NCBI GenBank assembly: GCA_016742095.1
Contig: JACVCJ010000024.1
Location: 1-57,906 of the forward strand
DNA length: 57,906 nt
Direction of reading: 5' to 3'
From: Bacteroidia bacterium
Lineage (GTDB): Bacteria; Bacteroidota; Bacteroidia; CAIKAF01
Translations under genes and position numbers: made by a program
Notes under the pieces: generated by a model
Told to the model about the DNA's origin: nothing
Database searches by the model: none
What the model saw: only the letters and a program-made list of their open reading frames with translations
In this document: in pieces, positions 1 to 57,906 of the stretch
How positions within the stretch are numbered: the stretch's first letter is position 1
Layout of the letters: every line of letters starts with the position of its first letter

Positions 1-137
1 GGGTATGCCCGTACCGTGCCGGGTTGTAATCCCAGGTACTGCATTTCGCGTATCCATTGCAGGGGCGAGGGGCCTTTTATAAAAATGCCGCCTGCCGGGT
101 ATATATTGCCGCTGTGCTGTTTAATGCGTAATTCCAT
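1..137 (-). CDS. 5' end of a further component of the MoxR-vWA-bpX operon (partial)
   Basis: The frame opens with ATG at 137 and stays open for 45 complete codons to the window edge. It begins MELRIKQHSGNIYPAGG and continues through a short segment containing KGPSPLQW and YLGLQPG. The start lies inside the last 17 bases of the upstream vWA gene, the same overlapping arrangement that links every gene of this operon, so it is very likely a translationally coupled next member. MoxR-vWA-beta-propeller loci usually carry several bpX proteins in a row, so another bpX-type protein is the natural guess. Only the N-terminus is visible, which is not enough to assign a subfamily. Confidence 0.7.
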   Translation of the reverse strand, partial: MELRIKQHSGNIYPAGGIFIKGPSPLQWIREMQYLGLQPGTVRAY

Positions 138-2442
138 ACGATAAGATGCGTTGAATAAAAGGTTGAAGGTAACGCTGGCTGAATTCGCCTGCCGGCAGAC
201 TGAGCGTAGGCGTGCCGTCTTTATCGGGATGGTAATAATCCGAGCCGCAGAAACTGTTACCGGCCGCCAGGCCCAGGTCCGATTCCAGTACGCTGGGTAT
301 CCAGATGTCCGGGATGTTCAGGTCGCTGCTCTGCAGGTGCAGCATGCCTGTGCGCTGTACGCGTATACGGCTGCCGTCGTGGAAACGGAACAACAGGCGG
401 TTCTCCGTGGCGGCGGGTATCTGTGGGGTACAGTCTGTGCCGGCAGCTTCAAAACGTATGGTTTCGCCGGCGGATAATTCATGGTTATTCACGACCAGTG
501 TGCCCTTGCTGCTGATGAATATACGTGAAATGTTCTTCAGTACGGGATGAAAGGTACTGCTTACCCTAAATGCGTCCTGGTACTGCTGTTCGCGCTGCCG
601 GTATACCCGTATCATTTCTTTGTCCGGCGGGCCTTCGGTCTTTTCGATACTGCCGCTTTCGGGATCGATCTTCCAGCTCCATTTTGCATGCAGGTAGTAA
701 AAATGATCTTCGTGGAAAATGAAGTTCTGAAAGGAAGAGAACTGCCAGTCGGGAAACGGTATTTTTTTCAGGTGCCGTTGTCCGGTATCGATCAGGGTAA
801 TTTCCATGTTACGGGCATGGAAGATCAGCAGGTACAGGCTGCCGTTCTGCATGCGGCCCATTTCCATAGAGGTAGTAATGTAAGGCAGTTCATGGTACAC
901 CATTTCCCAGCCTTTACGGTTGCTGAGGCTGCCGGTATCGTAGGTACGCAGGATGCTTTTTTCGTTGTTGATATGATACAGTTGATGGTCCACGGGGATC
1001 TGCCTGCGTACGGAATGCTGGCCGGGATAGAGGAGAGGGCATACTTCTCCGGCGGGTTCCGCGGGGGCACTGCCCAGGGGCTTTTTCTTCGGCGGATTCC
1101 AGAGCTCTTCCAGGGGCAGGCGGATGGTCTGTATAAAGCGCAGACTGTTCTGCATACGTTTGTACAGGCTCACTTCGCCCGTCAGGTCTGTATGTATCCG
1201 GTAGCGTATGCGGTCCGGGTTCTCCTGGAGTACTTTCTGCATTTCGGGGCGTTTCAGCACCTCGCGCGTACTAATGAGCATCAGTTCCATTTTTTGTCCC
1301 TTATGTTCATCCAGGAATTGCTGCAGACCCTGTGCCGGGTGCAATACGGCTTCCACCTTCTGCATACCGTCGATGATGTCTGCGATCTCCCCGAATTGTG
1401 TTTCCGTACAGCTTTCTCCCAGCAGGAAGGCCCGGCAGCAGATATCGGTCTTCGGATGCCGGGCTATGGCCAGCATCAGGGCATGGGCAATGATCTTGGG
1501 CGTGCCCCAGTTTTTCAGAGAGATGTCCAGCAGGATGATGCGCTCCAGGTCGTTCGATTCCGGCGGTACCTCCCGGTGCAGGTACAGGGCCTCGTTATTG
1601 GCCAGGCGCGAGAGAAAAAGCAGGTCGTCATTGGCATATTCGCTGATGAGCAGCCGGTCGTAATCGCCTTTGTTCGTAAGGTCGGACACACCGCCCATCG
1701 GCTGCATGCTGGGCAGGGTATTGTGAAACGGAATGCTGAGTCCCGACCAGATACGGCGGATGAGGCTTCCCGCATGAAAAGTGCGGGGATCGCGTTCCAG
1801 TTCTTCCACGAAATCTCCGGGGACGGTATCTGTTTCCGCGGCGTCGGGCAGGGGAAAGGCTTCGGCGTCCAGGTCGGGTACGCCGGCCATGGCGTTCAGT
1901 ATCTTTTCCGGGCTGGGGTAACGGCGATGCAGCAGGGCCATGGTGCGGCATTCCTGTTCAAAAGCCACGGTAGTGTTCGGGCGGAGTTGATTTAATTTCC
2001 CGCCCGTAAGCCGTCCTTCGTTGTATTGTTTCAGCAGTTGCCGCAGCATTCTGGCCGACTGCTGGTTATGGCATTTTTCAAAAATGGTGCGGAACAGCAG
2101 CAGCTTGCGTTCCCCGCTTTTATAGGAGGCGGGCAGGCTGCCCAGCGTTTTCATGAAGGCAATGCAGGGCTCCATATCGTTGCGGGTATGTCCTTCGATA
2201 TGGGCAGACATAATATCTTCCACCTGCTGTATGAGTACGTTCGAAACGGGATTGGTAGCCGCAATGCACATCAGCAGGGCCCCGAAGGGCGGAATGCCTT
2301 CCGGTGAAAGGTAAGAAAGTATATGCATCACGTGTTCGCGGTAGGCAATGGTCATGCCGTTGCGCACGGCAATTACACCTTCGTTCTCTTCCCATACCCA
2401 GAAGTCGGTTCCCCTGGCCTGTAAAAATTCGTAAAGACTCAT
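121..2442 (-). CDS. vWA-domain / C-terminal beta-propeller-like protein of a MoxR-vWA-bpX ternary system
   Basis: A 773-residue protein. The start at 2442 is chosen because its ATG overlaps the TGA of the upstream gene as ATGA; a longer open frame to 2547 lies inside that gene. Residues 1-250 are mostly helical. Residues 250-290 hold a GGVSDLTNKGDYDRLL segment that I associate with vWA proteins of MoxR systems. Residues 300-420 look like a vWA fold with a degenerate metal site, DISLK at 306-310 instead of DxSxS. From about 450 to the end the sequence is rich in beta strands and aromatic residues, as expected for a beta-propeller (bpX) domain. There is no signal peptide, so it is probably cytoplasmic and a partner of the MoxR ATPase two genes upstream. 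Substrate and output are unknown. Confidence 0.72.
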   Translation of the reverse strand: MSLYEFLQARGTDFWVWEENEGVIAVRNGMTIAYREHVMHILSYLSPEGIPPFGALLMCIAATNPVSNVLIQQVEDIMSAHIEGHTRNDMEPCIAFMKTLGSLPASYKSGERKLLLFRTIFEKCHNQQSARMLRQLLKQYNEGRLTGGKLNQLRPNTTVAFEQECRTMALLHRRYPSPEKILNAMAGVPDLDAEAFPLPDAAETDTVPGDFVEELERDPRTFHAGSLIRRIWSGLSIPFHNTLPSMQPMGGVSDLTNKGDYDRLLISEYANDDLLFLSRLANNEALYLHREVPPESNDLERIILLDISLKNWGTPKIIAHALMLAIARHPKTDICCRAFLLGESCTETQFGEIADIIDGMQKVEAVLHPAQGLQQFLDEHKGQKMELMLISTREVLKRPEMQKVLQENPDRIRYRIHTDLTGEVSLYKRMQNSLRFIQTIRLPLEELWNPPKKKPLGSAPAEPAGEVCPLLYPGQHSVRRQIPVDHQLYHINNEKSILRTYDTGSLSNRKGWEMVYHELPYITTSMEMGRMQNGSLYLLIFHARNMEITLIDTGQRHLKKIPFPDWQFSSFQNFIFHEDHFYYLHAKWSWKIDPESGSIEKTEGPPDKEMIRVYRQREQQYQDAFRVSSTFHPVLKNISRIFISSKGTLVVNNHELSAGETIRFEAAGTDCTPQIPAATENRLLFRFHDGSRIRVQRTGMLHLQSSDLNIPDIWIPSVLESDLGLAAGNSFCGSDYYHPDKDGTPTLSLPAGEFSQRYLQPFIQRILSYGITH

Positions 2443-3182
2443 AGGCCCGGGTTTTTCATGGTTTCTATGCTCAGGCGGAAGGAGCCCGTACGGAGCGGTT
2501 TTATATCCTTTTTCGCTACGCGGAACCAGCTTCCGGGTTCGTCCCATACGATCCAGCTGTCGTTATCCGGGTCCAGCCGTCGGTTGATCACGTCGCCGAG
2601 TACCTGCCATTCAAGATCATAACCGGCCGGCAACAGCTGGTTGTTCCTGCGCCAGTATACATTACCCGGTAAGGGCAGCAGGGGTGTACCGGTGATCAGT
2701 GCCTTGTGTGCCCCGGCAAGCGTCCATTGCAGGTTTTGCAGGCGTATGGCGGGAGCGCTGTGCATATATTTTTCCAGTGCCGTTACATCAGTAAGCAGGG
2801 CAAAGGCTTCGTATTCTTCTTCGGAAGGGACCAGCTGTATACGTATCGTTTCTGTTACGGCGGCTATGGGCGTGCGTGCCGGCAGTTGCAGGGGCAGTCC
2901 GCGTTCGATGGGTGTCCAGAGCACCGTGGGTACCGTGGTTTCGGGCAGCAGGCTTCCTTCGGGAAAAAGATTCCGGCCCGACTGATAATAGAGTTTTTTA
3001 GAGGGAATAGAACGGATATCGGTACTTTGCAGCTGTTCTGCACTGAGGTCGCGGACCCAGATGTCGTTTCCGTCGAAGGCGATCTTCAGGTTGCTCCAGT
3101 GCCGGATACGGCCGAGCAGGTCTGCCTGTTCCGTACCTATGCGCATAAAATGCGTCAGATCGTCTGCAGGATTTGCTGCCAT
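2439..3182 (-). CDS. bpX0-like component of a MoxR-vWA-bpX ternary system
   Basis: A 247-residue cytoplasmic-looking protein. The start at 3182 overlaps the end of the MoxR gene by 28 bases and has GAAGG a few bases upstream; an internal ATG at 3146 is possible. The visible pattern is an early IWVRDL strand, then a segment with GRNLFPEGSLLPET and PTVLWTPIERGLPLQLP. As I recall it, this fits the Pfam family 'MoxR-vWA-beta-propeller ternary system domain bpX0'. It sits between MoxR and the vWA protein and overlaps both, which implies stoichiometric co-expression. In these systems it is thought to be an adaptor between ATPase and effector or propeller parts, but nothing here shows a catalytic site. 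The family call rests on pattern memory plus context. Confidence 0.62.
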   Translation of the reverse strand: MAANPADDLTHFMRIGTEQADLLGRIRHWSNLKIAFDGNDIWVRDLSAEQLQSTDIRSIPSKKLYYQSGRNLFPEGSLLPETTVPTVLWTPIERGLPLQLPARTPIAAVTETIRIQLVPSEEEYEAFALLTDVTALEKYMHSAPAIRLQNLQWTLAGAHKALITGTPLLPLPGNVYWRRNNQLLPAGYDLEWQVLGDVINRRLDPDNDSWIVWDEPGSWFRVAKKDIKPLRTGSFRLSIETMKNPGL

Positions 3183-4285
3183 AAGCCTTCAATTTCGGTT
3201 TGTACGAACTGTTTGTGCTCGCTGTTGCGGATCCAGTTGCAGCGGGTCTGTACATAGCGCAGTTTATCCTTGATGATGTTCTGTTCCTCGAAGGAAAGGC
3301 TTTCGTCGTTCCAGCGCCCGCGCAGCAGCTGCACTTCCCGGATCAGTTCCTCGGCATTGGGTACCTTGTTGAAACGCGCCTGAGGATGGGCTCCGGGACT
3401 GTCGTCCTTTTCGATGATCCCGTCGATGATGCCGGCCAGGATCTCGATCTGTTCTTCGGTGTCCCAGATGTATTTCAGCACCCAGAGGTCAGAGAGAATG
3501 GCTTCCGTACGTCCGCAGAGCACGGCGCTGGCTGCCAGCAGGTTCTGTATCTTAACGGCGCGGCGGTCCGACACTTTTATACCCGTATTGCGCAGGTTGT
3601 GCACCAGGTCTACGTATTTGCCGCGTATGGGCGAAAGGTCCACATGGCGGCACTGGCGCTGCAGTTCTTTTATCTCGTCGGGATGTATGCCGGGGCGTTC
3701 CCCGCCGTTCCGGTGTTCCAGTGCCCAGCCGGCCAGCAGTACCTGTTCCAGCAGGTCGGTATCGGCATAGTCGCAGCGTACGCGCAGCAGAAAACGGTCC
3801 AGCAGGGCGTTCAGCGCCTCGTCTTCGGGCAGTACGTTGCTGGCGCCCACGAACATGAGTGCAGGCAGTTTGCGGGTCTCTTTGCCGCGGCGGAAGATCC
3901 TTTCGTTCAGGGCCATCAGCAGACTGTTCAGGATGGCGCTGTTGGCGTTGAATATCTCGTCCAGGAACACCAGGGAGGCTTCCGGCATCATGCCTTCGGT
4001 ATTGGTCACCAGTTCCCCTTCCTTAAGCCGCCGGATATCGAAAGGGCCAAACAGTTCGTTGGGTTCGGTAAAGCGGGTGAGCAGGTATTCGAAATTGCGT
4101 CCTTCTTCCACGCAGCCCGAAAGCTGGCGTACAATGGCGCTTTTGGCCGTGCCGGGAGGGCCCAGCAGGAAAATATTCTCACTGGCCACCAGGCTGATGC
4201 CCAGCAGATCGATGATCTCGTTCTTGCCTACAAAGGAGGCTTTTACATAGTTCAGTACCTCGTTCAGTTTTTCTGTATGGTTCAT
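3155..4285 (-). CDS. MoxR-family AAA+ ATPase of the bpX ternary system
   Basis: A 376-residue AAA+ ATPase of the MoxR/RavA group. Walker A is GPPGTAKS at 42-49, Walker B LVFLDE at 105-110, sensor 1 near 146-150 (VGASN), the arginine-finger helix LLDRFLLR at 161-168, and a likely sensor 2 region around SDRRAVK at 239-245. The C-terminal 90 residues are helical and charged. MoxR ATPases are chaperone-like motors that typically work with vWA-domain partners, and such a partner is encoded two genes downstream. The start overlaps the upstream stop as ATGA. All ATPase motifs are intact, so the protein should be active. No transmembrane segment or signal peptide is seen. Confidence 0.92.
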   Translation of the reverse strand: MNHTEKLNEVLNYVKASFVGKNEIIDLLGISLVASENIFLLGPPGTAKSAIVRQLSGCVEEGRNFEYLLTRFTEPNELFGPFDIRRLKEGELVTNTEGMMPEASLVFLDEIFNANSAILNSLLMALNERIFRRGKETRKLPALMFVGASNVLPEDEALNALLDRFLLRVRCDYADTDLLEQVLLAGWALEHRNGGERPGIHPDEIKELQRQCRHVDLSPIRGKYVDLVHNLRNTGIKVSDRRAVKIQNLLAASAVLCGRTEAILSDLWVLKYIWDTEEQIEILAGIIDGIIEKDDSPGAHPQARFNKVPNAEELIREVQLLRGRWNDESLSFEEQNIIKDKLRYVQTRCNWIRNSEHKQFVQTEIEGLWQQILQTI

Positions 4286-4917
4286 AGTTCTGTACGTGTG
4301 TTAAAGCCGGGCCAGAATACTTCGTCGTATATGCCGAGGGCATTGCGTACGGCGGGTTCCAGACCGGGGAGAAGCGCCGTTTTTTTTCGGCGGCAGGTTA
4401 TGATGCGGTTTATGTATAATTGTTTCAGGCAGGGGTTGTGCAGCACAGGCTGCAGGTCGGCGTCCTCCGGGGTTTCGTGCAGGACCAGGCCCGAATAGTG
4501 CCAGTGTTGCAGATGGGTTAAGAGCAGATTGTTCAGGGGGTCGAGCGGGTCGATCAGCTGAAGCTGCTGCAACACATCGGGCAGGAATCGCAGGCAGAGA
4601 TCGGCAGAGAGCAGGGCAGCCGCATCGGTGTTCCCTTCGTATGCCGGAAGTAAAGCGGGCAGGTCGGCACTTTTGTGTTCGCGGTACAGCAGTACCTGTG
4701 CGGCAATATACAGGGTATGTGCGGCCCAGCGTGCGGCATCGGCATCAAAGGCCGGGGCTTCGCCGGGATATTCCCTGCTTTCGGAGGCATATTCGCTCTG
4801 CAGGAATTCCAGTGTGGCCGCTTCATCTTCTGCGCTGATGCGGAGCAGGCGTGCATACAGGATCACTTCCTCGCTGCTGCGTAATGTACGGATCATGGAG
4901 TACAGCGGGAGATTCAT
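4282..4917 (-). CDS. Helical protein, first gene of the MoxR-vWA-bpX operon
   Basis: A 211-residue, mainly alpha-helical, acidic protein with no signal peptide and no catalytic motif that I recognise. It starts MNLPLYSMIRTLRSSEEVILYARLL and has leucine-rich helices around residues 80-150 (LLTHLQHWHYSG). Its stop overlaps the MoxR start by four bases (ATGA), so it belongs to the system rather than merely neighbouring it. Small helical accessory proteins encoded next to MoxR are common in these loci and may load or regulate the ATPase; that role is inference. No clear TAnnTTTG promoter was found in the 115-base gap upstream. It could also be a diverged TPR-like or adaptor protein. Confidence 0.6.
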   Translation of the reverse strand: MNLPLYSMIRTLRSSEEVILYARLLRISAEDEAATLEFLQSEYASESREYPGEAPAFDADAARWAAHTLYIAAQVLLYREHKSADLPALLPAYEGNTDAAALLSADLCLRFLPDVLQQLQLIDPLDPLNNLLLTHLQHWHYSGLVLHETPEDADLQPVLHNPCLKQLYINRIITCRRKKTALLPGLEPAVRNALGIYDEVFWPGFNTRTEL

Positions 4918-5032
4918 GCCAAAGAAAGGGATAGCACAGGTTTCATGTGATAGTTACGTTCTTAAGGGGCTAAAATACTTAAATTGAACGGTGTCTGCAA
5001 AATAAAGTATATAAATAACAGGGCTGAATTCT

Positions 5033-5677
5033 TCAGAAAAGTGTATCCAGTTCCTGCTGTATGTTTTGCCGGGCGCGACTTTCGTATGCCGTACGGAAAT
5101 AAAGCGTTTTAAAAATAAAAGGCATTTCCAGGAAATGCTGCAATACTTTTTTACGGCCCGGACCGTATACAGGATCGGGATATATAGCGTATTCTCTGCG
5201 TACCTGTGCGGCGTAGGTGCGGTACTGTTCCGGGCTGCTGCCCAGTATGCTCAGGTCGGCATCGGTAAAGAGATCGATATCTGTGTCACCGCTTGCTGTA
5301 TGACCTTTCGTGGCCAGGATCATCTGCCGGCAGCGTTCCATGCCCGTTGAAGGATATGCAAGTGCAGACAGGCGTTCCCGGGCCAGCTCCGCACTTTTTT
5401 CTTCATTGTCTTTCCGGCTGACCTTGTACACGATATCGTGGTAAAAAAGAGCGAACAGCAGGGTATCGGGATCGGAGAACCATTCTTTAACGGGTTCCAG
5501 AACGTTCAGCATCTGCTGCAGGTGTTGCAGTGTGTGGTAATGTCTGTCGGCTGCAGTATAGGCTTCCAGTAATTCGCTGCTGAAATTGCGTATACGCATC
5601 GGATCGTCCGTGTAACGCTCCAGTAATTTAGTATATATATCCATCGGTGCGGGCAGGCCGCCGGCAATTAATGACAT
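5033..5677 (-). CDS. HD-superfamily metal-dependent phosphohydrolase-like protein
   Basis: A protein of up to 214 residues resembling the 'predicted metal-dependent HD superfamily phosphohydrolase' group (COG4339). Metal ligands are visible as RHYHTLQHL (residues 45-53), FYHDIVY with the HD pair at 80-81, and a later acidic segment DLFTDADLS. The start at 5677 overlaps the upstream lipoprotein gene by 10 bases. An internal ATG at 5644 (MDIYTKLLERY) gives a family-like N-terminus and may be the true start. The substrate is unknown; family members are often annotated as N-methyl-D-aspartate receptor NMDAR2C-like or simply hypothetical. It is probably cotranscribed with the lipoprotein upstream and is separated from the bpX operon by 115 bases. 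Confidence 0.75.
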   Translation of the reverse strand: MSLIAGGLPAPMDIYTKLLERYTDDPMRIRNFSSELLEAYTAADRHYHTLQHLQQMLNVLEPVKEWFSDPDTLLFALFYHDIVYKVSRKDNEEKSAELARERLSALAYPSTGMERCRQMILATKGHTASGDTDIDLFTDADLSILGSSPEQYRTYAAQVRREYAIYPDPVYGPGRKKVLQHFLEMPFIFKTLYFRTAYESRARQNIQQELDTLF

Positions 5678-6117
5678 GGCTCTTTGCTAAGCTGTATTCC
5701 TTCTTTGAAAAGCACGTTGCGGCGGTCCGAAAACACGAATTTCATTTCGCGTTCCTCCATTTCGCCGTAACCTTCGGTGAGTGTATTTTCAGAGGCCAGG
5801 AAGATGACCTCGCGGATCGAGTTCACGCCTTCGGAAAGGTATCGGTAGTCGGCAAAGATCGTATCACCGGACACGGTACCCGTGATGGTGCCCGTATTAG
5901 CGTCCTTTTCGAAAAGATGGTAGCTGAGCTGCCCCGAGATCCGGTCTTTTTTCCGCTCAAAGCTGAGTACTACCGTATCCTTATTGGCAGTACTGCGGTA
6001 ACAGTACATACCGTCCCTGTTCTCTGCCGCCGGTGTTTCAGGAGTTTTACCGGCCGGACCTTTACCGCATGCGCCAAGCAGAAGCCCACTGCAGAGGTAC
6101 ACCAGTGCCTGTTTCAT
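5668..6117 (-). CDS. Small lipoprotein of unknown function
   Basis: A 149-residue lipoprotein. The start at 6117 is preferred over 6132 because AAAGGAAG lies just upstream and the product then begins with a clean signal peptide, MKQALVYLCSGLLLGAC, with the lipobox LGAC at the cleavage site. The mature part contains two or three beta strands with repeated 'xGTVSGDTIFAD'-type text and ends in a charged segment. This looks like a small beta-barrel or lipocalin-like fold that reports conditional expression or binding, but no specific family is recognised. It overlaps the HD gene downstream. Probable location is the outer-membrane periplasmic face. Confidence 0.75.
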   Translation of the reverse strand: MKQALVYLCSGLLLGACGKGPAGKTPETPAAENRDGMYCYRSTANKDTVVLSFERKKDRISGQLSYHLFEKDANTGTITGTVSGDTIFADYRYLSEGVNSIREVIFLASENTLTEGYGEMEEREMKFVFSDRRNVLFKEGIQLSKEPCH

Positions 6118-6278
6118 ATCGCTTCCTTTCATACGAACCTAAGATACGATTATTTGCCCGGACGGCAACGGATATTAGGGAAATTTAGGATGGAGCATAA
6201 AGCCTCCCGGAAATACCCGGAACGTACGGCTTTTTTATTTAGATAGAGAATATTAATTTACTATGTGGTAGAGTGTTT

Positions 6279-6303
6279 TATATTTGTATACGGCTTATAT
6301 TTG
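6279..6303 (+). promoter_or_regulatory. Tandem Bacteroidota -7 elements upstream of the repeat-containing T9SS cargo gene
   Basis: Two perfect TAnnTTTG matches, both TATATTTG, lie at 6279-6286 and 6296-6303, 17 bases apart. The second ends 21 bases before the ATG at 6325. No well-spaced TTTG -33 element was found for either, so this is a candidate rather than a firm promoter. Confidence 0.5.
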
Positions 6304-6324
6304 TACATAATAAATAATATACCT

Positions 6325-7575
6325 ATGAAATCCTCTTTTATACGAGTTCTTTGCGGTCTGCTGCTTTTTATTCCGGCATTGCTCAGCGCGCAGACCGAAT
6401 ACCTGGTAAAGATAAATCCGGCCGACGGTTCTTTTATAAAAATAGACAGTATACCGGGTGTGAAATGGATACTTAGTAACCCGGAATACGCCGCGCTGGA
6501 TTACAATGCACAGCGCTATACCTTCTGCGGCAGGTATGCTACGCCGGGAAATCATCTTTTCACCCTGGATGCGATTACCGCACAGGTACTGCATGCGCCT
6601 CCCTTCCCGGTCCTTGCCGACGCGCAGGATAATGTGATGAACCTGCACTACGACCAGCTTTCGGGTTTACTCTACGGCCTGCACTGGGACCATTCCGAAA
6701 ACCGGGAATACCTGGTACAGGTACACCCTGTAAACGGTAATTTTACCCTTATAGACAGTATACCGGGTGTGAAAATGATCATCTCTACTGCTTTTAACTC
6801 TGCACAGCACCGCTACATTGTGCATGGACTGGATGCTTCGGGCCAGGGTAAACTTTATTCTGTAGATGTAAATACGGGAACGGTTGTTTCATCACCGGCT
6901 TTTCCTCAACTTACTCCGCCGAATAAAATAACACATCTCATCTACAATAATACGCTCACAACACTCTACGGTCTGCTCTGGAACCATACAGAACAGCGTG
7001 AATACCTGGTACGTGTGGACGTACAGACCGGTGCGCACACTCTCATTGACAGTATCTCCGGACTGGCGGGCATACCGATGGGTGTGGACAATGTAACGCT
7101 GGATGAGATACAGGGCCGTTGCATCGTGGGCGGACTTAGTCACCAGGGCCAGAACCGGCTGTACACCATAGATTTGTCTACGGGAGCGGTGTTGCATGCG
7201 CCGCTGTTCCCCGGTCTTACCCCGCCCGACAATGTTATTAAAATGCGGGCCGGTCTTTCTAACGGAGATATAGTGGCCCTGCACTGGGAAAGCAAGACCG
7301 CTTCTGGGGTTTCGCTGGAAGAAAGCGCCACGCAGAACGCTCCGCTCCGGGTATTCCCGAACCCGTACAACGGACAGGCCATTGTACAGCTGGACAAAGA
7401 GCATGCGGAAATTTATTTTAGTATATACAATGCCGCAGGAGAGGAGGTACATTCCGGGAAACGGCAGCATGTGGCACAGATCGTGCTGGACCGGCGTTTG
7501 TCTGCCGGTGTGTATTTTATCCGGGTATGGGCGGCCGGCAGGGAACTGGGCACACAAAAACTGATCGCAGAGTAA
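6325..7575 (+). CDS. Secreted repeat protein with T9SS type A sorting domain
   Basis: A 416-residue protein starting at 6325, where the ATG begins a signal peptide, MKSSFIRVLCGLLLFIPALLSAQ. The body consists of three roughly 100-residue repeats, each opening with a variant of EYLVKINPADG and passing through IDSIPGVK. Each repeat contains a LYGLHWDH or similar strand, so the fold is likely a beta-propeller built from large units. The C-terminal 80 residues form a T9SS type A sorting domain (FPNPYNGQAIVQLD, then YFIRVWAAGRELG), so the protein is exported by the Por machinery and attached to or released from the surface. Ligand and function are not evident. The convergent neighbour begins 3 bases after the stop. 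Confidence 0.85.
   Translation: MKSSFIRVLCGLLLFIPALLSAQTEYLVKINPADGSFIKIDSIPGVKWILSNPEYAALDYNAQRYTFCGRYATPGNHLFTLDAITAQVLHAPPFPVLADAQDNVMNLHYDQLSGLLYGLHWDHSENREYLVQVHPVNGNFTLIDSIPGVKMIISTAFNSAQHRYIVHGLDASGQGKLYSVDVNTGTVVSSPAFPQLTPPNKITHLIYNNTLTTLYGLLWNHTEQREYLVRVDVQTGAHTLIDSISGLAGIPMGVDNVTLDEIQGRCIVGGLSHQGQNRLYTIDLSTGAVLHAPLFPGLTPPDNVIKMRAGLSNGDIVALHWESKTASGVSLEESATQNAPLRVFPNPYNGQAIVQLDKEHAEIYFSIYNAAGEEVHSGKRQHVAQIVLDRRLSAGVYFIRVWAAGRELGTQKLIAE
6442..6774 (+). repeat. Intragenic direct repeat (24 identical bases, 309 bases apart)
   Basis: The same 24 bases, beginning ATAGACAGTATACC, occur at 6442-6465 and 6751-6774, in the same reading frame and 103 codons apart. A diverged third copy begins near 7047. 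Identity at the nucleotide level suggests recent duplication or gene conversion between repeat units of the encoded propeller-like protein. Confidence 0.8.
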
Positions 7576-7578
7576 GGG

Positions 7579-9159
7579 TCACTGGCCTGCCGGGGGATTG
7601 GGGACCGCCTCAAAGGATGTACCGTTCCACAGGAAGGTTTCACCGCGCACTTTGAACAGGTCGCCGTTCTTCAGGTCCGGAAAACGGGGAATAAACCCGC
7701 CGGACACGGCCACCTGGGCGTTCAGGCGTTTGGCCAGGGTAAGCAGGCGCGGGTTTATACGGTAATCGGCACCGCAGAGAATGAGCAGCACCGGTTTGGT
7801 GATTTTTTCGGCCAGCGCAAGATCGCGCGGTACCGCGTAATTATCGGCGATCCAGATCAGTTTGCTGCAATCCGGGCAGGCGGTTTGGGCGGCCAGCAGG
7901 GCTTCCAGGTCATTTTCGGGCAGATCGCCCCCGTAACCGGCCTGCAGGGCTTTAAAAGCCGTGGTCTCAATGCTGTCGTACGTGTTTCCGTAGTAAGTGT
8001 AGATGCCCAGCGTATTCCCGATCTCCTTATCGAAGTCGGCTTTACGGTCGCCATCGTTAAAAAAGGCATAGAAGTCTATTTTTTTCGAATTGGTCTTTAT
8101 ATACGTAAGCATATCGGCAATGTAAGGGCCCATGCTGCCGGTAACGTCAAAAGCGAGGGCCGCGTGCTGCAGGTTTTGCTGGTTATTCAGCGTTTTGCTT
8201 ACGATCTTGTGCTTTTCGTGCAGCTGCCATTCGTCGAGGTTCAGCGCCACCCCGCGTATATTGATCTCGCCGCAGCCGGGCATTTCGTCCGGTTTCAGCG
8301 GAAGGCCCAGTGAGAAATGCACACGCAGCTCCTGGTACACATTCACCTTACGACCTTTGTACACGGCAGGTTCCCACACGGGCATATGTTCCAGGGCATC
8401 TTTTATGGCCTCTTCGCAGCCGTGGCCCAGGGCACGTTTTATCTTAAAATCCTGTATGCCTCCCGCCCGGTTCACTACGTACGATACTTCCGAAACGCCG
8501 CGGACCTTCTTTTCTATCGCTTCTTTCGGGTATTTGATCCCGAGGTTGAGATACCTGGCCAGGTCGCATTCATTATTGCCGAAACGCGGCGCCACGTCGT
8601 AATGCTCCAGGGGATCGCTGTCATAAGTTGTCAGGTTGCGTACCCGCTTGCTTTCGGACTTCAGACTGTCATCGGTACCCACGTATTCGGCCACTTTCTT
8701 TATCTCTTCGGCCCGGGTCTTCGGATCGGAAGGAATGCGGTAATACACACAGAACCCGTGAAAATAGGTCTCGGCCGTTTCCAGGTCTTCAGCGCCGGTC
8801 TGTTCGGTGTTCTGCAGGTAGATGAGCTTGTTGTCGAAAAGTCCGGGCAGCAGTTTTTCCAGGTTCTTCCAGCGCTGGGTATTCAGTGCGTACTGGTCAA
8901 AATCTTCACTGCGGCGGAACCGCGTATACAACAGGTCGATGCGGATAAGGGTAGACCGCCTCAATTCGTCCAGGACACTGGGATCGAGGATCTGGGGTTC
9001 GGCATAGGGGCAGGACAGCAATACCGTTCTTTCGCCCGGCGCCGGCCTGGGTTCCTTGAATTGTACAATACTGCGGGGCGCGGCATCTGCCGGGTTCTGT
9101 GACCGCAAAGGAATAAGGACGCCGAAAAACAGGAGAAGCGGAAGAAACAGGGCTTTCAT
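7579..9159 (-). CDS. Secreted TonB_C-vWA fusion protein
   Basis: A 526-residue protein with start ATG 9159; a TTG at 9168 in frame is less likely. A signal peptide (MKALFLPLLLFFGVLIPLRS) is followed by an uncharacterised 170-residue region, then a TonB C-terminal-like domain at about 197-285 (YPKEAIEKKVRGVSEVSYVV, MPVWEPAVYKGRKV). After it comes a vWA domain at about 335-480. The metal site DVTGS (338-342) and the downstream GGDLPEN element look intact, unlike the vWA protein of the bpX operon. TonB_C domains normally contact outer-membrane receptors and vWA domains bind partner proteins through Mg2+, so this is probably a periplasmic or surface adaptor. Specific partners are not visible. Confidence 0.75.
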   Translation of the reverse strand: MKALFLPLLLFFGVLIPLRSQNPADAAPRSIVQFKEPRPAPGERTVLLSCPYAEPQILDPSVLDELRRSTLIRIDLLYTRFRRSEDFDQYALNTQRWKNLEKLLPGLFDNKLIYLQNTEQTGAEDLETAETYFHGFCVYYRIPSDPKTRAEEIKKVAEYVGTDDSLKSESKRVRNLTTYDSDPLEHYDVAPRFGNNECDLARYLNLGIKYPKEAIEKKVRGVSEVSYVVNRAGGIQDFKIKRALGHGCEEAIKDALEHMPVWEPAVYKGRKVNVYQELRVHFSLGLPLKPDEMPGCGEINIRGVALNLDEWQLHEKHKIVSKTLNNQQNLQHAALAFDVTGSMGPYIADMLTYIKTNSKKIDFYAFFNDGDRKADFDKEIGNTLGIYTYYGNTYDSIETTAFKALQAGYGGDLPENDLEALLAAQTACPDCSKLIWIADNYAVPRDLALAEKITKPVLLILCGADYRINPRLLTLAKRLNAQVAVSGGFIPRFPDLKNGDLFKVRGETFLWNGTSFEAVPNPPAGQ

Positions 9160-9274
9160 CCCGGACAAGATAACAAGAATTGAGGCTTGACGCCGTTTTT
9201 TTACATTTTTTAGTTTCCCCGCAATTTGTGAGCCATGCCGGCCGTACAGGCATAAATTTGTTATCTTCGGGCCT

Positions 9275-10927
9275 ATGAAATACCTGTTTCTATGCTGTTC
9301 TCTGTTGTGGGGCGCTGTAAGCTCCGCCCAGCATGCCTACGGCCCCTTTACGCATGCCGATACCCTGCGGGGAGCGCTTCGTGCCGAACGCAGCTGCTTT
9401 GATGTTACGCATTACGATCTCACCATCGACCAGATCGATTTTAAAAAGAAATTCATTCATGGCAGTAATATCGTAACCGCACGTATCACAGAGCCCACGC
9501 AGCGCATACAGCTCGATCTCTTTGCCGGGATGAAACTGCTGAAAGTAAGCCAAGGTAAAAAAAAGCTGCAGGTACAGCGGGACGGGAACGCCTTTTTTAT
9601 CAGCTTGCCGCGCATGTATCAGCCGGGTGAAATGCTGCAGCTGACGGTAGAATACGAAGGTGCGCCGCAGGTGGCAAAGAATGCACCCTGGGACGGCGGT
9701 TTTGTATGGACCAGCGATCCCTTCGGCTATCCCTGGCTCGGGGTGGCCTGCCAGGGCACGGGGGCCAGCCTGTGGTGGCCCAACAAGGACCATCTTTCCG
9801 ACGAGCCCGACAGCATGCACCTGCATTATGTAATGCTGAACGATTCCCTGTGGTCGGTCGGCAACGGCACCTACCTGGGCAATTCCGAACGGAACGGCAA
9901 AACCTTCAGCGATTACCGCATCTCGTATCCCATCAATAATTACAATGTATCGCTGTACGTAGGACACTACAATTACCTCAGCGATGTATACATTAACGGT
10001 ACAGATACCCTGGACCTGGCCTACCTGGTGATCAAAGGCCATGAAGAAAAAGCCCGTGCACAGTTTGCCATGGTACCGGAAATGCTGGCCTGCTTTGAGA
10101 AATATTTCGGGCCTTATCCTTTTTTTAAAGACGGTTACGGACTGGTGGAAACCCCGTATGCAGGTATGGAACACCAGAGCGCCATCGCCTACGGCAACCG
10201 CTATATGAAAGGCTACCTGGGTCGCGATTATTCGGGCATCGGCCTGATGTTCGACTTCATCATTGTGCATGAGACCGGGCATGAGTACTGGGGCAATAAC
10301 GTAAGCATGCAGGACATTAACGATATGTGGATCCACGAAGGATTCTGCACCTATGCCGAGGTATTGTATGCCGATTGCGTGTACGGTGAGGAAAAAGCCC
10401 TGCAGTACATCAATCACAAAAAACAGATGGTACAGAACGACCGGCCGCTGATCTCCCCGCCGGGCGTAAATGCCGAACCCACGGGCGATATTTATCCCAA
10501 AGGGGCCCTGTTGCTGCATACGATACGCGGTGTACTGCAAAACGATGCTTTGTTCCTGGACATTCTGAAATCGATGCAGGATACTTTTGCATTGAAAAAC
10601 ATTACAACCGCCGATGTTATTGCGTATTTCAATACACGCAGCGGCACCGATCTTACGCCCGTCTTTAACGCCTACCTGCATTACATAAACATTCCTGTCT
10701 TTGAATACGGCCTGCAGGAACAGAACGGCCAATGGATGCTGAAGTACCGCTGGAAATGCGAAGAACCCGGTTTCCGCATGCCGCTCGGGGTATGGGTCGG
10801 CAGTACGTACAAAATGCTGCAGCCTTCGGCCGAATGGCAGACGACAGCGCTTTCGATCTCAGCCGAGACCGGTTTTGTCATCGACACCGATCATTTTTAT
10901 ATTCAGACTAAAAAAATACGCCCATGA
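9275..10927 (+). CDS. M1-family metallopeptidase, secreted
   Basis: A 550-residue gluzincin aminopeptidase-like enzyme. A signal peptide ending near SSAQ (residue 19) precedes an N-terminal beta domain of about 200 residues. The active site has AGMEHQ at 296-301 in place of GxMEN, HETGHEYW at 332-339 as the zinc motif, and the third zinc ligand E355 in WIHEGF. The enzyme is predicted to remove N-terminal residues from peptides in the periplasm or outside the cell. The length is short for M1 because the C-terminal ERAP-like domain is absent, which is usual for Bacteroidota. The stop overlaps the next start as ATGA, so it heads a four-gene operon with a CPBP protease and a split 5'-nucleotidase. 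Confidence 0.9.
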   Translation: MKYLFLCCSLLWGAVSSAQHAYGPFTHADTLRGALRAERSCFDVTHYDLTIDQIDFKKKFIHGSNIVTARITEPTQRIQLDLFAGMKLLKVSQGKKKLQVQRDGNAFFISLPRMYQPGEMLQLTVEYEGAPQVAKNAPWDGGFVWTSDPFGYPWLGVACQGTGASLWWPNKDHLSDEPDSMHLHYVMLNDSLWSVGNGTYLGNSERNGKTFSDYRISYPINNYNVSLYVGHYNYLSDVYINGTDTLDLAYLVIKGHEEKARAQFAMVPEMLACFEKYFGPYPFFKDGYGLVETPYAGMEHQSAIAYGNRYMKGYLGRDYSGIGLMFDFIIVHETGHEYWGNNVSMQDINDMWIHEGFCTYAEVLYADCVYGEEKALQYINHKKQMVQNDRPLISPPGVNAEPTGDIYPKGALLLHTIRGVLQNDALFLDILKSMQDTFALKNITTADVIAYFNTRSGTDLTPVFNAYLHYINIPVFEYGLQEQNGQWMLKYRWKCEEPGFRMPLGVWVGSTYKMLQPSAEWQTTALSISAETGFVIDTDHFYIQTKKIRP

Positions 10928-11862
10928 TCAACCGCTTTCTTCAACGGGCTTCCGATATGCGCCTCAACATCCGTTCTGTGGGCGGAGGTTTCCTGTTTGT
11001 ACTGGGCATGCTGTTCCTGGGACAGATGCCGCTGAGCCTGGTGATCGGCAGCCTGGCATCGGGGCATAATGTAACAGTGCAGGACGTGAACGATAATCCC
11101 GAAAAGTTTGGCCTCTCTACGGAAATTTACCTCTCCCTGGCCATGTTCTCCTTTATACTGGCCATGGCGGCGCTCTGGTTCGTGATCCGTTTTTTTCACA
11201 ACGGCCGCTTCCGGCAGATCGTTTCACCCAACCCGCGCCTGCGCTGGGGCCGCCTGCTTTTGCCGGGACTCATCTGGTTCGTATTTTCGGCAGGCTACGA
11301 TGTGTATTCCTGGTACATGCATCCCGAACTGTACACCCTTACGTTCCACTGGAAAAGTTTTTTGCCCCTGCTGCTCATCGGGCTGTTCCTGCTGCCGTTC
11401 CAGACCTCGTTCGAAGAATTTTTCCTGCGCGGTTACCTGATGCCCGCCGTTTCATACGGTACGCGCAACGCCATTCCGGGACTGCTGGTATCGGCCACCG
11501 TATTCGCCCTGATGCATTCCTTCAATCCCGAAGTGGACAAGTACGGTTTCCTGACCATGTTTCCCTATTATTTCGGCTTTGGTTTTTTCCTCGGACTCAT
11601 TGCTGTATGGGACCAGGGGCTTGAAATACCGCTGAGTTTACATTATTTTAATAACCTGTATTCCCTGTTAATCGTTACCTTTGAAGGCAGTGCGCTCCGG
11701 ACCAGTGCGGTGTTTACCCTGAAGGAAATGGACATGCAGGCATCGATGATCTACTTTTACATCTCCATGCTTGTCATCACCTTCCTGTGTATGCTCTTCT
11801 GCCGCTGGAAATGGCCGCCCGCTTTAAAAGTACGTGAGAATAATGAAGGGGTACAGGAATAG
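10924..11862 (+). CDS. CPBP-family intramembrane glutamic endopeptidase (Abi/CAAX-protease-like)
   Basis: A 312-residue polytopic membrane protein with about seven hydrophobic segments. The three conserved CPBP motifs are present: EEFFLR at 164-169 (catalytic glutamates plus arginine), FALMHSFN with H198, and SLHYFNN with H240 and N243/244. Family members include Rce1-like CAAX proteases and bacteriocin-immunity proteins; the substrate here is unknown. It overlaps the M1 gene by four bases and is followed by a 5'-nucleotidase C-terminal-domain lipoprotein starting one base after its stop. All catalytic residues are retained, so activity is likely. Confidence 0.88.
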   Translation: MINRFLQRASDMRLNIRSVGGGFLFVLGMLFLGQMPLSLVIGSLASGHNVTVQDVNDNPEKFGLSTEIYLSLAMFSFILAMAALWFVIRFFHNGRFRQIVSPNPRLRWGRLLLPGLIWFVFSAGYDVYSWYMHPELYTLTFHWKSFLPLLLIGLFLLPFQTSFEEFFLRGYLMPAVSYGTRNAIPGLLVSATVFALMHSFNPEVDKYGFLTMFPYYFGFGFFLGLIAVWDQGLEIPLSLHYFNNLYSLLIVTFEGSALRTSAVFTLKEMDMQASMIYFYISMLVITFLCMLFCRWKWPPALKVRENNEGVQE

Positions 11863-11863
11863 A

Positions 11864-12601
11864 ATGATTGCCTTTGCAGGCATTTTGCTTTTTTTGACGA
11901 CAGGCTGCTCCACAGGTAAACCGCAGCTTACCGAAAAGTCATACATATACGTAAAAAAGGAAATGCCGGCCGATCCGGCCATGATCCGCACCATACAGCC
12001 TTACACACAGCAGATCGAACGTATCCTGAACGAAGCCATCGGGTACGCGCCGCAGTCCCTCAGTAAAGGCAAACCCAATGCTCCGCTGGGCAATTATATT
12101 TCGGACCTGCTGCTCGGTTTTGCCCGCAACCGCAGCGATATACCCCGCGCCGATATGGCCATTTTCAATAACGGCGGACTGCGGACCTCCATACCGGCCG
12201 ATTCGGTACGCATACGCGATATCTTTGAACTGATGCCCTTTGAAAATGCCCTGGTACTGGTGAAGATGCCGGGCGATTCCATCCTGAAAATAGCGCCCTA
12301 CCTGCTGGAAAGGGGAGGAGAACCCGTAGCGGGACTCCGTTTCCATTCGGCTAACGGACAAACGGAATGCTTCCTGGTGGACGGTAAGAACGTAGAGGCG
12401 GGACAGAGTTATTATGTACTTACCTCCGACTACCTGGCTGCGGGTGGCGACCGTATGTATTTTTTCGGCGGACTGCCCCGGGTATCCCTGAACATAAAGA
12501 TGCGCGACGCCATCATCGACGCCATGCGCAATGACTTCCGCAACGGACAGTATGTACGTGCAGAGGCCGACGACCGCCTGCTGATCAAAAAAACGAAGTA
12601 A
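11864..12601 (+). CDS. Lipoprotein carrying only the 5'-nucleotidase C-terminal domain
   Basis: A 245-residue protein starting at ATG 11864, one base after the upstream stop, with AGGAA about eight bases before it. An earlier in-frame start at 11843 is possible but would precede a normal lipoprotein signal (LLFLTTGCS). The rest matches the substrate-recognition domain of 5'-nucleotidases: an NYISDLLLGFA segment, FNNGGLRTSIPADSV, and a final YYVLTSDYLAAGGD. In the usual enzyme this domain follows the metallophosphatase domain on one chain. Here the catalytic half is the next gene, whose ATG overlaps this stop as TAATG. The two halves probably form one membrane-anchored enzyme that releases nucleosides. 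Confidence 0.85.
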   Translation: MIAFAGILLFLTTGCSTGKPQLTEKSYIYVKKEMPADPAMIRTIQPYTQQIERILNEAIGYAPQSLSKGKPNAPLGNYISDLLLGFARNRSDIPRADMAIFNNGGLRTSIPADSVRIRDIFELMPFENALVLVKMPGDSILKIAPYLLERGGEPVAGLRFHSANGQTECFLVDGKNVEAGQSYYVLTSDYLAAGGDRMYFFGGLPRVSLNIKMRDAIIDAMRNDFRNGQYVRAEADDRLLIKKTK

Positions 12602-13524
12602 TGAAAAGAAGAGATTTTATACAGGCCTCGGTGCTGGCTGCAGGCTCCCTGCCGCTGATGAGCGCGGGCACACGTACAGCGGGCACACGTAAACTCACTA
12701 TACTGTACACGAACGATCAGCACAGCCGCATCGATCCCTTCCCGGACAATCACCCGAAGTATCCCGGACAGGGCGGTTTTGCCGCACGTGCCGCCCTGAT
12801 CGACGGCATCCGTGCCGAAGGTAACGAGGTACTGCTGCTCGATGCCGGCGACGTATTCCAGGGGACGCCCTATTTCAATTATTTCGGCGGGGAACTGGAA
12901 TTCAGGCTCATGACCATGATGGGTTACGATGCCTGTACACTGGGCAACCACGATTTCGACAACGGCGTGGAAGGCTTCCTGAAACAGACCCCGCACGCCG
13001 GTTTTACGTTCGTCAACAGCAATTACCGTATCGAACGTGCCGATATGCGCAGCGTGATACAGGAGAACAAGGTCTTCCGCAAAGGCGGCTATAAGATCGG
13101 GGTATACGGACTGGGCATCGATTTCGAAGGCCTGGTGGCGGCGGAGAATCACCAGGGCGTCTTTTATACGGACCCCGTGGCCGTAGCCCTGGAACAGGAA
13201 GAAATTTTGAAAAAAAAGCGGGGTTGTGATCTGGTTATCTGTCTTTCACATTTGGGCTATTCCTATTCAGAAAACAGAATCAGCGACTTAACATTAGCGA
13301 AACAATTACGCAATACGGACATCATCATCGGAGGGCATACACACAGCTTCCTGGAGCAGCCTGTAAATATTGTTAATTCGGGCGGTACGGGCACACTGGT
13401 AACACAGGCGGGCTGGGCCGGATTGGTTTTGGGACGTATTGATATTGTGTTTGATAGTAAAGGCAAGGGATGGAAGGCCCAGACCGCTATGCAAAAAATT
13501 TCTTCAAATGCAATACGCGGTTGA
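12601..13524 (+). CDS. 5'-nucleotidase-type metallophosphatase (catalytic half), Tat-like leader
   Basis: A 307-residue calcineurin-like metallophosphoesterase. The N-terminus MKRRDFIQASVLAAG resembles a Tat signal. Metal-binding motifs of the 5'-nucleotidase family are complete: LYTNDQHSR, LLDAGDVFQG, LGNHDFDN, ICLSHLG and IIGGHTHSF. The family hydrolyses nucleotide monophosphates or UDP-sugars in the periplasm. It lacks the C-terminal substrate-binding domain, which is encoded by the overlapping upstream gene. It ends the four-gene envelope operon; no hairpin terminator was found before dnaA. Confidence 0.9.
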   Translation: MKRRDFIQASVLAAGSLPLMSAGTRTAGTRKLTILYTNDQHSRIDPFPDNHPKYPGQGGFAARAALIDGIRAEGNEVLLLDAGDVFQGTPYFNYFGGELEFRLMTMMGYDACTLGNHDFDNGVEGFLKQTPHAGFTFVNSNYRIERADMRSVIQENKVFRKGGYKIGVYGLGIDFEGLVAAENHQGVFYTDPVAVALEQEEILKKKRGCDLVICLSHLGYSYSENRISDLTLAKQLRNTDIIIGGHTHSFLEQPVNIVNSGGTGTLVTQAGWAGLVLGRIDIVFDSKGKGWKAQTAMQKISSNAIRG

Positions 13525-13618
13525 TTTTTTTTTACAATTTTTTCTTCGAATATTTGCCCTGTTGAAAATCTCCGAAACCCTAAACCCACTAAGGATATAT
13601 AGTTTTTCAATGCTCTGT

Positions 13619-13627
13619 TGTGTATAA
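13619..13627 (-). promoter_or_regulatory. DnaA box upstream of dnaA
   Basis: On the minus strand the nine bases read TTATACACA, a match to the relaxed DnaA-box consensus TTWTNCACA. It lies 34 bases before the dnaA start codon and is the only box I found in the 136-base intergenic region. A single site suits autoregulation of dnaA; it does not by itself make an origin. Confidence 0.55.
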
Positions 13628-13660
13628 AATTAGTGTTAACTGTTATTAAACGTAGTGTAA

Positions 13661-15112
13661 ATGATTACTGAGCCTATGAAAAAAACTGCCGCAGAAGTGT
13701 GGACAGGATGCCTGTCTTTCATTCGCGATAATGTGAGCCCGACCAGTTTCAAAACCTGGTTTGAGCCGATCATTCCCGTGAAGCTGGAAGATAACATCAT
13801 TACCATACAGGTGCCGACGCAGTTTTTTTACGAGTGGCTGGAAGAACATTACCTGACGCTTCTTAAATCGGCAATCAAGAAAGAGCTTGGTCCGGATGGA
13901 AAACTTGAATACAGTATTGTAATGGCCGGAAGCAGCGCTTCCACCTCTGCCTATACCACAAAAGTACCGCCTACAGACCGCCGCGCGGTGTTAAACCCTG
14001 CCGTTAATGCGCCTATGGATTTATCCAGCTCCAAAACGATCCGCAACCCGTTCGTGGTCCCCGGATTGAAACAGATCAACATTGAAAGCAACCTGATCCC
14101 TTCGAAGAACTTCGATAACTTCGTAGAGGGGGATTGCAACCGCCTGGCACGCAGTGCCGGTTTTGCCGTTTCCAAAAACCCGGGCGGCACCTCTTTTAAC
14201 CCTCTGCTGCTGTACGGCGGCGCCGGTCTCGGTAAAACGCACCTGGCCCACGCTATCGGCATCGAGATCAAAAAGAACTTTCCCGATAAGATCGTCTTAT
14301 ATATCGACGCCGACAAATTCACACGCCAGTTCGTAGATGCGGTTAAAAACAATTCTACCAACGATTTTGTGAATTTCTACCAGCTGATGGACGTACTTAT
14401 CATCGACGACGTACATCACCTGTCCGGCAAGGAAAAAACACAGGACGTGTTCTTCCATATCTTCAACCACCTGCACCAGAACGGTAAGCAGATCATCCTT
14501 ACCAGCGACAAACCGCCGGTAGAGATCGTGGGTATGGAACAGCGCCTGCTTTCCCGCTTTAAATGGGGCCTTTCTGCCGATCTGCAGATGCCCGAGCTGG
14601 AAACGCGTATCGCTATCCTTAAGTCCAAGATCTACAAGGACGGCATCGAACTGCCCGACGAGGTACTGGAATACCTGGGATACAGCATCACCTCCAGCGT
14701 ACGCGAACTGGAAGGCGCACTGATCTCCCTGCTGGCACAGTCGTCCTACAATAAGAAAGAAATTACGCTCGAGCTCGCCAAGAAGATCATCGACCGTTTT
14801 GTGAAGAACACACAGCGCGAGATATCCATCGAGTACATACAGAAAGTGGTTTGCGATTACTTTAAACTGAGCGTGGACGTGATCAAGAGCAAGACCCGCA
14901 AGAGAGAAGTGGTACAGGCCCGGCAGATCGCCATGTACTTTGCCAAAAGCTACACCAAGTTCTCCCTGGCTACCATAGGCGCACACTGCGGCGGTAAAGA
15001 CCACGCGACCGTGCTGCACGCCTGCAAAACCGTAAATAACCTCATGGAAACGGATAAACGTTTCAAGGCGTACGTAGACGAACTCGATAAAAAGATCAAT
15101 CTCAACGCATAA
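13661..15112 (+). CDS. dnaA: Chromosomal replication initiator protein DnaA
   Basis: A 483-residue initiator ATPase. Domain I contains SFKTWFEPI, followed by a linker to about residue 130. The AAA+ core has Walker A GGAGLGKT at 186-193 and Walker B LIIDD at 246-250. The C-terminal DNA-binding domain carries the signature CGGKDHATVLHA. The protein opens the origin by binding DnaA boxes. A second in-frame ATG at 13676 (MKKTAAEVW) is an equally plausible start. A candidate DnaA box lies in the upstream gap, and a strong hairpin terminator follows the gene. Neighbouring genes are unrelated, so dnaA stands alone rather than in a dnaA-dnaN operon. Confidence 0.97.
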   Translation: MITEPMKKTAAEVWTGCLSFIRDNVSPTSFKTWFEPIIPVKLEDNIITIQVPTQFFYEWLEEHYLTLLKSAIKKELGPDGKLEYSIVMAGSSASTSAYTTKVPPTDRRAVLNPAVNAPMDLSSSKTIRNPFVVPGLKQINIESNLIPSKNFDNFVEGDCNRLARSAGFAVSKNPGGTSFNPLLLYGGAGLGKTHLAHAIGIEIKKNFPDKIVLYIDADKFTRQFVDAVKNNSTNDFVNFYQLMDVLIIDDVHHLSGKEKTQDVFFHIFNHLHQNGKQIILTSDKPPVEIVGMEQRLLSRFKWGLSADLQMPELETRIAILKSKIYKDGIELPDEVLEYLGYSITSSVRELEGALISLLAQSSYNKKEITLELAKKIIDRFVKNTQREISIEYIQKVVCDYFKLSVDVIKSKTRKREVVQARQIAMYFAKSYTKFSLATIGAHCGGKDHATVLHACKTVNNLMETDKRFKAYVDELDKKINLNA

Positions 15113-15141
15113 TAATAAACGCTTTTGTTTTGACACAAAAG

Positions 15142-15172
15142 AACGCCGCTCTTTCGGGAACGGCGTTTTTTT
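15142..15172 (+). terminator. Rho-independent terminator after dnaA
   Basis: Stem AACGCCG (15142-15148) pairs with CGGCGTT (15161-15167) and is followed by a run of T to 15172. The opposite side has a partial T tract (TTCTTTT on the minus strand), so it may also serve the convergent His-rich gene. Confidence 0.85.
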
Positions 15173-15193
15173 ATGGGATGAAAATGCAATACG

Positions 15194-15553
15194 TTATTTG
15201 CCGTCGCGGCCGGTAGTGCCCGTGCTGCCCGAAGGGGTTGTACCCGCCGGTTGCTGCTGCGCCGGTTTTTTATCCTTTTTGTCTTTATTGCGCGCATCTT
15301 CCGAACGCTGCTGTCCGAACGCACGGCCGCTCATATCGCCCTTGTTCTTACCGTAGGCGTGGCCCTTGCCATTATGTCCGTTACCGCCGCCGTGATCGTG
15401 GTTATGATCATGATGATGCTCTTTGCCGGAGCCCTGTTCTTTAGCCGGCTTGCCGGAACCTGTAGCTTCGCTGCCGCTGCGTGTCTGAGAGAAGGCCGTT
15501 ACCGAAAGTGTACCCATAAAAAGTACGCCGAGGATAAATTTAAGCTGTTTCAT
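15194..15553 (-). CDS. Small secreted His/Gly-rich protein
   Basis: A 119-residue protein with a signal peptide (MKQLKFILGVLFMGTLSV, cleavage near FSQ). The mature chain is low-complexity: Gly/Ser/Lys-rich up to residue 45, then eight histidines within residues 46-65 (HHHDHNHDHGGG), then a Lys-rich and Gln/Pro/Thr/Gly-rich tail. The cluster suggests binding of Zn, Ni or Cu in the periplasm, but no folded domain is visible. The gene has a well-formed TTTG-N17-TAnnTTTG promoter ending four bases from the ATG. It could equally be a disordered envelope filler protein. Confidence 0.7.
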   Translation of the reverse strand: MKQLKFILGVLFMGTLSVTAFSQTRSGSEATGSGKPAKEQGSGKEHHHDHNHDHGGGNGHNGKGHAYGKNKGDMSGRAFGQQRSEDARNKDKKDKKPAQQQPAGTTPSGSTGTTGRDGK

Positions 15554-15557
15554 ACTG

Positions 15558-15586
15558 CAAAGGTATTTTACAGAGTATACGGCAAA
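15558..15586 (-). promoter_or_regulatory. Bacteroidota promoter of the His-rich gene
   Basis: On the minus strand the -33 TTTG (15583-15586) is separated by 17 bases from the -7 element TACCTTTG (15558-15565), a full match to TTTG-N17-20-TAnnTTTG. The -7 element ends only four bases before the start codon at 15553, so the transcript is predicted to be leaderless or nearly so. Confidence 0.65.
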
Positions 15587-15696
15587 ATCTGTGCAGGGTT
15601 ATGAACCCCGCTCCTGTATTAACAAGAATATAAGTATTGCCGCAGGGTGGTCTCCCGGTTTTTTTTGGAGAAAATTAGCTTTATCTTTCGGCTGCT

Positions 15697-16692
15697 ATGA
15701 AAAAGCTGTGCCTGCTTCCCTGTTTACTGCTCTGCTGGTTTGCCTGCGGCCCCGGCGCCGAAGAATGTACCACTTTCGGGCCGCTGCGCCTGAGCGACAG
15801 CCTGGACCATGCCCTGCAGGCAGTGAAAAGCGATTCACAGTTTGTACTGTTGCAGGTGCTCGACAGTTCGGAGGCTTCACAGGCCTTTCTGCAGCGCCTG
15901 GATTCGGTTCCCTGCCTGCGTTATAAACTGCAGAACGGTTTTGCGGGACATTACCGGGTAAATATACATCGTGCCGTTAAAAGATCGGCAGCGTACGTTT
16001 ATAAAGAATTTGCGTCGGACCACGGGCTGAAAGCGCCGTTCTTTATCCTGCTGGGCCGCAATGATACCGTGTTTTCCTTTACGGAGATCTTTGACCCGCA
16101 GTGGAGCCGCGATTCGGCCTCTGCAACGGATTCGGCACTGGCCTTTATGCTGCGTGAACAGGCCAATCCGCAGCTGCGCGACGATATTACCTTCCTGCAT
16201 GCCCGCGAAAAGGAAAAACAGCTCACCCCGAAATACTACGCCTGGATCCGTTCCATCAGCGCTTCGGGAACGATCGTGGAGACCCGTGAAAAAACGCTTA
16301 TACTGCGTATCGAAATACGTAACCCCGACCGATTCCGTATTGTGGCGCCGGGTACCGATCAGCGCAGTTACCTGGCTCCGCTGCGCCTGGAATGGGAGGG
16401 GGACAGTCTTACACCCGGCCCCGTACAATGGCTGAACGAAGCGCAGAGTTTCCGCGATCCCTTCCTGCAGAAGAATTACCTGGCCTATACCGATTCCGTG
16501 ATCACGGGCGAAGCCCTGCTGCCGTATGCGCGCGAGGTATTGCCCGAAACGCTGGAAGGACATGTGATCTTTTCGGTATATGTAACGCCCCGTAAAGTAG
16601 CGGTGAATTCAGTGGACCTGCCCCTGCTGGTGCCTGTGCACACAGCCCCCGATATAGCGGCCGGAACGCCTCTTACCAGAACTTCGGAATAA
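15697..16692 (+). CDS. Lipoprotein with a thioredoxin-like region lacking CXXC
   Basis: A 331-residue lipoprotein (signal MKKLCLLPCLLLCWFAC, lipobox WFAC with Cys 17). Residues 30-150 read like a thioredoxin fold (FVLLQVLDS, then KAPFFILLGRNDTVFSF with a cis-proline-like APFF) but have no CXXC, so a redox role is unlikely. The C-terminal half is beta-rich and not recognised. The 3' end overlaps the convergent DUF1295 gene by 20 bases. It could be a structural or binding derivative of TlpA-like lipoproteins. Confidence 0.7.
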   Translation: MKKLCLLPCLLLCWFACGPGAEECTTFGPLRLSDSLDHALQAVKSDSQFVLLQVLDSSEASQAFLQRLDSVPCLRYKLQNGFAGHYRVNIHRAVKRSAAYVYKEFASDHGLKAPFFILLGRNDTVFSFTEIFDPQWSRDSASATDSALAFMLREQANPQLRDDITFLHAREKEKQLTPKYYAWIRSISASGTIVETREKTLILRIEIRNPDRFRIVAPGTDQRSYLAPLRLEWEGDSLTPGPVQWLNEAQSFRDPFLQKNYLAYTDSVITGEALLPYAREVLPETLEGHVIFSVYVTPRKVAVNSVDLPLLVPVHTAPDIAAGTPLTRTSE

Positions 16693-17590
16693 AGCGCGGT
16701 ACGCGTTTCTGGTAGTCTTTATAACCGGGATATTTACGGGCAGAGATCGCTTCGCTGAAGTCGGAACTGCCGCGGAACAGGATCAGCAGCAGCAAACAGC
16801 CGGCAATGGACCAGTTGAGCCATTTGCCGGTAGCGGCCACGCCAAACAGGTAAAATACGATCCAGATGCTTTGTTCTGCAAAATAATTGGGATGACGCAT
16901 GCGTGCCCAGAGGCCTTTCTGTACAAAGCCTGCGGCGTATTCGCCGTCTAATTTTTCACCGGCGTTCATACGGCGGTACTTTTCCGTCTGGAAATTCCAC
17001 TGCTGCTGATCGGCCAGGGTCTCCAGCACTACCAGGCCCGTAAAAACGGCGGCCAGCAGGTAATCGGCCCAGTACAGCGGCGTCGCTTCGCCCTGTAAGG
17101 CAACCAGTACGGGCAGTGTAAAGGCCAGTATGAGTGCGTTCTGGTACAGCGATATAAAGAAGAGGTTAAAGAAGAACCATTTGCGGCGGGTATTCAGGGC
17201 CGGGTTCTGGCGCAGCTCCTCCCAGCGGTAATCTTCTTCGCCTTCCCAGAATTTAAGGCGGTAGGCGCCGCGGCGCGAAAAGTTGTAGGTGAGTCGTGCG
17301 CCCCAGAGGGTGACCAGCACCGACATCAGCACCATGCGCTCGTTAAAACCGCCGGCCCAGGTTATGTACCAGGTATATACAATGGGCACCACGCTCCATA
17401 TTTTATCTACCTGGCTGCAGTTGCGGGTAATTTCGCTTACGGCAAAACAGGTAAAAGCCAGGCCCAGCATGATCCATACCGAATTCAGCAATATGGCCTT
17501 ATGTACAGGATCGAGCGGTGTATCGAAGAAAAAGGTAAAAACCGGAACAACAAGAAGGGTTATGATGAGGATAATAACTGTACGTACCAT
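16673..17590 (-). CDS. DUF1295 / steroid 5-alpha-reductase-like membrane protein
   Basis: A 305-residue integral membrane protein with about seven hydrophobic segments. The start at 17590 (MVRTVIILIITLLVV) is used because the longer frame begins inside the upstream hairpin and TlpA gene, and a TATATTTG element lies 16 bases upstream. The family signature is clear: WGARLTYNFSRRGAY, then MRHPNYFAEQSIW, then KYPGYKDYQKRVPRF at the C-terminus. DUF1295 proteins resemble isoprenylcysteine methyltransferases and steroid reductases and probably act on lipids. The substrate is unknown. Confidence 0.88.
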   Translation of the reverse strand: MVRTVIILIITLLVVPVFTFFFDTPLDPVHKAILLNSVWIMLGLAFTCFAVSEITRNCSQVDKIWSVVPIVYTWYITWAGGFNERMVLMSVLVTLWGARLTYNFSRRGAYRLKFWEGEEDYRWEELRQNPALNTRRKWFFFNLFFISLYQNALILAFTLPVLVALQGEATPLYWADYLLAAVFTGLVVLETLADQQQWNFQTEKYRRMNAGEKLDGEYAAGFVQKGLWARMRHPNYFAEQSIWIVFYLFGVAATGKWLNWSIAGCLLLLILFRGSSDFSEAISARKYPGYKDYQKRVPRFIPKFW

Positions 17591-17606
17591 AGTAATTATA
17601 AAGGCA

Positions 17607-17614
17607 CAAATATA
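17607..17614 (-). promoter_or_regulatory. -7 promoter element of the DUF1295 gene
   Basis: The minus strand reads TATATTTG, a perfect TAnnTTTG, ending 16 bases before the ATG at 17590. No convincing -33 TTTG is seen at the right distance, and the upstream terminator hairpin occupies that region. Confidence 0.5.
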
Positions 17615-17630
17615 TACGGAGAGAAATAAA

Positions 17631-17652
17631 AAAGGCTCCCTGTGGAGCCTTT
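17631..17652 (-). terminator. Rho-independent terminator of the TlpA-like gene
   Basis: AAAGGCTCC (17631-17639) and GGAGCCTTT (17644-17652) form a 9-bp stem with a four-base loop. On the minus strand a T run follows it. It begins three bases after the stop codon of the TlpA-like gene. Confidence 0.88.
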
Positions 17653-17655
17653 TCA

Positions 17656-19134
17656 TCAGGATTTCTTCTGAGCCTGCTGCAATTTGTATCGTTTCATAAA
17701 GCCGACGACGTCTTCGGCCCCCAGTTTGCGGGCAATGATCTTTTTGTTCTTATCGAGTACCAGTATCAGTGGGGTAGAACTGATATCGTAGGTAAGATGC
17801 AGGTTCATGCTCTGCAGCTCGGTCACCTTGTATTCGTAAATGTACTTGGCGGCGTTCTTGGCCATATCTTCCGTAACCAGGGTGTTCAGGAAACGGATCT
17901 TTTTCGATTTTACAAACTCTTTCAGGTCTTCGATATTCCGTTTGGTGCAAACACCGTAGATCTTCATGCCCTGTGAGGCCAGCGTGGAATCGTACAGCTG
18001 CTGCAGGCGCGGAATTTCTTTCTGGCAGTGGCCGCAACCCGGGTCCCAGAATACGAGCAGGGTATATTCGGCATCGAATTTGCTGAGGCGGAAAAAGTTG
18101 GTGCCGCTGGTATCCGGTAAGGACAGGTCCGGGGCGGTTTTACCGCAGAGCGTGGGTTCCATTTCGCTTACGCGTTTGGCAATTTTGGAAAGCGTGGTAC
18201 TGTCGGCCCACCAGGCGTTCTCTTTGTTGTAATAATTCTTGGCTACGTGTACAAAACTGTTCTCCACGCACATCAGCTTGCTGTTGGCAAAATACTTGTA
18301 CAGGAACTGTACGGTGTATTTAAAGTTCTCCTTATTGGCGCGCGACATGGCAATTACCTTATCGGTGTAGGCATTGAGCGTATCGGGCACTTTCAGTACG
18401 AGTTTATCGAAATAGGTGGTAAGCTTGTCGGAAAGCACCGGGGTACGGGCCAGTCCGCCATCGCTCCAGTCATAATTGTCCCAGTAGTGATTTACCGTAT
18501 AATAGTAGGCATTGGTGGAATCTTCCTGGGTTTTCAGCGTCATGTTGTGCTGCACTTCCTTGGACGCGCGGAACAGGTGAGCCACCAGGGAGTTCGGGAA
18601 CTGTTTGCTGATGGTGGCCTCTTCGGCCTCGATCTCTTTCTGCCAGCCCTCGATGCGGGTCTGGTAAATTTTGGAAGAATCGTTGTCCTTGCCCAGTGCG
18701 TCGATGCGTTTGCGGGCCTTCATCATTTCCAGCTGTTTCTGGCCGGCCGTATCCATAAATTTAAAGAAAGCGGCGTTGAGGTCGTGTCCCTTGATCTTCG
18801 CGGATCTTACCAGGTTCAAGGTGTCGGTTTCGATGCTGAAATGCTGGTTCTCGTCCACGATAAAATCGAACATGTTCATACTGGGCAGTACAATGATGTA
18901 CAGGCCGGGTTCCAGGGCCTTATCGCCCCTGAAGAGGAACTCGCCGGGTTTAAGCGCTTTGGCGGTATCGCGTACGTATTTGTTGTTATCGTAATGGAAC
19001 CCGAGATACAGTTCCTTGGCCGTAGAGTTCTTTATTTTAACCGAAATGGCATAGCCCTCTTTGGGGGCCGCAGTCTGGGCCAGGAGCATACCGGAGAAAA
19101 AGAGACAGCTGAGTGCGAGAATGGTTTTCTTCAT
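17656..19134 (-). CDS. TlpA-like thioredoxin with DUF4369/DUF5106-type N-terminus
   Basis: A 492-residue periplasmic thiol protein. The start at 19134 is preferred because AAAAGG precedes it and a clean signal peptide follows (MKKTILALSCLFFSG); ATG 19158 is an alternative. An N-terminal beta domain of DUF4369 type is followed by a long helical region, then a thioredoxin domain with the active site CGHC at 367-370 (FWDPGCGHCQKE) and cis-proline segment SSTPLI. Such proteins reduce or isomerise disulfides in envelope proteins. A -7 element lies upstream and a strong terminator follows, so it is monocistronic. Confidence 0.9.
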   Translation of the reverse strand: MKKTILALSCLFFSGMLLAQTAAPKEGYAISVKIKNSTAKELYLGFHYDNNKYVRDTAKALKPGEFLFRGDKALEPGLYIIVLPSMNMFDFIVDENQHFSIETDTLNLVRSAKIKGHDLNAAFFKFMDTAGQKQLEMMKARKRIDALGKDNDSSKIYQTRIEGWQKEIEAEEATISKQFPNSLVAHLFRASKEVQHNMTLKTQEDSTNAYYYTVNHYWDNYDWSDGGLARTPVLSDKLTTYFDKLVLKVPDTLNAYTDKVIAMSRANKENFKYTVQFLYKYFANSKLMCVENSFVHVAKNYYNKENAWWADSTTLSKIAKRVSEMEPTLCGKTAPDLSLPDTSGTNFFRLSKFDAEYTLLVFWDPGCGHCQKEIPRLQQLYDSTLASQGMKIYGVCTKRNIEDLKEFVKSKKIRFLNTLVTEDMAKNAAKYIYEYKVTELQSMNLHLTYDISSTPLILVLDKNKKIIARKLGAEDVVGFMKRYKLQQAQKKS

Positions 19135-19171
19135 ACCTTTTCGTGCGGTTTTTAACATATTTTATATACTA

Positions 19172-19179
19172 CAAATGTA
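19172..19179 (-). promoter_or_regulatory. -7 promoter element of the TlpA-like gene
   Basis: The minus strand reads TACATTTG, a perfect TAnnTTTG match, 37 bases before ATG 19134 and 13 bases before the alternative ATG 19158. No TTTG at standard -33 spacing was found. Confidence 0.5.
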
Positions 19180-19228
19180 AAGTTTGGGTTCAAAATCCAT
19201 AGTACTTAACAGGCATTTAACAGCCTTT

Positions 19229-20968
19229 CTAAAAAATCATCATGATCGGGTAGCGGCCCAGTGTTTTTTCGGCAAAGGGCGAACGCTTATACAGGTATTC
19301 GAGCTGTGCATAGGCGCTGGACGAAAAGGACGCGTCGGCCGATCTTTTTGCCTCGAACTCGGCTTTCAGCCCGGCATCGGTATCCAGCATATTGCGTGCA
19401 TAGCCGTCGAATATATACGATGAAAAATGTTCTTTCTGTTCGGCAATGGCCGCAAAATAGCCCCATACCAGGTAACTGTCGGGCCCGTAGGGATGCAGGG
19501 CGTTCATCAGGTACAGGTCGTTAAAGGTACCGGTATGCACCAGCACCGAGCCTGCTTTTACCGGAACGGCTTCTTTTACGCGCAGTACGGCCGTATCTTT
19601 CAGGGAGAACAGGGGACGGCCTTCGTACAGGCTCTGGAATTTTACGTCGGGCAGGTACCAGGTCTCGGCCTGCAGCAGGGTATCATTGCGGAGTTTCTGG
19701 GTGACCACTCCGGCTTTTTCGAGCTTTTCGGCCAGTTTGCGGTAGGCGAAGGGAATAACGAAGGTCCTGGGCTTTACGGCCGTGTAGGTAACGTTAAATT
19801 TATCGAAGTAACCGATCTTTTTTTCGTAGGGTTTCGTATGGTCGTAATACAGCTGCATCTCGCCCGTGAGCGGACTTTGGGCGCGATAGGCCTCGTAACC
19901 CATGAATCCGATGCGGCGGTCCTCGCTTTTGTCGATCTCGTAGCGCAGCGGTATCCAGGTAGCATCTTTTACCCAGGCCCGGAACATATTGCGGTATACG
20001 AGCACCTTGCGGCTGTTGGCGTTCAGGAACTCGCGGGATACTTCCAGGAAGGCTTTGGTGGCCTCCACGCGTTCGGGAAAAGCCTTCAGCATGTGCGTTT
20101 CGGGCGTAAAGGAAAACGTACCCCAGAGCGAAGTGTAGCCGTTGCTGTAGCGCGGACTGTCGTAAAAAGCCGGGTAGCCCTTGTCGGGAGAATCGTTCCA
20201 GATATTTACGTAAGGCACTACCGGGTAGCCTTTTTTCTCCATTTTCTGGTACAGTTCCGGTACAATTTCTTTGCGGTGATAGGTACTCAGTGGTTCGGGC
20301 AGGCGGTCGCCGCTGCTGTGCAGCAGGGTGAACACGTGCTGGTAATCGGCGCCGTTGCTTACGTGCGTATCAATGAAAAAGTCGGGATCGAAAGCCCGGA
20401 ATATTTCGGCGAAAGAAACGGCATTATTGCTTTCCTGCTTCATAAAATCGCGGTTCAGGTCCAGGTTCTGGGCATTGCCGCGGAAGCCGTACGCTTCGGG
20501 GCCGTTCTGGTTGGCGCGTGTGCAGCAGCCGCGGTTCAGCATACCGTCTATGTTGTATGCGGGAATGATGCACAGCACCACGTTCTCCAGTTTGCGGGCC
20601 AGGTCGGGATCGTTCAGCAGTTCGTCCACCCAGATCACCGAAGCGTCCATGCCGTCCGGTTCCCCGGGGTGTATGCCGTTCATGACCATCAGCACGCCTT
20701 TGCTGCCTTCGCGGATCTCCTCCGGGGTAAATTTTTCGTCGGTATTGATCACAAAAACGTGCAGCGGAACGCCGGCGTCGGTCATGCCCCATTCGGTAAG
20801 CATGGCGTCCTGGTGTACCTGGTCCAGCTTTTTGTACAGGTTGATGAGTTCGTCGTAACTGAAACTTTTGTTCTCCCGGTATTGCAGGGGTACGATGCGT
20901 TGTGCCGAAGCCTTTGCCAGTATGATGATACAGAGAATTCCTGAAAAAATAAAACCCGATCTTTTCAT
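19229..20968 (-). CDS. M14-family zinc carboxypeptidase, secreted
   Basis: A 579-residue peptidase. The start at 20968 gives a signal peptide (MKRSGFIFSGILCIIILA, cleavage near ASAQ); the longer frame overlaps the upstream nuclease gene. Zinc ligands are H100 and E103 (GIHPGEPDG) and H202 (DTHVSNG), with the substrate-binding NLDLNRDF at 168-175. The C-terminal 250 residues are outside the classic M14 core and not recognised. The family removes C-terminal or modified residues from peptides. It lies downstream of the addA and addB-like genes in the same direction, but separated by 80 bases, so it may have its own promoter. Confidence 0.88.
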   Translation of the reverse strand: MKRSGFIFSGILCIIILAKASAQRIVPLQYRENKSFSYDELINLYKKLDQVHQDAMLTEWGMTDAGVPLHVFVINTDEKFTPEEIREGSKGVLMVMNGIHPGEPDGMDASVIWVDELLNDPDLARKLENVVLCIIPAYNIDGMLNRGCCTRANQNGPEAYGFRGNAQNLDLNRDFMKQESNNAVSFAEIFRAFDPDFFIDTHVSNGADYQHVFTLLHSSGDRLPEPLSTYHRKEIVPELYQKMEKKGYPVVPYVNIWNDSPDKGYPAFYDSPRYSNGYTSLWGTFSFTPETHMLKAFPERVEATKAFLEVSREFLNANSRKVLVYRNMFRAWVKDATWIPLRYEIDKSEDRRIGFMGYEAYRAQSPLTGEMQLYYDHTKPYEKKIGYFDKFNVTYTAVKPRTFVIPFAYRKLAEKLEKAGVVTQKLRNDTLLQAETWYLPDVKFQSLYEGRPLFSLKDTAVLRVKEAVPVKAGSVLVHTGTFNDLYLMNALHPYGPDSYLVWGYFAAIAEQKEHFSSYIFDGYARNMLDTDAGLKAEFEAKRSADASFSSSAYAQLEYLYKRSPFAEKTLGRYPIMMIF

Positions 20969-21048
20969 CCGTGATGGAAACCTTTTTAATGAGCTCATGA
21001 AGTTAGGAAAAATATCGCTACGGGGCGGCATCTGTGGCGAAAAAGGCT

Positions 21049-23874
21049 TTATACCGTCTCGCGGCGGCAGATATGTACAAAGGGACAAATGCTGCATTTA
21101 CGGCGGTCTTCGGTCTGCCGGAAAGGCAGGGCGGGCGTATATATTTCCTGTAGTAATCCTTGCAGCAGTTCTGTAAAATCGCCCTCTAACAGGCGTATAT
21201 CACTAAGCGGGGCACGGTCCAGACTGAGCATCAGCAGGGCTTCTTCTTTCCGGCCGGATTTTAGGGCGTAAATGCCGGGTTGTACCGGCTGCTGTGTATT
21301 GCGGTGCCGGCGGTACATAAAGCCGTAGAGCAGGGTTTGCAGGGCCGCCTTATGCCGTCCGGCGCTCTCGCGGTCAAACAGGCCGGCCAGGTCTTTAAAC
21401 TTCAGGTCCACCATCCCGGTCTTGTAGTCGATCACCTGTATCACGCCGTCTTTCAGATCTACCCGGTCGATCATACCGGAAATGAGTACATTTTCGGTCT
21501 TGTCGCCGATCTGTACTTCTACGGGCAGGATATGTCTTTCCGCGCGGTCGCTGCCGATCTCGGTGCCCAGCAGGGTAAAGGGCAGACGGCTGCGGTCGTT
21601 GTCGAGTACCTTCTGTATATAATCGGCCAGCAGTTCCCGGATGATCAGCTTGTCGGACCCGGCCGTGTAAATATGTCCCTGCCCGAAGGCATTGGCAAAT
21701 TCAGCATCCAGCACTTCGGGAATACGTTTTTGCAGGGCGTCGATGTCGGCCGGCTGTAAAACGCGCTCCTGCAGCGGAGCGTACAGGTTTTCGAGCGCGG
21801 CGTGCAATATATTCCCGAACAGGGCGTGGTCTACATCGTCATCGATCTCTTCTTCTTCCTGCAGGTAGGCCACCTTCGAAAAATAGAACTTCAGGCTGCA
21901 GTCCAGGTACATACTGATGGCGCTGGGCGAGAGGGTGCGTGTGCTGGTGAATTCGCGCAGTTTTGCCCATACGGGGCCGTCCTTGGGAATTTCGATCACC
22001 CGTTCGCGTGCCGGCACAAAACGGTTGCCCAGCAGGGATGCCTGTATGTTCCAGTGGGTGATCTCGTTCTGCAGCTGCCAGAGATAACGGCTTTTTTCAC
22101 CCCCGGAAATGCCTTCACTTTCGGTGTTGTACAGCAGGTAGATGTGTTTTGCGCGATGCAGCAGGCGGTAGAAGAAATAGGCCTGGGCGGCCGTTTTTTC
22201 ATCGGGGCCGGGTATGCCGAAGGCCTTGCGCAGGGTGAACGGAATGTAGGAATTGCCGCCGCCTTCACCGGGCATACTGCCTTCGTTCATACAGGGAATG
22301 AACACGTATTCGAAATCGAGCGAGCGGCTTTCGAGCGGTCCCAGTACCTGCAGACCTTCTATCGGTTCGCCGAGGAAAGGTACTTTAAGGCTGCGCAGGG
22401 TGGCGGTTATGATCTTATACTGATCTTCCTGGTCGGTGGAATGATTCTCAGCGGCCAGAATTTCGTATAGTCTTCGTAATTCCTTGTATACTACAGGCAG
22501 CAGCTGTTTATCGATATCGGGCATGTCTCCGGGCAGCAGTTCCTGCATACTTTCCAGGATGCGCAGTACGTGCAGGAAAAAGCTCTGTTCCTGTACCGCA
22601 AAGAGTATGCGGCCGATCTCCCCGGTCTTTTCCAGCAGTTCTTCCCCGGTCAGGTACACGCGGTTGTTGCGTTTCCAGGCCTCGATCTCCGGGTTGGCCT
22701 CCGGGGGTAATATGCCCTGTATGTAGGGATTTTGCAACACCTGTATCGTATAGGGTGCGTAGAACCAGCGCCCCGTGGACGAAATACGCATGCGTGTATA
22801 CATGCGGTGCAGCGATTCGGTAAGCGGGTACAGGGCCGAATAGGAAATGGGGTAGCCCATGGTCACGTTCACCCGGCTGTATTCCGCAGGCAGGGCCGAA
22901 AGCAGGGATGGCAGCAGTTCTTCGCGCGGCATGATCACGGCGGTCTTACCGGCATCGATGTTTTCCTCCTGCATGATACTGCCGATGACCTGGGCCTGTC
23001 CGGCCTCCATGGGCACACCAATAAAGCGTATCTCCGGGCGGGATGTGGCTATGTGCCGGCGGATCTGCTGCGGGTCGATGAATTTCTCGTTCAGGCGGGC
23101 AAAATAACCGGCCTCGTGCTTGCTGTCGTGTACATAATGCGCGTCGTAATCCCAGTGAAACTGTACGTTCTCTTTGTAACGCAATGTATCGAAAAGGGTG
23201 CGTTCGCAGGAATCGAGCTGGTTAAAGCCGATGCATACATAGTGGTCGAATTCGCCGCTGCGCCATTGGCTGCGGAGGGTTTCGGCGGCGTCGCGGTAGA
23301 TCATGCCTTCGTAGCCGATGCCCTGTGCCCGCAGGGTATTGCGGAATTCTTCGTATATAGGGTATAGTTTTTCCCATATCTCGAAAAAATCGCGGCGGGC
23401 CCGGGTATTGTCCTTCGAAAATTCGCCCCAGAACAGCTGTATGGCCTGTAACTGCTTCTCGGTAAGGTATTCCATATCGAGCAGCATTTCCTTTTCGGCG
23501 GCCAGGTTGGTATACAAAAGGCGTGCCGGTACCATCCAGGTATCGATCTCGTTAAAGTCCGAAAGCAGGATCTCGCCCCAGGGAATGAACTGGTGCAGGG
23601 GTTCGTCGCGGCCGGTGATGCGTTTGTGTACCTTGTACAACTCGCTCAGCAGCAGCAGGCGTTCTACCGGTATCAGCGGACTGTAGCTGCGCAGCAGTTC
23701 GGTGGAGGTGCGTACCTGCGGGGCCCATACCGGACGTTCCCGGTTTTGCAGGGCCAGGTGCTTGTACAGGAACTGTGCGGCGCGGCGGTTGGGAAATACC
23801 ACGCAGACCCTGCGCAGATCGGTGCCGAACTGCTGTAGTAACTGTTGCGCTATTTCTCCCAGGAATGTCTCCAT
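21049..23874 (-). CDS. AddB-like PD-(D/E)XK nuclease with Fe-S cysteines
   Basis: A 941-residue partner of the AddA helicase-nuclease, acting in double-strand-break repair. The N-terminal position where helicases have Walker A reads VVFPNRRAAQFLYKHL (25-40), without GKT, so its helicase is probably inactive. The C-terminal nuclease has GNILHAALE (H691), IDRVD (D803) and IDYKTG (D816, K818). Cys 659 (DCSLKFYF) with C927, C930 and C936 (CSICPFVHIC) form the expected iron-sulfur cluster that pins the nuclease domain. The start is one base after the stop of addA. Length and order fit the AddAB arrangement of Bacteroidota. Confidence 0.85.
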   Translation of the reverse strand: METFLGEIAQQLLQQFGTDLRRVCVVFPNRRAAQFLYKHLALQNRERPVWAPQVRTSTELLRSYSPLIPVERLLLLSELYKVHKRITGRDEPLHQFIPWGEILLSDFNEIDTWMVPARLLYTNLAAEKEMLLDMEYLTEKQLQAIQLFWGEFSKDNTRARRDFFEIWEKLYPIYEEFRNTLRAQGIGYEGMIYRDAAETLRSQWRSGEFDHYVCIGFNQLDSCERTLFDTLRYKENVQFHWDYDAHYVHDSKHEAGYFARLNEKFIDPQQIRRHIATSRPEIRFIGVPMEAGQAQVIGSIMQEENIDAGKTAVIMPREELLPSLLSALPAEYSRVNVTMGYPISYSALYPLTESLHRMYTRMRISSTGRWFYAPYTIQVLQNPYIQGILPPEANPEIEAWKRNNRVYLTGEELLEKTGEIGRILFAVQEQSFFLHVLRILESMQELLPGDMPDIDKQLLPVVYKELRRLYEILAAENHSTDQEDQYKIITATLRSLKVPFLGEPIEGLQVLGPLESRSLDFEYVFIPCMNEGSMPGEGGGNSYIPFTLRKAFGIPGPDEKTAAQAYFFYRLLHRAKHIYLLYNTESEGISGGEKSRYLWQLQNEITHWNIQASLLGNRFVPARERVIEIPKDGPVWAKLREFTSTRTLSPSAISMYLDCSLKFYFSKVAYLQEEEEIDDDVDHALFGNILHAALENLYAPLQERVLQPADIDALQKRIPEVLDAEFANAFGQGHIYTAGSDKLIIRELLADYIQKVLDNDRSRLPFTLLGTEIGSDRAERHILPVEVQIGDKTENVLISGMIDRVDLKDGVIQVIDYKTGMVDLKFKDLAGLFDRESAGRHKAALQTLLYGFMYRRHRNTQQPVQPGIYALKSGRKEEALLMLSLDRAPLSDIRLLEGDFTELLQGLLQEIYTPALPFRQTEDRRKCSICPFVHICRRETV

Positions 23875-23875
23875 T

Positions 23876-26800
23876 TTATACGATGGCCTGAATGTTCATA
23901 TCACTTAAATACACCAGCCAGGCTTTGCAGGGCTTTCCGTGCAGGGCGCCGATGAGCTGTGCGTATTCCTTTACCTGTAGTTCGTGTTCTGTACGCGGAC
24001 TGCCCGTTTTAAAGTCGATGATCTCTGAGAACGTGTCGTGCAGCAAAATACGGTCGGGAATACGGATCTCGCCCGCGGGATTGATCAGCGGGGTTTCTGT
24101 AAGCACTTCGGCCGTGGTATTGAACCAGGCGTGCATCTGCGGATGATGCAGTACATGATCGAGCATATCGTGCAGTTCGGCTTCTTCTTCCGAGGTAATT
24201 TCACCGTTGAGCTGCAGGGTCTTTATAATGGTGCCGATATCGCTCTGCGAGCGGGTCGCGGCCAGTATTTCGTGGCTGAGCATCCCCAGGCGTACCTGTT
24301 TTTTTTCGGTAAGTATGCGGGCCGGTTTTATGCGGATGGAACGATGCGGGTTGCAGCGGAACGTATCGTGAAAAAATACATTATCCGTTCCTTTTTGTTT
24401 TGGCTGAAAGGCTTCGCGCTGCCCGATCTCAAAGCGATCTCCCGTACGTATTTGCTGCAGGGAAAAGGTACCTTCTGGTTGTACGCTCAGGTCCTGCCTG
24501 GCCAGCACCAGGTACTGGTACAGCCATTTATCCAGGGACGAAGGGTCGGATACGTCGCCGTCGGCTTTGCGCTTCGGTTCCGGGGCCAGCAGGTACAATT
24601 CCTTTTCGGCCCGGGTAATGGCCACGTAAAAAAGGTTCAGTGCGTCGGTAAGGCTTTCGGAGGTCTCCATTTCGTATTCTTCGCGGAATTCGGTCTCGGC
24701 CAGCTGTTGCGAATAATTTACGGGTATGGCGCCCAGGTCCTGTAGCCAGCCGCTGTCTTTACGCGTCCACAGGGTACTGCGTCCGGGTTTCAGGCTGATG
24801 TCGCCGAACGGGAAGATCAGCAGCGGAAATTCCAGGCCTTTGGATTTATGCACCGTCATAAGTCGTATGCCATCGGTGTTTTCGGCGGCCGGCATGGCAA
24901 TACTGTGTTTGTGCTCGTCCCAGAATTCCAGGAAATCGGCCAGGCCCGTGCGGTATTTTTTCAGGAAGCCCAGCAGGGTATCTTCCAGGCTTTGCAGGTA
25001 AGAACTTTGCTGTGCGGCATTGCTGAGGCCGAACATGTTCAGCAGGCTGTGAAAAAGGTCGGGCAGGCTCTTCTGTGCCAGTTTTTCCGGGTGAAACAGG
25101 TCGGGCAGCAGGCTGCGCAGGGCCGGACCGAGAGGTTTGCGGCTGAGCCATTCTTCCGGTTCCGGATTAAGGCCGCGCAGTTCGTACCAGTCGCAGAGTA
25201 ATTCCACACAGGGCAACAGGGCCAGCGGATTTTTCACCAGGCGAAAGGCATTGATAAGTATACGAATAACGGGTGCGTGCATCAGCAGGCCGCTCTCCGA
25301 AGAGACCACGCCCAGGCGGTATTGCGGGTATTGTTTCTGTTTTTCGAGCAGAAAGGCCGCAATGCGCTGTCCGTCGCTGCGTCGCCGGGTAAGTATGCAG
25401 ATATCGCCGGCCCGGTAACCGCGGTCCTGGGCCTCGCAGATGACCTGCAGCAGACGTTCGGCCACGGGGTCCGTATCTTCGTCCTCTTCGGGCTGTGCAA
25501 GCCATTCCAGGCTGGCGTAACCGCCCGTACGGGCATTGGTCTTCTGTATGGACGCGCGGTACAGTTCATGTGTACGCAGCTGCCTGCGGAACGTAAGGCT
25601 GTCCTGTTCATATTCGCGGTTCAGCAGCCAGGCAATGAGGCTTTCGGACGTGAGCAGGGCCAGTGTATTGTTAAACGTAACAATGTGGGAATAGCTGCGG
25701 TAATTCGTGTCCAGGAAAAGGGTCTGCGCAGCAGGCTGCCCGAATTGTTCCTGCACCTTGTACAGGATCAGGTCACGGTCGCCGTTGCGCCAGCGGTAAA
25801 TGGCCTGTTTGGCATCGCCCACGATCAGGTTCTCAAAGCCCTGGTCGGTGCTGTTCTTCAGCAGGGGGTACAGGTTCTCCCACTGCATGGCGGAAGTGTC
25901 CTGGAACTCATCCAGCAGGAAATGATCGTAACGGCTGCCGATCTTTTCGTATATAAATGGAGTGTCCTGTTCGGAGGTCATCAGGTGGATCAGGTCGGTG
26001 CTGTCGCTCAGGAGCAGAATATTGTTGTCGCGGCGGTAATTTTCCAGGTGTTTCAGCAGGTCGGCCGTGATGCCGGTGAGGTAGAACTGTTTCAGTACTT
26101 CGCGGGCGGTGAGGTACAGCGTCCATTTTTCTTTTACCAGCGTATCGAGGTTGCGCAGGACCGGGGCGATCACCGAAAGGTACACGGCCAGCAGATCGGG
26201 CATTTTTTGTGTCTTTTCTTCCAGTTCCTGCAGCTTTTTCAGGTCCTCGGGCAGGTTCAGGATATTGCCTTCGGCCCAGAGTTCTGTTTTTTTGGCGGGA
26301 GAACGGCTTTTGCCCGGGAAATCTTCGGTCTTTACGCCGGCTGCGGCCAGTCCGGCCCGTATCTGCAGCGCCAGGGTCTGTACCTGTGTTTCGGTTTCGT
26401 TCACCAGGGCCTGCAGGGCTTCTTTTTTCTGTGTAAAAGCGCCCAGTTCGGGCAGCTGACCGAATACCCCGAACTTATTCTTAAAATCCTCGCTGAAAAG
26501 GATACCGGTGTATTGCTGTATCTCGCTGCGGAAATCCCATGATTTGCCGCTTCCCGTACGTTCCCGTGCGTATTCCAGCAGCCAGTTACGCAGTTCGCTG
26601 TTCTTGTCCAGGTCGTCAAAGAGTCCGCGGGTCATTTCGGCTGCGGCCTGGTCGTGGTTCAGCTCGGTCTCGAATCCCACGCGCTTTATTTCACGGGCGA
26701 AGGAACGCAGCACCTTCTGGAAAAATTTATCGATGGTGGTCACCGAAAAACGGCTGTACCCGTGCAGGATCTCGCGCAGGGCGGTACGGGCACGGTCGCG

Positions 26801-27073
26801 TATATCGTCAGGACCGGTGTTGAGCGCGGCGGCCAGGTAGTCCAGGTGTTCGGAAGGCGCATCGGAAGCCAGGGCCGAAAGTGCGTCCAGTATGCGGGTG
26901 CGCATCTCCGAAGTGGCTTTGTTCGTGAACGTAATGGCCAGTATGCGGAAGGGTTTCTGCAAAGGATCGGCCAGCGCCAGTTTCAGGAAACTGCGGGTGA
27001 GGGTGAAGGTTTTTCCACTCCCGGCCGATGCGCTGTATATTTTCAGTAAGGCTTGATCCTCAGAGATATTCAT
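23876..27073 (-). CDS. addA: AddA-like UvrD-family helicase/nuclease
   Basis: A 1065-residue SF1A DNA helicase. Walker A is SAGSGKT near residues 16-22, motif II is LLDEFQDTSAMQW, and motif VI is FYVAITRAEKELYLL. The C-terminal RecB-like nuclease motif is EIIDFKTG, about 40 residues from the end. Together with the overlapping AddB-like gene it should form the helicase-nuclease that resects double-strand breaks and loads RecA at Chi-like sites. The gene is divergent from holA across a 109-base gap. The symbol is given on the basis of motif content, length and partnership. Confidence 0.9.
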   Translation of the reverse strand: MNISEDQALLKIYSASAGSGKTFTLTRSFLKLALADPLQKPFRILAITFTNKATSEMRTRILDALSALASDAPSEHLDYLAAALNTGPDDIRDRARTALREILHGYSRFSVTTIDKFFQKVLRSFAREIKRVGFETELNHDQAAAEMTRGLFDDLDKNSELRNWLLEYARERTGSGKSWDFRSEIQQYTGILFSEDFKNKFGVFGQLPELGAFTQKKEALQALVNETETQVQTLALQIRAGLAAAGVKTEDFPGKSRSPAKKTELWAEGNILNLPEDLKKLQELEEKTQKMPDLLAVYLSVIAPVLRNLDTLVKEKWTLYLTAREVLKQFYLTGITADLLKHLENYRRDNNILLLSDSTDLIHLMTSEQDTPFIYEKIGSRYDHFLLDEFQDTSAMQWENLYPLLKNSTDQGFENLIVGDAKQAIYRWRNGDRDLILYKVQEQFGQPAAQTLFLDTNYRSYSHIVTFNNTLALLTSESLIAWLLNREYEQDSLTFRRQLRTHELYRASIQKTNARTGGYASLEWLAQPEEDEDTDPVAERLLQVICEAQDRGYRAGDICILTRRRSDGQRIAAFLLEKQKQYPQYRLGVVSSESGLLMHAPVIRILINAFRLVKNPLALLPCVELLCDWYELRGLNPEPEEWLSRKPLGPALRSLLPDLFHPEKLAQKSLPDLFHSLLNMFGLSNAAQQSSYLQSLEDTLLGFLKKYRTGLADFLEFWDEHKHSIAMPAAENTDGIRLMTVHKSKGLEFPLLIFPFGDISLKPGRSTLWTRKDSGWLQDLGAIPVNYSQQLAETEFREEYEMETSESLTDALNLFYVAITRAEKELYLLAPEPKRKADGDVSDPSSLDKWLYQYLVLARQDLSVQPEGTFSLQQIRTGDRFEIGQREAFQPKQKGTDNVFFHDTFRCNPHRSIRIKPARILTEKKQVRLGMLSHEILAATRSQSDIGTIIKTLQLNGEITSEEEAELHDMLDHVLHHPQMHAWFNTTAEVLTETPLINPAGEIRIPDRILLHDTFSEIIDFKTGSPRTEHELQVKEYAQLIGALHGKPCKAWLVYLSDMNIQAIV

Positions 27074-27182
27074 TCAGGAACTGCATTTGCAGGCTCTAAA
27101 ATTAACGGTATCCGCTCTTTTTTTATGGAATGTTGAAAACTTGTGCAGGGGGATTGAAGCGAATTACCGAATTTTGCACACG

Positions 27183-28199
27183 ATGGTTGTGAAGTATTCC
27201 CAGTTGTTGGCCGATCTTAAGAAAAAGAGCCTGAAGCCCGTATACGTGCTGGCCGGAGAGGAGCCTTTCTATATAGATGCCATTACCCGTTATATCGAGG
27301 AAAACCTGCTTACCCCCGACGAAAAGGAATTTAACCAGACCATTGTATACGGCCAGGATGTGGATGTGGACATGCTGCTTTCGGAGTGTAAATCGTACCC
27401 CATGCTGTCCAGCTTCCGCGTGGTGATCGTAAAAGAGGCCAAAAACCTGAAAAACCCGGATAAGCTGCTGCCCTATGTAAAGAATCCGGTGGAAAGCACC
27501 GTGCTGGTACTGGCGCATAAGAACAAAGACCTGGACCGCCGCCTGCAGCTTACCAAGGAACTGGAAAAAAGCGAAAAGGTGGCCCTGCTGCATTCCGAAA
27601 AAGAACGCGAAAGCGATGTGCCCCGCTGGGTAGCTTCGTACTGCAAGGACCACGGCATCGATATTACCCAGAAGGCCACCGAGTACCTGAGCGAATTCCT
27701 GGGCAACGACCTGCAGAAGATCGTGAACGAGATCGGTAAGCTGCGCCTGATCGTAGGTGAGGGCAAAGCCATCGAGCACGAGCATATCCTGGACAATATC
27801 GGGCTCAGCAAGGAATTTAACGTATTCGAACTGCAAAAGGCCATTGCCACCCGTAACCTGAAACGCGCCGTGTCCATTGCCGTACAGATGGGAAACAGCA
27901 AGAACACCAGCATACTGGCTATTCTGCCTACGCTGTACAACTTTTTTACCAAGGGACTGCTGTTCAAGTACTACATGGGCGTGGAAAAGCTTTCGGCCGA
28001 TCAGACCTCGATGAAACTGAAACTCTTCTCCATCCAGAAAAACGATATCGTAGCCCTGCACCAGCAATATTCCGTGGCACAGCTTAAGAACTGCATCCGC
28101 GAAGTGGGCATCGCCGACCTCTATGCCAAGGGCATCAACGCCCCGGATATGGATGAGGCCGAACTGATGCGGAATATGGTACTGAAATTTTTAAATTAA
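27183..28199 (+). CDS. holA: DNA polymerase III subunit delta
   Basis: A 338-residue clamp-loader subunit. The start at 27183 (MVVKYSQLLADLKKK) is chosen because the residues before it in the open frame are not family-like. Typical family features are PVYVLAGEEPFYID near the N-terminus, LVLAHKNKDLDRR, FLGNDLQKIVNEIGKL, and the helical C-terminal collar. Delta opens the beta sliding clamp during loading. It heads a three-gene cluster with an EVE-domain protein (5 bases downstream) and a hydroxylase-like protein. Confidence 0.93.
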   Translation: MVVKYSQLLADLKKKSLKPVYVLAGEEPFYIDAITRYIEENLLTPDEKEFNQTIVYGQDVDVDMLLSECKSYPMLSSFRVVIVKEAKNLKNPDKLLPYVKNPVESTVLVLAHKNKDLDRRLQLTKELEKSEKVALLHSEKERESDVPRWVASYCKDHGIDITQKATEYLSEFLGNDLQKIVNEIGKLRLIVGEGKAIEHEHILDNIGLSKEFNVFELQKAIATRNLKRAVSIAVQMGNSKNTSILAILPTLYNFFTKGLLFKYYMGVEKLSADQTSMKLKLFSIQKNDIVALHQQYSVAQLKNCIREVGIADLYAKGINAPDMDEAELMRNMVLKFLN

Positions 28200-28204
28200 A
28201 AGAC

Positions 28205-28609
28205 ATGAACTACTGGCTCGCCAAATCCGAACCCTTTAAATATTCCTGGGAAAAATTTACCAAAGATAAGACCACCTTCTGGGACGGGGTGCGCAATTAC
28301 CAGGCCCGTAACAACCTGCGCGCCATGGCCAAGGGCGACCTGGTGCTGTTTTACCACAGCAACGAGGGCAAAGAGATCGTAGGTATTGCCCAGGTGGCCA
28401 GAGAAGCTTACCAGGACCCCGGCACGGACGACCCCAACTGGGTGGCCGTTGACCTGAAAGTGTACAAGAAGCTGAAAAAGCCCGTGACCCTGGAACAGAT
28501 CAAGGCCGACGATATCCTGCGGAACATGGCACTGGTACGCCAGGGTCGCCTGAGTGTGAGCCCCGTGACCCGGGACGAGTTTGACAGAATTCTTTTGCTT
28601 GGTATGTAA
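28205..28609 (+). CDS. EVE-domain protein
   Basis: A 134-residue protein that is essentially a single EVE domain (PUA-like fold). It begins MNYWLAKSEPFKYSW and contains FWDGVRNYQARNNLRAM and GDLVLFYHSN, the hallmark segments of the family. EVE domains bind modified bases in DNA or RNA. Human THYN1 is the best-known relative, and prokaryotic copies often sit near restriction or RNA-modification genes. Here it follows holA by five bases and has no restriction partner nearby. Confidence 0.92.
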   Translation: MNYWLAKSEPFKYSWEKFTKDKTTFWDGVRNYQARNNLRAMAKGDLVLFYHSNEGKEIVGIAQVAREAYQDPGTDDPNWVAVDLKVYKKLKKPVTLEQIKADDILRNMALVRQGRLSVSPVTRDEFDRILLLGM

Positions 28610-28639
28610 AAAATACGCAAATTTGCGTCACTGATTTGT

Positions 28640-29293
28640 ATGGAAAATAAGGACTCAAACACATATACGGCGTTCGTTCCCGAAAAAGAAGGAACCGCTA
28701 AGCTATTCAAAAGCAGATGGATGGACCTGCTTACCCGTACTTCACCCTGGATCATTATCCCGCTGGACCTGGTTATGATAGCCGGACTGCTCTGGTTTGG
28801 CCACGCGCAGGGCTATACCAACCTGGCCAGCCAGTGGTGGTGGTTCCTGATCGGGATATTTTCATGGACACTGATGGAATACGTAATGCACCGCTTTGCC
28901 TTCCACTTTGAGTCCCGCAAGGAAAAAGTACAGAAGGCCGTGTATACCATTCACCTGGTGCACCACCATTACCCCAACGACGAGGACCGTCTCTTTCAGC
29001 CGCCCCTGGTAAATATCATCTTGGCTGCGGTGTTCGTGGGCATTTTCTTCCTTATTATGGGTAAGCTTACGTTCGTATTTACGCCGGGACTCATCCTCGG
29101 ATATGTGTTGTACAGCAGCACGCATTACAGCATTCACAAGATCAAACCGCCGTTCAAGTTCCTGCAGCCGATCTGGCGTCATCACACGCTGCATCACTAC
29201 CGTTACCAGAACAAGGCCTTCGGCGTGAGCAGTCCGTTCTGGGACCTGATCTTCGGTACCATGCCTCCCAAAGAGATCAAAAACGAAAAATAA
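28640..29293 (+). CDS. Fatty acid hydroxylase / sterol desaturase-family membrane protein
   Basis: A 217-residue membrane protein with about four hydrophobic segments and the histidine boxes of the di-iron family: HRFAFH, HLVHHHYP, HYSIHK and HHTLHHY. The topology and box spacing resemble FA2H-type fatty acid 2-hydroxylases and carotenoid hydroxylases. A role in lipid or sphingolipid hydroxylation would fit a Bacteroidota membrane, but the substrate is not shown by the sequence. A terminator follows directly. Confidence 0.88.
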   Translation: MENKDSNTYTAFVPEKEGTAKLFKSRWMDLLTRTSPWIIIPLDLVMIAGLLWFGHAQGYTNLASQWWWFLIGIFSWTLMEYVMHRFAFHFESRKEKVQKAVYTIHLVHHHYPNDEDRLFQPPLVNIILAAVFVGIFFLIMGKLTFVFTPGLILGYVLYSSTHYSIHKIKPPFKFLQPIWRHHTLHHYRYQNKAFGVSSPFWDLIFGTMPPKEIKNEK

Positions 29294-29298
29294 TATGC

Positions 29299-29326
29299 AG
29301 CCTCGCTATCAGCGGGGCTTTTTTTT
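29299..29326 (+). terminator. Rho-independent terminator after the hydroxylase gene
   Basis: AGCCTCGC (29299-29306) pairs with GCGGGGCT (29312-29319), with one G:T pair, a five-base loop and then a T run to 29326. Confidence 0.88.
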
Positions 29327-29424
29327 GCCTGCTTATTCAGCGCATACCTGTTGAAAAACAAAAGGCGGCGGAAATTGCATCTGAAGCGGCATTTGTTTAT
29401 CATTGCAGCACAGGCGATAACAAC

Positions 29425-30837
29425 ATGAGTAATTCCAAAGGATTAGTAAAGACATTCGGTTTCTTTTCCGCATTCCTGCTGGTGGTAGGGTCGATGATCG
29501 GCAGCGGTGTTTTCAAAAAATCGGCCCCGATGATGAACGAACTCGGCGATCCGCGCTGGGTGCTGGCCGCATGGCTTATTGCCGGCCTCATTTCACTGCT
29601 GGGCGCGCTTACCAATGCCGAAGTAGCCGGCCTTATTGCGGAACCGGGCGGGCAATATGCCTACTTTAAACGGATGTACGGCAAAACCTTCGCCTTTATT
29701 TACGGCTGGAGCATGATGAGCGTGGTGCAGACCGCCACGGCCGCCTCCGTAGCCTACGTCTTTGCCGAATCGCTCAATACCATACACGCATTGCCGCGCC
29801 TGCCCGAATCGCTCGAAGCCATCGAACTCGGCGTATTCACCCCTTTTGCCAACAGCGGCGTAAAAGGCGTTACCATACTGGTACTGCTGGCCCTCACCGC
29901 TATTAATTATGTGGGGGTAAAATTCGGCGGACTTGTACTTAAAATATTCTCTACTTCGGTTATTTCCTGCATCGTACTCATTATCCTGTTCAGCATTTTC
30001 CTGAGCGATGGCAGTGTGGAGAATGCAGGCACCCCGGCTGCCGGGTTCACATATCCCAGTAAAACGGGCTTTTTCGGGGCCATGTTCGCCGCCATGATGA
30101 GCGCTTTCTGGGCTTACGAAGGCTGGAATACCGTGGGTTTCCTCGGGGGCGAGATCAAAAATCCCTACCGCAACATACCGCGCGCCCTTACCTTCGGTAC
30201 CATGTTCGTTATTGTGCTGTACCTGCTGGTGAACCTGGCCTATATGTACGTACTTCCGGCGCAGGACTTCATCAATATCCACAAGGCCGGTGATAAAATC
30301 GCGGCGGTGGAGGCCGTGCGTTCCTTCCTGGGCTACGGCGGTATGATGTTCATCCTGATCCTGATCCTGATGAGTACCTTCAACAGTACCAATACCACCA
30401 TTATGGGCGCCCCGCGTATTTATTACGCCATGGCCAACGACGGACTGTTCTTTAAAAAGATCGGCGAAACACATCCCAAATACCATACCCCGGCCCGCGC
30501 CCTGCTGATACAGGGTATCTGGAGCAGTGTACTGGTGTTGAGCGGCAGTTTTGACCAGCTGACGGATATGCTCATTTTTGCCGCGTTCATTTTCTACGGA
30601 GCCGGGGCTTTCGGGGTATTCGTACTGCGCCGCAAACTGCGCGAGGTCCCACGTCCGTATAAAGTATTCGGCTACCCGTATATACCCGCCATTTTCGTGG
30701 TGTTCTGCGCTATACTGGTGGTTATTTCGATCATGGAAAGACCCCGCGAGGCCGTTATCGGGCTTTCGCTGATCTTATCGGGTATTCCCGTTTATTTCTG
30801 GATGCGCTATAAGTATTCGCACAAACACCGTTCCTAA
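29425..30837 (+). CDS. APC-superfamily amino acid permease
   Basis: A 470-residue transporter with about twelve membrane segments. The substrate-binding TM1 motif GSMIGSGVF (22-30) and the following GLISLLGALTNAEVAGL are typical of L-type (LAT/SLC7-like) amino acid exchangers. It probably imports or exchanges amino acids across the inner membrane. It stands alone downstream of a terminator; its last four bases overlap the convergent esterase gene. No specific substrate can be read from the sequence. Confidence 0.92.
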   Translation: MSNSKGLVKTFGFFSAFLLVVGSMIGSGVFKKSAPMMNELGDPRWVLAAWLIAGLISLLGALTNAEVAGLIAEPGGQYAYFKRMYGKTFAFIYGWSMMSVVQTATAASVAYVFAESLNTIHALPRLPESLEAIELGVFTPFANSGVKGVTILVLLALTAINYVGVKFGGLVLKIFSTSVISCIVLIILFSIFLSDGSVENAGTPAAGFTYPSKTGFFGAMFAAMMSAFWAYEGWNTVGFLGGEIKNPYRNIPRALTFGTMFVIVLYLLVNLAYMYVLPAQDFINIHKAGDKIAAVEAVRSFLGYGGMMFILILILMSTFNSTNTTIMGAPRIYYAMANDGLFFKKIGETHPKYHTPARALLIQGIWSSVLVLSGSFDQLTDMLIFAAFIFYGAGAFGVFVLRRKLREVPRPYKVFGYPYIPAIFVVFCAILVVISIMERPREAVIGLSLILSGIPVYFWMRYKYSHKHRS

Positions 30838-31709
30838 TTAAATAATCCCTGGTAAAAGGCCGTCATGACCGGGGTGAATTTACTGTCGTCCGGGCTGCCG
30901 GCCATATCGTTCACTTTGCTGTGTGAGTAGGGACTGGCGTCGATCAGTGTTACCGCTACGTTGCGGTTCTGCAACGCATCGCGGAAATCCTCCGCCATCT
31001 GCACCCGGCCGTTATTTCCCCGGGTTACCAGGAAAAAGGGCTGAAAGAGGCCGCTGTCCTGCTGTATATGGTGCAGGGGCGATGCCTGTATCCAGTCCTG
31101 GGCATTGCTGCCGAAAGCCTCTTGGTAAAAATTCAGGTGCGGATCTTCATTCATTTTAGCATATACATCATACCCTTCCGTATCGAGGCATACGGTGCCT
31201 TTTACGGCATCTGCAGGTAATCCACGCGAAGTAAGATAACTGAGGTCACTGGCCAGCAGGGCTACCAGGTGTGCTCCGGCTGAATGGCCCATGGTGGCAA
31301 TACGGCTGCTGTCGCCCCCGTAGGTGTATATGGTACTGTACACGCGTGCCAGTGCGTCGGCCACATCGTTGGAATGATCGGGGAATTGTACGGAATTGTT
31401 GCTTTTGCTCAGGCGGTAGTTCACGCTCACCAGTACATACCCCTGTTCCCAGGCCCAGTTGAGCTTGGTGGTAAGATTATTGCCCTTGTCGCCGATGGAC
31501 CAGCCTCCGCCGTGTACCCAGAAGATAACCGGGCGCAGGGAATCGTCCCCGAAATAATAAATGTCCATGCTGAACAGGTTGGGCTCGGTGCCGGGCAGGT
31601 TGCTGTACACAACGGTGGCCTCCTGGTACTGGTGTGTGGGTTTATCGCTGCAGGAGAAGAGTATGGCGCAGAGCCATACCAGCAAAAGGGACAATGCCTG
31701 GTTTTTCAT
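30834..31709 (-). CDS. Alpha/beta-hydrolase lipoprotein (esterase of HGGGW type)
   Basis: A 291-residue lipoprotein with lipobox LFSC at Cys 20. The oxyanion-hole motif HGGGW lies at 66-70 and the nucleophile elbow GHSAGAH at 141-147 (Ser 143). A late His in SPYSHSKVND is the probable catalytic histidine. This is the hormone-sensitive-lipase/BD-FAE-like esterase pattern, so a small-ester or acyl-sugar substrate is likely. The location would be the periplasm or outer membrane. Confidence 0.88.
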   Translation of the reverse strand: MKNQALSLLLVWLCAILFSCSDKPTHQYQEATVVYSNLPGTEPNLFSMDIYYFGDDSLRPVIFWVHGGGWSIGDKGNNLTTKLNWAWEQGYVLVSVNYRLSKSNNSVQFPDHSNDVADALARVYSTIYTYGGDSSRIATMGHSAGAHLVALLASDLSYLTSRGLPADAVKGTVCLDTEGYDVYAKMNEDPHLNFYQEAFGSNAQDWIQASPLHHIQQDSGLFQPFFLVTRGNNGRVQMAEDFRDALQNRNVAVTLIDASPYSHSKVNDMAGSPDDSKFTPVMTAFYQGLFN

Positions 31710-31773
31710 AGGTTAAAGATATACCCTGATGAGACAAATCCTTTTGCAAAAGGTTTAAAATGTGGGGAAAAGC

Positions 31774-32103
31774 TTATACTTTTTTCCCTGGAAAGCTCGT
31801 CTCAAAAAGATTTTCGATCTTTTTTACGTTCTTCTTATTGATGCCGAAGGGGTCCCAGAGCTGGAACGAAACTTTGCCTTCGCTGCGCAGGGTAACGTCT
31901 GTACTGTTCTCGTTGCGGCTTTTGAGGGTTATAACGATGTTTTCCCCGGAGGTCAGGGCGTTGAGACTTTTCTCGAAACGGAAAACGTCGGCCAGGGCGC
32001 CGGATGGTGAAAAGCCTGAATAGATCAGGAATTCCTTATTCAAAAATGCCCGTATGTTGGCAATGGGTTCGTTGATCAGGATGTTTTTTTCAAATTTTAC
32101 CAT
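31774..32103 (-). CDS. Small protein of unknown function, beta-rich
   Basis: A 109-residue protein. The start at 32103 (MVKFEKNILINEP) is preferred over 32112 because it begins a regular strand pattern. The arrangement of early FEKNILINEPIANI, helical middle and GENIVITLKSRNENSTDVTLRSE strands is reminiscent of an SRPBCC/START-like fold, but no family signature is visible. It lies between an HMG-CoA synthase terminator and the esterase gene. Function is unknown. Confidence 0.55.
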   Translation of the reverse strand: MVKFEKNILINEPIANIRAFLNKEFLIYSGFSPSGALADVFRFEKSLNALTSGENIVITLKSRNENSTDVTLRSEGKVSFQLWDPFGINKKNVKKIENLFETSFPGKKV

Positions 32104-32161
32104 GGTACACAAAATTTTTCACAAGGTAATTCCGGCGGACAGAAATAACAAATGCGGACAT

Positions 32162-32195
32162 AAAAAAAGCCCCGGAATTTATCAAACGGGGCTTT
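32162..32195 (-). terminator. Rho-independent terminator after the HMG-CoA synthase gene
   Basis: AAAGCCCCG (32166-32174) pairs with CGGGGCTTT (32187-32195). On the minus strand the stem is followed by a seven-base T run (32162-32168). It marks the end of the large minus-strand operon that starts at ppx. Confidence 0.85.
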
Positions 32196-32219
32196 ACAGT
32201 CATATAAATCGGTGAACGA

Positions 32220-33641
32220 TCAGTTGTTGGCGTAGGTACGCGCGCCGATCGCCACGGGGTTTTCTTTTTCGATATGTTTCAGGCGGAAGCCCGTACTGGC
32301 ACGTACGGCCGCTATGGAGCTTTCTTTCTTGTGCAGGGTTTCGTACATCTCAAAGCTGATGGGCGTACGTTTGGCCAGGGTATCGTCCAGGCGTACCCGC
32401 AGAATTTGTGCGGCCCAGCCCTGTTGTACCTCTGCGCTGAACACCTTGGACTTGGACCCGCTGCCGTAGGCGATAAAGCCGAGGGTTTTGCCGCTGAGCT
32501 CTTCCAGTTTGCAGGCTTTGGCATTCAGGAAAGACAGGAGCGACATAAATACAGAGGCCGTGTACATATTGCCGATCTCCGAAGAGGCCAGGCGTCCGTC
32601 TTCGATCTTTTCGTCCACAATAGACTTATAAGTGGGCGTTTTGGCGGCTTTTTTCACAAATTCCTTCCAGTCCTCACTGTCGGTATCCGGTACCGGTACG
32701 CCGGTTTCGGAGGCCAGGATATCGCTTTTGCCGTTCTTTACATATTCTTCGGCAAACAGGTCGGCAAACATGCGCTTACCGTGAAAGGCGTAGGGCAGGT
32801 GAAAGATAATGCCCGCCCAGTCGTCGAAAGGTATGCCCGAAAGCCCGTTCTTCTGCATGTAGTGGCTGTAGGCCTCTTTCATACGGTCAGTATAGCACTG
32901 GTTCGAGAACTGTCCGTCGAACACGGGGCTTTCCTTGGTAAAGTCCATGTAACTTTCGGTGATGCCGAACAGCGCGGGATTGGCACAATCGAACTGTATA
33001 CCCAGTTCCGTGGCCAGTGTCGATTTGGAGATACTGCGTTTGGGCTTGAAAAAGTCATGCACGCTTTCCATACCTACGCCCCATTTGCTGCCAAAGGCCA
33101 GGATACGCGGCTGTGCCTTGATGAGAAAGGCCACGGCGCCGGCTCCCTGTGTGTATTCGCCGGTAGAGCCCAGGTCGTACTTGGCTACGTCCGAGGCGAT
33201 CACCACGGCCATTTCGTCCGGGTTCAGGCGGATGTAGTCGATACAGTTCTGCAGGGCGTCCGTAGCGCCGATGCAGGCAAAGGTCATGTCCACCACGTCG
33301 CAGTGCTTAAAGGAACGCTTGCCCCAGCTGTCTTCGCCTTTTTCCTCGGCCATCTGTACGGCATAGGTAGCGGTAGGCTTGGCGGCATCCAGCGCGCTTT
33401 CGGTACCCAGGTATACCCGGCTCAGCTGCGAAGGGTGAATGTTCTCCGAACGCAGGAGCGTATACAGGGCTTCCGCAGCCATGGTGGCGGTGTCTTCGCC
33501 GGACTCCGGCAGGGCCATTTTTTCGAGGCCCAGACCTAATTTAAGTTTGTCGGGATCGATGTTGCGGGCGGTTGCGAGAGATTCGATCGGAAGATACACC
33601 GAAGGAACGTAGAAAGAAACTGCATCTATTCCAATTTTCAT
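32220..33641 (-). CDS. Hydroxymethylglutaryl-CoA synthase family protein
   Basis: A 473-residue thiolase-superfamily condensing enzyme. The catalytic triad is visible: Glu 81 in GTESALDAAKP, Cys 123 in DMTFACIGATDAL, and a His in FHLPYAFHGKRM near 281. It makes HMG-CoA from acetyl-CoA and acetoacetyl-CoA, the entry step of the mevalonate pathway. The length is well above the roughly 390 residues of typical bacterial MvaS and nearer that of eukaryotic enzymes, as in some Flavobacteria. It is the last gene of a glycan/signalling operon, 49 bases after the flippase. A polyketide beta-branching role is possible but unsupported. Confidence 0.9.
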   Translation of the reverse strand: MKIGIDAVSFYVPSVYLPIESLATARNIDPDKLKLGLGLEKMALPESGEDTATMAAEALYTLLRSENIHPSQLSRVYLGTESALDAAKPTATYAVQMAEEKGEDSWGKRSFKHCDVVDMTFACIGATDALQNCIDYIRLNPDEMAVVIASDVAKYDLGSTGEYTQGAGAVAFLIKAQPRILAFGSKWGVGMESVHDFFKPKRSISKSTLATELGIQFDCANPALFGITESYMDFTKESPVFDGQFSNQCYTDRMKEAYSHYMQKNGLSGIPFDDWAGIIFHLPYAFHGKRMFADLFAEEYVKNGKSDILASETGVPVPDTDSEDWKEFVKKAAKTPTYKSIVDEKIEDGRLASSEIGNMYTASVFMSLLSFLNAKACKLEELSGKTLGFIAYGSGSKSKVFSAEVQQGWAAQILRVRLDDTLAKRTPISFEMYETLHKKESSIAAVRASTGFRLKHIEKENPVAIGARTYANN

Positions 33642-33690
33642 TTTTCATGCTTTTGGAACATAAGACGAAGCTGAAGGGGGAATGTTACTT

Positions 33691-34950
33691 TTAGCGTTTC
33701 AGGAACCTGCTAAATTGCTGTAGTTTATCCAGGTCTTTCCGCTGCGGGAAAAGGTCTGCGACGTGTATCCCGTAAAAGCGTTTCAGGTAAAAAACAGCCA
33801 CGGCCAGCCCCGTAAAATAGGAGAGGGAATTGGCCCAGGCAGCGCCGTAAATTCCCTGCCAGCCGATCAGGAACCAGCCGGCTATGCCAATGACAATGAG
33901 CCCGGCCAGGCTGCCGTACATGTTCACATAGGCCTTGTAATCACCGGAGAAGAAGGAACTGAGCACATTGAGCCCGGCCAGGAACACGATACCCGGACTG
34001 ATGTGGAAAAAGACCGATTTGAGATTGCCGAATTCTTCGCCGAAGAGGAAAGTGAACAGTTGGGCAGGCATCAGCAGCAGTCCGCCCAGGAAGATCAGGG
34101 TGCTTATAATGGCTATTTTGAAGGAAATGAGCGTTTTGTGCATTTTTTCGGCCGGATCTTCAGAAGCCGATACCCGGCTGAACAGTACGGTGGCTATGCT
34201 CCGGCTCAGGAGTAGTACGCCTTCGGTGATCTGCATGGCCAGCGAGAAAACGCCCAGGGTAGAGGTTCCCAGCCAGCTGTTGATGAAGTAGTAACTGAGC
34301 CTGTAATTGAAGAACTGGAACAGGGTGCCCGTTTGCATGGCCAGGCTGTAGCGCGCGGTTTCCATGGCAATAGAGAGGTAACCCTGGTCGCTTTCGTAGG
34401 TCTTTTTCAGGTGCCTTGCGGCAATAAGGGCCGATATCAGAAAGGAAAAGGCCACCAGGCCCAGGTATACGTGCAGGTCACGGCCGCCGCTGAAGATGTA
34501 CAGGGCAAAGCCACAGAACACGATCATTACCTGCAGCAGGGCCGAGGTGTTGTGTGCTTTTACCTTTTCAACGCCCAGCAGGTAGCTCAGGTGCATGCCG
34601 TGTGCGTTCTGGCATACGCTGATGAGCATGGTGGCGTACACCAGGTTGGCGGGCAGCAGGTCGAAACCGGCCAGCAGGGGCGGAATGATGAGCGCACAGA
34701 TAAACCCCGAGATATAGGCGGGCAGCAGCAACTGCCACAGCGGTTTGCGCGAGGCATAATAGGTGAGTACCGGGCCCGACCATACGCCGCTTACGATCAG
34801 GGAAATGCTCACGCCCATCACCACCAGGGCAATATCGCCCATGGCTTCGCGGCCCAGGTAACGCGACAGCAATACCGATGTACCCAGGGAGAAAAACGCC
34901 GTGATCACCTTGCTGATGAGCGTATTTCCTATGTTGCGTTTGAATGACAT
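33691..34950 (-). CDS. Polysaccharide flippase (Wzx/MATE-like)
   Basis: A 419-residue polytopic membrane protein with about 12 hydrophobic segments. It opens NIGNTLISKVITAFFSLGTSV and has LLSRYLGREAMGDIAL, the common pattern of oligosaccharide flippases. It would move a lipid-linked oligosaccharide across the inner membrane. It starts six bases after the formyltransferase fusion gene and is preceded by a glycosyltransferase, which supports a polysaccharide export role. Family members differ strongly in substrate. Confidence 0.88.
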   Translation of the reverse strand: MSFKRNIGNTLISKVITAFFSLGTSVLLSRYLGREAMGDIALVVMGVSISLIVSGVWSGPVLTYYASRKPLWQLLLPAYISGFICALIIPPLLAGFDLLPANLVYATMLISVCQNAHGMHLSYLLGVEKVKAHNTSALLQVMIVFCGFALYIFSGGRDLHVYLGLVAFSFLISALIAARHLKKTYESDQGYLSIAMETARYSLAMQTGTLFQFFNYRLSYYFINSWLGTSTLGVFSLAMQITEGVLLLSRSIATVLFSRVSASEDPAEKMHKTLISFKIAIISTLIFLGGLLLMPAQLFTFLFGEEFGNLKSVFFHISPGIVFLAGLNVLSSFFSGDYKAYVNMYGSLAGLIVIGIAGWFLIGWQGIYGAAWANSLSYFTGLAVAVFYLKRFYGIHVADLFPQRKDLDKLQQFSRFLKR

Positions 34951-34956
34951 GCGGTT

Positions 34957-36588
34957 TTATCTGCGTATTAGAGCGGCCAAAGATACAATATCCGAAGCGT
35001 GTTTTTTCAGGTCGGTAACGCTTTGCCCGGAATGACTGTTGAAGGTATGCAATCCGTCGTGGAAATCCACATTTGCCGGGGCCTGTAGGCTAAAGGCCGG
35101 TTTTTCTTCGTAATCCGTGCGGTTGAGCCGGGTAATTTCGAAACCCAGCACCTGTTCGCCGTAGTAGCGGTCGCTTTTCTGGGCAGGCCGGTACCATTTG
35201 CCGTTTTTAGAGAAAATAGCGCCTGCCATGCGGCTGCCGGAGGGGTCGGTCTTCAGCGGACTGCCCGGATGCCGGGTATAGGGCCCGAAAGGATGGTCAG
35301 CATACCAGAGATGCAGTTTTTCATTGGCCTCGCCGGGGAGACCGGCAAAAATGTACCAGGTATCTTCGTGTTCAAACAATACGGCGTCGATCAGGGGTTC
35401 GGGGTGAATAAGCCGGGGAGCGCCGGCCGTCAGGTTCTCTGAATCTATCGGGTACGCGTACCAGCCGCCCGAAGCGGCATTTTCCGGGGCCGTGTACAGG
35501 GTATTCTCCCATTCGAACAGGAAAGGAAAGGCAAAATGGGTATCGTTCTCCAGCAGGACCTTTTGTTCCTTTATGTGGCCGTTCTCCTGCCGCAGTACGT
35601 GGATATCGCCTTTTTTGCGGCGGTAATCGTAATGTTCGTAAAAGATGAGGTCTTTATAAATGAAGGGATCGGCGGCGTACACCCCTTTTCCATAAAGTTT
35701 CAGGGGCTGCAGGGCCTTTAGTCCGAAGCCGTCCTCCTCTGTCTGTACCAGGGCAATGTCCCATTTTTCGGCTCCGAAGTATTTGGAACGGTAAAAACGA
35801 AGCCGTTCTATAAATATACGAAAAATAAAAAAAAGCATGGCGCCGTTCTGCGGAAACGTATGGATGGGTTTTACCTCTGAAGGTGTATACGAAAATTGAT
35901 CGCTGGAATGCAGGTACATGCTTACCCACTGGGCGGGCATATCCGTAGATGCGTTCAGTATGTGCTGCAGCTGATGTGTATACGAATGCAGTATGGTACG
36001 GTAACGGCGTTTCAGGAGTATTTCGCCGGCATCGAGCTTTTCGCCCAGGCGTTGCAGCACTACGGACGTACGCCGCTCATGCCGCATGATCTCCCAGAAA
36101 CCGGGCGGGCCACCGCGGAAATCGACCTCGTCGCCATGATGGAAAGACAGTATGCCCAGGGGACACAGCGTTAGAATATCTCCTTTTAGTATATTGAAGC
36201 CGAAGCGGATCAGGAAATCGGGGCCGTGTGCACGTATCTTTTCCAGGTCGGCCCCGGAAAAACGTTCGCCGTATTTACCCACAGGCAGCGTTTCGGCTTC
36301 GATAAGCGGCAATGCCGTAATAAAAGCAGGTAGTTCTGTTCGCAGCTCCTGTGCCGCCGTGCGGAAGAAAAAGCGTTTTAGTATACGGAACAAAAAATTC
36401 TGGTAGGGGTAATGTTGTATTTTCTGTATAAAGCCCTGCGGGGGCGTTTCCCTTTCTTTTTTTACAATACGGACAACGGCCCGAGCCTCGCCGCGTTTTT
36501 CCAGTTCGGCCAGGCAGTCCAGCTGCCATTGCTGCAATCCGCCCGCATTCATGAGTATACCATATGTAAGCGTTCTGCCCGTATTCAT
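34957..36588 (-). CDS. Formyltransferase-like domain fused to a GH43/GINT1-like beta-propeller
   Basis: A 543-residue protein. The start at 36588 overlaps the upstream GT4 stop as ATGA; the longer frame to 36969 lies inside that gene and is rejected. Residues 20-200 are a formyl-transferase-like Rossmann domain with SFHHGDEVDFRGGPP (148-162) and LDAGEIL (185-191) holding the catalytic His and Asp. Residues 270-520 form a five-bladed-propeller region with ADPFIYKD (306-313) and HFAFPFLFE, like the domain fused to glycosyltransferases of the inositolphosphorylceramide type. The protein probably formylates or otherwise modifies an amino sugar during surface-glycan assembly. Confidence 0.8.
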   Translation of the reverse strand: MNTGRTLTYGILMNAGGLQQWQLDCLAELEKRGEARAVVRIVKKERETPPQGFIQKIQHYPYQNFLFRILKRFFFRTAAQELRTELPAFITALPLIEAETLPVGKYGERFSGADLEKIRAHGPDFLIRFGFNILKGDILTLCPLGILSFHHGDEVDFRGGPPGFWEIMRHERRTSVVLQRLGEKLDAGEILLKRRYRTILHSYTHQLQHILNASTDMPAQWVSMYLHSSDQFSYTPSEVKPIHTFPQNGAMLFFIFRIFIERLRFYRSKYFGAEKWDIALVQTEEDGFGLKALQPLKLYGKGVYAADPFIYKDLIFYEHYDYRRKKGDIHVLRQENGHIKEQKVLLENDTHFAFPFLFEWENTLYTAPENAASGGWYAYPIDSENLTAGAPRLIHPEPLIDAVLFEHEDTWYIFAGLPGEANEKLHLWYADHPFGPYTRHPGSPLKTDPSGSRMAGAIFSKNGKWYRPAQKSDRYYGEQVLGFEITRLNRTDYEEKPAFSLQAPANVDFHDGLHTFNSHSGQSVTDLKKHASDIVSLAALIRR

Positions 36589-37724
36589 GAGCGGAGTGCG
36601 CTTTGGTAAAAATGGTCGAGTTGTTGCAATACGGCATCTTCGTACCAGATGGCGGCCCCATAGGCGGCAATTTCTTCCCGGGGGGCCTGTGCTTCGTCCA
36701 GCCGGCTGTTGATGGCCTGTACAAAGGCCGCTACATCGCCTTCGGGCACCAGGCTGCCGTAACGGGGCTTCAGTACTTCGCGGATGCCGCCTACATCGCT
36801 GCTTACCACGGGCACGCCGCAGCACAGGGCTTCGCTGATCACCACGGGCAGGTTCTCGTAGTGGCTGAACATCAGCATCAGGTCGCTGCCGCGCAGCAGG
36901 GAGGCCAGTTCCTCGCCCTGTTTCAGGCCGGTAAAGGTAACCACATCGTCGCAGTTCAGTTCCCGGCACAGGTCAACGGTCTGCTGCCAGTCCATGCCTT
37001 CGCCCACCATGTACAGGTGAAAGTCGCTGCGTTGCTGTTTCAGCAGGGCTATGGCCTTCAGTATGCCGCTCATGTTCTTGGACACCTCTTCGAAACAGGA
37101 AATGTGAATAAGCTGTTTTACTTCCCGCGTTGGACGCGCTTCGGGGTAGAACCGTTTTTTTTCTACGGTATTGGCCAGTACCAGGTAGTTGCTGTGATTT
37201 AGCCCGTGGGCCCGCATGGCTTTTTCCAGCTGGGCCGTGGGCACGGTAACGCCCCGGGAAAAACGTACGGCCAGGCGCGTAAGAAATTTACGCAGGGCGC
37301 CGTGGTAAAATCCGCCCGGCTGGTAGCGCGACCAGTGCTCGGTAATTACATAGGGAATGCCGCGCATTACGCGCATGAACAGGGCCAGTACGCCCAGGCG
37401 CGTAAGAATGTGCACGTGGGTAAGTGCAGGTTTCCCGCGGCGTTTGCAGATCTCGGTATAGGCCCGGTGATAGGCCGTCATCCAGCGGAAAAAATTCAGC
37501 AGGGGATTGCCCGATCTTTTAATGTAGCTGCGTACTTCCAGCAATATATCGCCGCTGATCTCGGTACGGCTCTCCGATGTGGTAAAATGCACATAGGCCA
37601 CGCTTACACGGTATTTTTCGGCAGCAGTGAGTGCGTGTTTACGGATGAACAGCCCGAACATGGGATCGTATGTATGCGGATACCAGCGGGGAAGAAAAAG
37701 GATATGCGTGCCCGTATTGCTCAT
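36585..37724 (-). CDS. GT4-family glycosyltransferase
   Basis: A 379-residue cytoplasmic glycosyltransferase. The N-terminal domain begins HILFLPRWYPHTYDPMFGLF, typical of GT4, and the C-terminal donor-binding domain has the EX7E motif in ENLPVVISEAL followed by GVPVVSSDVGG. It should transfer a sugar from a nucleotide donor to a lipid-linked or growing glycan. It is directly coupled to the formyltransferase fusion (four-base overlap) and lies 12 bases after the response regulator. Confidence 0.93.
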   Translation of the reverse strand: MSNTGTHILFLPRWYPHTYDPMFGLFIRKHALTAAEKYRVSVAYVHFTTSESRTEISGDILLEVRSYIKRSGNPLLNFFRWMTAYHRAYTEICKRRGKPALTHVHILTRLGVLALFMRVMRGIPYVITEHWSRYQPGGFYHGALRKFLTRLAVRFSRGVTVPTAQLEKAMRAHGLNHSNYLVLANTVEKKRFYPEARPTREVKQLIHISCFEEVSKNMSGILKAIALLKQQRSDFHLYMVGEGMDWQQTVDLCRELNCDDVVTFTGLKQGEELASLLRGSDLMLMFSHYENLPVVISEALCCGVPVVSSDVGGIREVLKPRYGSLVPEGDVAAFVQAINSRLDEAQAPREEIAAYGAAIWYEDAVLQQLDHFYQSALRS

Positions 37725-37736
37725 GCCGCAGAGGCC

Positions 37737-38915
37737 TTATGCGCGTTTATAGGGTTTGGCATAGGTTTCTACGTCTTCGGCCGTGATCTTGTCGTTGCAG
37801 AGGATCAGCAGGCGTTCGATCACGTTGCGCAGTTCGCGTATATTACCCGGCCAGTTCAGTTCCTGCAGGGCGCTGAGTCCGTCCGGCGTAAACTCGATGC
37901 GGGGCAGGTTCTGTTCTTCAGTGATGAGGTTCAGGAAGTGGTTGGCCAGCAGGGGAATGTCTTCCTTGCGGTCGTTGAGCGCCGGCACGTGAATGGGTAT
38001 CACGTTGAGGCGGTGGTAAAGGTCTTCGCGGAAATTGCCCTTCGCGATCTCTTCGGCCAGGTCTTTATTGGTAGCGGCCAGAATACGCACGTCCACCGAA
38101 ATATCGCCGTCGCCGCCCACCCGGCTGATCTTGTTCTCCTGCAGGGCGCGCAGCACTTTGGCCTGGGCCGAAAGGCTCATATCGCCGATCTCGTCCAGGA
38201 AGAGCGTACCGCCGTGGGCCTGTTCAAACTTACCCTTACGTTGTTTAATGGCCGAAGTGAACGAACCTTTTTCGTGCCCGAACAGTTCACTTTCGATCAG
38301 TTCGCTGGGAATGGCGGCGCAGTTCACTTCGAGCAGGGGCATTTCGGCCCGGCGGCTTTTCTCGTGCAGACTTCGGGCAACCAGCTCTTTACCCGTACCG
38401 TTGCTGCCGGTGATGAGTACGCGGGCATCGGTAGGCGCTACCCGTTCAATGAGGCTTTTTATTTCCTGTATGGCTTTGCTGGTACCTACAATTTCGGTAC
38501 CGTTGCCTTTCTGTTGTATCTTTTTCTTGAGCACCTTGGTCTCTTTCACCAGGCTTTTGCGGTCGAGGGCGTTGCGCACGGATACCAGCAGGCGGTTCAG
38601 GTCGATGGGTTTGGCCAGGTAATCGTAGGCGCCCATTTTAAGACAATCCACGGCCGTTTCTATGTTCCCGTGGCCGCTGATCATAATTACCGGGGTATCG
38701 GTCTGCCGCTGCATCAGCTGTTCCAGCACTTCGATACCGTCCATTTTCTGCATTTTGATATCACAGAAGATCAGGTCAAAATCGTTTTTGGCAGCTTCGT
38801 CCAGTCCTTTCATACCGTCTTCGGCTTCCACCACCTCGTATTTTTCATATTCGAGTATCTCCCGGATACTGCGGCGGATGGCTCTTTCATCGTCAATGAT
38901 CAGGATCTTGCTCAT
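37737..38915 (-). CDS. NtrC-type sigma-54-dependent response regulator without DNA-binding domain
   Basis: A 392-residue regulator. The receiver domain has phosphoacceptor D52 (FCDIKM) and conserved T/K residues. The AAA+ domain has Walker A GSNGTGKE at 169-176, Walker B LFLDE at 237-241, and GNIRELRN at 358-365. Two features are odd. The sigma-54 contact loop reads GSFTSA (217-222), not GAFTGA. The chain ends at about residue 392, soon after the AAA+ domain, with no Fis-type helix-turn-helix. It may activate RNA polymerase from solution or signal without binding DNA. No histidine kinase is adjacent. Confidence 0.88.
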   Translation of the reverse strand: MSKILIIDDERAIRRSIREILEYEKYEVVEAEDGMKGLDEAAKNDFDLIFCDIKMQKMDGIEVLEQLMQRQTDTPVIMISGHGNIETAVDCLKMGAYDYLAKPIDLNRLLVSVRNALDRKSLVKETKVLKKKIQQKGNGTEIVGTSKAIQEIKSLIERVAPTDARVLITGSNGTGKELVARSLHEKSRRAEMPLLEVNCAAIPSELIESELFGHEKGSFTSAIKQRKGKFEQAHGGTLFLDEIGDMSLSAQAKVLRALQENKISRVGGDGDISVDVRILAATNKDLAEEIAKGNFREDLYHRLNVIPIHVPALNDRKEDIPLLANHFLNLITEEQNLPRIEFTPDGLSALQELNWPGNIRELRNVIERLLILCNDKITAEDVETYAKPYKRA

Positions 38916-38921
38916 AGTTAT

Positions 38922-39863
38922 TCAGTGTGCGGCGTTTTTATTAAATACATCGTTCCATACTTTTTTCAGTATGCCTTCTTTCATGGAGTAGGCGCAGGTA
39001 CGGATCATGGGAAAATCGTAATGTTCCATAATGGTTTGCACGGCAATGACCGAAGCCACCATCATTTCGGCCCGGAAAGCGGCCATGCCCGGTATCTGCA
39101 GGCGTTCTTCGAGGGTGGCGCGGGTAATTTGTGCGTACATGCGTGCAAATTCGCCCGAGGGCAGGTCCAGGAAGTTTTTTTTATGTTCTTCGGCGGGGTG
39201 TGCGGCCACGTACATGTCTTTAAAGGTATCAAAGGTGCCGCTGCTGCCCACCAGGAACAGGGGCTTATCGGCCTGTACGGCGCTGAACAGGGGTTGCAGG
39301 GTCTGCTGCAGGTAATCAGAAACGGCATTTATTTCCTGCGGCCGGGCCGGGTTGCTCAGCGGGAAACGGTCCACCAGGCGGCTTACCCCGATCTCGAAGC
39401 TCTGCGAATAGGAAAAGCCGGATACCGTACCGTAAATAAACTCACAGCTTCCGCCGCCGATATCCATAATAAGGGCCTGTTTATCGTTGAGCGCCCCGCT
39501 CAGGCGTACGCCTTCATAGATAAGGGAGGCTTCTTCCAGCCCGGAAATGATCTGTATGTCCAGCCCCAGCTCGGCTTTTGCCCGCAGGGCGATGTCCTTA
39601 CCGTTCTCCGCATTGCGCAGGGCCGAAGTGGCAAAAATATGCATGGATCCCGCGCCGTGCAGCAGGGCGTTCTCTTTATGTGTGCGCAGGGCTTCCATGG
39701 CCCGTTCTTCGGCATCGGGCAGGATCAGGCCCTTGTTCAGTCCGCCTTTACCGATGCGTACGGGTATTTTGGAAGCATGTAAAATTTCGTATCCGCCATC
39801 CGTTAATTCGGCCACCAGCAGGTTGAACGTGTTGGTGCCGCAGTCTACAATTCCTACTCTCAT
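38922..39863 (-). CDS. Ppx/GppA-type exopolyphosphatase
   Basis: A 313-residue ASKHA-fold phosphatase. Motifs are MRVGIVDCGTNTFNLLVAEL at the start, HIFATSALRNAENG, GLEEASLIYEGV and IMDIGGGSCEF, which bind the phosphate and metal. The family degrades polyphosphate and/or (p)ppGpp-related pentaphosphate. At this length it is the short (one-domain-pair) form common in Bacteroidota. It is the first gene of the minus-strand operon with the response regulator six bases downstream. A TATCTTTA element, one mismatch from the -7 consensus, lies at 39880-39887. Confidence 0.93.
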   Translation of the reverse strand: MRVGIVDCGTNTFNLLVAELTDGGYEILHASKIPVRIGKGGLNKGLILPDAEERAMEALRTHKENALLHGAGSMHIFATSALRNAENGKDIALRAKAELGLDIQIISGLEEASLIYEGVRLSGALNDKQALIMDIGGGSCEFIYGTVSGFSYSQSFEIGVSRLVDRFPLSNPARPQEINAVSDYLQQTLQPLFSAVQADKPLFLVGSSGTFDTFKDMYVAAHPAEEHKKNFLDLPSGEFARMYAQITRATLEERLQIPGMAAFRAEMMVASVIAVQTIMEHYDFPMIRTCAYSMKEGILKKVWNDVFNKNAAH

Positions 39864-39972
39864 ATATCTGTTAAGGCTGTAAAGATATTATTTAATCCCG
39901 CTCCTGAAAAATGAATTCTGATCCTTATACATCGGTACAGAAATACAAAATAGGCAGATTTTTTGAATAAGA

Positions 39973-40002
39973 TTTGCTTTCTCGAAAATCTTTGTATGTT
40001 TG
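39973..40002 (+). promoter_or_regulatory. rho promoter
   Basis: The -33 TTTG (39973-39976) and the -7 element TATGTTTG (39995-40002) are 18 bases apart, a textbook Bacteroidota promoter. The start of transcription would be near 40007, leaving a leader of about 108 bases before rho. Confidence 0.75.
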
Positions 40003-40115
40003 TGACGGAATCCTTATTCTCAATAACGTCTTATTTCAAGACAATCCAATCAAAATAACATCCTGTAGTTAAGTTTACGGAATTTTGAAAAGATCAAAAT
40101 AGTTGAATTCTTTAT

Positions 40116-42014
40116 ATGTACACACGTGAAGATTTGGAAGCCAAGCTGTTACCAGAATTGAAGGAAATTGCAGCATCGCTTGGCTTAAAAAAGTACCAGA
40201 GTATGAAAAAAAACGACCTCGTGGAGCAGATCCTCGGAGGTCCGGGTGCAGCCGTTCCTAAGAACGAAGAGGCTCCCCGCGAAGAAAATCAGGCAGACGG
40301 CGGTTCAAAACGCAAACGTACCCGCGTGGCTTCAGAGCCGGTGCGCGTAGGTACCAGTCATATCGAAAAGAACAAGATCGTTAAAGATACCGATGCCCTT
40401 TCGTTCCCGAATGACCCCGTGGAGATAGACCCGCCGCAGGTTGCGGAACCCGATCTGTTCTCTATGAGCGATGATACGGAAGAAACCGAAGACCTGAACG
40501 AAGTGGCTGAAGAAGAGGCCGGCGCAGAGAGCGAAGAAGAAAACGGCGAAAACGAAGAAGACGAAAACGAGGAAATGGCAGTTCCTGCCGAGGTTCCCGC
40601 TGTGGAAACACCGGTCGTAAAAGCCGAAGCCGAAACTCCGGCCAGACCCGAAGGGCAGAGCAGTAAAAAACAGGTGAACAAGCAGAACAAGAACCAGAAT
40701 AATCCTGCTAAGCAGAACCAGGGACAGGCCCAGGGCGGCAATGAACAGAATCAGCAGCCCCGTGAGCACAACCCGCAGAAACAGCAGCAGGGCCAGAACC
40801 AGCAGAGCCGCCAGCATCAGAACCAGAACAACCCCAACCAGAACAATCCGAATCAGAACCAGAACGCGTCCAAAGAAAGCTTTGAGCCTTACCTGTTCAA
40901 CGATGTGATCGAGACCGAAGGCGTGCTCGAGATCATGCCCGACGGCTACGGTTTCCTGCGTTCGTCCGATTATAACTACCTCAGTTCTCCCGACGACGTA
41001 TATGTATCACAGTCCCAGATAAAACTGTTCGGACTGCGTACCGGGGATACCATCGTAGGTACCATCCGTCCGCCGAAAGAGAACGAAAAATATTTCCCGC
41101 TGATCAAGATCAAGGAGATCAACGGGCTCGACAGTGCACGCATCCGCGACCGTGTGCCGTTCGATTACCTTACACCGCTTTTCCCCTACGAAAAGCTGAA
41201 GATCACCGGTCACAAAGGCGAAGCGCTTTCCACGCGTATCGTAGACCTGGTGGCGCCCATCGGTAAGGGACAGCGCGGTCTCATCGTGGCCCAGCCCAAA
41301 ACGGGTAAGACCATGCTGCTGAAAGAGATCGCCAATGCCATCGCCGCCAATCATCCCGAGGTATACCTGATCATCCTGCTCATCGATGAGCGCCCGGAAG
41401 AGGTGACCGATATGGAACGCAGCGTAAATGCCGAGGTAATTGCGTCTACCTTCGACGAACCGGCCGAACGCCACGTGCGCATTGCCAATATCGTGCTCGA
41501 AAAGGCCAAACGACTGGTAGAATGCGGACACGACGTGGTGATCCTGCTGGATTCCATTACCCGCCTGGCCCGCGCCCATAACACGGTCTCACCGGCTTCG
41601 GGCAAGGTACTTTCGGGTGGTGTGGACAGCAATGCCCTGCACAAACCCAAGAAGTTCTTCGGGGCGGCCCGTAAGATCGAGGACGGAGGTTCCCTTACCA
41701 TCCTGGCCACCGCGCTTACCGATACCGGAAGTAAAATGGACGAAGTGATCTTTGAAGAGTTCAAAGGTACCGGTAGCATGGAACTGCAGCTCGACCGCAA
41801 GATCGCCAACCGCCGCATCTTCCCGGCCATCGATATCCTCAGCAGCTCTACCCGCCGCGACGATCTGCTGGTGAGCAAGGACTTCCTCTCACGCACCTAC
41901 CTGCTGCGTAATCACCTGGGCGATATGACCAGCGTGGAGGCCATGGACTTCCTGCGTACCCAGATGAACCGTACCAGCAGCAACGAGGAGTTCCTCTACA
42001 GCATGAACAACTAA
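40116..42014 (+). CDS. rho: Transcription termination factor Rho with large disordered insert
   Basis: A 632-residue Rho, about 210 residues longer than E. coli Rho. An N-terminal Rho_N/SAP helix bundle occupies residues 1-45. An acidic tract at 110-155 and an Asn/Gln-rich tract at 182-252 follow, both low-complexity. The RNA-binding OB domain (residues 256-340, [14 protein letters not shown]) and the ATPase core come next, with Walker [10 protein letters not shown] at 391-399, Walker [12 protein letters not shown] and the Q/R-loop region [20 protein letters not shown]. It terminates transcription by translocating on RNA. The insert resembles the intrinsically disordered region reported to drive phase separation of Bacteroides Rho. 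A long leader suggests autoregulation. Confidence 0.97.
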
Positions 42015-42058
42015 AAGGAACGTACAGACGTACGTAAACTAAAAATCTCATAAGGAAG

Positions 42059-42091
42059 ATCCGTCCGGCATACTAAGCGGGACGGATTTTT
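42059..42091 (+). terminator. Rho-independent terminator after rho
   Basis: ATCCGTCC (42059-42066) pairs with GGACGGAT (42080-42087), with a 13-base loop and T tract to 42091. Confidence 0.85.
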
Positions 42092-42119
42092 GTTATTAAG
42101 GGCAACTCAAACAATTTCT

Positions 42120-42749
42120 ATGAAAAAAAATATCCTGTTTACAGCAGTTATGCTGTTCTGTATGAGCGCAGGTCTTTACGCGCAGAAAATGAAAACCCCG
42201 AAGGACAGCATCCGCTTTGTCGGCAAAGGCGTAACCATGATCGGCGGCAGCTTCAATTACGGCGGGAGCAGTGCACCCGTTACCAATATGAGTACCCACA
42301 ATTTCAGCCTCAATGCACATGCGATGCATTTTGTACACCGGAACATTGCCGTGGGCGGATACCTGATGTTCAACCTGAATTCTGTACCCGGAGGCCCGGC
42401 ACAGAAAATTTTCACCTGGGGTATCGGGGGCGGACCCACAGTACGCTTTTACAAGATGTTCAACCGGTATTTTGGTATCTTTGAGCAGTCGAGGGTGGGC
42501 GTAATGTATAGCAGAATTAATATAGGAACTCCGGCATCCGTTGGCGAAAACCTGAGTATAGGCCTGCAGATGTCGCCCGGACTGACCTTTTTCCCGGTGC
42601 GGAGGCTGTCGGTAGATCTGCTGATCGGCGGGCTGTACCTGGACTATTCGAACCTGCTGGGCGGCCCCGGAAGTCCGGGAACACTGAACTACGGACTTTC
42701 GCTGTTGCAGGGCACCGGCATCGGAGTAAATTATTTTATTGGCAGATAG
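42120..42749 (+). CDS. Outer-membrane beta-barrel protein
   Basis: A 209-residue protein starting at 42120, where a signal peptide begins (MKKNILFTAVMLFCMSAG, cleavage near YAQ). The mature chain consists of alternating hydrophobic/aromatic strands and Gly-rich turns (GGGPTVRFYKMFNRYFGIFEQ) with a final strand GIGVNYFIGR, as expected for an 8-10-stranded barrel. No specific porin family is recognised. It lies between the rho terminator and the rpmG promoter and is probably transcribed separately. Confidence 0.72.
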   Translation: MKKNILFTAVMLFCMSAGLYAQKMKTPKDSIRFVGKGVTMIGGSFNYGGSSAPVTNMSTHNFSLNAHAMHFVHRNIAVGGYLMFNLNSVPGGPAQKIFTWGIGGGPTVRFYKMFNRYFGIFEQSRVGVMYSRINIGTPASVGENLSIGLQMSPGLTFFPVRRLSVDLLIGGLYLDYSNLLGGPGSPGTLNYGLSLLQGTGIGVNYFIGR

Positions 42750-42760
42750 GCAAAAAGTTT

Positions 42761-42788
42761 TTTGTTTTGTAAAAAAAAGGTATATTTG
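42761..42788 (+). promoter_or_regulatory. Promoter of rpmG operon
   Basis: TTTG (42761-42764) and the -7 element TATATTTG (42781-42788) are separated by 16 bases, slightly short of the usual 17-20. The -7 element ends 21 bases before the rpmG start. Confidence 0.62.
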
Positions 42789-42809
42789 CACCCCAATTTC
42801 ATATAGACA

Positions 42810-42992
42810 ATGGCAAAAAAAGGTAACAGAGTACAGGTAATTATGGAGTGCACAGAGCACAAGGCGAGCGGTATGCCCGGTACTTCACGCTATATTACCA
42901 CCAAGAATAAAAAGAATACGCCTGAGCGTATGGAGCGTAAGAAGTATAACCCCATTCTGAAACGCGTTACCGTTCACAAAGAAATCAAGTAA
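42810..42992 (+). CDS. rpmG: 50S ribosomal protein L33
   Basis: A 60-residue ribosomal protein with the L33 pattern [30 protein letters not shown] and KYNPILKR. It has one cysteine, so it is the zinc-free form common in Bacteroidota. It binds 23S rRNA near the E site. The next gene, a DUF4295 protein, starts 21 bases downstream, and ftsY follows a hairpin. rpmB, often adjacent in this phylum, is missing here. Confidence 0.95.
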
Positions 42993-43013
42993 TCCGGAAA
43001 ACATTTATAAGTC

Positions 43014-43163
43014 ATGGCAAAGAAGACCGTAGCTACGCTTAAAAGAGGAGAAGGTAAAGACTTCGCCCGCGTTATCAAAATGGTAAAGACCGACAAAGGT
43101 TCTTACGCATTCAAAGAAGAAATTGTACACAAAGATCACGTAGCCGATTTCTTTAAAAAGTAA
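43014..43163 (+). CDS. DUF4295 family small protein
   Basis: A 49-residue basic protein beginning MAKKTVATLKRGEGKDF and ending HVADFFKK. The sequence matches the DUF4295 family, found only in Bacteroidota and almost always between rpmG and ftsY. It is thought to be a ribosome-associated or L33-linked protein, though the role is unproven. It is cotranscribed with rpmG and followed by a terminator. Confidence 0.93.
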   Translation: MAKKTVATLKRGEGKDFARVIKMVKTDKGSYAFKEEIVHKDHVADFFKK

Positions 43164-43197
43164 TCTGCAGGATACGTCTCTTAAGATATTCTAATTT

Positions 43198-43230
43198 AGC
43201 CCGAACCGGTTTCGGGCTTTTTCTTTTTTT
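43198..43230 (+). terminator. Rho-independent terminator after rpmG-DUF4295
   Basis: AGCCCGAA (43198-43205) pairs with TTCGGGCT (43211-43218) across a five-base loop, followed by a T-rich tract to 43230. It separates the ribosomal genes from ftsY, perhaps incompletely. Confidence 0.82.
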
Positions 43231-43247
43231 ATACCTTCGCCGATAAG

Positions 43248-44216
43248 ATGGGCATTTTTGATCGTTTATTCTCGAAAAAAGAGTCGAAAGACACCCTGGA
43301 CCAGGGCCTGCAGAAGACTAAGGATGGCTTGTTCGATAAGCTCAAAAGAGCCGTGGCCGGCAAGTCGAAAGTGGATGATGAAATACTGGACGAACTCGAA
43401 GACATCCTGATCTCCAGCGACGTAGGCGTGGAAACCACCGTACGCATCATAGAACGCATCGAAGCGCGCGTTTCCCGTGATAAATATGTAGATACCAAAG
43501 AGCTGAACAGCATCCTGCGTGACGAGATCGCCGCACTGCTCGGCGAGAACAATACGACCGATTACGAAGATTTTACCCTGCCCGCCGATAAAAAACCATA
43601 CGTAATTATGGTGGTAGGCGTAAACGGGGTGGGTAAGACGACCACCATCGGTAAACTGGCCTGGCACTTTACCCAGCGCGGTAAAAAAGTGGTGCTGGGC
43701 GCCGCTGATACCTTCCGGGCCGCTGCGGTGGACCAGCTGGGCATCTGGAGCCAACGTGCCGGCTGCGATATCGTACAAAAGGGCATGGGCGCCGATCCGG
43801 CCTCCGTGGCTTACGACAGCCTGGTCTCGGCCCAGTCAAAGGATGCCGACGTGGTGATCATCGACACGGCCGGCCGCCTGCACAACAAGATCAATCTCAT
43901 GAACGAGCTTACCAAGGTAAAGAACGTAATGCAGAAGGTGATTCCCGATGCCCCGCACGAAGTGCTGCTGGTGCTCGACGGAAGTACCGGGCAGAACGCG
44001 TTTGAGCAGGCTAAACAATTTACGGCCGCCACCGAGGTGAATGCCCTGGCCATTACCAAACTGGACGGTACGGCCAAAGGCGGCGTAGTGATCGGTATCT
44101 CCGACCGCTTTAAAATTCCGGTTAAATACATCGGCCTGGGCGAAAAACCACAGGACCTGCAGGTATTTAACAAAAAAGCATTTGTAGACAGCCTGTTCGA
44201 AGGGGCTGAAATTTGA
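43248..44216 (+). CDS. ftsY: Signal recognition particle receptor FtsY
   Basis: A 322-residue SRP GTPase. An N-terminal helical NG-associated domain is followed by the G domain with [14 protein letters not shown] (P-loop), the [11 protein letters not shown] loop, DTAGRLHN and [10 protein letters not shown]. It docks the SRP-ribosome complex at the SecYEG translocon. The acidic A domain of E. coli FtsY is absent, as is usual in this phylum. A TACCTTCG element, one mismatch from the -7 consensus, lies at 43232-43239, eight bases from the ATG. Confidence 0.96.
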
Positions 44217-44241
44217 CAATTTTCTTCTTAGCTTTACCGTA

Positions 44242-45693
44242 ATGAATTTCTGGGACAAATACGAAATGGTTATCGGTCTGGAGGTGCACGCACAGCTGCT
44301 TACCCGGACCAAGGCATACAGCGCCGACGTGAACGAATACGGCGAGCTGCCCAACCGCAATGTAAGCGAGGTTACGCTGGGTCTGCCCGGCGCACTGCCC
44401 CTGCTCAACGCCCGCGTACCCGAACTGGCCGTACGCCTGGGCCTGGCCATGAACTGCCACATACGCAAATACAATATGTTCGCGCGGAAGAACTATTTCT
44501 ACGCCGACCTTCCCAAGGGATACCAGATCAGCCAGTTCGACACGCCGATCTGTTACGAGGGTTTTCTCAATATCAAAGATGCGGAAGGCAACGTAAAACG
44601 CATCGGTATCGAACGTATCCACATGGAAGAGGATGCCGGTAAAAGTATCCACGACCAGGATCCCTGGGATTCGCTCATCGACCTGAACCGCGCCGGGGTG
44701 CCCCTCGTGGAGATCGTATCACATCCCGACCTGCGTACGCCCGCCGAGGCCAACCAGTACCTTACCGAGATACGTAAGCTGGTGCGTTACCTGGACGTGT
44801 GCGACGGCAACATGGAAGAAGGTTCCCTGCGCTGTGACGCCAACGTGTCCATACGTCTGCGCGGCGAAAGCAGACTGGGTACCAAGGTAGAGGTAAAGAA
44901 CATGAACTCGATCCGTAACGTACAGCGCGCGCTGGAATACGAATTCGAACGCCAGTGTACCGCTACCGAGAACGGCGAGACCATTTACCAGGAAACACGT
45001 ACCTTTGATGCCGTTTCGGGCAAGACCTTTGCCATGCGTAGTAAGGAAAAGGCACACGATTACCGCTATTTCCCCGAGCCGGACCTGCCCCCCCTGGTGC
45101 TTACCGACGCGTATATCGCCGATATCCGTGCGGCGCTGCCCGAACTGCCCGACAGCCTGTTCCGCAAGTACACGGCGCAGCTGGGCATACCGGAGTACGA
45201 TGCCTACTGGATCACCGAAGATAAATATACCATTGCCTATTTTGAGGACGCTATTAAGGCCGGCAGCAATTACAAGGCCATTTCCAACTGGCTGATGGGC
45301 CCGGTGCGTTCTTACCTGAACGAACACGGTATGCATATCGAAGCCTTCCCGCTGAGCCCGGAACGCCTGGTGGAGATCATCGCGCTCATCGATTCGGGTA
45401 AGGTATCCTATACCGCCGCGGCTACGTCCATTTTCCCGGAAATGGTGCAGAATATCGGCATCAGCGCGCTGCAGGTGGCCGAAAGCCGCAACCTGATCCA
45501 GGAAAGCGGCGCCGACGCCCTGAACGAATGGGTGATCAAAGCCATGGACGCCTACCCGGACAAAGTAGAAGAGTACCGCAACGGTAAAAAGGGTGTAATG
45601 GGGCTGTTTATGGGAGAGATCATGAAATTTTCCGGCGGAAAGGCCGATCCCAAAGCCGCCAGTGCCTTACTGAGAGAAAAGCTGGAGTCATGA
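44242..45693 (+). CDS. gatB: Asp-tRNA(Asn)/Glu-tRNA(Gln) amidotransferase subunit B
   Basis: A 483-residue GatB, the tRNA-binding and kinase-like subunit of GatCAB that converts misacylated Glu-tRNA(Gln) and Asp-tRNA(Asn). Typical segments are YEMVIGLEVHAQL, LGLPGALPLLN, NYFYADLPKGYQISQ and RCDANVSIRLRG, with the C-terminal helical YqeY-like tail. gatA and gatC are not in this window. It overlaps the next gene by four bases. Confidence 0.96.
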   Translation: MNFWDKYEMVIGLEVHAQLLTRTKAYSADVNEYGELPNRNVSEVTLGLPGALPLLNARVPELAVRLGLAMNCHIRKYNMFARKNYFYADLPKGYQISQFDTPICYEGFLNIKDAEGNVKRIGIERIHMEEDAGKSIHDQDPWDSLIDLNRAGVPLVEIVSHPDLRTPAEANQYLTEIRKLVRYLDVCDGNMEEGSLRCDANVSIRLRGESRLGTKVEVKNMNSIRNVQRALEYEFERQCTATENGETIYQETRTFDAVSGKTFAMRSKEKAHDYRYFPEPDLPPLVLTDAYIADIRAALPELPDSLFRKYTAQLGIPEYDAYWITEDKYTIAYFEDAIKAGSNYKAISNWLMGPVRSYLNEHGMHIEAFPLSPERLVEIIALIDSGKVSYTAAATSIFPEMVQNIGISALQVAESRNLIQESGADALNEWVIKAMDAYPDKVEEYRNGKKGVMGLFMGEIMKFSGGKADPKAASALLREKLES

Positions 45694-46274
45694 AAAATGC
45701 CTACCTCACCGACGTATTGTTCCGCCTGGAACAGGTGAGCCGTGACGTACACGATCATTTCTACAACCTGGAAGCGGCACAGCTGCTGTGGCAGCCGGCG
45801 GAACACAGCTGGAGCATTGCCCAGTGCCTGAGCCACCTGATCGTAACGGATACTTCGTATTTCCCGCAGGTAGAAAGCGTGCTCAACGGCACCTATACCC
45901 GGCCTGCACTGAGTTACCTGCCTTTCCTGACCGGATTCTGGGGCAGAGTGATACTAAAAACAGTAGGAGCCAGAGTAAATACACCCATACGTACACTGGA
46001 AAAATTTCAGCCAGAGAAGAATATGAACGGGGAAACTATCGTACGCCGTTACGAAGAGCACATGGAAAAACTCTCGGCCTATATCCGGAAAACGGACTCT
46101 TTTAAGCACAAACGCATCTATTTTAAATCTCCTGCGGGACAGTACATCGTATACAGCCTGAAACACACGCTGATGCTGATGGCCAATCACCACGAACGGC
46201 ATTACCACCAGGCCTTACAGGTGATGCAGATGCCTTCATTTCCTAAGGATAGGTTAAATATGAACGAAGAATAG
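45690..46274 (+). CDS. DinB-fold protein (putative metal-dependent hydrolase/transferase)
   Basis: A 194-residue four-helix-bundle protein of the DinB/YfiT superfamily. The metal-binding histidines are in SHLIV (about residue 49) and in HHERHYHQ near residues 167-174. Family members act as thiol transferases with bacillithiol or similar cofactors, or are of unknown function. It overlaps gatB by four bases (ATGA), so translation is coupled, which probably reflects operon packing rather than a shared pathway. Confidence 0.85.
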   Translation: MKNAYLTDVLFRLEQVSRDVHDHFYNLEAAQLLWQPAEHSWSIAQCLSHLIVTDTSYFPQVESVLNGTYTRPALSYLPFLTGFWGRVILKTVGARVNTPIRTLEKFQPEKNMNGETIVRRYEEHMEKLSAYIRKTDSFKHKRIYFKSPAGQYIVYSLKHTLMLMANHHERHYHQALQVMQMPSFPKDRLNMNEE

Positions 46275-46315
46275 AGCATTGAACGGATTTTTTCTAATTT
46301 AGAGAACTGAAAAAA

Positions 46316-47452
46316 ATGAAACCGAATCGTAAGATGAATACATTACTGATAGCCGCACTGGCTTTATTTTCCTGCGGGAACAGCGAGGTTACGTCCAAAG
46401 GCAGGGATCCCTTCCTGAAAGGAAATTTCAAAGCCGCCGCCGGCAAAACCATATTGTTCGAGAAAGTGATCCCGAACGGGGCCACCGTGATCGACTCGGC
46501 CGTGATCGCCGAAACGGGTGCCTTCAGCATCCATAAGAAAGCCCAGGAAATGAACTACTACCGCCTGCGTCTGAAAGATATTTCCGCCGGGCAGGACGTA
46601 CTTTTCCTGCTGACCGACAGCACCGAAAAAATAGAGGTGAACATTGCCGGTAACAAAGTGAATGAAAACTACAGCGTAAAAGGCTCTAAGGAAAGTGAGC
46701 GGCTGCGCGTACTGGTGAACCTGATCGACGGTCTGCAGAAGTCAGGCGATTCGCTGAACGCTATTTTTGTAGCCACACCGGTAGAACAACGTCCGGCGCT
46801 CAGTACCTCGTTCAACCAGATCATGAGCGATAAAAATGCTGCCCTGAACGTAACGATCAAAAAAATGATCGACGAGAACCCGAAGTCACTCGTGGCCCTC
46901 GAAGGGGTAGGCCGCCTGGATAAAGCCACCGACCGTGCCTACTACAAAAAAGTGGCCGATAACCTGGGCCAGGCACACCCGAACAATCCCTTTGTAAAGA
47001 ACTATGTGAACATGATGGCCGCTCCCGGACCGGTTGCCATAGGCGAACTGGCCCCCGAGATCGAACTGCCCGATACCGAAGGTAAAGTGGTAAAACTCTC
47101 CGACTACCGCGGTAAATACGTACTGATCGACTTCTGGGCCTCCTGGTGCCGCCCCTGCCGCATGGAAAACCCTAATGTGGTGAATGCTTACAACAAATTC
47201 AAAGACAAGGGCTTTACGGTATTCGGCGTATCCCTCGATAAAGACAAGGCCGCCTGGGTGAACGCCATTGCACAGGATAAACTTACCTGGCCGCACGTAA
47301 GCGACCTGCAGTTCTGGCAGAGCGCCGCTGCACGCATCTACAGCGTTACCAGCATCCCCAAATCCTTCCTGATCGACAAAGAAGGACGCATTATTGCTAT
47401 GGACCTGCGCGGCCCGGCACTGGAAGCCAAACTTTCTGAAGTACTGAAATAA
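46316..47452 (+). CDS. TlpA-family thioredoxin lipoprotein with DUF4369 domain
   Basis: A 378-residue (or 372 if starting at ATG 46334) periplasmic lipoprotein with lipobox LFSC at Cys 20. The N-terminal DUF4369-like beta domain and a helical linker precede a thioredoxin domain with active site CRPC at 278-281 (FWASWCRPCRME) and cis-Pro in TSIPKSFLID. It is a thiol-disulfide reductase of the envelope. The next gene, an M1 peptidase with a barrel-like tail, starts four bases after its stop. Confidence 0.9.
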   Translation: MKPNRKMNTLLIAALALFSCGNSEVTSKGRDPFLKGNFKAAAGKTILFEKVIPNGATVIDSAVIAETGAFSIHKKAQEMNYYRLRLKDISAGQDVLFLLTDSTEKIEVNIAGNKVNENYSVKGSKESERLRVLVNLIDGLQKSGDSLNAIFVATPVEQRPALSTSFNQIMSDKNAALNVTIKKMIDENPKSLVALEGVGRLDKATDRAYYKKVADNLGQAHPNNPFVKNYVNMMAAPGPVAIGELAPEIELPDTEGKVVKLSDYRGKYVLIDFWASWCRPCRMENPNVVNAYNKFKDKGFTVFGVSLDKDKAAWVNAIAQDKLTWPHVSDLQFWQSAAARIYSVTSIPKSFLIDKEGRIIAMDLRGPALEAKLSEVLK

Positions 47453-47456
47453 TTGC

Positions 47457-50447
47457 ATGAAAGACATAAACTGTTTAAAAGGCGGCCTCATTGCTATGGC
47501 CGCTTTTTTTATACCCGCACTGCTCAGTGCCCAGGCCGGCTGGCAGCAACGCAGCGACTACACCATTAAGGTACGGCTCGACGATGTGCGGCACCGGCTG
47601 CACGGCGAGGTCCGCATCGAATACTACAATAATTCGCCGGATGCCCTGCAGGAAATGTACATACACCTCTGGCCCAATGCCTATTCCAATACCCGTACCG
47701 CCCTGGCAAAACAGGAGCTGGAACACAGTGGTAACACCCACCTTTTTCAGCGGGACGGCGGTTTTATCGACAGCCTTTCCTTTACGGTGGACGGTACGGC
47801 GGTAAGCTACACGGAATGGGAGAAGAACCCGGATGTGGCGTATATACGTCTGCCGCAGCCCCTGGCTCCCGGCGGAAAGATCAGTCTGCATACGCCTTTC
47901 CGGGTAGACCTGCCCGACGGGGAAATTTCGCGGCTCGGGCACCTGCGGCAGGCCTATATGATCACGCAGTGGTACCCCAAACCGGCCGTGTACGATCAGA
48001 ACGGTTGGCATCCCATGCCGTACCTGAGCCAGGGCGAGTTTTATTCCGATTTCGGCTCTTTCGATGTAGAAATAACCCTGCCGGCCAATTATGTGGTAGG
48101 TGCCACGGGAGAGCTTCAGACACAGAGCGAGATCAGCTTTTTGCAGAAAAAATTGACCGAAGCCATACCCAATGCAGATTCTTACCAGACGCCGGCCAGT
48201 GCTGCCGAAACCAAAACTATACGCTACACACAGGACCGTGTGCACGATTTTGCCTGGTTTGCCGACAAGGATTTTGTGGTACGCGCCGATACCGCCGTGT
48301 TGCAGAGCGGACGCGAAGTGTACTGTTATTCCATGGCTACCGTACAGAATGCCGGAAGCTGGCGGCGGGCCGCTTCCTGGGTGAAAAAAGGCGTGGAATA
48401 CTATTCAAAACGCATCGGTGAATATCCATACAACTACTGTACGGCCGTGGACGGGACCATTGCGGCCGGCGGAGGCATGGAATATCCCATGATCACCATC
48501 ATCGGCGACGGCGACGAAGAACGTACCATTATACACGAGGTGGGCCACAACTGGTTTTACGGCATACTGGCCTCCGACGAACGCACTTATCCCTGGCTGG
48601 ACGAGGGTATCAATACCTATTACGAAGATGCCTGCTTTCGCGATATGTCTGCCTATTCCCGCAAAAGAACGCCGTTCATAGATCTTGGCGGAGACCTGAT
48701 GGAAGCTGCCGGATCGGAGTTCATCGCCAGGAACAACCGCCAGCAATCGCCGGGCCTGCCTGCGGTGGACTACAGCGCCCTGAACTACGGCCTCGAGGTA
48801 TATACGCATACGGGCAATAATTTTCATTACCTCGAAATGTACCTGGGCCGTGCCCTGTTCGACAGCTGCATGCAGGCCTACTATATGACCCGGGCTTTCC
48901 GGCACCCCGGCCCGATGGATATACGAAATGTGTTTGAAGAGGTCAGCGCTAAAGACCTAGGCTGGTTCTTCGACGGACTGATGAAAGAACGTATACTGCC
49001 CGATCTTTCCCTGCGTATAGAAGGGAAAAATACCCTGGTGGTTAAAAATACGTATATACATCCGCTGCCGGTGGAGATCAGCTTTATAAAAGGAAAGACA
49101 CGTACGCGCAGCATGTGGCTGGAACCTTTCAGCGGGGAACAGACCCTGCAGGCCGATCTTTCGGACTGTGACTGGATCGAAGTGAATTACCGCGGCGCGC
49201 TGCGGGAAAAAGACCGCTCCAATAACTATGTAAAACCTTCCGGGGCCGGCCGAAACGGTATACCTGCGGGTGTGTTGCCCTATATTTCCCTGCCGGTGTA
49301 CGATAAAATGTACATGGGTTTAGGGCCGATATACGCCTGGAACAATTACAACAAAAGTATGATCGGGCTGCTGCTGCACAACAAACCCCTGGTACCACGC
49401 AAACACGAGTTCCTGGTATTGCCTTTGATCAGCTTCAACCCCATCGGTTTTGCGGCCCTCGGCGATTACCGTTACCGCCTGGTACCCGACCGCTCACGCC
49501 TGGCTTTTATGGATCTCGGCGTCAATTTTCGCCGTTTTGCCTGGGATTTTACCGAAAAAGCGCAGAATTACAATCGCGTCGAAGTACGTGCCGAAGGCGA
49601 ATTCAAGCGCAATAAACCGGCCGTTCCCAAACGCAGCGGTATGCAGGTACGCTATATGTTCATCAATAAACAGACGGGTGGCCTGTACGCACACCTGGGC
49701 ATCAGGGACATTAATTACGAAGTGGGAGAGGTGTCCTACTGGTACGAACATTACAACCGCCGTTTCCCGTTTTACGTGAAGACGGCCCTGGAATACAAGC
49801 ACGATTTTTACCGTCTCAACGGCCGCAAGCCCACCACGCTGAAGCTCTGGGCAGAGGCCACGCAAAAGATCAATTACGTAAGGAACCGCAAAGGCCTCGA
49901 AATACGGGCATTTGCCGGGGTATTCCTCATGCATTCCAATACGCTGGTGAACAATAACCTGCAACTGAACGGCTGGAGCGGTCCCAACGATTACCTGCTC
50001 GATCATTTCTATTTCGGCCGCTCGGATACGCGGGGTTTTACCGGTAACCAGTTCGTGGAGCGGGAGGGCAACTTTAAAATATATGCGCCCGGCGGACAAA
50101 GCGGTCGTTTTTTAACGAGCCTGAACCTGAAACTCGATTTCCCGGTGCAGTGGGTACCCATAGGCGTCTATGCCGATTTCGGACTGCACGCCGTAAAGGT
50201 TACCGACGCAGGTACGGGAACGGTCAGCAACCAGTGGAGCGGTTTTTACAATGCCGGTCTGTACGTAAATGTGATCCCCGGCGGCGCCTGTTCGATCTAT
50301 TTCCCGGTCCCGCAGACCACTTCCAAAAACCTGATGTTCGCCAACAACGACTTTAAAAACCCCTACTGGAGCTACGTACGTTTCAGCCTGAACCTGATGA
50401 AACTGAATCCCTTTAAGTTCAAGGAGTGGGTCCGTGAGCTGAAGTAA
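47457..50447 (+). CDS. M1-family metallopeptidase with C-terminal beta-barrel-like region
   Basis: A 996-residue protein with a signal peptide ending near LSAQ (residue 26). The catalytic domain carries GGGMEYP at 338-344, HEVGHNWF (zinc His 360 and His 364) and Glu 383 in LDEGIN. From about residue 620 to the end the chain is beta-rich with many aromatic-girdle-like strands (RYRLVPDRSRLAFMDLGVNF, GVYADFGLHAV), which suggests an outer-membrane barrel or a propeller-like surface domain. This would tether the peptidase to the outer membrane. The last 29 bases overlap the convergent patatin gene. Confidence 0.85.
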   Translation: MKDINCLKGGLIAMAAFFIPALLSAQAGWQQRSDYTIKVRLDDVRHRLHGEVRIEYYNNSPDALQEMYIHLWPNAYSNTRTALAKQELEHSGNTHLFQRDGGFIDSLSFTVDGTAVSYTEWEKNPDVAYIRLPQPLAPGGKISLHTPFRVDLPDGEISRLGHLRQAYMITQWYPKPAVYDQNGWHPMPYLSQGEFYSDFGSFDVEITLPANYVVGATGELQTQSEISFLQKKLTEAIPNADSYQTPASAAETKTIRYTQDRVHDFAWFADKDFVVRADTAVLQSGREVYCYSMATVQNAGSWRRAASWVKKGVEYYSKRIGEYPYNYCTAVDGTIAAGGGMEYPMITIIGDGDEERTIIHEVGHNWFYGILASDERTYPWLDEGINTYYEDACFRDMSAYSRKRTPFIDLGGDLMEAAGSEFIARNNRQQSPGLPAVDYSALNYGLEVYTHTGNNFHYLEMYLGRALFDSCMQAYYMTRAFRHPGPMDIRNVFEEVSAKDLGWFFDGLMKERILPDLSLRIEGKNTLVVKNTYIHPLPVEISFIKGKTRTRSMWLEPFSGEQTLQADLSDCDWIEVNYRGALREKDRSNNYVKPSGAGRNGIPAGVLPYISLPVYDKMYMGLGPIYAWNNYNKSMIGLLLHNKPLVPRKHEFLVLPLISFNPIGFAALGDYRYRLVPDRSRLAFMDLGVNFRRFAWDFTEKAQNYNRVEVRAEGEFKRNKPAVPKRSGMQVRYMFINKQTGGLYAHLGIRDINYEVGEVSYWYEHYNRRFPFYVKTALEYKHDFYRLNGRKPTTLKLWAEATQKINYVRNRKGLEIRAFAGVFLMHSNTLVNNNLQLNGWSGPNDYLLDHFYFGRSDTRGFTGNQFVEREGNFKIYAPGGQSGRFLTSLNLKLDFPVQWVPIGVYADFGLHAVKVTDAGTGTVSNQWSGFYNAGLYVNVIPGGACSIYFPVPQTTSKNLMFANNDFKNPYWSYVRFSLNLMKLNPFKFKEWVRELK

Positions 50448-52479
50448 AGGCCTGGAAACTCAGGAAGGATTCCGGTGTCTGAAAGGTATCGTCAGAGATA
50501 CGGGTGCCGCTGATCGCGTTGTACAGGTAAAAGGAATCCCGGTTGAACTGGCGGTAGGCCTCTTCCAGTTGTTTGCGTATATGCGTCAACCGCTTCTGCA
50601 CGTCTGCACCCGCACATTCCGGCAGTGCGCTTATCTCGTCCAGGTATACCAGCAGGTTATAACAGGTGCTGAACTGACCGGTGGCCACCACGGCGGCCTG
50701 GATACAGTTGGCCTGGTTCTTTTTGTCGAACCAAAGTACGGTAGGCATACGGAAGGCTGCCTGCGCCACCCGCTGCATTTCTATGCGGGGCAGGTAACGG
50801 GCGTGTACGGGGTCGATCGTTCCCCCGCTGATGCGGTTATTGTTATTGGAAAACGACAGGTCGTAGATATTGTTCGAAAGTACGCGGCCCGTCCAGGTAC
50901 GCACCTGGAAGATCTCACGCAGCAGCAGGTAACGCGTACGTTTCAGGAAAACCTCGTTGTTGAGGGCCAGCATGGAGTTGATGCGTTCGTTCAGCATCCG
51001 CAGCAGAATGCGCAGCGGTACCCGTGCAAAGTAACGGAACAGGTTCTTCTGTATGTCTTCCGAGAAATTATGTCTCAGGTTAAAGCCTTCGGTATCGTTC
51101 ACCCTGCCTGTGATCTTGCGGCGTGCTATCCGGAGCAGGGCAATACTGCCCCCGGAAATAAGAAATACTACCGAAGCAAGAAGTACCTGTATCTTCGATA
51201 ATGCAGCACTTTCGAAGGGTATACTAAAAAAGGCGCCCGTAGCGGCCAGTCCGCTCAGTACAAACAAAAGGGTGCCAATGATAAAGATGCTGCGTATGGT
51301 AAGGAACTGCCAGCTCTGGTATTGTTTTTTGGGGTCGGGGAGCCTGTAGGGGCTCATAAAATGGCTGGCCACGTCGTTCAGCATGATCAGGTCGAAGGGA
51401 CGATAATTGTCCGCAGCGTTCTTTTCTCCGCAGCGTTTCGCATTTTCCATGCGTTTGGCCTGTGCCGAAATGACACTGTCGATGGCCTGGTTATCGGTAA
51501 TACCGCCGTCCATCAGGCCGATCTGTACACTGTCTTTATTGGGTCTGTCCTGCAGACTTTTCATAAAGGAGGCCATTTTTTCGATCTCAGCTCCCTTAAA
51601 GTCCGAAATGTCGTTGGTGTTATACAGGTTTTTCAGTTCTTCTACGGTAAATTCCTGGGGTTGCACGCGCAGGCCTTTGAAGAGTGCGTCCAGGTCTTGC
51701 CGGGGCAGGAATTCCGTAGGGAACAGTATCGGTTCGAACCCGGCGGGGAAGCAGGCCGAAGCCGCTACCATATCCGCTATTTTAAAAGGGTTGCTTACTT
51801 CGGGCGGAAGTTTTATGGTAAAGTTGCCGTACAATACATCGTGGTAATTTTCGGGTGCTTTTTTCAGGTAGATGCTCTGGCGGAAGGGCAGGCCCTTGTA
51901 GAATTCGGTGGCGTTCAGGCAGATCTCTTCCAGGCCGGTCTGGTCCGAATGGGGCGAGGTGTTGATGTGTCCGGCGGTCTGGCCTTTGTACAGCATTTTG
52001 TCATACGCAATGGCAAAGGCATTGATGAGGTTACGCCTTTTATGAAAGGGCTGCCCCCAGATCGAATCATCGGCCAGCAGCAGCATAGCCCTGTTCAGCA
52101 TTTTATCGGCGCTCAGGTTATCGTGCAGGTCTTTGTAAAAAATACCGAAATCCTCTCCGTTGGCCACACTCAGCGCATAGGCCGCCGTAGTGATACTCCC
52201 GCCCGAAGCCGAAGATATGTACCGTACGTGCTGTAAAAGCGGCAGCCCGTCTTCATCTTTTATTTCATTCAGAAAGGAAAGAACGCCCAGGGCAAAGCAG
52301 GCCGCGCGGAAACCTCCCCCGGAAAAACTCAGGGCAATGTCCCCGAAGGGAACAAAAGCGGCTGCCTCCGGTACCGGGGCGGCTGTACTCCGTAAAAGCG
52401 AAACTTCCTCTTCCGGTGCGGAGGCCGGCAGGTCTACATAACGGAGTTTCTCAGAAGACTGGTTAATATTGGTATTCAT
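50419..52479 (-). CDS. Patatin-like phospholipase with two central membrane segments
   Basis: A 686-residue protein. The start at 52479 (MNTNINQSSEKLRYV) is preferred over 52509 because a TATCTTTG -7 element at 52507-52514 would put the longer start before transcription begins. The patatin oxyanion hole is SFSGGGFRAA (51-60), the nucleophile region reads SASGGS (90-95) rather than GxSxG, and the catalytic Asp is in LMDGGITDN. Two strongly hydrophobic segments in the middle (IFIIGTLLFVLSGLAATG and VLLASVVFLISGGSIALL) anchor it to a membrane. A phospholipase or lysophospholipase role is likely. Confidence 0.82.
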   Translation of the reverse strand: MNTNINQSSEKLRYVDLPASAPEEEVSLLRSTAAPVPEAAAFVPFGDIALSFSGGGFRAACFALGVLSFLNEIKDEDGLPLLQHVRYISSASGGSITTAAYALSVANGEDFGIFYKDLHDNLSADKMLNRAMLLLADDSIWGQPFHKRRNLINAFAIAYDKMLYKGQTAGHINTSPHSDQTGLEEICLNATEFYKGLPFRQSIYLKKAPENYHDVLYGNFTIKLPPEVSNPFKIADMVAASACFPAGFEPILFPTEFLPRQDLDALFKGLRVQPQEFTVEELKNLYNTNDISDFKGAEIEKMASFMKSLQDRPNKDSVQIGLMDGGITDNQAIDSVISAQAKRMENAKRCGEKNAADNYRPFDLIMLNDVASHFMSPYRLPDPKKQYQSWQFLTIRSIFIIGTLLFVLSGLAATGAFFSIPFESAALSKIQVLLASVVFLISGGSIALLRIARRKITGRVNDTEGFNLRHNFSEDIQKNLFRYFARVPLRILLRMLNERINSMLALNNEVFLKRTRYLLLREIFQVRTWTGRVLSNNIYDLSFSNNNNRISGGTIDPVHARYLPRIEMQRVAQAAFRMPTVLWFDKKNQANCIQAAVVATGQFSTCYNLLVYLDEISALPECAGADVQKRLTHIRKQLEEAYRQFNRDSFYLYNAISGTRISDDTFQTPESFLSFQAFTSAHGPTP

Positions 52480-52506
52480 AGGCAACAGGAATGATCGAAC
52501 GTTTTT

Positions 52507-52514
52507 CAAAGATA
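52507..52514 (-). promoter_or_regulatory. -7 promoter element of the patatin gene
   Basis: The minus strand reads TATCTTTG, a perfect TAnnTTTG match, 27 bases before ATG 52479. It helps decide the start, because the alternative ATG 52509 lies inside it. No clear -33 TTTG was found. Confidence 0.5.
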
Positions 52515-52560
52515 AACGATTCCGTTTTCCCGTCCTATGGGTATTTTCCCCTGAAATCTA

Positions 52561-53220
52561 TCAGATCTTTACGGCACGAAGCAGGACCCTGTCCTTTTCC
52601 AGCGTCTCCTGTAAAATGCTGAATGTCTCTTCTTTTTCGTATATGCGTTCCTGTACACGGAAGCCGTTCTTCTCCAGGAGTTCTATGCCATCTTCCATGT
52701 TGTAGAGACGAAATTCCCCGAAGCCTGTAAAAGGTAGCTTCTCCATGAAATTGCGGCTGCGGAAGGCCAGCAGGAAGCTGCCTCCGGGTTTTAGTACGCG
52801 CTGTATCCCGGCGAGCTGGGCCTGCGGATCTGCCCAGAAATAAAGTGTGTTCACGGTAAATACCCGGTCAAAAGTGTTGTCGGGCCAGGGAAGCAAGAGG
52901 CCTTCTCCCTGTACAAAACGTACCCGGCCTGCCTGTACTTCGGCGGCGTTCAGTTCGCCGGCCAGTACCGTCATGGTCTCGGAAATATCGATGCCTTCGT
53001 AAAAAAGCGCTGTGGCTTTGGCCAGCAGGTACGGAACGTGTGCGCCGCTGCCCTGGCCGATCTCCAGGATATGCTCTTCATCACAGCATTGCAGCAGATC
53101 GATCGCCCGCCGTGTCATTTCGCCGTTGTTGGTGTGCATTTCCTGTCCGGTACGTATGCCGTCTTCGCCTTCCGGGTGCGATAACTGGGCCGCAATCTGC
53201 CTGAGACCGGTAAAATCCAT
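52561..53220 (-). CDS. Class I SAM-dependent methyltransferase
   Basis: A 219-residue methyltransferase. The start at 53220 (MDFTGLRQIAAQLSHP) follows the upstream stop by 11 bases. The SAM-binding motif I is ILEIGQGSGAHVPYLL, motif II the acidic FYEGIDIS, and the later FDRVFTVNTLYFW and RVLKPGG elements are typical of the Ubi/COQ5-like class. The substrate is not identifiable. It is probably cotranscribed with the DoxX-like gene upstream. Confidence 0.88.
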   Translation of the reverse strand: MDFTGLRQIAAQLSHPEGEDGIRTGQEMHTNNGEMTRRAIDLLQCCDEEHILEIGQGSGAHVPYLLAKATALFYEGIDISETMTVLAGELNAAEVQAGRVRFVQGEGLLLPWPDNTFDRVFTVNTLYFWADPQAQLAGIQRVLKPGGSFLLAFRSRNFMEKLPFTGFGEFRLYNMEDGIELLEKNGFRVQERIYEKEETFSILQETLEKDRVLLRAVKI

Positions 53221-53231
53221 GTGTATACGTT

Positions 53232-53699
53232 TTATGCGGATTTTTCCTGTTTGCCCCAGAGTCCGCGGGCAATGCGGCGTGCATACCACAGGATCAGCAC
53301 TACATTGGCGCCCAGCAGGATACCGGTTTCTACGTTCTCGTGCATACGGTTGTCCATGAACACGTGTATAAAAAAGATATTAAAGATGATCGGTAACAGC
53401 AGCAGCAGACCGCTGAGCCTTGTTTTGGGCAGGATCATCAGGGCCGCGGCCAGCAACTGGAAAACCCCGATCATTTTCAGGAAGCCGGACTGGCGCATGG
53501 TATTCATGGTAAGATTATAACCCAGGGGCGGGGCATAGGATTCGGCCACCACGATCTGTTCCGTCAGGATGTCTTTATCGATGGGGCGCAGCGGTTTCGG
53601 ACTGAATTTTTTTATGCCGGCGTTCAGGAAAAAGGCGGCCAGTACCAGGGTGCCGAGGGCGTGGATGTAGCTGAGGATGCGTGTTATTTTCGGATTCAT
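53232..53699 (-). CDS. DoxX-like membrane protein
   Basis: A 155-residue protein with four hydrophobic segments, starting at 53699 (MNPKITRILSYIH) where a -7 element lies 24 bases upstream. The pattern NAGIKKFSP and the later FLKMIGVFQLLAAALMIL and PIIFNIFFIHV segments fit the DoxX/SURF4-like superfamily. Such proteins have been linked to thiol or redox homeostasis, but function here is unknown. It is followed 11 bases later by the methyltransferase gene. Confidence 0.72.
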   Translation of the reverse strand: MNPKITRILSYIHALGTLVLAAFFLNAGIKKFSPKPLRPIDKDILTEQIVVAESYAPPLGYNLTMNTMRQSGFLKMIGVFQLLAAALMILPKTRLSGLLLLLPIIFNIFFIHVFMDNRMHENVETGILLGANVVLILWYARRIARGLWGKQEKSA

Positions 53700-53723
53700 T
53701 GTGATGTGTATTGTTTCAGGTGA

Positions 53724-53731
53724 CAAACCTA
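53724..53731 (-). promoter_or_regulatory. -7 promoter element of the DoxX-methyltransferase pair
   Basis: The minus strand reads TAGGTTTG, a perfect TAnnTTTG, 24 bases before ATG 53699. A -33 TTTG at the expected distance is not evident. Confidence 0.5.
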
Positions 53732-53788
53732 CACAGGAATACTGCATTTTACTCCGCCGTTTTGCGGGATACATTAGGTATTTTGTGA

Positions 53789-55912
53789 TCAGCGTACCAG
53801 GGTCAGGTGCCCGTTCAGGAAGATCTGTTTGCCGGCACTGTCGCTGAGGCGGAGTACATAAAAATAGGTGCCGCCGGGGGCTTCTCCGCCCTGCATGCTG
53901 CCGTCCCAGCCGCTGAGCAGGTCTTCTGATTCGAACAACAGCTGTCCCCAGCGGTTGCGTATCTGCATCAGGGCCGCCGGTATGCCCGGTTTGTTGATGA
54001 AGAATACATCGTTCTTGCCGTCGTTATTGGGGCTGAAGATATTCGGCACTTCTATGTCGATGACCTGTACTTCGGCCCAGGCCGTATCGATACAGCCCGA
54101 ATCTCCGGAGGCCACCAGCATCACGGGGTAAATACCTTCGGCGCTGTAGCTGTGCTGCGGGTTTTCGGAGCCGGATGTTGTCCCGTCCCCGAAGTTCCAG
54201 TACCAGGTATCGGCAAACTGGCTGTGGTTGCTGAAACTGATGAGCGGACTGCTTAAAAAGGCGGTCTGCGGACTTGCCTCAAACGCCGCTTCAGCGCCCT
54301 GCCATACCAGGATGGGCGCCGTATATACCGAACTGCATCCCGCAGCGCTTACCGCACTGAGGCTGATGGTATAATTCCCGGGGGAAACATAACTGTGGGT
54401 GACCGTAGAGCCTTGTTGCAGGGCGGATCCGTCCCCGAAATCCCACACCACCTGGGCAACCGTTCCGGAAAAAGTACCGCTGAAGCTGAGCGGATAGCCG
54501 CTGCAGGTGCTCTGAACCGGACTGAAAGAGGCTGTCAGGCCCGGGAGTATATCTATGGTCTGTACAGCCGTATCACTGCATCCGGCCGCATTTTGTGTGA
54601 TGAGCGTTACCGTGTAACTGCCGCTTTGCGTATAGGTATGCACCGCATCTTCGGTCTGGGCCTGGTTGGCATTGCCGGAGGCGGGATCTCCGAAGTTCCA
54701 GCTGAAAAGGACCGGGTTTCCGCCCGATGTATTGTCAAAGGTTACAGCCGAATTTTCGCACAGGGCAGATGTAACGTTAAACGCAGCAAGACTTTCCGAA
54801 GCTACCTGTACGGCCTGCGTGAGTGTGTCTGAGCACCCTGCGGCGTTCTGTACAATAAGCGTTACGTTAAAAGTACCCGTATCGCTGAAAATATGCGCAG
54901 GATGCATATCCGCAGACTGGTTTGCCACACCCGAAGCGGGGTCTCCGAAATTCCAGCTCCAGCTGCTGACCGTGCTTTGTCCGCCCGAAGATCCATCGGT
55001 GAACAATACCTGGCTGCATCCGCCGGGCATATACGAAAATGCGGCCTGCATCTCTATTTCTTTTAGTATATAGGTTATAGTGGCGGAACAACCGTTGAAG
55101 GAGCCGAGTGTGCAGCTGAACTGATCGCCGTCGGCCGGCTGGTTCACCGTTTTGTTCTGTGTGCTTTCTCCGGTATTCCAGCTGTAGTTCCTGAAACGTG
55201 GCGGAGCCGTGATCACCGTACTGGCGGCGTTCTTGCAGAAATAAACGGTATCTGTGGGAGCACGCGTAGTGGCATAGGTATAGGCATAACTCCCGTGATC
55301 GCCCGTATAGCAGTCCAGGGCTTCCATTTCGAGCCGCAGGGTCTGTCCCATAAAAGGCGTAAGATCCACTGCGATAGCATTCCAGGGCAGGTAGGCCACA
55401 CTGCCGCAGGCACCGAGCAGGTTGCCGTAAGGGCCGTCTTTGTACATCTCATACTGACCGCAGGTCCCGCTGAAAACAGGTACGCCCGAGGTATCGGTAA
55501 GTCTTGCCCTGAAAATGCCGTTATTGGTGCCTCCGTGACTGGCATTCAGTACCGTGGCAATTTCGTAGAGTAATATGGGCCTGGCCGGATCGGGAGTGAT
55601 CGTATAACTCATTTTTTTAGCGGAAGGATTGCCATAACCGCCACCGCCCGTGGCTCCCAGGCGTCCGGTCTGGGTCACTCCCGGAGGTATGCGCGGTATC
55701 TGCTGGCAGGCGTTGAAATCATTGGAAACCGTGCTGATGACCGTGAAATTGTTGGCATTGACCTGCCCCGGCTGCGTGCAGCAGGAAGCCCGCGGACCGG
55801 TATATACGTTCCAGTTGCTGAAATTGAGCATCGAAAAGTCGATATTGGGATTCTGTGCCTGCAACAGGGTGCAGCAGAAGAACAGGAGCCCGGGTATTCT
55901 CTTTATCATCAT
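53789..55912 (-). CDS. Secreted multi-PKD protein with T9SS type B (gliding-associated) C-terminal domain
   Basis: A 707-residue protein starting at the first of two adjacent ATGs, 55912 or 55909, each followed by a signal peptide (KRIPGLLFFCCTLLQAQ). An N-terminal region rich in Cys and Gly (about residues 20-230) is followed by about four PKD domains, each with a W-x-F/FGD element such as WSWNFGDPAS and WDFGDGS and a final HxYxxxGxY strand. The last 85 residues are the T9SS type B sorting domain (IFSPNNDGKNDVFFI). The protein is exported across the outer membrane, probably as an adhesin or extracellular-matrix component. It follows the partial secreted gene by 79 bases. Confidence 0.88.
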   Translation of the reverse strand: MMIKRIPGLLFFCCTLLQAQNPNIDFSMLNFSNWNVYTGPRASCCTQPGQVNANNFTVISTVSNDFNACQQIPRIPPGVTQTGRLGATGGGGYGNPSAKKMSYTITPDPARPILLYEIATVLNASHGGTNNGIFRARLTDTSGVPVFSGTCGQYEMYKDGPYGNLLGACGSVAYLPWNAIAVDLTPFMGQTLRLEMEALDCYTGDHGSYAYTYATTRAPTDTVYFCKNAASTVITAPPRFRNYSWNTGESTQNKTVNQPADGDQFSCTLGSFNGCSATITYILKEIEMQAAFSYMPGGCSQVLFTDGSSGGQSTVSSWSWNFGDPASGVANQSADMHPAHIFSDTGTFNVTLIVQNAAGCSDTLTQAVQVASESLAAFNVTSALCENSAVTFDNTSGGNPVLFSWNFGDPASGNANQAQTEDAVHTYTQSGSYTVTLITQNAAGCSDTAVQTIDILPGLTASFSPVQSTCSGYPLSFSGTFSGTVAQVVWDFGDGSALQQGSTVTHSYVSPGNYTISLSAVSAAGCSSVYTAPILVWQGAEAAFEASPQTAFLSSPLISFSNHSQFADTWYWNFGDGTTSGSENPQHSYSAEGIYPVMLVASGDSGCIDTAWAEVQVIDIEVPNIFSPNNDGKNDVFFINKPGIPAALMQIRNRWGQLLFESEDLLSGWDGSMQGGEAPGGTYFYVLRLSDSAGKQIFLNGHLTLVR

Positions 55913-55991
55913 GGTCTTTAACTTATAATTCCGGCACCCGTTTGCTGCGGATGCCGGAGTATACATAAGAAGGTGTATGGTTTCGGAGGGA

Positions 55992-57906
55992 TCACTGTTT
56001 TATAAAGCGGAAACTTTCTGTACGTTCGTTTTCAAGTTCAACCTGCAACAGGTACACGCCGGGCGCCAGGTCTGAAACGCGGAGTGTGACGCTGCCTGAA
56101 AGCGCTGTCGTATGCCTGCGCAGTAAACGGCCTTCTGCCGAATACAGGCTGATACCACGCAGGGGAATGTTACTTTTTGTATATACATTAAGTTCGTCCG
56201 CTGCCGGTACGGGAAATATCCGTACGCTGAATTCTTCGGCCGGTTCCAGGCCGGTCTGGCTGTATACGTAGGCTGCGGATAAGCGGCTGCAACCCTGCGC
56301 ATCGGTCACTTCTACGGTATAACTGCCGTTCTGTGTGATGGTCCAGGTCTGGCCGGTACCGCCGTTCAGGGGATCGCCGTCCAGGTACCACTGGTAAGCG
56401 CTGAAGCTGCCCGTGGAAAGCTGGCTGCCGCTGATGCTGATCTGCGGGTCGGGCAGGGGAAGTATGCTGAGCGTAAGCTGTACAATACTGTCGCAGCCTG
56501 CGGCCGTCTGCAGGGTATGTGTGTATATGCCTGCCGCGCTGAGCTGTGTACCGAAAAAATCGTAACTGTCGCCGCTGCATATACTGTCGCTGCTCAGGCT
56601 GAGCGGGGCGGGAGTAACACTCAGCTGAAGAATACGTACACTGTCGCGGTCGCCCAGTTGCAGGGTATCGCTGTATACGCCGGCATCGGTAAGCAGTGTG
56701 CCGTTAAAGTCGAACGCTGAACCTTCGCAGATGGTATCGCTGAGCAGGCCGTCGGTACAGGTGAGGGACGACTGACGGAGCTTTACCACCCAGAAATCGC
56801 CGGAGCCGTGGTTATCGCTGATGCCGCCGCCCGCTGCTCCGCCTGCGGCAACAAGACCGCCGTCGCTGCTGCGTGTAATGCTGTAGGCATAATCGGCACC
56901 GCTGCTGCCCAGGGTCTTCTGCCAGCTGATCTGTCCGCTGTTGTCCAGCTTCACAAGCCAGAGGTCGGTACTGCCGTTGTTGCCACTTACATCCTGGTCG
57001 TTAGAGCCGGAAGAGAGGGCCAGCACATAACCGCTGTTATCCGGGCTGATGGTATAGCCGTAACCGTAATCGGCGCCGCTGCCACCCAGTATTTTCTGCC
57101 ACAGGATATTGCCCGTGGCGTCCAGTTTCAGCACCCAGGCATCGGTGTTCCCGTAACGGGTGATCCCCGCCAGGGTACCATCCGTAGAGGCCGAAGCGGC
57201 CTGTCCCGAAACGATGAATTCACCGCTGCCGGTCTCCTGTATGCCATAGAAACGGTCTGCACCCGTTCCGCCCAGTAGTTTTTGCCAGGCCAGGGAGCCA
57301 TCGCTGTTCAGTTTAAGTATAAAACCGTCTTCGCCACCGGCACCGGGTACCGGCCGGGGTGTGGAACCGAGCGAGCCGGCCGAGGCATTGTAATTTGAAT
57401 ATCCCGCAGCAATAAAGCCGCCGTCTGCTGTCTCGGAAATGGAATACAGGTATTCGGTACCACCACCGCCGTAAACGGTCTGCCAGAGAATGCTGCCGTC
57501 CGCGGCCAGGCGGGCCGCATAGGCATCCTGTCCGCCATTGGTGCTGATGCCGCTGAGCGTTCCGTTCGCAGACGAGGAAGTACCGGCCAGTATGTATCCG
57601 CCGGCAGAAACGGGTTCAATGCTGTAGGAGTAATCTACGCCGGACCCGCCCAGCAGTTGCTGCCACTGTATCTGTCCCGCTGCGTCCAGTTTCATTACCC
57701 ATATGTCGTATCCGCCGCCGCCGGGAATGGGGCGCAGCGCCGGGTTTACATCACCCGCAGTGGCATTGTAGGCCGATGTCCCGCACACGATAAAGCCTCC
57801 GTCGGGAGTCTGGCGTGCGGCGTAGCCGTAGTCGATGCCGTTGCCGCCCAGGGTACGGGTCCAGAGTGTATCGCCCTGGGCATTGATGCGTACCAGCCAG
57901 TAGTCG
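55992..57906 (-). CDS. Large secreted repeat protein with T9SS type A sorting domain (5' end beyond window)
   Basis: The frame is open to the window edge at 57906, so the start lies outside; an internal GTG near 57788 is not a real start. The visible 637 codons contain about six repeats of 55-65 residues. Each has a WLVKLDNSG-type strand, a WQKxLGGSGADY element and a GGxxxxGxS turn, which suggests a beta-propeller. Two short SIC-type modules (DSICSGDSYDFFGT and a similar unit) follow, then a T9SS type A sorting domain (RIFPVPAADELNVYT, then GVYLLQVELE). It is probably a surface adhesin or glycan-binding protein. Confidence 0.85.
   Translation of the reverse strand, partial: DYWLVRINAQGDTLWTRTLGGNGIDYGYAARQTPDGGFIVCGTSAYNATAGDVNPALRPIPGGGGYDIWVMKLDAAGQIQWQQLLGGSGVDYSYSIEPVSAGGYILAGTSSSANGTLSGISTNGGQDAYAARLAADGSILWQTVYGGGGTEYLYSISETADGGFIAAGYSNYNASAGSLGSTPRPVPGAGGEDGFILKLNSDGSLAWQKLLGGTGADRFYGIQETGSGEFIVSGQAASASTDGTLAGITRYGNTDAWVLKLDATGNILWQKILGGSGADYGYGYTISPDNSGYVLALSSGSNDQDVSGNNGSTDLWLVKLDNSGQISWQKTLGSSGADYAYSITRSSDGGLVAAGGAAGGGISDNHGSGDFWVVKLRQSSLTCTDGLLSDTICEGSAFDFNGTLLTDAGVYSDTLQLGDRDSVRILQLSVTPAPLSLSSDSICSGDSYDFFGTQLSAAGIYTHTLQTAAGCDSIVQLTLSILPLPDPQISISGSQLSTGSFSAYQWYLDGDPLNGGTGQTWTITQNGSYTVEVTDAQGCSRLSAAYVYSQTGLEPAEEFSVRIFPVPAADELNVYTKSNIPLRGISLYSAEGRLLRRHTTALSGSVTLRVSDLAPGVYLLQVELENERTESFRFIKQ

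Follow-up and report, generated by a model that had tools for sequence, protein, structure and literature searches.

The gene at 7579..9159 on the minus strand of the analysed window (the whole stretch of 57,906 nucleotides of DNA from an uncultured Bacteroidota bacterium) encodes a TonB C-terminal domain (TonB_C) and a vWA domain on one chain, and this fusion is both real and rare. The domain order is signal peptide, N-terminal domain (N-domain), TonB_C, vWA and a C-terminal beta-strand tail. The parental architecture appears to have been N-domain plus vWA, into which TonB_C would have been inserted later, and the product may act as a soluble periplasmic adaptor. Proteins with a TonB_C domain are usually assumed to be energy transducers. 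In this case the domain would be a module within an exported adaptor, so that the label “energy transducer TonB” from annotation pipelines would mislead.

Gene and domain architecture

Counted from its ATG at 9159, the reading frame codes for 526 aa, as indicated by the ORF list, the sequence itself and a full-length orthologue in another genome. The ORF list also gives a longer frame of 529 aa (7579-9168) that begins at an alternative TTG at 9168; the ATG, which the original prediction had chosen as well, is the likelier start. All residues below are numbered from that TTG; subtracting 3 gives ATG numbering. The orthologue comes from another genome in the family (genome G011, locus L008), matches aa 4-519 of the window protein with 37% identity (E 5.6e-99) and has the same domain order, with its TonB_C recognised by Pfam at E 2e-12. 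Because this full-length orthologue with identical architecture exists in a second genome, the fusion is not an artefact, and a chimaera or assembly error is ruled out. The signal peptide, TonB_C and vWA domain are thus joined on one chain as originally proposed, but that inventory, while right about TonB_C and vWA, had missed a further domain near the N-terminus (roughly aa 46-146) and the N-domain plus vWA parentage.

A whole-protein model built from six sequences (mean pLDDT 64.5, pTM 0.44) is good for the N-domain and the vWA domain, middling for TonB_C and poor for the linkers. Searching with this model in Foldseek returned the TonB C-terminal domain 5lw8 as the best match (E 9.7e-4), followed by OmpA-like domains and vWA proteins. 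A PDB sequence search with the window protein gave two weak TonB matches only (E 0.1 and 0.14). The C-terminal tail (aa 500-522, 7603..7671, minus strand) is modelled with beta-strands at 504-507, 510-514 and 519-522.

The N-terminus of the window protein carries a lysine, a hydrophobic stretch, a ..LRSQ end and no lipobox (inspection and a home-made heuristic), and looks like a cleavable signal peptide (aa 4-23 in the 529-aa numbering, 9100..9159, minus strand), in line with the original prediction. Signal-peptide-like N-termini were called in 75/79 family ORFs by a permissive heuristic, and the other four comprise two that are cut off and two under the hydrophobicity limit; the same permissive heuristic found a lipobox in 0/79. 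Since the N-terminal 45 residues of the window protein contain no histidine, there is no Ser-His-Leu-Ser motor motif in them. A type IX sorting domain was not matched by Pfam in the window protein, nor did it occur among 25 of the 27 families listed for 71 family members.

The N-domain (aa 46-146, 8731..9033, minus strand) was delimited from a domain model, Foldseek and VIA-align, and Pfam gave nothing for these residues, whether on the window protein or on the N-domain alone. Folded by itself (aa 40-150, 71 sequences), it reached a pLDDT of 93.0 and a pTM of 0.84, with the element order beta-alpha-beta-alpha-beta-alpha-beta. In Foldseek, the top 19 rows all fall among OmpA-type or peptidoglycan-binding domains (with the names OmpA, OprF, SiiA, MotB, PA0833, FopA1 and Pal) or Dot/Icm outer-complex chains; the best E is 1.7e-3, and none is at or below 0.001. 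The VIA-align superposition on 3td5 covers 101 residues with Z 7.3 and rmsd 3.6, unrelated Toblerone-fold enzymes being tied at 6.8. Compared by hhalign with a profile of 14 OmpA domains from its own genome, the N-domain scored 18.3 (probability 3.75%, 44 columns only), a weak match that beats 60/60 permuted controls (maximum 15.9) and whose register differs from the collinear full-length register of VIA-align. OmpA-like domains bind diaminopimelate via an Asp and an Arg. In the N-domain, R99 is invariant in 71/71 sequences; where the Asp of the diaminopimelate site would be expected, none stands out as conserved, though the register is unsure. PF00691 had no match in the window protein, in the N-domain alone, or among 25 of the 27 families listed for the 71 members. 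The modelled N-domain appears OmpA-like in topology, and is a candidate relative of OmpA by fold only.

The TonB_C domain (aa 212-287, 8308..8535, minus strand) is matched by PF03544 with E 7.6e-10 and 39.6 bits against a cut-off of 24.6, so that the HMM scan proposed as a check of this domain was passed; NCBIfam tonB_Cterm is under its cut-off (20.7 vs 27.1 bits). In VIA-align, aa 198-289 superpose on TonB 6i97_D with Z 9.8 and rmsd 2.2 over 89 residues, and the sequence keeps the YP motif and the W-x-PA...KGR end. Between the window protein and the G011 orthologue, TonB_C is the best conserved part (37/83 aligned positions or 45% identity, compared with 33% for the N-domain and 41% for the vWA domain), which argues that it is under selection. 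TonB C-terminal domains take their targets by beta-strand addition, according to the available text of PMC12204202. The window's own genome has eight PF03544 matches. Three of the other TonB_C proteins of this genome were read by eye. L162 has the make-up of a classic TonB (membrane helix, proline-rich stalk), and L163 and L165 are small proteins that carry a signal peptide and little more than TonB_C, so that an exported, anchorless TonB_C is not unusual in this genome.

The vWA domain (aa 331-493, 7690..8178, minus strand) is recognised by fold: in the model, aa 331-489 superpose on the CLCA1 vWA domain 6pyo_B with Z 11.4 and rmsd 3.4 over 136 residues (VIA-align). The Pfam model VWA_4 matches aa 404-458 under threshold (19.1 bits vs a cut-off of 27), and the original call of a vWA domain therefore holds for the fold but not for the profile. 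The original prediction had named the failure of either domain model as its refutation, and for vWA this has formally happened. In an alignment of 84 vWA rows, which excludes the f11 branch described below, D341, T343, S345, D372, E418, N419, E422, D442 and D449 are invariant (84/84). They include the D, T and S of MIDAS motif 1 (D341-V-T-G-S345, 8134..8148), E418 and N419 of MIDAS loop 2 (GGDLPEND, aa 413-420, 7909..7932) and the MIDAS residue D442 (7843..7845), all on the minus strand. The third residue of a canonical MIDAS site is a threonine. Loop 2 of the window protein has none; among the relatives the loop of the third MIDAS residue reads GG(D/E)xPEN, position 415 being D in 59/84 and E in 19/84, so that D or E stands at the threonine position in 78/84. 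The D-x-T-x-S motif and the distal D thus appear to be kept and the threonine loop replaced, and the description of the vWA domain as apparently intact was mostly right, with this loop as the exception. The conserved residues suggest that the domain may bind a divalent metal.

Distribution of the family and history of the TonB_C insert

Among 16 genomes of the same family, the full architecture occurs only in the window's own genome and G011. G012 and G013 have two genes each with N-domain and vWA and no TonB_C, 11/16 genomes have TonB_C-type matches only, and G001 has no match; the vWA profile is found in six genes of 4/16 genomes. Outside the window's own genome, a whole-protein search of the phylum yielded nothing but TonB_C matches, a consequence of scoring three candidates in each genome; separate vWA and N-domain profiles were therefore used. 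Across a phylum sample of 395 genomes, the vWA profile matched in 3 at E 1e-15 (the own genome included) and the N-domain profile at E 1e-5 in the own genome only. A first scan of named genomes found no relatives; a later one gave 107, of which 80 were kept, with titles that name Flavobacteriales, Crocinitomicaceae, Hymenobacter, Chitinophaga, Aureispira, Vicingaceae, Schleiferiaceae and others. Loci L064 and L090 were taken as the same genes as those on G011:C11 and G012:C7. In the fetched loci, 106 ORFs match the vWA profile and 89 of these also the N-domain profile, repeats of one gene being counted.

The members scanned singly with Pfam numbered 71, namely the window protein, five of its family and 65 of the 80 loci; two repeats, five loci with no N-domain match, a truncated one and seven near-copies were left out. 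Of the 71, 43 had VWA_4 and 29 had VWA_CoxE, both at E up to 0.5, and 2 had TonB_C. A home-made TonB_C profile matched 3/98 ORFs, one of them a repeat of the G011 gene. The architecture is as uncommon as the original prediction had supposed and, since most members have no TonB_C, this domain is not essential to the basic task of the family. The core of the family appears to be a predicted exported protein of N-domain plus vWA, sparsely scattered over Bacteroidota, and its N-domain has no Pfam name. Four long relatives (L127, L130, L132 and L139) have vWA matches and an N-terminal half off the N-domain profile; they may hold another N-terminal domain. Two loci titled Sphingomonadales (L104) and Cycloclasticus (L114) nest among Bacteroidota rows in the vWA tree, and their contigs are probably mislabelled or from contaminated metagenome bins.

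In the alignment, TonB_C is located in the linker between N-domain and vWA. This linker is the variable part of the family, with 8 to 193 residues over the 89 ORFs that match both profiles (repeats included), an arrangement consistent with TonB_C being the later insert. A tree built from 96 vWA domains groups the window protein with that of G011 (support 100/95) and places two Hymenobacter proteins as their sister (99/90); the window branch is long (1.4), so that its placement next to Hymenobacter is not beyond doubt. A profile of five Hymenobacter linkers scored 25.4 against TonB_C, above 100/100 permutations (maximum 18.4), and 22.50 against the window and G011 linkers, barely exceeding the permuted maximum of 22.45. 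These scores weakly suggest that the Hymenobacter linkers may be decayed TonB_C copies. Pfam at E up to 10 found no TonB_C in the Hymenobacter loci L172 and L173, nor in L098, L112, L075 and L072. Single linkers gave nothing convincing against TonB_C, the best being L112 with a probability of 14.5%, and a further thirteen linker groups had top scores of 14.0 and 15.1. On these comparisons, which are no more than suggestive, TonB_C could have been inserted before the window lineage arose and be in decay elsewhere.

The linkers of L072, L075, L098 and L112 may also hold a decayed TonB_C-like domain. As a group they scored 26.0 against TonB_C, with 0/80 permutations as high. Leaving out L112 lowers the score to 15.6, with 5/80 permutations as high, so that the signal hangs on L112, which carries it for the group.

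Gene context and a related ECF sigma branch

The gene is convergent with a plus-strand gene (6265-7575) whose product has DUF6923 repeats and a sorting tail for type IX secretion, three bases lying between their ends, and divergent from an M1 peptidase gene that starts at 9275 (Pfam). Genes bpX0/bpX1, bpX2, bpMoxR and bpX4 of a MoxR-vWA-beta-propeller ternary system were identified by Pfam at 121-4917 on the minus strand, cut by the contig end; no gene there was identified as the vWA component of that system. MoxR-vWA systems are treated in PMC7159879, whose main text, in the part available, leaves TonB unmentioned. A link of our protein to these genes is not favoured, because the protein is predicted to be exported and different genes surround the orthologue in G011. 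Over the 80 loci, no conserved partner gene was found: the commonest flank neighbour occurs in 15/80 and the commonest directly adjacent family in 13/80. A same-strand neighbour lies within 80 bases in 34/80. With no neighbour conserved across these loci, an operon or partner drawn from gene context was dropped.

A homologous vWA domain occurs in f11, another family of the same class, where the vWA profile matches at E 1e-10 in 13/61 genomes. In 12/12 fetched f11 loci (L046, L047 and L049-L058), the gene immediately upstream of the vWA gene codes for an ECF sigma factor, as identified by Pfam and NCBIfam for one locus. The five f11 vWA proteins inspected have one hydrophobic segment near the N-terminus, and these proteins look like putative anti-sigma proteins with an extracytoplasmic vWA sensor, paired with the ECF sigma factor. 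A tblastn search with one f11 sigma factor found no match in the loci of the 80 relatives. The f11 proteins share the D-x-T-x-S, E-N and D motifs with the window protein but differ from it in being apparently single-pass membrane proteins beside a sigma gene, with no N-domain match and no TonB_C found.

Proposed role and alternatives

Our favoured reading, held tentatively, is that an N-domain plus vWA protein gained TonB_C as a further surface for binding peptides and works as a soluble adaptor in the periplasm. The protein would be exported by its Sec signal peptide and stay soluble in the periplasm, where the vWA domain would hold one partner through a divalent-metal site. The N-domain, apparently OmpA-like in topology, would take a second ligand, maybe at or near peptidoglycan, and TonB_C, placed between the two, might capture extended peptides, TonB-box-like or other, through beta-strand addition. 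Such an adaptor would be passive and unenergised, bridging envelope components and transmitting no force. Counted against it are the lack of any adjacent gene family conserved beyond 13/80 loci, the scarcity of TonB_C among the members (2/71 by Pfam) and the fact that the N-domain resembles OmpA in fold only. The docking protein of the original prediction was a fair guess at what a soluble chain with two domains of binding type might be; the accompanying link to energy delivery is not supported, given an apparently cleavable signal peptide, an internal TonB_C, no proline-rich stalk and no Ser-His-Leu-Ser motif (as that motif is described in the available part of PMC12204202).

A somewhat unlikely alternative makes TonB_C a passenger, in which case N-domain and vWA would do the job and TonB_C would be a mere spacer or a decaying domain. 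The wide variation of the linker, the Pfam-grade presence of TonB_C in only 2/71 members and the sister-lineage Hymenobacter linker, which resembles TonB_C by profile and is missed by Pfam in L172 and L173, all agree with this; the TonB_C of the window and G011, however, keeps its motifs at an identity above that of the rest of the protein. It is improbable that the protein works as an extracellular or surface adhesin through its vWA domain. vWA domains are often adhesive and the protein is predicted to be exported, but no lipobox was called in the 79 family ORFs, no type IX sorting domain turned up in the Pfam results above, and TonB_C and OmpA-like folds are periplasmic elsewhere. Very improbable, too, is a regulated decoy or brake, in which a free, unenergised TonB_C would occupy the TonB boxes of outer-membrane transporters while the metal-dependent vWA and the N-domain set when and where, e.g., at peptidoglycan or upon an envelope signal; if so, the homologous vWA of the f11 ECF sigma/anti-sigma pairs would be this sensor coupled to gene expression.

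It is very unlikely that the protein is an energised force transducer of TonB or vWA type, its N-terminal helix staying in the inner membrane and contacting an ExbBD or TolQR motor. The presence of TonB_C speaks for it, as does the proposal, in the available text of PMC12204202, of inner-membrane-tethered vWA force transducers with a periplasmic vWA head in a Ton/Tol-like setting, in Bacteroidetes among others. Those proteins are described there as having a transmembrane helix and, in one family, a Ser-His-Leu-Ser motif, and in them vWA replaces the TonB domain, whereas the window protein has both on one chain. TonB itself (PF03544) shares with the window protein the C-terminal-domain fold and the YP motif but has an inner-membrane anchor, a motor motif and a proline-rich stalk; in the window protein the histidine of the motor motif is missing, a folded domain takes the place of the stalk, and TonB_C is internal with vWA after it. 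No motor genes were found among the Pfam-scanned neighbours at 121-12601. With anchor, motor motif and stalk absent and TonB_C internal, energy transduction is unlikely, and an energy transducer was rejected.

The adaptor reading can be set beside other envelope systems. OmpA, Pal and MotB peptidoglycan-binding domains appear like the N-domain in topology (Foldseek, VIA-align). They differ from it in the PF00691 match, absent among 25 of the 27 families listed for 71 members, and in the Asp of the diaminopimelate site, for which the N-domain has no evident counterpart. TssR, from the type VI secretion membrane complex of Bacteroidota, is, as far as the available text of PMC10781749 describes it, an envelope protein whose vWA domain lies in the periplasm, and can be likened to the window protein by that description; it belongs to a five-gene membrane complex, whereas no such cluster was found near the gene studied here (Pfam, ten neighbours). 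No paper title or abstract on a protein of this architecture was found in a search that mostly left subscription literature outside. The possible signalling branch, with the vWA domain on putative anti-sigma proteins, makes the envelope role of the family in Bacteroidota testable.
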